Source: a virus. From it: a stretch of 30,404 bases of DNA. Within the stretch, counting starts at the first letter, position 1, and every line of letters starts with the position of its first letter. Positions 1-30,404 of the stretch are shown here, piece after piece. The stretch lies in IMG/VR virus record IMGVR_UViG_3300032291_002536, positions 1 through 30,404 of that record. One strand, written 5' to 3'. The notes beneath the pieces were generated by a model. The model was not told the DNA's origin. It searched no databases and was given only the letters and a program-made list of their open reading frames with translations. Made by a program: the position numbers and the translations under genes.

Positions 1-531
1 GATTTAGACAGGATACGCAGGGAAGACTGCGGTATGCCATATCTCCCAATTCAGAAATGGTACTCATACCTTTTCCCAGACCTTCATTGCGATATTTCTG
101 ATCGGTGGCTTAAGTTTTTTGGTCGTATAAAGTCAGAAATGATTGGTAAAATCTTAATCAATCGGACAGGTCGGTACACGAACCGGTGGGCAAATTATAC
201 ATTTCTCAGGGACTATGATCAGTCAAGGATGTTGTTTGTGGGTTTGGAAGAGGAAAGCGAAAGGTTCAACCAAGAGTTTGGGTTAAACATAAAGTATCAC
301 AGGGTTGAAGATTTTCTCGATTTATCTGCATGTATTGGCACATGTTCGTTCTTTATCGGCAACCAAAGCATGGCTTTCGGTATTGCAGAGGGGCTAAAAA
401 TCCCAAGGATATTAGAAACCTGCGACTTTGCACCCAATGTTATTCCGGTAGGCCCCAGTGCCTACGACTTTCTGTACACAGATGGGCTTAAGTATCATTT
501 TGCCAATTTGTACGGCCAGTATTTTGGATAG
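1..531 (+). CDS. Glycosyltransferase-like protein, 5' partial (GT9/heptosyltransferase-like C-terminus)
   Basis: The reading frame is open to the first base of the window, so the gene starts upstream and only its C-terminal about 176 residues are here; the first ATG inside is at 34. The tail FIGNQSMAFGIAEGLKIPR followed by an ENV-like NVIPVGPS segment resembles the nucleotide-sugar-binding end of GT9 (ADP-heptose transferase-like) proteins found in phage genomes, where a G-N/P-x-S loop is followed by a helix and a proline-rich strand. A central segment (LINRTGRYTN, MLFVGLEEE) fits a Rossmann strand pattern of GT-B folds. It is followed 26 nt downstream by a methyltransferase gene on the same strand. 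The substrate is unknown; it could modify phage DNA bases, virion proteins or host glycans. The family call rests on pattern recognition only. It ends with TAG. Confidence 0.5.
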   Translation, partial: DLDRIRREDCGMPYLPIQKWYSYLFPDLHCDISDRWLKFFGRIKSEMIGKILINRTGRYTNRWANYTFLRDYDQSRMLFVGLEEESERFNQEFGLNIKYHRVEDFLDLSACIGTCSFFIGNQSMAFGIAEGLKIPRILETCDFAPNVIPVGPSAYDFLYTDGLKYHFANLYGQYFG

Positions 532-557
532 CATTTCAAACACAAATTTATTTCAGT

Positions 558-1268
558 ATGATATGTAATCACAATTGGGTTGGTACTAATATTCACGGGT
601 ACAAGCAGTGTAAGATATGCCTAACTTATACCTTAGAGAATGAGGTAAATACGGGCGTATACAGCAATGATTACTGGAATCCTGCTAATGGGAGAAGTAC
701 GCTAGACGAGCAGGTTCATAACCTAAACTTTGTTCATAATGGAGCGAGTAAGGTTGATAAAGTGATGGCCTATGTCAGCGGCGGCAATAAAGCTCTTGAG
801 ATTGGTTGCGCCCCTGGCAATATGCTTCAGAAACTAGCCGATACACATACCATGGCTTTTGGTATTGAAGTCGATCCCAAGAACTTCCCCGATATAAAGA
901 GAATTGCTGATAGGGACAACACTAGACTATGGGAGGGTTTCTTTCCCTATGACTTCTTTGGCTTGAGGGACAGCACATTTGACACTATCGTAGCCATGGA
1001 TGTTTTGGAACACGCAGACGAGCCTGAGTGGTTTGTTGGACATTGTGCCAATATCTTATCACCCACGGGTAGGCTGATTGTCATGACTCCCGTTATTCAG
1101 CCGGACGTAGCCATGCCTGACCGGATGTGGAACACCGAGGAGCATATATGGGTATTTAGCCATATGCACATTATGGGCATATTCAACCATTATTTTTCTG
1201 ATGTGAGGACTGACTCTTGGCATCCTGGGCATGAGATGGTAATTGGCACAAACAAAAGAAGGAACTGA
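558..1268 (+). CDS. Class I SAM-dependent methyltransferase with N-terminal zinc ribbon
   Basis: The 236-residue protein opens with a short Cys/His cluster (C3, H5, C18, C21) that looks like a small zinc ribbon. A Rossmann methyltransferase follows: motif I is ALEIGCAPGNML near residue 80, the acidic post-I strand is FGIEVDP, and motif IV is the TIVAMDVLEHADEP segment near residue 145, followed by SPTGRLIVMTP. This is the Methyltransf_11/23 pattern typical of small-molecule, sugar or lipid methyltransferases rather than DNA base methylases, since no DPPY or PCQ motif is seen. Its stop overlaps the next start (TGATG), so the two are translationally coupled. Together with the glycosyltransferase-like gene and the second methyltransferase it may form a glycan or base modification set, which is inference. 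The ATG at 558 is the first in frame. Confidence 0.8.
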   Translation: MICNHNWVGTNIHGYKQCKICLTYTLENEVNTGVYSNDYWNPANGRSTLDEQVHNLNFVHNGASKVDKVMAYVSGGNKALEIGCAPGNMLQKLADTHTMAFGIEVDPKNFPDIKRIADRDNTRLWEGFFPYDFFGLRDSTFDTIVAMDVLEHADEPEWFVGHCANILSPTGRLIVMTPVIQPDVAMPDRMWNTEEHIWVFSHMHIMGIFNHYFSDVRTDSWHPGHEMVIGTNKRRN

Positions 1269-2110
1269 TGATTGGGTTTGTTGAAGACGGTCATAAATAT
1301 TTTTCTGTAAGTCCAGAACTACAGGGCGTGGAATGGATATCGGGAACGAAGTTTGCTTCTATGTTTTATGACAAATTTGACCCCGTATTGGGGTCGGTAA
1401 AGGCTAGTCAGAACAAGAAGGGCAAGTGGTTTGGGATGAAGCCAGAAGAGATTCAAAGGGTATGGAAACAAGAGTCTAAAAGGTCTACCGATACCGGAAC
1501 GCTGCATCATTTGGCCATGGAAAAAAAGTATTTAAGCGTGAAGAGCATGCCTCTTTTTGGCCAAGTCTTGCCAGTGTATGCCCCAATCTATGATGATAAG
1601 GGCGTAAAGTTATCTCCTAACCAGTCGTTCCCTACCGGCGTATATCCAGAAGCATTGCTTTATTTGAAGCTAACTGACAATCTAGGAATTTGTGGGCAGT
1701 CTGACACCGTTGCAACATATATGAATATTGGCAATGTTTCGGATCATAAAAGCAATAAGGAGATGAAGATGCAGGGCTATCATGATCGTTTTTCCGGCAA
1801 GACCGAGAAGTTGCATTGGCCTTTTAACTACATGGATAATTGCGACTTCTCCAAGTACACCGTCCAGATGAATCTGTATTTGTACATTATGCTAAAGAAT
1901 AACCCTCAGATGGTAGCAGGGAAGTTGGTTTTACGCCATGTGAAGTTTAGAATAGAAAGCGAGGACGAGTTCGGATTCCCGACTCATGTGTTTGAAAATG
2001 GATTGCCGGTAGTGGATGAGGTAGTAAAGTATGATGTGCCTGTGATCCCGATGTTGACTATGGAGAAAGCAATTAATCATTTAATAGAGCATTATGGCGG
2101 AAAGCAGTAA
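1268..2110 (+). CDS. PD-(D/E)XK nuclease, RecB/Cas4/exonuclease-like
   Basis: The 280-residue protein shows the ordered motifs of the RecB/Cas4-type PD-(D/E)XK superfamily. A helix carries TGTLHHLAME (76-85, GxxxH...E type), a conserved Glu lies in PEALL (128), GQSD carries the metal-binding Asp (146), DHK (159-161) is the D-x-K core, and QMNLYLY (200-206) is the QxxxY helix. No Cys cluster for an iron-sulfur site is evident. Such phage proteins usually process DNA ends during recombination or replication. Here it is sandwiched between two methyltransferases with overlaps at both ends (3 nt upstream, 17 nt downstream), so all three are probably co-translated. Whether it acts in recombination or in defence or counter-defence cannot be told from the sequence. 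Confidence 0.75.
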   Translation: MIGFVEDGHKYFSVSPELQGVEWISGTKFASMFYDKFDPVLGSVKASQNKKGKWFGMKPEEIQRVWKQESKRSTDTGTLHHLAMEKKYLSVKSMPLFGQVLPVYAPIYDDKGVKLSPNQSFPTGVYPEALLYLKLTDNLGICGQSDTVATYMNIGNVSDHKSNKEMKMQGYHDRFSGKTEKLHWPFNYMDNCDFSKYTVQMNLYLYIMLKNNPQMVAGKLVLRHVKFRIESEDEFGFPTHVFENGLPVVDEVVKYDVPVIPMLTMEKAINHLIEHYGGKQ

Positions 2111-2696
2111 AACGATCAAGCGTTGGGGGGAAGAAAGGGAGGACTCTTATTCCGGCAACACGTTGTATTTGGAAATATATGCCGGGCAGGGCATCGACAT
2201 TGGTTGCGGTAGACTGCAAACCTTTGATGGAGCAGACCCCGTCATGCCGGAGGATAAATGCGTCCACCATGACTCAGACATCTGTAACGCTGAGACCATG
2301 GAAATCTTTCAAGACGGCCAATTCGACTACGTCTGGGCATCGCATATCCTAGAGCATTTGGAGAACCCCGTTCTCGCCATTCAGAACTGGTACAGGATTG
2401 TAAAGCCCGGCGGCCTGATCTGCATCTTTGTCCCGTCCGGCTACAGGTACGAGAAAAAGTTAAGCATACCCAACTCAAGGTGGAACTTGGATCATAAGAG
2501 GTTCTATACGCTAGGGTCGTTACTGGCCGAGATTGAGGCGGCCTTAAAGCCGAATACTTACTACATTGAAAGGCTCATGGATTGTGTGGACGGATATGAT
2601 TGGAGTATCCCTCCCGACCAACATCCCGTAGGCGAATACCAGATCGAGTGCGTGATCAGAAAGATTAACCCGCCGGATTGGGAATTGGGGTGCTAG
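2094..2696 (+). CDS. Class I SAM-dependent methyltransferase (Methyltransf_11-like)
   Basis: The 200-residue protein carries motif I GIDIGCG near residue 33, an acidic ADPVMPED strand end, and HHDSDICN. A motif IV segment FDYVWASHILEHLENP is followed by IVKPGGLICIFVPS, the usual Methyltransf_11 pattern. The region preceding motif I is very short, so there is little room for a substrate domain on that side. The tail with FYTLGSLLAEIEA is typical of glycan or secondary-metabolite methyltransferases. The start overlaps the nuclease gene by 17 nt. Its 3' end overlaps the oppositely oriented cytosine methyltransferase by 32 nt (2665-2696), so the two converging transcripts are complementary at their ends. 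It ends with TAG. The substrate is unknown. Confidence 0.75.
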   Translation: MAESSKTIKRWGEEREDSYSGNTLYLEIYAGQGIDIGCGRLQTFDGADPVMPEDKCVHHDSDICNAETMEIFQDGQFDYVWASHILEHLENPVLAIQNWYRIVKPGGLICIFVPSGYRYEKKLSIPNSRWNLDHKRFYTLGSLLAEIEAALKPNTYYIERLMDCVDGYDWSIPPDQHPVGEYQIECVIRKINPPDWELGC

Positions 2697-3801
2697 TGCA
2701 AGGTAGGCTCTTATATTGCTCTATTGCTTTAAATATCTGATAAACCAAAGCAGGAACTACTGCGTTTCCATAGGCTTTGATAGATTCGTTTCGCCACTTA
2801 GGAAAGGTAATACCGTCCAGTTGACGGGAAAGCTCATCATCTCCGCTACAAATAGGGGATTGAGTTGGGAAGTTTTGCCACGTTCCCCGTATTCTTTGTG
2901 AATTTTGTGCTGAAGTATTGACTCCGAAAAACTCTGATTCTTCTCGCTCCTGTCGCATCCCCCCTTCCAATCGCTGGCGCAAGGTGTTGGCAGCATCCCC
3001 TTGATTACATTGCTTAACCCTTGCTGTTTGCTTTTTTGTGATCTCCTGTCTGAGCAATCCGGTGTTGGCAGCAACGCCCCCCCCTTGTACTTCGCCAATG
3101 TTGTTAATGTCACATCCCCTCCGTTCTCCACCTTGTCGATCACCGTTTTCATGTTCCTGCGCTCTATTGATTCGCAAGCCCTTGGTGTCGGCAGTAACCC
3201 CAGTTTTTGCATTGTCGGTTTGTAACCGCTCATTATCTCCTGTGCTAGCGTTCCGCTGTTCCCGCTCACCGGTTTGGCTTTCCCGCTGCTCACTTCGCCG
3301 TCCATTACTGTTGGTGTTTTTAGCAACAAACCAAACCCTATCCCTTCTATGGGGAGCGTTGACGGATACAGCTGGAAGTACATACGGGAATACTTCGTAC
3401 CCCGCAGCTTCCAGGTCAGCTTGCACCTCGTGGAATACCAGCCCTCCTGACCAATTAACAAGGCCGAAAACATTTTCGCCCACAACCCAACGTGGCTGAA
3501 TTTCTCTAATTGCTCTAAGCATTTCGGGCCACAAATGGCGTTCATCCTCCCTCCCTTTTCGCTTTCCAGCCATTGAGTAGGGTTGGCATGGAAATCCTCC
3601 TGTGAGGATGTCAATTTGTCCTCTGTGAATAGTGAAGTCTGTTTTTGTGATGTCATGGTAACTGATTGCTTTAGGCCAATAATGTTTTAGTACTTTTTGT
3701 CCAAACTCGTTCCACTCGCAATGAAAGACGTTCTGCCATCCCATCCATTCGGCTGCTAAATCAAAGCCGCCTATTCCTGAGAATAGTGATCCGTGGTTCA
3801 T
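2665..3801 (-). CDS. DNA (cytosine-5) methyltransferase, large polypeptide
   Basis: The 378-residue protein has the C5-methyltransferase motif order: motif I FSGIGGFDLA (7-16), motif IV GGFPCQPYS with catalytic Cys72, motif VI ENV (109-111), motif VIII RRDRVWFVA (152-160) and motif X GNAVVPALVYQIF (345 on). It transfers a methyl group from SAM to C5 of cytosine in DNA. Between VIII and X lies a hydrophilic, low-complexity stretch of about 165 residues with repeated A-N/D-T triplets. I find no clear canonical motif IX (RxLTxxExxRLQGFP type) in this frame. A second long open frame covers exactly this part of the gene and does carry a motif IX-like segment, see the entry at 2757-3656. The start overlaps the DnaA-like gene by 4 nt (ATGA). 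No cognate restriction enzyme is evident, although an HNH gene is two genes upstream. Confidence 0.9.
   Translation of the reverse strand: MNHGSLFSGIGGFDLAAEWMGWQNVFHCEWNEFGQKVLKHYWPKAISYHDITKTDFTIHRGQIDILTGGFPCQPYSMAGKRKGREDERHLWPEMLRAIREIQPRWVVGENVFGLVNWSGGLVFHEVQADLEAAGYEVFPYVLPAVSVNAPHRRDRVWFVAKNTNSNGRRSEQRESQTGEREQRNASTGDNERLQTDNAKTGVTADTKGLRINRAQEHENGDRQGGERRGCDINNIGEVQGGGVAANTGLLRQEITKKQTARVKQCNQGDAANTLRQRLEGGMRQEREESEFFGVNTSAQNSQRIRGTWQNFPTQSPICSGDDELSRQLDGITFPKWRNESIKAYGNAVVPALVYQIFKAIEQYKSLPCTSTPIPNPAG
2757..3656 (-). CDS. Nested alternative-frame protein, probable second (motif IX) polypeptide of the cytosine methyltransferase
   Basis: This 299-residue open frame lies wholly inside the cytosine methyltransferase gene on the same strand, in another phase. 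It looks like a real protein, not a shadow. It opens with TSLFTEDKLTSSQEDFHANP, has a Trp/Cys-containing segment (GWYSTRCKLTWKLRGTKYSR), four spaced (L/M)L(P/K)TP motifs, and ends with LNPLFVAEMMSFPVNW (265-280), which resembles C5-methyltransferase motif IX. I recognise this pattern from many bacterial and phage proteins encoded with such methylases. From memory of the family, M.EcoHK31I and M.EaeI consist of two polypeptides whose genes overlap in different frames, the smaller supplying motif IX; this locus fits that plan. The likely role is target recognition together with the large polypeptide. The start chosen is the ATG at 3656, without a visible ribosome site. Confidence 0.7.
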   Translation of the reverse strand: MTSQKQTSLFTEDKLTSSQEDFHANPTQWLESEKGGRMNAICGPKCLEQLEKFSHVGLWAKMFSALLIGQEGWYSTRCKLTWKLRGTKYSRMYFQLYPSTLPIEGIGFGLLLKTPTVMDGEVSSGKAKPVSGNSGTLAQEIMSGYKPTMQKLGLLPTPRACESIERRNMKTVIDKVENGGDVTLTTLAKYKGGALLPTPDCSDRRSQKSKQQGLSNVIKGMLPTPCASDWKGGCDRSEKNQSFSESILQHKIHKEYGERGKTSQLNPLFVAEMMSFPVNWTVLPFLSGETNLSKPMETQ

Positions 3802-4277
3802 AAATACTTCCTCACTACTTTTTCGTGTTCGGAAATAGTGCGCTCCCGCAATCTGATTGGGGCCTGACTGCGATAAATCGTAACCGGAACCGCCACCCTA
3901 TCAATCTTTGGCATCCTCCTTACCGGCGTAGGATTCTCCAATTCGGCCATGATGTAGGCTAAATCCTGTTTGAACTTGGGATCACTTTCTGCCAAGTCGC
4001 AGACCTGCTTAATACTATGTCGTACAGTAGTGTGCTTTGGTAGGCTTACCCGACTAGGACAATCAAATTCCGCGGCAATTTCATTCAACGTCATGCCGAG
4101 GTATGAGTACATAAGCGCCATGCATATCTGGCGTGGGACACAAAACTTCCTTTTCTGATTTACGGCCATATCCAACTTGTTCAGGTTGAAATAGCCGGCA
4201 ACAAAATCAATAATCCTTTCAGGGGTAATGCTTCCGTCTGTAATTCTGGGCGTAATCCACTTTCTATTTTTGTCCAT
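3798..4277 (-). CDS. Stand-alone DnaA domain IV-like DNA-binding protein
   Basis: The protein contains VPRQICMALMYSYLGMTLNE, IAAEF and HTTVRHSIKQV, the helix-turn-helix plus basic signature region of DnaA domain IV (the usual DHTTVLHA motif is here KHTTVRHS). No AAA+ domain is present, so it is a small replication- or transcription-related DNA binder rather than an initiator ATPase. I chose the ATG at 4277 (159 residues). A TTG at 4322 would add 15 residues including two cysteines but needs a weak start codon. The end overlaps the start of the cytosine methyltransferase by 4 nt, so the two are coupled. Possible jobs are recognition of DnaA-box-like sites at a phage origin, or regulation of this leftward cassette; both are inference. 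Confidence 0.65.
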   Translation of the reverse strand: MDKNRKWITPRITDGSITPERIIDFVAGYFNLNKLDMAVNQKRKFCVPRQICMALMYSYLGMTLNEIAAEFDCPSRVSLPKHTTVRHSIKQVCDLAESDPKFKQDLAYIMAELENPTPVRRMPKIDRVAVPVTIYRSQAPIRLRERTISEHEKVVRKYL

Positions 4278-4363
4278 AACTCCATTTTTGCATACATGAG
4301 GGCATGTTGATTCCTTGTCCAAATTGCCTTGTTTATTCTTGGGACGGCTTTCCCCAGATAATT

Positions 4364-4909
4364 TTAGTTTTTACTTTTGCCGTGATGCCTAGAGTGGCAT
4401 TTTTGGCAAACTGTAATTAATAGTGAATCTGGATGCTCCCAAGCTTTTGCGCCATTGATATATCTCTTGTGGTGAACCTGCAACTCCTTATTGGTGTCAC
4501 ACATTTGACACCTGCCGTTATCTCTTTGAATAATCCGGCTTCGAAGGGTGAGCCATTCTATGTTCTTTAATTCAGCTTCGTACTCTATCTTTCGTGGACT
4601 TTTGTATTCGCCAACTTTGACTTTACTTCCTGATATTGAAACTTTGTGTTCGCCAAATTTTCCATTGTCATATAATTGGCCAATCACTTGCCCATAACTA
4701 ATTCGAGTAGCAATCGGGATACCCATGGCGCCAAGGGTTATTTCAGCCATATTACTAAACTTTGTCAGTTGACTTCCTGGCTCCATTATCCCTTTTGATG
4801 TCAGGTATCTTCTCATCGCCCCAATTAATTCGGACTTCCTTTTCAGATTAGCCTTGATTTCCATTCTTCTGCTGGCCGATGGCGTCTTACCTTTCTTACT
4901 CTTAGCCAT
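4364..4909 (-). CDS. HNH endonuclease
   Basis: The 181-residue protein has a C-terminal HNH nuclease fold. A first zinc knuckle CQMC (134-137) is followed by VHHKRY with the catalytic His, a middle segment AWEHPDSL, and a second CQKCHSRHH knuckle (168-176). The N-terminal 120 residues are basic and unrecognised (many K and R in the first 30), possibly a DNA-binding part. Phage HNH proteins of this size are either packaging-associated nickases near terminase and portal genes or free-standing homing endonucleases. Its position next to the portal gene favours the first, while the absence of terminase in the window leaves both open. It is the first gene of the leftward cassette and sits behind a structured leader of about 420 nt starting at the leftward promoter at 5339-5369. 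Confidence 0.85.
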   Translation of the reverse strand: MAKSKKGKTPSASRRMEIKANLKRKSELIGAMRRYLTSKGIMEPGSQLTKFSNMAEITLGAMGIPIATRISYGQVIGQLYDNGKFGEHKVSISGSKVKVGEYKSPRKIEYEAELKNIEWLTLRSRIIQRDNGRCQMCDTNKELQVHHKRYINGAKAWEHPDSLLITVCQKCHSRHHGKSKN

Positions 4910-4970
4910 ATTATTTCAGTTTCTTTATCTACTACTCAATCGGACTATTGCTTGTGGTGGGATGTTCTGC

Positions 4971-5027
4971 GGTCAGTAAAAGTGTTGCCCCTCCCCTCCC
5001 CAGAAAGAGACAACACTCTTACTGACC
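4971..5027. other. 17-bp imperfect hairpin with C-rich loop
   Basis: The arms 4971-4987 and 5011-5027 (GGTCAGTAAAAGTGTTG and its near-complement) pair over 17 positions with one mismatch. The 23-nt loop is almost pure pyrimidine on the plus strand at its 5' side and carries three G4 runs separated by single A on the minus strand. It lies 62 nt upstream of the HNH start, within its probable leader. There is no T-run next to it, so it is not a simple terminator. Confidence 0.6.
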
Positions 5028-5210
5028 TATAATTTGCTTAGTGGAGCCGAGTCCCGCTTGGCTGATGTCGGAAAGTGTTACGTCCAGGCACATCATTTAA
5101 CAGTACACCTCACCTACCTTTTATCGGTTCGGGTAGAGGTCCGAGTCACCGGACTTACTTACGAAAAGCGTTAATAAGGTGCAATCGCTTTAAGGCAGTC
5201 CGACTTAGGG

Positions 5211-5252
5211 CAAATAAAAAACCCCCAAGGTTGAAGGAGAACCATTGGGGGT
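5211..5252 (-). terminator. Leftward intrinsic terminator
   Basis: On the minus strand the stem ACCCCCAATGG / CCTTGGGGGT (one bulged base, loop of 11 nt) is followed directly by TTTTTTATTT. On the plus strand the same hairpin is followed only by TATTTAC, so the polarity is leftward. It lies between the leftward promoter and the HNH gene. Confidence 0.75.
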
Positions 5253-5333
5253 ATTTACTAAAGGTCACATAATGAAATGTCCCTTGGGGAAATACCCCGA
5301 TTTCGATTGCTCCTTCTAATCGTAATCGGAATA
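5211..5333 (-). ncRNA. Candidate structured small RNA or leader RNA
   Basis: On the minus strand a good promoter (box at 5346-5339) is followed about 120 nt later by a strong intrinsic terminator, with no convincing reading frame between. The predicted RNA begins near 5333. It contains a 12-bp stem with one mismatch (5329-5318 with 5308-5297, loop AGAAGGAGC), then a small GGGG/CCCC hairpin (5298-5286), then the terminator hairpin. The first loop (GAAGGAG) and the terminator loop (CTCCTTC) are complementary over 7 nt, which would allow a kissing interaction. Read-through would make it the leader of the HNH cassette, so it could act as an attenuator instead of an independent RNA. Confidence 0.5.
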
Positions 5334-5338
5334 CAAGA

Positions 5339-5369
5339 CAAATATACTCCCTTTCTGCGTACTTACAAA
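5339..5369 (-). promoter_or_regulatory. Leftward Bacteroidetes-type promoter
   Basis: The minus strand reads TTTG (5369-5366), 19 nt spacer, then TATATTTG (5346-5339), matching the Bacteroidetes sigma consensus TTTG-N19-TAnnTTTG. It would start transcription near 5333, giving the candidate small RNA and, on read-through, the HNH/DnaA-like/methyltransferase cassette. Confidence 0.7.
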
Positions 5370-5372
5370 TAA

Positions 5373-5401
5373 TTTGCGTAATTTCGGCAAAATTATTTTT
5401 G
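5373..5401 (+). promoter_or_regulatory. Rightward promoter at the portal start
   Basis: TTTG (5373-5376), a 17-nt spacer and TATTTTTG (5394-5401) resemble the Bacteroidetes promoter. The box ends one base before the GTG start of the portal gene at 5403, so the expected start of transcription lies at or just after the start codon. TGCGT motifs at 5356, 5375 and 5400 surround it. Confidence 0.5.
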
Positions 5402-5402
5402 C

Positions 5403-5999
5403 GTGGCCAACAGTACACCGTTAAGCCAAGAACTTTACAAGTTCCACACGGCATCCCCACAGAAGAAGTCTGATCCCGCATACGGGGCAATTATTGCCAA
5501 GAAACTCCTTGATTCCGTAACGGGTAGCGAAAGCAGCTACTATTACGAAAGGAACCGGAGGTTTAAGGATTTAAGGCGAATTGCCCAGGGTAATGGCGAT
5601 ATGAAGGAGTTTTTGGACATGATGAACATTGACGGCAAGCAAGCCTATGTCAAGCTAGACATGACCCCGCCAAAGATTCTGCCCAAATTTGTTGATATCG
5701 TGGTAGAGCGGTTTATGGAATTAGATGAGAAGCCAATAGTTGAGGCGGTAGATGATCGCAGTAAGAAGCAGAAGCAGAGGGAAATGGATGAGGCTGAGTT
5801 CAACATGAATAATTCCATGATGATTCAGGGTCTGGAAGAAGAGGCTGGAATGCCTTTGGTGGATCCGCAGCAATACGTCCCAGAAAATTACGAAGACTTT
5901 ACCCTTTATTTCGATTATGAGTACAAGCAAAGCGATGAAATTCGTTTTCAACGCAAAATTGCAGACACGTTAAAAGATTGCGATTCAGATTCTATTTAG
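5403..5999 (+). CDS. Portal protein, N-terminal part (ends at in-frame amber codon)
   Basis: The 198-residue frame begins with GTG at 5403, the only start before residue 67, and ends at TAG (5997-5999). The very same frame stays open for another 590 codons, so the two pieces together form one portal-sized protein of about 791 residues. This part shows a disordered start, a YYYERNRRFKDLRRIAQGN segment and IDGKQAYVKLDMTPPKILPKFVDIVVERFMELDEKP, a pattern typical of the portal clip/wing region in Bacteroidetes podoviruses. The portal is the 12-fold ring at one capsid vertex through which DNA passes. Six other genes here end in TAG, so general amber recoding is unlikely. The interruption is therefore a mutation, an assembly error or local read-through. 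Confidence 0.7.
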   Translation: MANSTPLSQELYKFHTASPQKKSDPAYGAIIAKKLLDSVTGSESSYYYERNRRFKDLRRIAQGNGDMKEFLDMMNIDGKQAYVKLDMTPPKILPKFVDIVVERFMELDEKPIVEAVDDRSKKQKQREMDEAEFNMNNSMMIQGLEEEAGMPLVDPQQYVPENYEDFTLYFDYEYKQSDEIRFQRKIADTLKDCDSDSI

Positions 6000-6005
6000 A
6001 GGCAG

Positions 6006-7778
6006 GTGCTGTTTGATTTAGTCGAAGTAGGCATGGGTGTGATGTGGGCGTATAAAGACGAAAACGGAAACAAAAAATATAAGCGGGTAATACCAGAAAA
6101 CTCAGTTTACGGCTGGTCAAATAAGGACAACTTCTCCGACTGCCCAATCATGGGCGAGATAGAGAAGATGAAACTGTCTGATGTCAGGGCGTATTGGCCA
6201 AGCATCCCGGAAAAGAAATTGTTTGAGATGTGGAAAAGGACTGACCAGAGTTCTACCGTATCTTTTGAGTGGAGTGACAATTATCTTAATAACCTAATGA
6301 GGCCGTATGACGATGCCCTAATCGAGATATTCCACTTCCAGTTATTGACCACCGAGCCACAGCTTTGGGTAGAGAAAAAGGATAAGTACGGCAAGTCGGT
6401 GCTTGATTCAAAGAAAGAAAGACCGCAGGAATTGGGCAAGGATAAGACACTTCATGAAAAGAATTTGAAGGTAGTCTACTCCGGTTGTTATTCAAAAGGT
6501 ACTGGCGAGATGCTTGAGTGGAAGCAGATGGAGAACATGATTAAGCCGCACTACGCCCTGCATGAGGCGTTTCCCAACTACGTTATACATATGCCAAACA
6601 ATCGGGATATGAGAAACGTAAGTCTGGTAGAGAGGGCGGTTACTCCGGTTCGGATGATGACTTTGACCCTGTTGAAACTACAACAGATTGTGGCCAAGTT
6701 GCGACCTGATGGATATGCTATTGACATTCGTGGGCTGACTGGAGTAGACCTTGGACTTGGACAGAACGAAGCGGCATCTCCATTGGAGTTGATTAAAATA
6801 TCTGATCAAACCGGTGTTGTATTATATAACGGAATCGGTGAAGATGGCGAAACCAGGCAGAACATACCGATTACGCCAATTACTTCCGATTCAAATGTCG
6901 GCAAGATTGCGGCATTGGTCGATCAGTACAACCATTGGCTGCAAAGGTTAAGGGATGATCTTGGCATTAACGAATATGTTGAAGGCCAGGCAGTAAATCC
7001 AAAACTTGGGCTAGGCGTCATGCAAAATCAGGTAACGGCATCCAACAGGAGTACCAACTTTATTTATCGGGCGTACCTGAGTATGATGAAGGAGGTGGCT
7101 AAGAGAATAGCTATCATGGATTGGTATGACATTGTTGAAGACGGTGATGAGCGTTACGGCATCAAGGCTGAAGACTTTGAGGATAAGATATTCGACATCA
7201 ATTTTGATATGGCTCCTACCGACCAAGACAGGCAGTACATAGAGCAAATGGCTCAGACTGCATTGAGTGCGGGTCTCATTACATTTGAGGAAGCGGTCAA
7301 AATAAGGCGTATAGCCAAGGAAGACGTTAAGTTGGCGGAAATTTATCTTGGCAAGTACGAGGCCAAGCGCAAGCGTCAGGCTCAAGAGGACGCCAACCAG
7401 AACTCTCAAACCCAGGCGCAAATTCAGAATCAAGTGGCGCAAAACAAGGCGCAGGCTGATGCCCAGGCATACCAAATAAAGGGTCAGATTGATATGGCCA
7501 AGCAGGACAAGGTTAATGCCGGTACCAATACGCAGGTGTTGGGAACAATCATAAACACTACCGTAAGTGAACTTCTGAAGCAGGGTAAGGGCATACAGGA
7601 TATGCCGGAAGAGATTAAGCCAATCTTTGCTGCCTTCATGCAGAACATGGGTATCACCCAGCAGGCGCAGGCTCAAATGCAGATGCAGGAGGTACAGGCT
7701 CAAGAGCAGGCCGAACAACAGGCCATGGCCGAGCAAGGCCAAGAGGATCCTAGTCAACAACAAGAACAACAGATGTAA
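6006..7778 (+). CDS. Portal protein, main C-terminal part
   Basis: The 590-residue frame continues the portal reading frame two codons after the amber codon; the GTG at 6006 is simply the first possible start. It includes VLFDLVEVGMGVMWAYKDEN, the long stem/crown region with VSLVERAVTPVRMMTLTLLK, an AINPKLGLGVMQNQ-like segment (AVNPKLGLGVMQNQ here), and FDINFDMAPTDQDRQYIEQM. The last about 130 residues are rich in Gln and Ala and probably form coiled coils, as in crAss-like portals. A separate start for this piece would give a portal lacking its N-terminal domain, so I regard it as one gene with the preceding frame. The next gene starts 3 nt after its stop. Confidence 0.8.
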   Translation: MLFDLVEVGMGVMWAYKDENGNKKYKRVIPENSVYGWSNKDNFSDCPIMGEIEKMKLSDVRAYWPSIPEKKLFEMWKRTDQSSTVSFEWSDNYLNNLMRPYDDALIEIFHFQLLTTEPQLWVEKKDKYGKSVLDSKKERPQELGKDKTLHEKNLKVVYSGCYSKGTGEMLEWKQMENMIKPHYALHEAFPNYVIHMPNNRDMRNVSLVERAVTPVRMMTLTLLKLQQIVAKLRPDGYAIDIRGLTGVDLGLGQNEAASPLELIKISDQTGVVLYNGIGEDGETRQNIPITPITSDSNVGKIAALVDQYNHWLQRLRDDLGINEYVEGQAVNPKLGLGVMQNQVTASNRSTNFIYRAYLSMMKEVAKRIAIMDWYDIVEDGDERYGIKAEDFEDKIFDINFDMAPTDQDRQYIEQMAQTALSAGLITFEEAVKIRRIAKEDVKLAEIYLGKYEAKRKRQAQEDANQNSQTQAQIQNQVAQNKAQADAQAYQIKGQIDMAKQDKVNAGTNTQVLGTIINTTVSELLKQGKGIQDMPEEIKPIFAAFMQNMGITQQAQAQMQMQEVQAQEQAEQQAMAEQGQEDPSQQQEQQM

Positions 7779-7780
7779 TT

Positions 7781-8383
7781 ATGGCAGAAAATAAGATGTC
7801 AAAGGCAAAGGTGAATGCAGCGGCATTAGCCATGGCAGGCCGGAAATTGCCCGTAGGCGGTGAAGAAAACCCAGCAGGAAAGTCTGCCGCCCCAAAAGGA
7901 TATTCCCGAAGAACAAAGGCGCAAAGAGAGGCGTGGAACAGTCTGTTGGACTACGCCGCAGAAAAGGGCATGGCTGGTAAACCGGAGCTTGATGACAGAA
8001 ACCAGAACCTGAGTAAGCAATTGATCGAAGAGTTCAACAGAAAGAATCCGACTAAGGCAATCAACCCCGACGATGTGCAAAATTTTCAGTACGAGTTAAG
8101 GGGTATCAATGAAGGAACATTCCCTCAGTTGGTTACAAGTAAGCCAGAGTACGCCCAGATATGGGCAGAAAGAATGTACCGAGACAAGTTTAATGACAAG
8201 TACATAAACAAAGAGCGTTCCCAAGTAGATAACTGGTTTGGGTCTTTAACGTCAACCCAGTACTACCCACAGTATGAATTTGTAAGCGCCCAGAAAAAGA
8301 TAAACTACGGGGTAGATTATGACAAGTATGCCGAAGCCATTTACATGGAAAGGCAAAAGCTAAAGTCATTGGCGATGAACTAG
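7781..8383 (+). CDS. Conserved-looking small virion-assembly protein of unknown function
   Basis: I do not recognise this 200-residue protein. It has a basic, Ala/Lys-rich first 50 residues, then YSRRTKAQREAWNSLLDYAAEKG, a helical stretch with NPDDVQNFQYELRGINEG, and a Tyr-rich C-terminal half (TQYYPQYEF, INYGVDYDKYAEAIYME). No membrane segment or cysteine motif is visible. It lies between portal and scaffold genes, 3 nt after the portal stop, so it is probably co-translated with the portal and may be a capsid-internal or assembly protein. It ends with TAG, and an AT-rich promoter region of about 100 nt follows. Confidence 0.7.
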   Translation: MAENKMSKAKVNAAALAMAGRKLPVGGEENPAGKSAAPKGYSRRTKAQREAWNSLLDYAAEKGMAGKPELDDRNQNLSKQLIEEFNRKNPTKAINPDDVQNFQYELRGINEGTFPQLVTSKPEYAQIWAERMYRDKFNDKYINKERSQVDNWFGSLTSTQYYPQYEFVSAQKKINYGVDYDKYAEAIYMERQKLKSLAMN

Positions 8384-8463
8384 AAATTAAGAATAATTTA
8401 AGGCAAATCGTTTTAGCAATAAATATTTTCTAAAAAAATACATATTGAATTGGTATTTTACTT

Positions 8464-8471
8464 TATATTTG
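8464..8471 (+). promoter_or_regulatory. Promoter -7 box upstream of scaffold gene
   Basis: TATATTTG lies 13 nt before the ATG at 8485 in a very AT-rich gap and is followed by GCGTAAGTAAG. A TTACTT/AAGTAA inverted repeat (8458-8463 and 8475-8480) straddles the box. The upstream TTG element is weak here (ATTG about 16 nt upstream). It probably drives the scaffold and capsid genes. Confidence 0.55.
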
Positions 8472-8484
8472 CGTAAGTAAGTAA

Positions 8485-9597
8485 ATGTATATGGAAGATT
8501 TAAGGAATGAAGAAGGTAATATCGTTCTGCCTCAAAGCCAGTACGATCCTATGGACCCGGTAAATGGGGCGGTATATTTAAAAGAAGAAGAGTACAACGC
8601 CCTTAAAGAAGGCAAGTCTCTTGACACTCCAAAGAGTGATAGCCCACCGCAGCCAGGTTCTGAGCCAAATTCTCCTGAATCGAGTACAGATACTATTACT
8701 CCGGCACCGATTGATTACGATGCATTCGTAAAAGAGAAGACCGGTGGCAAGTTCGAGAAGTGGGATGATCTATTGAAAAAAGCGGAAAGTCCCGCCCTCA
8801 ATCTTGATCAAACCACGAGAACGCTCATTGAAAATTTACAACAGGGAAAGTACGAAGACGTAACAAACTTTCTCACACAGCAACACATCTTGGGTAGCCT
8901 TGATAAGCTGAGTGATGAAGACGCCATTAAGCTGAGGATGCAGATTGAAAATCCTGAATACTCAGATGAGGATATTGCGGACGAGTACGAACAAAAGTAT
9001 GGCGTAGGCGTGGATAAAGAAGATGTTGATGAGGCTGAATTTGCGAAACTCGAAAGACGAGTTACACGCAAGCAGAAGGGTGATGCCAAACAAGCCAGAG
9101 AGTCTTTGGGTAAACTGAAAACAGAAATTAATCTGCCTTCTTTTGCACCACAGTCTGACCCTGAAGTAGATAGTTTCGTAAATGAAGTTAATGGTCTCAG
9201 CGAAGAGTTCGCTAAGACATTAGATAATACGCTGCCTGGTTTTTCTAAACTCGATTTAAGTATCTCTGACAAGGATGTTCAGTTTACTCATGAGTTCACG
9301 ATTGACGAGGCAGAAAAAGCAGAATTAGGAACCGTGGCCAAAGATTTTTGGTCACACATTAAAAGTCGCTACTACAAGGACGGTAAGTACGACACCCAAA
9401 CATATTTGAAAGACCTCTATATCCAGAGGAATTTCAATAAAATCCTAAAGTCTGCCGTATCAAGAGCCATCAATCTAGGCAAGATAGATGTGGCAAGGGG
9501 TGTCGCAAATATTACCGATCCGAGAACGAACAGTCCTTCCACAAATTTTGCTGAAGATGCACGAGTAGCGGGCATGAGAGATTTTGCCTACGATTAA
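8485..9597 (+). CDS. Probable scaffolding protein
   Basis: The 370-residue protein lies directly before the major capsid gene. It has the usual composition of scaffold proteins: strongly acidic, with a Pro/Ser-rich linker near residues 50-75, helical charged segments (LSDEDAIKLRMQIENPEYSD, DEAEFAKLERRVTRKQKGDA) and a C-terminal more basic portion (residues 290-360) that may contact the capsid protein. Scaffolds direct procapsid assembly and leave before or during packaging. The function is inferred from position and composition, because the sequence itself has no diagnostic motif. The start is the ATG at 8485, 13 nt from the promoter box; a second ATG follows two codons later. An internal GxxxH or Ser protease triad is not evident. 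Confidence 0.65.
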   Translation: MYMEDLRNEEGNIVLPQSQYDPMDPVNGAVYLKEEEYNALKEGKSLDTPKSDSPPQPGSEPNSPESSTDTITPAPIDYDAFVKEKTGGKFEKWDDLLKKAESPALNLDQTTRTLIENLQQGKYEDVTNFLTQQHILGSLDKLSDEDAIKLRMQIENPEYSDEDIADEYEQKYGVGVDKEDVDEAEFAKLERRVTRKQKGDAKQARESLGKLKTEINLPSFAPQSDPEVDSFVNEVNGLSEEFAKTLDNTLPGFSKLDLSISDKDVQFTHEFTIDEAEKAELGTVAKDFWSHIKSRYYKDGKYDTQTYLKDLYIQRNFNKILKSAVSRAINLGKIDVARGVANITDPRTNSPSTNFAEDARVAGMRDFAYD

Positions 9598-9605
9598 GTG
9601 TAAAG

Positions 9606-9657
9606 ATTGAATGGTAGTGGCGAACCCACACAGAGTAAGTTTTTTAAACCATTCAAT
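9606..9657 (+). other. Structured leader upstream of the capsid gene
   Basis: A perfect 10-bp inverted repeat (ATTGAATGGT at 9606-9615 and ACCATTCAAT at 9648-9657) ends 8 nt before the capsid start codon. Its 32-nt loop contains a smaller GTGG/CCAC hairpin (9617-9629). There is no T-run, so it is more likely a translational control or RNA-stability element than a terminator. Confidence 0.55.
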
Positions 9658-9665
9658 TAATCTAA

Positions 9666-11021
9666 ATGCCACACGTTGCAAGTCAACCCATATCAGTAGC
9701 AGGCGGCGCAAACCGTGCGTTTGTTTCCGGCCTTAACATCCTCGACCGGTCTTATTCAGACAAACTCGTTCAAAAATACGGGCAAGAGCAGTACACGCTT
9801 GTACTCGATATGCTTGGCCGTAAAGTTAAAACAGAAAACCGCGACTTCTATCACTACGAAAGACGCAGGAGACACGCATCCGTGCAGGTTGCTTCTTTGT
9901 CTGGTGGTGCTTCAGCAGGTGCCGTTGCTTCTGTAACTGTTTCATCTCTTTCTCATACCAATGCGGGTACTCAAACCCCTGGTCGTGTAGGAGAGGTTGT
10001 ACAAGCTGGCGTATCCGGTATTCTTGGTAAGATCACAGCGATCAACACAGGAACTGCCAATGCCCACGTTTACACCATTCAGCCATTGCGTTCTACCGAA
10101 CAGTTTAATCCAGCCGCTAATGACTTCTTGTTCTTCCATGGCCTTCAGCATATTGGTGAGGCATCTACCGCACAGACTGCGCAGCAGCCCTTGGTAGACC
10201 GTATCACAAATACCATTACTGAAATCCGTGAAGATTATGAAATCACAGATAAGGCAGCAATGGAGAAAATCGAATGGCGTGATCCTGAGTCTGGAATGAC
10301 ATACTACAAGTACTTCGGTACTAGCGAAGCTGAGAAGCGTTGGTTGAACAACCGTGAGCTGCTTGCCATGTTCTCTGTAGATGTAACCAATACCAACATT
10401 ACGTCAAACGGCACTGTCGGTACAAAGGGTATCCTTGACCAAGTAAAAGCAGCCGGCGCTACTCTTCAGTACACTCCTGGCTCAGTAGGCATACTGGACT
10501 TCCAAAGGGTAACTCGTGAACTTGACTTCAACGGTGCAAACCCAGAAGCCCACGTTCTGTCCGACACCTTCCAGAATCAAGAGTTTAACAGGTCTCTGTT
10601 CTCTCTCTATGATGACGGTGCAATTGTTTACGGTTCTGCTGGTGGATCTGCCGAGGTTGCCGCAAAACTCGGATTCTCTTCTTTTGCAATTGACGGATTT
10701 ACCATGCACTTCAAAAAGTACTATGGCTTTACTCCTGAGAAAATGTTCGGTGTTGCTCCTACGCTTACAACTGCGTACAGGAACTACGGACTGGTTATCC
10801 CTCAGGGTTATGGAATTGATCCAATGACCAGCCAAAGGCTCCCTACCATTTGTCTTCGCTATCAGGAAATCAAGCCTGGTCAAGAGATGAACGTGTACGA
10901 GTATGGCGGTCTTGCTGAATCAAACAAGAACGCAGAGCAGAAGCTGTACAATGTTATCGTAGCACATTACGGTATTCAGGTGCAGGCTGCAAACCAGTGC
11001 GTAATCTTCCAAGGTGCGTAA
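9666..11021 (+). CDS. Major capsid protein (HK97 fold, inferred)
   Basis: The 451-residue protein follows the scaffold and is of the right size for a podovirus capsid protein. It has an N-terminal segment ISVAGGANRAFVSGLNILDR, helical parts with FYHYERRRRHASV, a beta-rich Ser/Ala region, EIREDYEITDKAAMEKIEW, the E-loop-like WRDPESGMTYYKYFGTSEAE, and a C-terminal part (FTPEKMFGVAPTLTTAYRNY, QRLPTICLRYQEIKPGQEMN) like major capsid proteins of uncultured Bacteroidetes phages. It forms the icosahedral shell. The codon usage seems more optimised (more C- and G-ending codons) than neighbouring genes, as expected for the most abundant virion protein. A strong terminator follows within 80 nt. Confidence 0.8.
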   Translation: MPHVASQPISVAGGANRAFVSGLNILDRSYSDKLVQKYGQEQYTLVLDMLGRKVKTENRDFYHYERRRRHASVQVASLSGGASAGAVASVTVSSLSHTNAGTQTPGRVGEVVQAGVSGILGKITAINTGTANAHVYTIQPLRSTEQFNPAANDFLFFHGLQHIGEASTAQTAQQPLVDRITNTITEIREDYEITDKAAMEKIEWRDPESGMTYYKYFGTSEAEKRWLNNRELLAMFSVDVTNTNITSNGTVGTKGILDQVKAAGATLQYTPGSVGILDFQRVTRELDFNGANPEAHVLSDTFQNQEFNRSLFSLYDDGAIVYGSAGGSAEVAAKLGFSSFAIDGFTMHFKKYYGFTPEKMFGVAPTLTTAYRNYGLVIPQGYGIDPMTSQRLPTICLRYQEIKPGQEMNVYEYGGLAESNKNAEQKLYNVIVAHYGIQVQAANQCVIFQGA

Positions 11022-11067
11022 TTAGTTTCCATCTTCCATACATAACGGCTATCCATCGGCCACAACG

Positions 11068-11097
11068 ACCCCTGTTTCTACAGGGGTTTTTTGTTTT
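11068..11097 (+). terminator. Rightward intrinsic terminator after capsid gene
   Basis: The stem CCCCTG / CAGGGG (11069-11074 and 11081-11086, loop TTTCTA) is followed by TTTTTTGTTTTT. The same hairpin with a compensated base pair recurs at 12088-12116. The T-run also supplies the TTTG element of the next promoter. Confidence 0.85.
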
Positions 11098-11120
11098 TGT
11101 CAAATATTACGCTATATTTG
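11090..11120 (+). promoter_or_regulatory. Promoter of the 285-residue protein gene
   Basis: TTTG (11090-11093), a 19-nt spacer and TATATTTG (11113-11120) match the Bacteroidetes promoter consensus. The -7 box sits inside an inverted repeat TACGC-N7-GCGTA (11108-11112 and 11120-11124), which looks like an operator. The ATG of the gene follows 23 nt after the box. Confidence 0.7.
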
Positions 11121-11143
11121 CGTAGAATAAATCATATTTACAG

Positions 11144-12001
11144 ATGGCAAACTCAGTTATGGAAGCACCCCCCGCCAAGGGCGGTAAAGATGTTCTTAAA
11201 TTTTCAGAAGGCCCAGTTATCTTCCAACTCATTCAACAGGTTGCACCCCGAATTAAGGGTGAGCCGCCATATCCGGCTAAGTACGAATTAACCTCTAGGC
11301 AGTTATCTTATGACCCAGAAACTGGAGAGAACAGGATGCTAAGATTCCTTGAGGGCGTGAGGCAGATATGGCAGGATGAGCAAAAAGATATTAAGGATGA
11401 GGCCGCCAAAAACCTAGAATGGCTTCCCCTATTTGTGAAAGGCACTCTTCTTTTGAGGTGGCCAGAGGATAAGGCAAAGATTAATTACATGGTCAATCGT
11501 GATGACTATGACGGCAAGGAAAGAAGGTTGTCACAAAAGCCACCATTGTTTACCCTTGTCAATAAGGAGGCAGAGTACGAAAGCAAATTGTCATTCATTG
11601 AGGCAAGGCATAAGGCAGAAGATGTTGCGCTGAAAGCCAACTATGACGATTTGCTTCAGCATGCTATTTGGCTAAACATTAACCTTCTTGATGGGCTTCG
11701 TCCTAAGAGCGAGGTTGAGATTCGCGAGGAGTATGTTAATAAAGCATCTGGTGACCCAACATTGTTTTTGAAGACATACGATTCTCCGGTAATGAAGGTA
11801 TCATCGCTTATCAAGCAAGCCCTTAATAAGGGCCTGATTGACATGGCCCACGTTCAGGGTGAGGCTAGGTGGATGGAGGGCAAGGCATTAATTACCACGT
11901 TGAACCCGAAAGAAGAAACGCTGAAGCAGCTAACTGAATTTGCCTTGTCAAAGCAGGGCGACTCTTTCAGGACAAAGGTGACCAATAGTCTTAAAAAATA
12001 G
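11144..12001 (+). CDS. Unknown protein, monocistronic gene following the capsid gene
   Basis: I do not recognise this 285-residue protein. It has a short Pro/Gly/Lys N-terminus, a charged helical middle (FLEGVRQIWQDEQKDIKDEA, KEAEYESKLSFIEARHKAED), a LLLRWPEDKAK segment and a C-terminal half rich in Lys and Leu (VSSLIKQALNKGLIDM, EETLKQLTEFALSKQGD). No membrane segment or enzyme motif is seen. It has its own promoter and its own terminator, so it is transcribed apart from both the capsid and the fibre genes, which is unusual in a late operon. Its composition would fit a DNA-binding or internal virion protein, or a regulator of late genes; no specific function can be assigned. It ends with TAG. 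Confidence 0.7.
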   Translation: MANSVMEAPPAKGGKDVLKFSEGPVIFQLIQQVAPRIKGEPPYPAKYELTSRQLSYDPETGENRMLRFLEGVRQIWQDEQKDIKDEAAKNLEWLPLFVKGTLLLRWPEDKAKINYMVNRDDYDGKERRLSQKPPLFTLVNKEAEYESKLSFIEARHKAEDVALKANYDDLLQHAIWLNINLLDGLRPKSEVEIREEYVNKASGDPTLFLKTYDSPVMKVSSLIKQALNKGLIDMAHVQGEARWMEGKALITTLNPKEETLKQLTEFALSKQGDSFRTKVTNSLKK

Positions 12002-12008
12002 TATTTTT

Positions 12009-12029
12009 GGTGATAATCAGTTTATCACC
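12009..12029. other. 8-bp hairpin just after the stop codon
   Basis: GGTGATAA / TTATCACC pair perfectly around a 5-nt loop. No T-run follows. It could protect the 3' end of the transcript or be an operator. A TATTTTTG box overlaps its left edge (12002-12009) but has no good upstream element. Confidence 0.4.
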
Positions 12030-12087
12030 TCCATAAGAGCGTTCTGTTCTAAATGAAAGTGCGTATAACTGTTTATTTGGTTAACGA

Positions 12088-12116
12088 CCCCCGTTTCTAC
12101 GGGGGTCTCTTTTTTT
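12088..12116 (+). terminator. Rightward intrinsic terminator
   Basis: The stem CCCCCG / CGGGGG (12088-12093 and 12100-12105) has the same TTTCTA loop as the terminator at 11068 and is followed by TCTCTTTTTTT. It ends the transcript of the 285-residue protein gene before the next promoter. Confidence 0.85.
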
Positions 12117-12154
12117 GCCTAATGCTAAATAGATTTAGCGTTATTTACACAAGT

Positions 12155-12168
12155 TTTGCGTATTTTTG
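12155..12168 (+). promoter_or_regulatory. Promoter box upstream of surface/fibre operon
   Basis: TTTGCGTA (12155-12162) overlaps a TATTTTTG box (12161-12168), followed by an A/T-rich leader and the ATG at 12185. The TTTG element at the usual distance is poor, so this call depends mainly on the box and the gap between a terminator and a gene. Confidence 0.5.
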
Positions 12169-12184
12169 ACAATAAATATTAAAA

Positions 12185-12625
12185 ATGTCAAAATCTAACA
12201 GTTTAGAAAACGATTTTTTATTGTTGTTATTCAATAATACTGGCTCGTCATTAATTGGCGATGCAACCGGACTTCGTGGTTCAACCGTTGCCGGTTCTTT
12301 ATTTGTTGGCCTTCATACTGGCGATCCAGGAGAAGCGGGAACCCAGTCAACTTCTGAAGCAACATATACCGGATATGCTAGGAAGGGCGTTGTTCGGTCG
12401 GGTTCGGGATGGACTGTTTCGGGTAATTCGGTTTCCAATGCCGCTGTCGTGACTTTTGATCAATGTACGGCCGGAGCTAATACAATCACGCATTTTTCAA
12501 TTGGAACAGACTTGTCGGGGGCTGGTAAATTATTGTATAAGGGTGCGTTAACGGCATCGTTGAGTGTTTCTACGCCAATTGCCCCACAATTCAATGTTGG
12601 CCAGTTAAGCGTTTCCGAAGATTAA
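12185..12625 (+). CDS. Phage virion surface/tail-fibre-like protein
   Basis: The 146-residue protein matches a pattern I recognise from many phage structural genes: FVGLHTGDPGEAGTQSTSEA, YTGYARKGVVRSGSGW, then VSNAAVVTF, TITHFSIGTDLSGAGKLLYKG and a closing strand with APQFNVGQLSV. Such proteins are commonly annotated as tail-fibre or decoration proteins and are all-beta; the precise virion location is not certain. The N-terminal LENDFLLLLFNN segment is hydrophobic but too short and mixed for a membrane helix. It is the first gene of the long surface-protein operon and is followed 22 nt later by another small structural gene. Confidence 0.7.
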   Translation: MSKSNSLENDFLLLLFNNTGSSLIGDATGLRGSTVAGSLFVGLHTGDPGEAGTQSTSEATYTGYARKGVVRSGSGWTVSGNSVSNAAVVTFDQCTAGANTITHFSIGTDLSGAGKLLYKGALTASLSVSTPIAPQFNVGQLSVSED

Positions 12626-12647
12626 TTCGGCAGATAAAAATTAAATT

Positions 12648-13073
12648 ATGGCAGACAATGTAGCGTACACGCCCGGAGCAGGGGCAACAATAGCGGCTGA
12701 TGAAATAGGCGGAGTACTTCACCAACGGGTTAAAATTGGTGTGGGTGGAGATGGTGAAGCAACAGATCTTAGTAAAGCTAACCCTATGCCTGTTGAGGCT
12801 CCAAGAGTAGAGGATTTGTTAGTAATGATGAACCGATTGATAAAGGTATGCGAGAGCCTAATGATGGTAGATTCTGCTCAACGACAAAGAATAACAATAG
12901 ATTCTATTACGGGTGGTTTGACACTTGCAGCTGTAACTGGCGTAAATACTGTATCTGTTGTATCTACCGTATCTGCACAAACTACCCTTGCAGGTATGAA
13001 TAACGAAATGTACATCAACCCCGCAAGACAAACATACGCATTAGGGATTCGTGCACATCTAACTTTTCAATAA
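12648..13073 (+). CDS. Small virion-associated protein
   Basis: The 141-residue protein begins with VAYTPGAGATIAADEIGGVL and HQRVKIGVGGDGEATDLSKA, a start shared by many phage virion proteins in which a GADG-type segment follows. A short helical stretch (VEDLLVMMNRLIKVCESLMM) could trimerise the protein, and a beta-rich tail ends in Phe-Gln. It resembles head-fibre or decoration base proteins. It sits between a tail-fibre-like gene and a large repeat protein, 18 nt before the next start, in one operon. The function is inferred from similarity of pattern and position. Confidence 0.65.
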   Translation: MADNVAYTPGAGATIAADEIGGVLHQRVKIGVGGDGEATDLSKANPMPVEAPRVEDLLVMMNRLIKVCESLMMVDSAQRQRITIDSITGGLTLAAVTGVNTVSVVSTVSAQTTLAGMNNEMYINPARQTYALGIRAHLTFQ

Positions 13074-13091
13074 TAAACAAATTATAATATT

Positions 13092-15725
13092 ATGCCAGCT
13101 TTAACAAAAAATACACTTACAAGACAAGTTGATTTACCGGTATGGGAACAGCTTAGATTCGCACCTGCTATAAGTTCTGCTTTATCATCTTCCTGTTCCG
13201 CAGATAACGGTAACTTTTTTCCTGAAGAGCATGGTAGATACATTTACTATCTTATTTCTGCAACACTTTTTGTAAAATATGACACTTGGACTGACGTATC
13301 TATCCCTGTATCTGTACCTCCAATAGCTCCCTTAACATTCAGTTCAATGAAGTTTAGTGGTGCTTTAGGTGTAGAAGGTAATGTAATTGCTGCTTCAGCG
13401 AATACTTTGACTATACCATCAATTACGATGCAATCTTTAAGAGGATATGATGTTGAAATCATATCTGGTACAGGTGCAGGGCAACGCAGAACTATTGTAG
13501 CGGCAGCAGAACCAGTTGTTGCTGACAGTGGAATTGTTACGGCAGTGAATAACGTAGTAGGTGCTTTAAATATTACAGATGCATTAAAAGCATTTGGTGT
13601 CAATCAATATGCTGGCTACACTTTGCGTATTACAGGAAACACAGGCTCAAGCCAAATAAGAAGAATTTTATCTAATACCGCAACAGTAATTACAATGGGT
13701 GATACCACCCAGATGAATAAAACATGGAACAATCCTGCAATATTCTCTCCAGCAATTAACGCAACTGCGGGTACTCAGGCAGCCTACTCAATCGAGTCAC
13801 AGGTTGTAACACTGGATTCAAACTGGACAGTAAATCCTGATGCTACTTCTGTATTCAGAGTGCAGTCAGGAGTTGTTATACTTGTTAGTAATAACACTTC
13901 TGCACCATTCTTTACAATGCAGGCTTATGACCAGATTTCTGATACTTGGTACATTCTGCCATGTATGCAAAATATCTTTTCAGCAGCGGGTAATGATGCG
14001 TCTATCGAAAGAACAACTGAAAATGCTTCAACTTGGGAAAGAGGTATTGCTACAGGAGGTTCAGCAACAACACTGGTTGATGCAGCACATGGGGTTGATG
14101 TGGCAAGTTGGAAAGTAGACCAATGGAAAGATTATTGGGTTTATATTTATTCGGGTGTAGGCGCAGGGCAAATTCGTAAGATTGACAGCAATACTGCTAA
14201 TACGCTAACGTGGACCACTCACATAAATCCACATCCAAACGCAACAAGTCGTTATTTCATTATAGGATTTGATGCAGGTACAGCAACAGCAGGGGCCGCT
14301 TCTACCATTACTGATTCAACAAAAGCATGGGAAGTTAATAGATGGAGGAACTACGCAGTAAGAATATTGGCAGGTACGGGAGCTGGACAGCTTAGACCTA
14401 TTGCTTCTAATACAGCTACAGCATTAACCATTGTAGGAACTTGGGCAACTACTCCAGATAACACTTCTGTTTTTGCAATTCAAGGTGACCCCAATAAACT
14501 ATACATTCAATTAGGTGGTTTAAATGCATTAGCAATTCACAACATTGATTCACAAGTACCAACTTTTGGAAGGCAGCAGGATTTTGGTATTGCAAGAAAC
14601 GCAGCGGCAACAGTTGCAGGGCATGAACCCGTTGCTATTGCCACACTTGCAAATGCAACCACTACAGCAACAGTTACAACAGCGCATCCTCACCAGTTTA
14701 AAGTAGGTCAGTTGGTCACCGTAAGGGGTGCAACGGATGCAAACTTTAACGTGACAAACGTAGCGATAGCTACTGTACCATCGGCAACTACTTTTACTTA
14801 TGTAATGGCAGGAACTCCAGCAGCCACTACGATAGTGTCTTCTCAATCAACTACGGTGTTAGTAGATGCAACAAAGAACTGGACTGTTAACCAATGGCAG
14901 GGGCAAACGGTGTATATGTACGCAGGTACGGTAACGGCTACAAATGGTGGTACAGCTGGTCAAGCGTTTAGAATAGCAAGTAACACAGCCACTACTTTAA
15001 CGCTTGTGGCAACTGCAACGGCACCTACAAACGGAGTAAGTCGATACAGTATTTCAACTTCGTCTGCTATTGGGGCTGTTGAATCAGGCGTAGCTACTGG
15101 TACCCAGTCTGCAACTACTTTACAAGACACTACTAAGAACTGGGCGGTGAATATTTGGGCAGGTAAGAGATTAAGAATTTTAACAACAACGGGTTTCAGT
15201 GCAGAAGTAAGCATTACATCCAACACGTCCAATACACTTACATTCCCATCAACTAATGCACCTACTACTTTGGTAACAGGTTATGTAATTTTAGAGCAAG
15301 CACAGAAGAATCAAGGAACTAGTATTAACTGGGCTTTTGGAACAAGTGATTTGGCTACAAGAGGAAGGTATATGTTTGTGGTGCGTGGTGGAGGTTCTAT
15401 AGGATTTGATAGAATTGATTTGACAACAGATCGCGTTAATCAAGTGTTTACTTCGCCACTAACCGAAACTTTATCTACAGGAACAATGACTGCTTATGAT
15501 GGAGCAGATAATATTTTTTACCATAAAGACGCCACACAAAGAGTAACTTCGTTAAATGTAGTTACTGGTAGAGTAAATGGAGCCTCTACTTTCCCTTATG
15601 TCTCACCTACCGCAGTGTTAGGCAACCGAATGGAGATATTTACTACCAGAGATGGGTTGAGGTACTTGTGGCTTAATCGTGCATCGTTTCAAGAGTGTTT
15701 CCGTTGCTTAATTTATTGGACATAA
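13092..15725 (+). CDS. Large repeat-containing virion structural protein
   Basis: The 877-residue protein has an N-terminal part (to about residue 110) with PVWEQLRFAP, then at least six copies of a module of the form W-x-VNQW...VYIYSGTGAGQxRxIxSNTATTLTL, spaced irregularly between residues 117 and 720, and a C-terminal region with RGRYMFVVRGGG, GSIGFDRIDLTT and TSLNVVTGRVNGASTFPY that looks like a propeller or beta-sandwich. It ends in a hydrophobic tail with LWLNRASFQECFRCLIYW. Such SNTATTLT repeats are common in phage tail and head-fibre proteins. A role at the virion surface or as a fibre stalk is likely. Only a few Cys are present. The coding sequence looks more AT-rich than the portal and capsid genes, which may reflect separate exchange. 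Confidence 0.7.
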   Translation: MPALTKNTLTRQVDLPVWEQLRFAPAISSALSSSCSADNGNFFPEEHGRYIYYLISATLFVKYDTWTDVSIPVSVPPIAPLTFSSMKFSGALGVEGNVIAASANTLTIPSITMQSLRGYDVEIISGTGAGQRRTIVAAAEPVVADSGIVTAVNNVVGALNITDALKAFGVNQYAGYTLRITGNTGSSQIRRILSNTATVITMGDTTQMNKTWNNPAIFSPAINATAGTQAAYSIESQVVTLDSNWTVNPDATSVFRVQSGVVILVSNNTSAPFFTMQAYDQISDTWYILPCMQNIFSAAGNDASIERTTENASTWERGIATGGSATTLVDAAHGVDVASWKVDQWKDYWVYIYSGVGAGQIRKIDSNTANTLTWTTHINPHPNATSRYFIIGFDAGTATAGAASTITDSTKAWEVNRWRNYAVRILAGTGAGQLRPIASNTATALTIVGTWATTPDNTSVFAIQGDPNKLYIQLGGLNALAIHNIDSQVPTFGRQQDFGIARNAAATVAGHEPVAIATLANATTTATVTTAHPHQFKVGQLVTVRGATDANFNVTNVAIATVPSATTFTYVMAGTPAATTIVSSQSTTVLVDATKNWTVNQWQGQTVYMYAGTVTATNGGTAGQAFRIASNTATTLTLVATATAPTNGVSRYSISTSSAIGAVESGVATGTQSATTLQDTTKNWAVNIWAGKRLRILTTTGFSAEVSITSNTSNTLTFPSTNAPTTLVTGYVILEQAQKNQGTSINWAFGTSDLATRGRYMFVVRGGGSIGFDRIDLTTDRVNQVFTSPLTETLSTGTMTAYDGADNIFYHKDATQRVTSLNVVTGRVNGASTFPYVSPTAVLGNRMEIFTTRDGLRYLWLNRASFQECFRCLIYWT
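13440..15245 (+). repeat. Six diverged GAGQ-SNTATTLT modules
   Basis: Related modules begin near 13440, 13590, 14100, 14328, 14878 and 15138. Each combines a [W/Q]xVNxW or Gly-Tyr entry, a three-strand segment ending in (T/V)GAGQxR and a SNTATTLT-like exit. They are diverged at the DNA level, so they arose by old duplication within the 877-residue protein gene. Confidence 0.6.
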
Positions 15726-15741
15726 TAAATAGTATCTAAAA

Positions 15742-16776
15742 ATGCTATTAACGCTTTTACGCAATGTAGAAACCGGTGGCGGGGTAATTGCTGGAAGCGC
15801 AACCGGTACCTCAACCGTCACAGGGGGCATTTTCGCTTTAGGGTTATTAATAGGAAGTGTAGCCGGTACATCTACAACGGTTGGCAATATCGGTACTTCG
15901 TCAGTATCCTCTCAGGGGTCAACCGCTGGAACGTCAACAGCGTCTGGATCAATTGTTGGAGTTAGTTACATTTCTGCAAGCGCTTCCGGTATATCAACGG
16001 CGTCTGGGTCAATTTCTGCTTTGGCGGAAATGGCCGGAAGTGTGCCTGGATTAGCAACGGTTAGCGGATCAATTGTTGGGGTTAGTCATGTTTCCGCAAG
16101 TGCTACTGGCGCGTCAACCGTATCTGGATCAATTTCTGCTTTGGCCGTAATAGCAGCAAATGCTACCGGCACGTCTACAACACTAGGACTCATTACGGGG
16201 TTTGGTTATATTTCTACAAATGTTGCTGGGTTGGCAACGGTTGGTGGGTCAATTGTTGGATTTGGCTATATTTCTGCAAGTGCTTCCGGTACATCAACCG
16301 TATCTGGATCAATTTCTGCTTTGGCCAAAGTGGCCGGAAGTGTGTCTGGAACCTCAACTACATTAGGACTTATTTCGGGAATTGGTTACATTTCTGCAAA
16401 TACCGATGGAACAGCGACAACATTTGCATTTCTTTCTGAGAAAGTTTTGGATGCCCTTATTGCCGGAAAGGAGTCTGTTTCCATTACGATAAATTACTAC
16501 AAGGGAAATCCGTTTTCAGAGGTGATTACCGTATTTGGCACTCCATCGTTTGCCTTGGCTAGGATATCGAGAATCGGGGATCCCGAAAAGGTTGCTATTA
16601 TATCTTTTTCATCCGGCAACGGCCTTTCGATATCTGGGTCAAATATTACATTGACCAAGACTTCTGGGCAAATGATTATCCCGCCAGGGCAGTATGAGCT
16701 GTCATTAGAGGCGGTTATTAACGGCTCACATCAAAAGGTGTTGAGCGATTCATATTTCTGTGCTTATTCGATTTAG
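15742..16776 (+). CDS. Tandem-repeat fibre protein with C-terminal beta domain
   Basis: The 344-residue protein has an 18-residue start, ten exact-length 20-residue repeats of the type SATGTSTVSGSISALAxIA (residues 19-218), and a C-terminal domain of about 105 residues beginning GKESVSITINYYKGNPFSEV. The repeats alternate Ser/Thr/Gly strands and small hydrophobics, as expected for a beta-solenoid or fibrous stalk. The C-terminal domain is a clear paralogue of the N-terminal domain of the next gene (shared NYYxGN, SRIGDP, GQYELSLEA). It belongs to the surface-protein operon and ends with TAG. It is likely a tail or head-fibre component; the receptor is unknown. Confidence 0.7.
   Translation: MLLTLLRNVETGGGVIAGSATGTSTVTGGIFALGLLIGSVAGTSTTVGNIGTSSVSSQGSTAGTSTASGSIVGVSYISASASGISTASGSISALAEMAGSVPGLATVSGSIVGVSHVSASATGASTVSGSISALAVIAANATGTSTTLGLITGFGYISTNVAGLATVGGSIVGFGYISASASGTSTVSGSISALAKVAGSVSGTSTTLGLISGIGYISANTDGTATTFAFLSEKVLDALIAGKESVSITINYYKGNPFSEVITVFGTPSFALARISRIGDPEKVAIISFSSGNGLSISGSNITLTKTSGQMIIPPGQYELSLEAVINGSHQKVLSDSYFCAYSI
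15796..16395 (+). repeat. 60-bp tandem repeat, 10 units
   Basis: Ten consecutive units of exactly 60 bp encode 20-residue repeats, followed by a partial eleventh to about 16440. Units of the ISALA type and the IVGVSYIS type alternate, so the higher-order period is often 120 bp. DNA identity is high between some units (for example near 16110 and 16290), which allows copy-number change by recombination. Confidence 0.85.
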
Positions 16777-16778
16777 CT

Positions 16779-16810
16779 TTTGGTTTTGTTACGCATTTAT
16801 TGTATTTTTG
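16779..16810 (+). promoter_or_regulatory. Promoter upstream of the 554-residue adhesin gene
   Basis: TTTG (16779-16782), a 20-nt spacer and TATTTTTG (16803-16810) fit the Bacteroidetes consensus. A perfect 7-bp inverted repeat TTACGCA / TGCGTAA (16789-16795 and 16821-16827) brackets the box and reaches the ATG at 16827. It allows separate control of the genes to the right. Confidence 0.6.
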
Positions 16811-16826
16811 ACTATAAATCTGCGTA

Positions 16827-18491
16827 ATGCCCATTATTGTTGGTAAAGAGGCGGTTTCCGCTACCATAAACTACTATCGGGGTAATGCCTTCGCAGAGGT
16901 ATTTACCGTTGCCGGAGCAGTACCACCAACAGTTGCATCGGGTAAGATTTCGCGCATAGGCGACCCTGATAAGGAAGCCATTATATCATTTTTTTCTGGT
17001 AGCGGGTTAGTTATATCTGGCCAAAACATTACACTCAGTAAGACTGCGCAGCAAATGATTTTGCCTTCGGGCCAGTATGAGTTGTCTTTAGAGGCAACTA
17101 TTGGTGGCGTATCGCAGAAGATGTTAAATAATTCCTATCTCGTTATTAACGATACCATACTTACCGTACTTCCCGCCTCTGCTTCTATCGTGGCTACGGC
17201 GGCATCTGGGGTAGCGGTCAATGTTGTTTGGGCTGCTATTGTCGGTGCAACATCATATAGGCTAGAGCGGTCTCTTGACGGAGCATTGTGGTCTCAGGTT
17301 TATTTGGGGCCAAATACAACCTTTTCAGATACTGGGCTTACGGCATTAACGCTTTACTACTATCGTGTATCTGGCTCTGCTTCTGCTATGGAAACAAGCC
17401 CGTATACTCAGACGAATATTACAACATTAGTCCTTACTTCTGGTGAAGGGTATTTTCTGCCCTCTGGAGGAACGGAAGGTCAATACTTAGAAAAGGCGGG
17501 GTCAATTTCTGGGGCTACGCGGTGGAAAAATTTTCCAACGATACCAAACTTTGATGGCAGCGAAACAAAAATTATCTCTACTACGTCGGTTAATGTTCTT
17601 GGGTCGGGAACTATTGCCAATCCATATCGGTTAGTGGCTTCTGGTTTACAAACAGTTTCTTTATTGGGGGACTTTTTTTTAATCAATCCAACTATTGTAA
17701 GTGCCACTGTTCCAAACGGTGCAACGAATACGGTTGTTGTTGTGTTTTCTCAATCAGTTACGGTCACGACTGCTGGCTGGTCATTTAGGAGAAATTTAGC
17801 AAACTGGGTTGTATTGTCTGTAGCGGGTTCGGGAACGGCTTGGACATTTACAATGGCTACGAATGCAGCCAACGGGGAGACTATTGACAGGTCTTATAAT
17901 TCAATAACGGGCAATACTTTGGACGAATTAAACAATGAGCTTGTCTCTTTTACTAATGCAGCCGTTACCAATAGCATTGCAGGCAGCGCAATATACCTGA
18001 CCTTTCCGTCTTTGCCCGCAGGGTTTGAAACCTACAATTTAGAAAAGGGTATTCGCACAACATCAGGATATACAGAAGAATGGAAAGGCATTGTGGCGAA
18101 TCAAACGCTTGCAGTCGGTCAAAGAATGGTTGTTAAAACGGATGGGATTGGTAAGTTCTCATTCTTTGGTATAAGCACGGATAACACAACTTCTGGGGGA
18201 TGGTCAGCGAACACCGGAGGGAGGCAGGTCGATTCTTCATTAATCGAAGCGCAAAACTTTAACATTGCATTTAGCGAGGCGGTAAACAATAATTATTTCT
18301 ATTCCGTTTTTTACGAATCTGAGGATGACACAGATCCCGACAACGGAATTGTAAAACTACAGAAATCTGCCAACGGAATTAATTGGACAACAATAGCAAA
18401 TGCAACATCCGTACCATTTGCAGGTGCTATCTACATGAAAATATTCATTTATTCAGCAAGTCACGGATTCTCTGAAATTTATAAAATATGA
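16827..18491 (+). CDS. Multidomain adhesin-like fibre protein with fibronectin-like domain
   Basis: The 554-residue protein starts with a domain (residues 1-110) paralogous to the C-terminus of the preceding gene. A fibronectin type III-like domain follows (about 112-200: NVVWAAIVGATSYRLERS, then TGLTALTLYYYRVSGSAS). A linker reads FLPSGGTEGQYLEKAGSISG, then comes an Ig-like domain (about 290-385: VSATVPNGATNTVVVVFSQS) of the kind found in Bacteroidetes surface proteins. The C-terminal beta domain of about 165 residues carries many aromatics and is the best candidate for the receptor-binding part. The last four bases overlap the next small gene (ATGA). The domain set is typical of exchangeable phage adhesins. 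No signal peptide is present. Confidence 0.7.
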   Translation: MPIIVGKEAVSATINYYRGNAFAEVFTVAGAVPPTVASGKISRIGDPDKEAIISFFSGSGLVISGQNITLSKTAQQMILPSGQYELSLEATIGGVSQKMLNNSYLVINDTILTVLPASASIVATAASGVAVNVVWAAIVGATSYRLERSLDGALWSQVYLGPNTTFSDTGLTALTLYYYRVSGSASAMETSPYTQTNITTLVLTSGEGYFLPSGGTEGQYLEKAGSISGATRWKNFPTIPNFDGSETKIISTTSVNVLGSGTIANPYRLVASGLQTVSLLGDFFLINPTIVSATVPNGATNTVVVVFSQSVTVTTAGWSFRRNLANWVVLSVAGSGTAWTFTMATNAANGETIDRSYNSITGNTLDELNNELVSFTNAAVTNSIAGSAIYLTFPSLPAGFETYNLEKGIRTTSGYTEEWKGIVANQTLAVGQRMVVKTDGIGKFSFFGISTDNTTSGGWSANTGGRQVDSSLIEAQNFNIAFSEAVNNNYFYSVFYESEDDTDPDNGIVKLQKSANGINWTTIANATSVPFAGAIYMKIFIYSASHGFSEIYKI

Positions 18492-18634
18492 CCGAGTTAT
18501 TAATAAAAATACCCACTTATGCCAACAAAATAAATTTGGGTAATGCGCATGTCAAATTTGTGAGCCTATTTGCTGGGTTGGAAGTAAATTTTGGCAATGG
18601 TAAAACACGCATAATTACAAAAAGGGGAGAATAA
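18488..18634 (+). CDS. Small 48-residue protein between fibre genes
   Basis: A short frame starts with ATG inside the stop of the preceding gene (ATGA) and ends with TAA overlapping the next ATG (TAATG). Both junctions are typical of coupled phage genes, and it fills the entire gap. The product MTELLIKIPTYANKINLGNA continues with VKFVSLFAGLEVNFGNGKTR and a basic end (RIITKRGE). It looks like a small soluble protein with beta strands; I do not recognise it. It may be a fibre-assembly or structural accessory protein. Confidence 0.6.
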   Translation: MTELLIKIPTYANKINLGNAHVKFVSLFAGLEVNFGNGKTRIITKRGE

Positions 18635-19332
18635 TGTCAGAGTTAGGTGCCATACAAACTACTCTTATAGGTAATCCTAATGATACAGGAGGCACTATTG
18701 TATCTGTTGACCCTACAACGGTTGCGGATAATGTTTTTGTATTTGATGCTTATGGGCAAAAATGGAAAAGAATTTCAGACGGACCCTATCGTGCTGCTTG
18801 GGTAGTAAATAGATTGGGAAGTCAGACATCTAGATTGCAGGCCGTATTTAATCACCCAAACGTTTATGAAGTTGTGTTTGATGACGGGGATGTAACGCTT
18901 TCTGGAACACTAACAATTCCTGCCGGAAAAGTAATTACGTTTAGGGGTAACGGAGCCGTTATAGGAACATACACCATTAGCGGAGGGATTGTACATTCTG
19001 GCAGGTATGAGGAATCATTCAAGGGTACGCCGACACTTAATATTGCAGGTGTAAGGGGCGGATCAACAAAAGACCCATTTACCTTGGCTACTGACGGGTC
19101 AAGAGTTGTACCCGTTGGAGCATATGTCAAAAGGGTATTGGTTAAGTCTAGTTCAAATTTGACGGGGTTTAAAGTTGGTACATCTAGTGGTGCCGACAAC
19201 CTTACATCAACACAACCAAATGCATCTGGCGAGTTTGTACCGTACAATATAGACAAGTACTACGAAGCAGGAGGATTTGTACACTTCGGAGGAATTACAT
19301 CATCAACAAAATTCATTATTTTTTATGAATAA
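18634..19332 (+). CDS. Fibre/spike-like protein with beta-helix character
   Basis: The 232-residue protein has an N-terminal part ([20 protein letters not shown]) with a [14 protein letters not shown] segment found in phage fibre adaptor domains. A central stretch ([20 protein letters not shown], then [11 protein letters not shown]) resembles the first turns of a pectate-lyase-like right-handed beta-helix, but it is too short to be an enzyme. A C-terminal beta domain reads [19 protein letters not shown]. It probably attaches to or caps the following collagen-like fibre, whose start overlaps its last 8 nt. No catalytic residues can be pointed to. Confidence 0.6.
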
Positions 19333-22300
19333 GATTCTTTTATTTCTGTCCATTCTCCTTCTATCATTTACGAGTTACGGCCAAGTTGTAAGTGAGCCGA
19401 ACAGACTTTTCCCAAAGTTTAATTTTGCTGTACCAAACGACACAATATTCCCTGCCATTAAAGTGGGAGAGTTGAGAAATAAAGTCAGTGATAATTTTCT
19501 TTACAAATGGAACGGGTCTGCTTGGTTAAGGATAGGCGCTACAGGACCCCAAGGTCCTACGGGGGCTACTGGACCCCAAGGTCCTACAGGAGCAACGGGA
19601 CCCAATGGCGCAACGGGTGCGCAAGGACCACAAGGTATTCAAGGAATAAAAGGCGATACAGGTGTGACGGGTATTCAGGGTCCTACCGGACCCCAAGGTT
19701 CTGTTGGACCCGCTGGACCCCAAGGTTCTTCTGGCTCTATTGGAGCAACCGGACCTCAAGGCCCTACGGGAGCAACTGGACCTCAGGGAACAACAGGCGC
19801 AACCGGCGCTACCGGACCCCAAGGCCCTACGGGAGCTACAGGAGCAACTGGGTCGAATGGCACCTCGGTTGTTATACTTGGGTCTGTGGGGTCTATCGGA
19901 GCTTTACCAAGTTCAGGTAATACAGTAGGTGATGGGTATATTTTATCAACAACTGGTCATTTGTATGTTTGGTCAGGAACGGCTTGGGTAGATGTAGGAG
20001 AGATTAGGGGTCCTCAAGGACTTACAGGCGCAACTGGACCACAAGGACCTACAGGTGCTACCGGACCACAAGGTATTCCAGGTACTACGGGTGTACAAGG
20101 TATTCAAGGACTTACAGGTGCTACCGGACCACAAGGACCTACAGGTGCAACAGGGCCACAAGGTATTCAAGGGATAAAAGGTGATACGGGTGTAACGGGT
20201 TCCACAGGACCTACTGGACCTCAAGGCCCTACGGGAGCTACCGGACCTCAAGGCCCTACGGGGGCTACAGGCGCAACAGGTATTCAAGGCATTCAAGGTA
20301 TAAAAGGCGATACGGGTCTAACAGGTCTTCAAGGTCCTACCGGACCCCAAGGAACAACAGGAGCAACTGGTCCTCAGGGTTCCACGGGCGCAACAGGAGC
20401 AACAGGAGCAACAGGTCTTCAAGGTCCTACCGGACCCCAAGGTCCTACGGGGGCTACAGGAGCAACCGGACCCCAAGGCCCTACCGGAGCAACCGGAGCA
20501 ACCGGAGCAACTGGTGCAGCCGGTACATCGGTAACAATAAAAGGAACAGTAAATAGTGTAGGGGCTTTACCAAGTTCGGGTAATACAATAGGTGACGGTT
20601 ACATTTTAAGCACTAACGGCCATCTATACACATGGTCAGGTTCTGCATGGGTTGACGTTGGAGAGATTAGAGGTCCCCAAGGCATTCAGGGACCCGCGGG
20701 TCCACAAGGTGCTGTGGGTCCTACAGGCGCTACGGGACCGCAAGGTATTCAGGGAATAAAGGGTGATACTGGTGCAACAGGTCTTCAAGGTCCTACCGGA
20801 CCTCAGGGAGCAACTGGAGCAGCTGGTCCTCAGGGTATTCAGGGTGTTACAGGACCTCAGGGACCTCCTGGTAGTGGTACAGTAATATCAGTGTCTACCA
20901 ACAATAGCACAGGCATAACTGGTGGAACAATTACTGGGTCGGGAACACTTGCCATTGACACAACTATTCTATCAACGATAGCAAACGCTCAGAGAATTGT
21001 TAATGATTCCTCTGCGTTACTTCGTGCCAGAACCGATACATTCTCTCTTCTATCCACTAAAGCGAATGCTCTTAAAGTAGTTAATGATAGTACTTGGGAC
21101 ACGGTTTTTAGGGTAATACCTGTAGTAGCACCTATTGCAAGAACAGTTGACTATTTGCTAAATAGGGGGTTTGAAGTAGTACTATCAGAAGTTCCTGGCG
21201 TAACAAGCACTGCTGGATGGTCTTGGACACAGAATGGAACTCCTCGAACATTTAATTTAGTTACACCGGCATATAGCTTTGATGGAAATGCCTATGCTAT
21301 AGCACTAAGAGTTTCTGGTGCTAATTATCTACCAACTGATACTATCGTTGTAAGCTACGATAATACTGTTGGCATTACTGCTGGAACATCAGGAACTAAG
21401 TTAATGAGTTTTACGGCTGCTGTAGGACAAACTCCGATTTTACCAGATAGTAGGTTTGTATTAACTACTAGAAAACAACTTCAGAAACTTGTAAATGATA
21501 CGGCTAAAGTTTTAAGAGAGTTGGCTAATGTAAATCCTAATATATATACCACAGATGGAACTATAGTCGGCTCTCGAACAATAACTCATGGCACTAATAC
21601 TCCAGTTATATTTACTGGTGACTTACAGGTAAGAAGTGGTATGACCATTGGGAATAGAGGAGTTTCTACTAATCAAGTATTTGGACCTGGCGCACTTCAA
21701 GGTGCAACATCACCAGGAGTAGCCAATATGGGAATAGGGATAAATGCAGGAGCTTTAATGACAACTAATTCTTATAACACATATATAGGATACGCAGCAG
21801 GAAGCGGATCAACTGCGCACGCATCAACTTCTAATAACAATGTAGGTCTTGGTCCATTTGCTTTAAATGGAATTACTTCTGGTTTTAATAATGGTGCTTA
21901 TGGTAGAGACGTATTGTTAAGATTAACTTCTGGATCTGAGAACATAGTCATGGGTCCTTTCGGGTTTCAATGGCTAACTACTGGTACTAAAAATATTGCA
22001 ATCGGAAGTGAAATTGCTTCTGCCGGAGGCGGTAGCAATGGGAGTAGAAACGTGTATCTTGGGCATAAAGTTGCAAAACAAAATATTGGAAGTGGTAATG
22101 TTTGGATTGGTACAGAAGTCGGTGAGACTACTTTTGATACTTCAAGCAATACTTTATTAATAGGCAACAGCAATACACCAACTCCGCTAATAGCCGGAAG
22201 ATTTGATAGAGATTCACTAGCAATAAATGGACAACTAACATTGTCTACTGATCCACCTTTAGGAGATTCTACAACAAGAGTACCTACAACTGCTTGGGTA

Positions 22301-23578
22301 AAAAGAAATAGTAGCTCTGGTGGTGGTGGAGGTGGAGGTGGTATTACATCGCTTGGTATTTCTGGCAGTAGTCAAACGGGTTCCACCCAAACGCTCGCAA
22401 CGGGTACATCTGGTACTGATTTCAATATAACATCGGCAAGCAATACCCACACTTTCAATATTCCAAATGCAAGCGGGTCTAATCGTGGAGCTTTGACTTC
22501 ATCCGATTGGACTACTTTTAGTAATAAGCAATCTGCCCTTGTATCTGGTACAAATATCAAGACCGTGAACGGGAATAGCTTGTTGGGATCGGGAGACTTA
22601 GTTATATCTGGTGGCGGTGGCGTAACCATTAATAACAATACCAATAACAACATTCTTACAGCTAGTGGCACAGCCAATACAATTAACGGCGAAGGTGCGC
22701 TTACGTTTGATGGAACTATTTTGGGTGTTTACTCTAATGGGGCGGTTGATTTGCCGACCGGAACTACTGCGCAGCGACCTGTTGCTAACGAGCAGGGAGG
22801 GTCACTTCGTTACAATACAACCTTTAATACGCTAGAGGTTTATGCTGACGGTGCTTGGGCGACAATGGGGTCTCAATCTGAAAAAAGTAGAGTAAGTCAG
22901 GGGTTATACTACCACCAAGAGTTTATGAACACCTTTGGTACCACAGGAGATGGAACCCTTTTAGTTTCCAGTAGCGGGTCCGGCGCACAGTCGGTAAACT
23001 CTGCCACTACTGCTGCTAATCGCCCTGGACTTGTGAGAATGACAACGGGAACAACGTCATCTGGCAGAGCTTCAATTACTTCTGGGTTAAACTCTGTCAT
23101 GTTGGGTGCGGGAACATTCTCATTTAAGACATCAATTAATATCGCAACACTGTCTACATCGGGAGAAAGGTATCAGCTTCTGGTTGGATTATTTGATGAA
23201 AATACTGCTGCCAACCAAGTAGATGGCGTATATATAGTGTACGACGAGGGTGGCGTATCAACTGGATCAACTCCGGCAGGTTACTGGCAGTCATGTACAT
23301 CTTCAAACTCTACAAGGTCATTTAATAATGGACACACGCAGATTACTGTTCCTGCCGCTACATGGGTTAATCTTCGTGTGGATGTTAATGCCAATGGTGG
23401 GTTTGCATACTTCTATGTGAACGATGTGTTGTTAGCCACTCATTCGACAAACATCCCAACGGGTTCCGGTAGAGAACTTGGTTTTGGCGTTTTAAAAATA
23501 AAATCTTCTGGCACTACAGCCAGAACAACAGATATCGACTATATAAATGTAGACAATGTATTTTCCACATCTCGATAA
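19325..23578 (+). CDS. Collagen-like tail fibre with signal-peptide-like N-terminus
   Basis: I chose the ATG at 19325, not the in-frame start at 19277, because it gives [20 protein letters not shown], a textbook Bacteroidetes signal peptide, with only 8 nt overlap to the previous gene. The 1417-residue product continues with a short domain, three blocks of G-x-y collagen repeats (about residues 71-517) split by two near-identical non-collagen modules, a beta region, NxxIG-type repeats resembling trimeric adhesin heads (about 780-960), a Gly-rich hinge, a [17 protein letters not shown] segment known from phage fibres, a [10 protein letters not shown] segment, and a C-terminal lectin-like beta-sandwich of about 220 residues. 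Collagen repeats imply a trimer. It is most likely the main long fibre or a host-surface-like adhesin; the signal peptide is hard to explain in a virion protein. Confidence 0.8.
19535..20873 (+). repeat. Collagen-type G-x-y repeat region
   Basis: Three blocks (about 19535-19861, 20008-20525, 20674-20873) are built of 18-bp units such as GGACCCCAAGGTCCTACG, encoding GPQGPTGAT-type triplets, with GIQGIKGDT variants. They are separated by two copies of a 50-residue module containing [17 protein letters not shown]. DNA identity between units is high, so this region is prone to recombination and to misassembly. Confidence 0.9.
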
Positions 23579-23596
23579 TAAATTAAAAAAAAACGT

Positions 23597-23926
23597 ATGA
23601 AGAAAAAAAACAACGGGGCAAGCCCCATCGTCCTGATCATTGCAGCCTTAATCATTGGTGTTATGGTTTATGCAACCTTCGATCCGTCCATGTCATTTGG
23701 TCGGGCACCGATTGGAAACAAAATCGGGGGCTGGGTATGCCTTCTAAGCGCAGCAGGCTTTTTGGTTTCATGTGCAAAGGATTCCATTTTTTCTAATGCC
23801 GAAAACGGCAACAGGGCGAACTGGTATAAGATCGCTATCACAGCAGCGTTCATCATTGCTGCATTGCTGATTTTGGGAGTATTTCATTCTGGGGCATTGG
23901 GTACAACTACAAACCCGATCAATTGA
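23597..23926 (+). CDS. Small three-helix membrane protein, possible holin
   Basis: The 109-residue protein has a basic start (MKKKNNG), three predicted membrane segments (about residues 10-26, 42-59 and 78-98) and short polar loops. It is preceded by an A-rich leader, as usual in Bacteroidetes genes. Size and topology fit a class I holin or another small phage membrane protein, but no endolysin lies beside it in this window, so a lysis role is only a possibility. Residue 59 is a Cys at the end of the second segment (FLVSCAKD). The last four bases TTGA are shared with the next gene. Confidence 0.65.
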   Translation: MKKKNNGASPIVLIIAALIIGVMVYATFDPSMSFGRAPIGNKIGGWVCLLSAAGFLVSCAKDSIFSNAENGNRANWYKIAITAAFIIAALLILGVFHSGALGTTTNPIN

Positions 23927-24414
23927 ACTACAAAGTCAAAACATCTGAACACCGCTTCAAGCCACGCAGCTTGGGGCTGGTGTTTTCAAAATCTGTCAGT
24001 AAGCAGATATGCTTTGACTATTCGTGTAAATACGATTTGAAGACCAGCGATCAGATGGATTTAAACAAGCTCTTTGGGGTCGGCTACTGGCCGCACCATC
24101 ACAAGGAGTCTGCCAGGTTTTGTTGGAGATGGAATACTGATACGGAAGCAATGGAGATATGGGCATATGTCTACAGCCGTGGTGAAAGGATGTCTCAATT
24201 TGTTTGCCAGGTAAAGATGGGTGCCTTTTATAACTATCGCATATACGTTGAAAAAGGGTTGTATGTTTTCGTGGTGACAGATAACAAGGGGTTTCGATGC
24301 AGCAAGACCGTAACGGTTCAAAAACATATGATTGTGGTGGGGTATAAACTAGGGGCATACTTTGGCGGTAATATGCCTGCACCGCATGACATGAGAATAT
24401 TAATGCGCAGATAG
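23923..24414 (+). CDS. Conserved-looking beta-rich protein, unknown function
   Basis: The 163-residue protein starts with TTG in a TTGA overlap with the stop of the membrane protein gene, so translation is coupled and the unusual start is plausible. It contains HHHKESARFCWRWNTDTEAM followed by IWAYVYSRGERM and FVCQVKMGAFYNYRIYVE, which I recall from hypothetical proteins of Bacteroidetes phages and prophages. The pattern of alternating aromatic strands suggests a beta-sandwich. The His/Cys-containing segment might bind a metal or glycan. It is linked by position to the membrane protein, but no function can be given. It ends with TAG. Confidence 0.65.
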   Translation: MNYKVKTSEHRFKPRSLGLVFSKSVSKQICFDYSCKYDLKTSDQMDLNKLFGVGYWPHHHKESARFCWRWNTDTEAMEIWAYVYSRGERMSQFVCQVKMGAFYNYRIYVEKGLYVFVVTDNKGFRCSKTVTVQKHMIVVGYKLGAYFGGNMPAPHDMRILMRR

Positions 24415-24466
24415 TGGTTCTTGGATTTGCCGCTATGTATTGGCGAAGAGGATTTAATTTTTAATT

Positions 24467-25129
24467 ATGACTATAAAGCAAATCAAGAACTTGCTCGATG
24501 TAATCACCAATAAGTACCAGAACGGGTATTTAAGTGGGCAGGAATTTAATGACCTGTTCAGGGCTGCTGAAATAGGTTATCAAAACTTCTTACTCGGAAA
24601 CCTTCACCAAATGCGTTCTGGAAGACCCGTACCCATGATTGGTCTTGACATGAATAAGGCCGTAGTTGAGAAACTTTCGCCCTTCAGGACGGCCATAAAC
24701 GCAAATGTTACGGTAAGTGGGGAGATTAGCAAGTCGTCAAACATGGTGGCCATTGAAACCATGAACAAGGCAGATGGCACAAGGATAAAATTTGTTTTCC
24801 CAAACAGGGTGAGCTACTACCTTAACTCAGCGGTATGGGACTTGGCAGCAAACCCCATCTATACAGAATACGATACCTATTTCCGATTCTACCCTGACAC
24901 TCTGGGTGCAATTGTCATTACGGGTATCAAAACTCCACCTCATTCCAAGTGGGCGTTTACGCTTGTTGGCGATTCTGAGGTATATGACAACGTTAACTCT
25001 GTAGACCCGATATGGAAGGACGCAGACTGTCTGGAGATATTGGGTAGGGTTTGTAAGCTAGCGGGTGTATCTCTCAAGGACGGGGAGCTAATGCAGTTTG
25101 GTCAAAGCGTAACAATACAAGGAGAATAA
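24467..25129 (+). CDS. Structural protein, head-tail connector/ring-like
   Basis: The 220-residue protein begins with a helical region (IKQIKNLLDVITNKYQNGYL, FNDLFRAAEIGYQNFLLGNL) and has a beta-rich second half with the WDLAANPIYTEYDTYFRFYP and IVITGIKTPPHSKW segments. It is the first of three similar-sized proteins before the large tail protein, a layout known for the ring (connector) proteins of crAss-like and related podoviruses. I infer a place in the head-tail interface or tail ring. It is followed by the next gene after one base. No enzyme motif is visible. Confidence 0.6.
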   Translation: MTIKQIKNLLDVITNKYQNGYLSGQEFNDLFRAAEIGYQNFLLGNLHQMRSGRPVPMIGLDMNKAVVEKLSPFRTAINANVTVSGEISKSSNMVAIETMNKADGTRIKFVFPNRVSYYLNSAVWDLAANPIYTEYDTYFRFYPDTLGAIVITGIKTPPHSKWAFTLVGDSEVYDNVNSVDPIWKDADCLEILGRVCKLAGVSLKDGELMQFGQSVTIQGE

Positions 25130-25130
25130 C

Positions 25131-25772
25131 ATGACTCGTAAAGAAATATCAGAACTGATCCTGCGCAGGCTTGCCGGCGGCGATCCAACAGATGACTTCC
25201 CTGTAACTCTTCAGGAGATTAATCTCTGGCTTGATCAGGCAGTAGCCGCTTCGGCCATGAGGAACTATACCGACTCAGTAAGTGTAGACGGTATTGAGTT
25301 TGTGGGTGACGCATACTACACTACGTTTAAGAATATTGTTTTGGCCAAGGATTCGGTGACACAGGACTTCTATGGCACATTGCCGGCAATGCCCGTTGCT
25401 GTTCCAAGGGGGCATGACATTAGTTCGGTCTATTTACAGATAACGTCACCAACGGTATCATTATCTCCCCCATTGGTAAGGATGAATCCACAGCAACTAT
25501 CGTTTGCGCATTCTCTACCATTTCCCAAGACCACCCCAAGGTACTGGGTTGAGGGCAATCAGGTTTATGTTCGTGGCTTTGATGGCACCGATTATACGGC
25601 AAGGAATATTACCATCCGAATGGTGGGTTCTGCTGGTAAAAGGTTGTTGACGGATGAGCTTTTAATTCCATCTGATTATCTGCCATTCGTAGTCGAATAC
25701 ATTATGAAGAATTTCTTACCAACACAGAATGGCCCCAAGGACACTGTAAATGACGGTAACGATATAAAGTAA
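25131..25772 (+). CDS. Structural protein, head-tail connector/ring-like
   Basis: The 213-residue protein starts with ISELILRRLAGGDPTDDFPV and TLQEINLWLDQAVAASAMRN, the helical opening typical of head-completion adaptor proteins. A beta-rich part follows (FKNIVLAKDSVTQDFYGTLP, TPRYWVEGNQVYVRGFDG) and a C-terminal helix (LIPSDYLPFVVEYIMKNFLP). Adaptors of this plan bind the portal and form a ring below it. The assignment is by pattern and order only. It starts one base after the previous stop. Confidence 0.65.
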   Translation: MTRKEISELILRRLAGGDPTDDFPVTLQEINLWLDQAVAASAMRNYTDSVSVDGIEFVGDAYYTTFKNIVLAKDSVTQDFYGTLPAMPVAVPRGHDISSVYLQITSPTVSLSPPLVRMNPQQLSFAHSLPFPKTTPRYWVEGNQVYVRGFDGTDYTARNITIRMVGSAGKRLLTDELLIPSDYLPFVVEYIMKNFLPTQNGPKDTVNDGNDIK

Positions 25773-25784
25773 ATTACATATAAA

Positions 25785-26165
25785 GTGAGTGAACGAGTTG
25801 TCCAGAAGGCCGTAATTCAGTATCTTGCAGTAGCTTACCCCAAAGCAGAGTATCGTACCGATAAGGACGGCGTATTCATCAAGGGTAATTGGGGTGCAAA
25901 GAAAGAAGGTAAGCAAGGTAAGAAGGGTTTTCCAGACCTATTAATCAAGACCGCTAGTGGGGATTATCGAGGCTTGGTTTTGGAGTTAAAGGATAAGGGG
26001 GTTACGGTTTTTAAGAAAGACGGCACGTTGAGAAAGGATGATCACTTACGGGATCAGTTAGATTGGATTCATTGGTTTAGAGAACTCGGTTGTATCGCAG
26101 ATTTCGCCATTGGGTTTGAGGATGCCAAACAAAAGATTGATAACTATTTCAACAAAGGCAAATGA
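25785..26165 (+). CDS. VRR-NUC domain nuclease
   Basis: The 126-residue protein has the compact VRR-NUC form of the PD-(D/E)XK fold: an N-terminal helix (VVQKAVIQYLAVAYPKAEY), GFPDLLI with Asp51, LELKDKG with Glu67 and Lys69, LRDQLDWIHWFRELGC as the Q-x-x-W helix and a last strand ADFAIGFEDA. The start is a GTG at 25785. Phage members are thought to cleave branched or structured DNA. It lies among connector genes and overlaps the next start by 4 nt, so it is expressed with late genes. This fits resolution of replication intermediates before or during packaging, which is inference. Confidence 0.85.
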   Translation: MSERVVQKAVIQYLAVAYPKAEYRTDKDGVFIKGNWGAKKEGKQGKKGFPDLLIKTASGDYRGLVLELKDKGVTVFKKDGTLRKDDHLRDQLDWIHWFRELGCIADFAIGFEDAKQKIDNYFNKGK

Positions 26166-26926
26166 GTGCAGAAGTAAACATAGACCAAGTAGTTGCCTTT
26201 TACCAATCAGAGGCTAATTATACTGACGCACATCGTCTCAGGCTTCATCACTTGGCCGTTAGGGGCTTTCATGACATTAAGCAGGATGTTGATGGCAGGG
26301 TTAAGACCGAAAAGCTAACCGTATCCGCAAACAAGACTGTCACATTACCGCCCACGTTCATGCAGTGGATAAAGATTGGAGTGCTTAATGATCTTGGCGA
26401 GGTGGCTACATTGAGAAGGAATGATAGCCTGACAAGGTATGCATCAACAGACGTAGACAGGTTAACCAAAAACACAGACGGAAGTTCTGGCCTTTCTGCA
26501 TTTGATTATCTCGGACTTGATTTTTACAGCAACTACGGTAATAGTGGTTCGTTGGTAAACCTCTTTGGCATTAATAATCCATTGACGTACAATGGAGAGT
26601 TTACGGTAGATGTTGCTAACAATGTTATTCTGCTCGATAACGGTTTCGAGTTTGGTTATATCATTCTCGAATACATAGAAAATCCATTGGCAGCAACGGA
26701 CTTGTCCCTGCCAGTACAGGCATTAGAGGCTTGGATAGCTTGGATGAGGTGGATGGACAGAATGTCGTTGCCGTCTAGTCGAAGGTCTAATCAGAGCATG
26801 ATTGACCAGTTCAAGCGTGAATATTACAAACAAAAAAAGAATCTCAGCATGAGACTGAATCCCGTTAGGGTTTCTGATCTAAATGAGGTTATTCGCATAA
26901 ACAACAGGTTAATACTTAAGGGTTAA
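26162..26926 (+). CDS. Structural protein, head-tail connector/ring-like
   Basis: The 254-residue protein has an N-terminal helical part (VNIDQVVAFYQSEANYTDAH), a strand-rich centre with VTLPPTFMQWIKIGVLNDLG, which resembles ring proteins of crAss-like phages, and a helical C-terminus (ALEAWIAWMRWMDRM, then MIDQFKREYYKQKKNLSMRL). It shares one base (26926) with the following large tail-protein gene, so the two are probably made in fixed ratio. A place in the tail ring contacting the large hub protein is the simplest reading. No enzymatic motif is seen. Confidence 0.65.
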   Translation: MSAEVNIDQVVAFYQSEANYTDAHRLRLHHLAVRGFHDIKQDVDGRVKTEKLTVSANKTVTLPPTFMQWIKIGVLNDLGEVATLRRNDSLTRYASTDVDRLTKNTDGSSGLSAFDYLGLDFYSNYGNSGSLVNLFGINNPLTYNGEFTVDVANNVILLDNGFEFGYIILEYIENPLAATDLSLPVQALEAWIAWMRWMDRMSLPSSRRSNQSMIDQFKREYYKQKKNLSMRLNPVRVSDLNEVIRINNRLILKG

Positions 26927-29900
26927 TGGCAAGTCGCAGAACTGCAAATGGCAACATGGATTTAGAGCGGTCTCCCTACCTAATTAAGGAGGGTGACTAC
27001 CCATATGCCATAGACGTATCGTTAACAACCACGGACGGATCCGTGAAGGGGAATATCGGCAATAGAAAAATAAACTACACGCTGCCTGCGGGTACAAATA
27101 AGTGTGTCGGGTTTAAGGAAGACCAAGTGAGGGGCAGGGCATTCTATTTCGTTTATAACTCCGATGGGAAGCATTCTATACTCATTTTCAATCAGCAAGC
27201 CAGGACGATTACGAAGCTGCTTGAAAACAAGACCAACACCGGTGGAATAGATATTCTCCGGTGGCTTGACACTACCAAAATTCTACATATCGACATCTTG
27301 TACAGAGATGCCGCAGAGGGTGACATCTTGAGTTGGACAGATAACAACCAACCCAAAGAGGTAATTATTGACAAGTTGCTATCTAACGCCTATGGCGTAG
27401 TACTAGAGGAGTATATTGAGGCGGCAAAAAGGCCACCACTTACGGCTCCAATTTGTGCATATGCTAACGACTTGGCTAAGAATGTCAATTCTCTGAAAAA
27501 GAAATTATTTCAATTTAAGTACCGCTTTATATACGATGACTATGCGTCTTCGACATGGAGTCCGGTATCTAAGTTGCCACTACCCGCTGGTCTGTTTTCT
27601 AATCCATCATTAGACAATAATCCAGGGTATAATAATTCTATTGGCATTACGGTAGAAACCGGCAACAAAAAGGTAAAGCGAATTGAGATTGCGGGTCGAA
27701 CCAACAACGGAAGTGCGTGGGCTGACTTTTTCCTAATTGCGTCATTGGATAAAGCAAGACTCTCAATTACCAACAACGCACAGTACGTTTACACCTTTCT
27801 TAATGACTCTTCTTATGCCGATATAGACATTAGGGAGAGTAACCAGTTGTTTGATTGGGTGCCAAAGAAAGCCGGTAGTCAGGCGCTGGTCAATGGTAAT
27901 GTAAAGGTTTATGGCGAGATTACCGAGGGTATGGGTTTGGTTGCTTCGCCTGACATTCGTGTATCGTCAGAGTTGGTTACAAACGATAGCGGAGTCGCTG
28001 TAACGCCGCCCACTTTAGCTTGGGATGGCGGTTATGATCCGGCTGGTAATAATGACGGAATACTAATTGTCGGTGGTACGCCATCTGCTGGCGTAAGATA
28101 TGTTGTATACTGGATACCGGAGGTCGGCGTTGAGCCTCAGATTTTTATGGATTACACAGCGGTTCCCGGAGACACAAATAGCACCATTGCCTATCAGCTA
28201 CAGTTGCAGAGGGACAGCTTTGCTCTGGGTCTTTCGCTAAACGTAATCACGGTTACCCTTAACGTGGGCATGCAAATATATTCCTCCTACACTACTGGTA
28301 GCGGTTCAAGTGGAGCTGGGTACGAGGGTACATGGAATTGGTGGAGCCGCTACAATATCGGCGTTCAGTATTATGATGAACAAGGCCGTACTCCTGGAGT
28401 TCAATTTGACACTACTTTAGGCAGGGCTAATTCAGACATCACTACACAGGGGTATTCCATTGTTTCGGGTGTTGGCCAAACCCCTGAACTCATTGTTGAG
28501 TTAAGGCATCAACCTCCGGCTTGGGCGAAGAAGTTTCAGATGGTCAGGTCAAGAAACTTAACCATTGGCAATTTCTTGTTTTGGAAGACAGACCATATTG
28601 CAGCCGATGATGAGTTCTATTACTTTTCTATTCAGACATTGGTTAACAAGCGTGATACCCAAACCGGATATGTACCTGAGTATGATTTTGCCGAGGGTGA
28701 CAGGTGCCGAATTGTAATCAATAACATTGGCGCAAGTCAGACATATCCCAGTGCGGATTATCTTGTTGTCGGCGTAGAAGTAGCAGACAAGGGAGCGGGA
28801 GAAAAGACTTATGCCAAGGTTAGAAAGCCTGCGGGAAGTCCTACATATACCAATCCATGTCTGATACAACTATGGACTCCGGCCAAGACGGGCGGGTTCA
28901 AAGACAGCGAGGTGTATTATGAGTTTGGCGAGGTGTATGATGTGTATATTTCTGCGGGTACGCTCTCCCACAGGGGCGTGAGCCAAGACCAGACAATAGC
29001 ACAGCCAGCTATTATTCGACTAAGGAATGGGGATATTTATTACAGGAAAAGAACATTCGTAACACCGAGTGATGCGCTATGGGTTACAGACTTAAATTAT
29101 AGCGACGATTTCAAGAGTGCAGTTAACAGTAATGGCAGGCCATCGGTGTTAGACTACAATGCCAAGGAGACCTACTACCCTACTATGGTTAGGTTTAGTG
29201 GTGCTTATCAGCAAGGCACATTTGTAAATGAATTGAGCAGGTTTTTCTTTGAGAATTTTGACGAGTATGACCGCGGTTTTGGTGCGATTAAGCGGATGCG
29301 AGTAACTGATCGCTACCTGAGAATATTTCAGGAACTGAAGACAGGCCGTGTTCCGGTTTATCAACAAGTAATTAAGGACGCAGTTGGCGGGGATATCTTG
29401 GCTCAGTCAGATAGGCTACTGAATAACATCCAGTACTATGCTGGCGACTTCGGTATTGGCAAACATCCAGAGTCGTTGGCTAGCAGAGATTTTGCAGACT
29501 ACTTTGTGGACAGCAACCGTGGTGTCATGCTAAGACTTTCTTTGGACGGTCTTACACCAATAAGTATTACTTCAAACGCAAACGAGTACTTTGTTCGCGA
29601 GTTGTCGCTTCGTGGTGCTGTCAATGTCTATGGCGTTTTTGATCCCAAAGAAAACAGGTACATACTATCCATGGGTGCGGTTTCTGGCTCTGCTGCTCAA
29701 ACAATTGTATTCAATGAACAGAAAAAGGGCTACGAAACTTTCTTGAGATTTACTCCTGAGTTCATGGGCTGTCTGGGAACGCAACTAATTAGCTTTGTTA
29801 ATGGCGAACTTTGGACACATGATAGCACGACATACTGCAACTATTATGGCGTTCAGTATAAGCCAAGCATTACCATGATGTTTAACGACGCCCTGCCAGC

Positions 29901-30195
29901 AAAGAAGACCTTCCAGGCCGTTAGCTATATCGGTGGTGCGAAGTGGGCTTGCCCAGAGATTGTTACTTCTTTAGATCAGTTATCAAGGCTACAGGCCCCG
30001 TTATTCGGCAAAAAAGAAGATGTGTGGCACAGCTATCTATTGCGGGATATTAATTCGCCCAAGGGGATTCTGTCTGGTGATATGCTGAAGGGCCAATGGA
30101 TAAAAATAAGTTTTGAAAAAGAGAATGGTGCAACCGGAGAAGAGTTGCACTATGCCGAAGTAAAATATGTTATTTCAAATTTAAACGCACGATAA
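26926..30195 (+). CDS. Large tail hub / muzzle-like structural protein
   Basis: The 1089-residue protein starts with MASRRTANGNMDLERSPYLI and GDYPYAIDVSLTTTDGSVKG, an opening I recognise from large tail-hub or stabilisation proteins of Bacteroidetes podoviruses (a Met-Asp-x-D/E...dY.yA.n pattern). The body is almost all beta, with many WxxRYNIGVQYYDEQGR-like strands, and a C-terminal part (LKTGRVPVYQQVIKDAVGGD, NVYGVFDPKENRYILSMG) typical of beta-propeller or baseplate-like proteins. Size and place after ring proteins match the muzzle protein of crAss-like phages. It would form the distal end of the short tail. It may bind fibres, which is inference. Confidence 0.75.
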   Translation: MASRRTANGNMDLERSPYLIKEGDYPYAIDVSLTTTDGSVKGNIGNRKINYTLPAGTNKCVGFKEDQVRGRAFYFVYNSDGKHSILIFNQQARTITKLLENKTNTGGIDILRWLDTTKILHIDILYRDAAEGDILSWTDNNQPKEVIIDKLLSNAYGVVLEEYIEAAKRPPLTAPICAYANDLAKNVNSLKKKLFQFKYRFIYDDYASSTWSPVSKLPLPAGLFSNPSLDNNPGYNNSIGITVETGNKKVKRIEIAGRTNNGSAWADFFLIASLDKARLSITNNAQYVYTFLNDSSYADIDIRESNQLFDWVPKKAGSQALVNGNVKVYGEITEGMGLVASPDIRVSSELVTNDSGVAVTPPTLAWDGGYDPAGNNDGILIVGGTPSAGVRYVVYWIPEVGVEPQIFMDYTAVPGDTNSTIAYQLQLQRDSFALGLSLNVITVTLNVGMQIYSSYTTGSGSSGAGYEGTWNWWSRYNIGVQYYDEQGRTPGVQFDTTLGRANSDITTQGYSIVSGVGQTPELIVELRHQPPAWAKKFQMVRSRNLTIGNFLFWKTDHIAADDEFYYFSIQTLVNKRDTQTGYVPEYDFAEGDRCRIVINNIGASQTYPSADYLVVGVEVADKGAGEKTYAKVRKPAGSPTYTNPCLIQLWTPAKTGGFKDSEVYYEFGEVYDVYISAGTLSHRGVSQDQTIAQPAIIRLRNGDIYYRKRTFVTPSDALWVTDLNYSDDFKSAVNSNGRPSVLDYNAKETYYPTMVRFSGAYQQGTFVNELSRFFFENFDEYDRGFGAIKRMRVTDRYLRIFQELKTGRVPVYQQVIKDAVGGDILAQSDRLLNNIQYYAGDFGIGKHPESLASRDFADYFVDSNRGVMLRLSLDGLTPISITSNANEYFVRELSLRGAVNVYGVFDPKENRYILSMGAVSGSAAQTIVFNEQKKGYETFLRFTPEFMGCLGTQLISFVNGELWTHDSTTYCNYYGVQYKPSITMMFNDALPAKKTFQAVSYIGGAKWACPEIVTSLDQLSRLQAPLFGKKEDVWHSYLLRDINSPKGILSGDMLKGQWIKISFEKENGATGEELHYAEVKYVISNLNAR

Positions 30196-30196
30196 T

Positions 30197-30404
30197 ATGG
30201 ATCCGTTTTCAATAGCGATGTTAGGAGCCAAAGCCATAGGCGGGGCAGCTCAGTTATTTGCAGGCAGAAAAATCCTGAAAAACAGTAAGATGCCCGACTA
30301 CAATATTGCTTCCGAGTTTGATAGCAATGTTGGTCTCGCCAAGGGAGTAAAAAATATGGGCGGTATGCCTAGTCAGCAGTACAACAATGCCATGGTTGAC
30401 ATCA
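30197..30404 (+). CDS. Probable internal virion/ejection protein, 3' partial
   Basis: An ATG at 30197, one base after the preceding stop, opens a frame that runs off the window end (69 codons seen). The start MDPFSIAMLGAKAIGGAAQL, then FAGRKILKNSK, is a Gly/Ala-rich amphipathic helix like those opening phage internal or DNA-ejection proteins, which follow the tail hub in podoviruses. The next residues (SKMPDYNIASEF, NMGGMPSQQYNNAM) fit such a protein. The call is provisional because most of the gene is missing. Confidence 0.55.
   Translation, partial: MDPFSIAMLGAKAIGGAAQLFAGRKILKNSKMPDYNIASEFDSNVGLAKGVKNMGGMPSQQYNNAMVDI

Follow-up and report, generated by a model that had tools for sequence, protein, structure and literature searches.

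The question that this locus raises is whether two long reading frames that run along the same strand over the same 900 nt both encode proteins and, if they do, what the two proteins make together. The locus lies in the window, by which we mean the whole 30,404 nt stretch of IMG/VR virus record IMGVR_UViG_3300032291_002536 that was analysed. An earlier note, made from the letters of the window, had reported two long minus-strand frames over positions 2757-3656, and both ORFs were found exactly there. The outer ORF is referred to here as alpha and the inner one as beta, and they are laid out as follows:

2665-3801, minus strand: alpha, the outer ORF, 378 aa
2757-3656, minus strand: beta, the inner ORF, in the +1 frame relative to alpha, 299 aa plus stop, comprising an N-domain, four LPTP modules and motif IX (phrog_1008; kept in every relative fetched)
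3654-3656, minus strand: ATG at which beta starts, 145 nt into alpha, unstructured and SD-less (alignment and RNA structure)
3798-4322, minus strand: gene with a DnaA C-terminal HTH (PF08299, E=3.9e-12), upstream of alpha, its stop overlapping the alpha start (ATGA)

Elsewhere in the window, an HNH endonuclease-like gene (4364-4909, minus strand) lies two genes upstream of alpha. Downstream, on the opposite strand, are a methyltransferase-like ORF at 2094-2696 (plus strand), which matched Methyltransf_11 with E=2.2e-11, and another at 558-1268 (plus strand), which was judged by eye. A 1433-aa ORF at 19277-23578 (plus strand) contains long collagen-like Gly-X-Y repeats and probably encodes a tail or fibre protein.

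The two proteins were searched separately; alpha led to PF00145, TIGR00675 and phrog_363, and beta led to phrog_1008. By its sequence alpha is clearly a C5-cytosine DNA methyltransferase and the predicted catalytic subunit: it matched PF00145 with E=1.4e-45 and 156.6 bits (cut-off 22), TIGR00675 with E=6e-43 and 147.7 bits (cut-off 100.65) and phrog_363 with E=9.9e-71 (~1e-70), and M.HhaI matched alpha residues 5-164 with E=3e-20. The residues of the catalytic PCQ (motif IV), of ENV (motif VI) and of motifs I, VIII and X were invariant or nearly so across the alpha alignment, A2. The earlier note had described the outer frame as carrying methyltransferase motifs but no clear motif IX, and this description held, with motifs I-VIII and X present in alpha and motif IX absent from the alpha chain in A2 and found in beta instead. 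The parts of alpha are:

3751-3789, minus strand: alpha motif I (SLFSGIGGFDLAA), from alignment A2
3565-3600, minus strand: alpha motif IV (GGFPCQPYSMAG) with the catalytic Cys72; P71, C72 and Q73 invariant in A2
3463-3486, minus strand: alpha motif VI (VVGENVFG); E109, N110 and V111 invariant in A2
3322-3351, minus strand: alpha motif VIII (HRRDRVWFVA); H151, R153 and R155 invariant in A2
2872-3321, minus strand: alpha linker from motif VIII to the pre-X block, open, with amino-acid constraint undetectable in frame-blind DNA matches
2722-2775, minus strand: alpha motif X (AYGNAVVPALVYQIFKAI, including GNAVVP); G345 invariant, N346 and A347 nearly so

Some relatives carry altered forms of this frame. 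L008 has an HNH homing-type domain (3870-4340) fused in the alpha frame at the expected position of motif X, L089 has a single in-frame stop in the alpha linker near 1154, which may reflect decay or an assembly error, and in L197 (Bacteroides finegoldii plasmid NZ_OY725938.1) the alpha frame is broken and has been annotated as separate pieces, with beta open over 353 codons.

Beta matched phrog_1008, a family labelled 'DNA methyltransferase', with E=2.5e-22, and this homology was recovered in 23/23 of the beta members tested. Comparison of beta with Pfam and NCBIfam gave no match; a PDB sequence search gave weak antibody-chain matches at most with beta itself and none with the beta profile. 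The AF2 model of beta is poor (pLDDT 55). The elements of the N-domain core in AF2 are H43-52, H58-68, E79-86 and E92-99, and the conserved residues of this domain are W73, W82 and L96. The parts of beta are:

3327-3533, minus strand: beta N-domain core, residues 42-110, overprinting alpha motifs VI-VIII (AF2 and conservation)
3195-3323, minus strand: beta module 1 (LKTPTVMDGEV...), candidate recognition cassette; related modules stand first or second in other phages, at most 91% aa identity
3072-3194, minus strand: beta module 2 (LPTPRACESIERR...), candidate recognition cassette; recurs in L007, L001 and L029
2994-3071, minus strand: beta module 3 (LPTPDCSDRRSQ...), candidate recognition cassette; L001, L035 (index 3), L230 and others
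2877-2993, minus strand: beta module 4 (LPTPCASDWKGGC...), candidate recognition cassette; L015, L164 and L245
2802-2873, minus strand: beta motif IX segment (TSQLNPLFVAEMMSFPVNWTVLPF), from profile alignment to single-chain relatives

The C-terminal half of beta aligned with the module-IX segment of single-chain relatives (hhalign prob 96.1, E=3.2e-9), a profile comparison that shows its homology to the VIII-X segment of those relatives. The motif IX-like segment that had been noticed earlier at the end of the inner frame was borne out by this profile alignment. In L172 (1223-1946) the beta frame is without motif IX and continues into motif X, possibly through decay or an assembly error. In L002 (2227-2653), L059 (3394-3820) and L170 (2498-2897) an HNH-type ORF of ~135-140 aa follows directly after beta in the +1 frame; it lies inside the alpha gene between motifs IX and X and is thus a third gene nested there, and the alpha frame is open through it as far as motif X.

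The possibility that the inner frame is open by chance was addressed by permutation. When the alpha protein and its codon usage were kept and synonymous codons were permuted, the beta frame was open in 0/20,000 permutations, the stops in the beta span averaged 9.0 with a minimum of 1, and the longest +1 ORF reached 247 codons, compared with 309 observed. The reverse permutation, in which beta was kept, placed 10.7 stops in alpha, with a minimum of 3. Over 147 distinct loci the inner frame would be expected to hold 6.7 stops, and the third frame actually has 19.1. An inner frame open by chance is excluded, and the chance-ORF reading of beta is ruled out by the permutation tests.

Selection on the locus is divided between the two frames by segment. 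Because binning by beta identity favours beta, the selection test in the module region was rerun with blastn DNA matches found without using any frame. All of the ungapped DNA matches in this region (954/954) were in phase, and those with 70-80% DNA identity gave amino-acid differences of 0.189 in beta, 0.554 in alpha and 0.504 in the third frame. The modules are therefore selected in beta only, and the alpha linker between motifs VIII and X is an open, non-coding-like frame; the evident reason for its being kept open would be that motif X must sit in cis with motifs I-VIII. Elsewhere in beta, residues 4-70 were not conserved above the third frame (0.589/0.585, 0.567/0.579 and 0.525/0.542), residues 71-84 were more conserved than the third frame (0.370 vs 0.484), and residues 268-282, in the motif IX segment, were strongly conserved (amino-acid difference 0.237 vs 0.470 in the third frame) in a place where alpha is constrained too. 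Third-position differences per alpha codon, compared in pairs with 70-97% alpha identity, were 0.57 in the alpha-only motif X part vs 0.26 in the motif IX overlap. Double constraint on both frames falls mainly on beta residues 71-112, where it is modest, and on the motif IX segment. The earlier claim that both frames are protein-like over the same 900 nt is correct for segments of the overlap but not uniformly, beta residues ~4-70 and alpha from motif VIII to about motif IX being at the level of the third frame. A long same-strand overlap can last in this manner, with selection split by segment and only short stretches serving both frames. The lack of constraint beyond the third frame at beta ~4-70 would agree with beta being a non-functional frame that is open through composition or through the constraints on alpha, a reading that is hardly credible in view of the synonymous permutation tests, the strong purifying selection in the modules and motif IX and the phrog_1008 homology of every member tested.

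The arrangement was then found to extend well beyond the window. The nested +1 pair was present in 80/80 IMG/VR loci picked by alpha alone, which are the closest loci by alpha similarity and represent the near family only, in 80/80 beta-selected viral loci and in 80/80 loci from GTDB genomes (beta-selected, mostly Bacteroidota). The number of alpha-selected relatives in which the inner frame is closed by stops was 0/80; the frame closes early in distant relatives only, and the modules and motif IX are then in alpha's frame. The same layout occurs in Bacteroides phages BKO1-TP3 and BS-TP4, Lactobacillus phage Lc-Nu and Lacticaseibacillus phage R9.1, in all of which beta is unannotated, and in Paenibacillus phage Tadhana and E. 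coli phage K1G, in which both genes are annotated. The earlier note had seen in the locus a larger version of M.EcoHK31I and M.EaeI; with examples in Bacteroides, Paenibacillus and Lactobacillus phages and in E. coli K1G, the arrangement is not unusual. Our literature search found no paper describing the overlap as widespread in phages, and the basic idea is already known, because the M.EcoHK31I arrangement matches and some GenBank records annotate both genes. Many phage annotations lack the beta gene, including those of BKO1-TP3, BS-TP4 and Lc-Nu, and in such cases the annotated gene alone therefore cannot predict recognition specificity.

Other relatives distribute the same parts differently over the frames. 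In Cheoctovirus-type mycobacteriophages the beta profile matches in two pieces, the N-domain in +1 (iE 2.8e-10) and the part with the modules and motif IX in the frame of alpha (iE 1.1e-7). The whole module-IX-X block is read in +1 in L222, L223, Firecracker and Andrew. KyMonks1A and L219 have motif IX in alpha, and in +1 they have a segment like the N-domain together with one or more modules. From these differing layouts it follows that the block of recognition modules and motif IX has passed from one frame to the other during evolution, in one direction or the other.

The start of beta was compared across the same family. An ATG lies within one codon of the beta-start column in 95/134 relatives, and the usual distance from the alpha start to the beta start is 142, 145 or 175 nt; beta usually ends 50-110 nt before the alpha stop. 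RNA structure was minimal at the beta ATG, with a mean of -1.4 kcal/mol in 36 nt vs -4 to -7 at positions at least 48 nt away, and in 110/134 loci it was weaker than after permutation of the synonymous codons (expected -1.80, observed -1.37 kcal/mol), a dip that arises in part because alpha's codons there are AT-rich. SD-like motifs were found at 3/134 beta starts and 15/134 alpha starts. Initiation without an SD motif is known in Bacteroidota, and the features of the beta start fit such initiation, from which we infer that beta is translated. Programmed ribosomal frameshifting could instead join the two frames into one chain, with motifs I-VIII from alpha and the modules and motif IX from beta; the motifs do follow one another on the DNA as in a single-chain enzyme, and some relatives are single-chain. 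We regard frameshifting as very improbable, since one shift would lose motif X, which is again read in the alpha frame, beta possesses a separate start codon (ATG) behind an unstructured leader, and the boundary codons at alpha 157-168 are variable and contain no invariant slippery site.

The middle of beta is formed by tandem units that open with L-x-T-P. A total of 379 modules were recognized in 134 betas, with a median length of 39 aa and 1-5 modules per beta, four of them in this locus. Under strict rules for splitting and clustering (a looser version lumped 206 modules in one cluster), they fell into ~135 types at 55% identity, 53 of which are shared, and a single module type can be found at varied positions and beside many different neighbours. 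All four modules of this locus recur in other phages, and module 2 is found at index 1, 2 and 3 in L007, L001 and L029, respectively, at 90-93% identity, with alpha cores that are 76-81% identical. Among pairs whose alpha cores share at least 85% DNA identity, 113/120 differed in at least one module by a chosen similarity cut-off. L027, L034 and L043 are 98.9-99.2% identical from the alpha start to the first LPTP and 92-96% identical from motif IX to the alpha end, and despite these near-identical flanks their module regions are largely unrelated. The combination of near-identical alpha cores with differing module sets means that the cassettes are being exchanged. LPTP had been taken in the earlier note for a general pattern of methylase-linked proteins; it instead opens each of the 1-5 exchangeable modules, which make up most of beta.

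These patterns suggest that the LPTP modules are likely target-recognition cassettes and that the recognition part would be in beta and not in alpha, at least in this nested-beta phage family. The AF2 model of a single-chain relative has the M.HhaI fold (M.HhaI was the best PDB match, and Foldseek re-finds C5 methyltransferases only), with the catalytic domain and the IX-X part confident and the modules disordered. Because AF2 leaves the modules disordered even in this single-chain relative, predicted structures give the recognition role no support. The disorder would suit a beta that provides motif IX and a structural scaffold only, with the LPTP repeats as spacers and recognition in alpha between motifs VIII and X, as would the assignment of the predicted TRD of M.EcoHK31I to the large subunit (PMC3404938). 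We consider this arrangement improbable, however. Constraint on alpha between VIII and X is no greater than in the third frame and the beta modules are strongly constrained; the modules are conserved and exchanged as units, unlike spacers; and single-chain relatives hold similar modules between motifs VIII and IX, which is the TRD position.

There is good support for a C5 methyltransferase made of two polypeptides in which the nested partner carries motif IX. We consider it likely that the locus as a whole encodes, in its two overlapping frames, the two subunits of a single C5-cytosine DNA methyltransferase, with the recognition modules in beta, and that the enzyme serves phage self-protection. 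Alpha would fold the catalytic domain from motifs I-VIII and X, and beta, translated from its own internal ATG, would supply the N-terminal domain, the exchangeable LPTP modules as target-recognition domains and motif IX. The two chains would come together as a single enzyme that probably recognises more than one target site, and its most likely use would be to protect the phage's own DNA from host restriction by methylation. The same enzyme could have another role, in phage or host gene regulation or in marking DNA for replication or packaging, and alpha does adjoin the DnaA-HTH gene here and replication genes in related phages. Such a role is unlikely in our judgement, since rapid cassette exchange between fixed flanks would better fit an arms race over recognition sites.

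For this proposed methyltransferase we suggest a further step, tentatively and with somewhat less than even confidence, namely that beta is an exchangeable specificity subunit with an HsdS-like role in a C5 system. Cassettes would be swapped in the overprinted frame, each reading its own site, the alpha overlap would be an open linker, and the block would have moved between frames, splitting and rejoining the enzyme. Swapping cassettes would let the phage change the DNA sites that are marked. Should the modules prove to be recognition domains, phages would offer hundreds of cassettes with different targets as natural components for split C5 methyltransferases that can be re-targeted, and M.EcoHK31I has already been engineered as an enzyme of this kind (PMC3439449). 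Taken as a whole, the observation made in the earlier note is confirmed and its interpretation is partly supported.

Two-polypeptide enzymes of this kind include M.EaeI, which has overlapping genes, and M.EcoHK31I, in which the small gene is nested inside the large one. M.EcoHK31I, whose specificity is YGGCCR, can be likened to alpha/beta by its published description as a C5 methyltransferase of two polypeptides, the larger holding motifs I-VIII and X and the smaller motif IX (PMC3404938). Alpha likewise holds I-VIII and X and beta holds IX, so the comparison with M.EcoHK31I that was drawn in the earlier note was apt. Unlike M.EcoHK31I, with its TRD predicted in the large subunit, the locus has four recognition-type modules in beta. 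M.AquI is a natural two-chain C5 methyltransferase with motifs I-VIII in its alpha chain and the distal TRD and motifs IX-X in its beta chain (PMC3404938); it differs in having motif X in beta, a layout shown among the relatives by Firecracker, Andrew and L222.

Genes 54/55 of Paenibacillus phage Tadhana and gp34/gp35 of E. coli phage K1G have the identical nested +1 layout; the Tadhana beta is in alignment A1, and the beta profile matches the K1G inner ORF. Both are distant from this locus in sequence and have fewer modules, and the K1G alpha differs at its N-terminus. In Streptococcus phage MM1 1998, orf13/orf14, annotated as C5 methyltransferase alpha/beta subunits, also have the small ORF nested in +1, but the large ORF has its own in-frame motif IX (RKLTPRECWRLQGFP), and the small ORF lacks both an LPTP module and a match to the beta profile. 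In Streptococcus phages a nested small ORF accompanies a large ORF with its own motif IX at L186 (1452-1877) and L194 (1446-1871).

Known tandem TRD units are ~40 aa long, and beta resembles the multispecific phage methyltransferases in having contiguous units of ~40 aa (here 1-5, median 39 aa). In the Bacillus phage methyltransferases SPR, SPbeta, phi3T and H2 several TRDs stand in tandem in a single chain (PMC8936443), unlike the tandem described here, which is in a second polypeptide and in another frame. Beyond the known split arrangement, what the comparison adds is the modules of beta, the division of selection between the frames and the exchange of cassettes.
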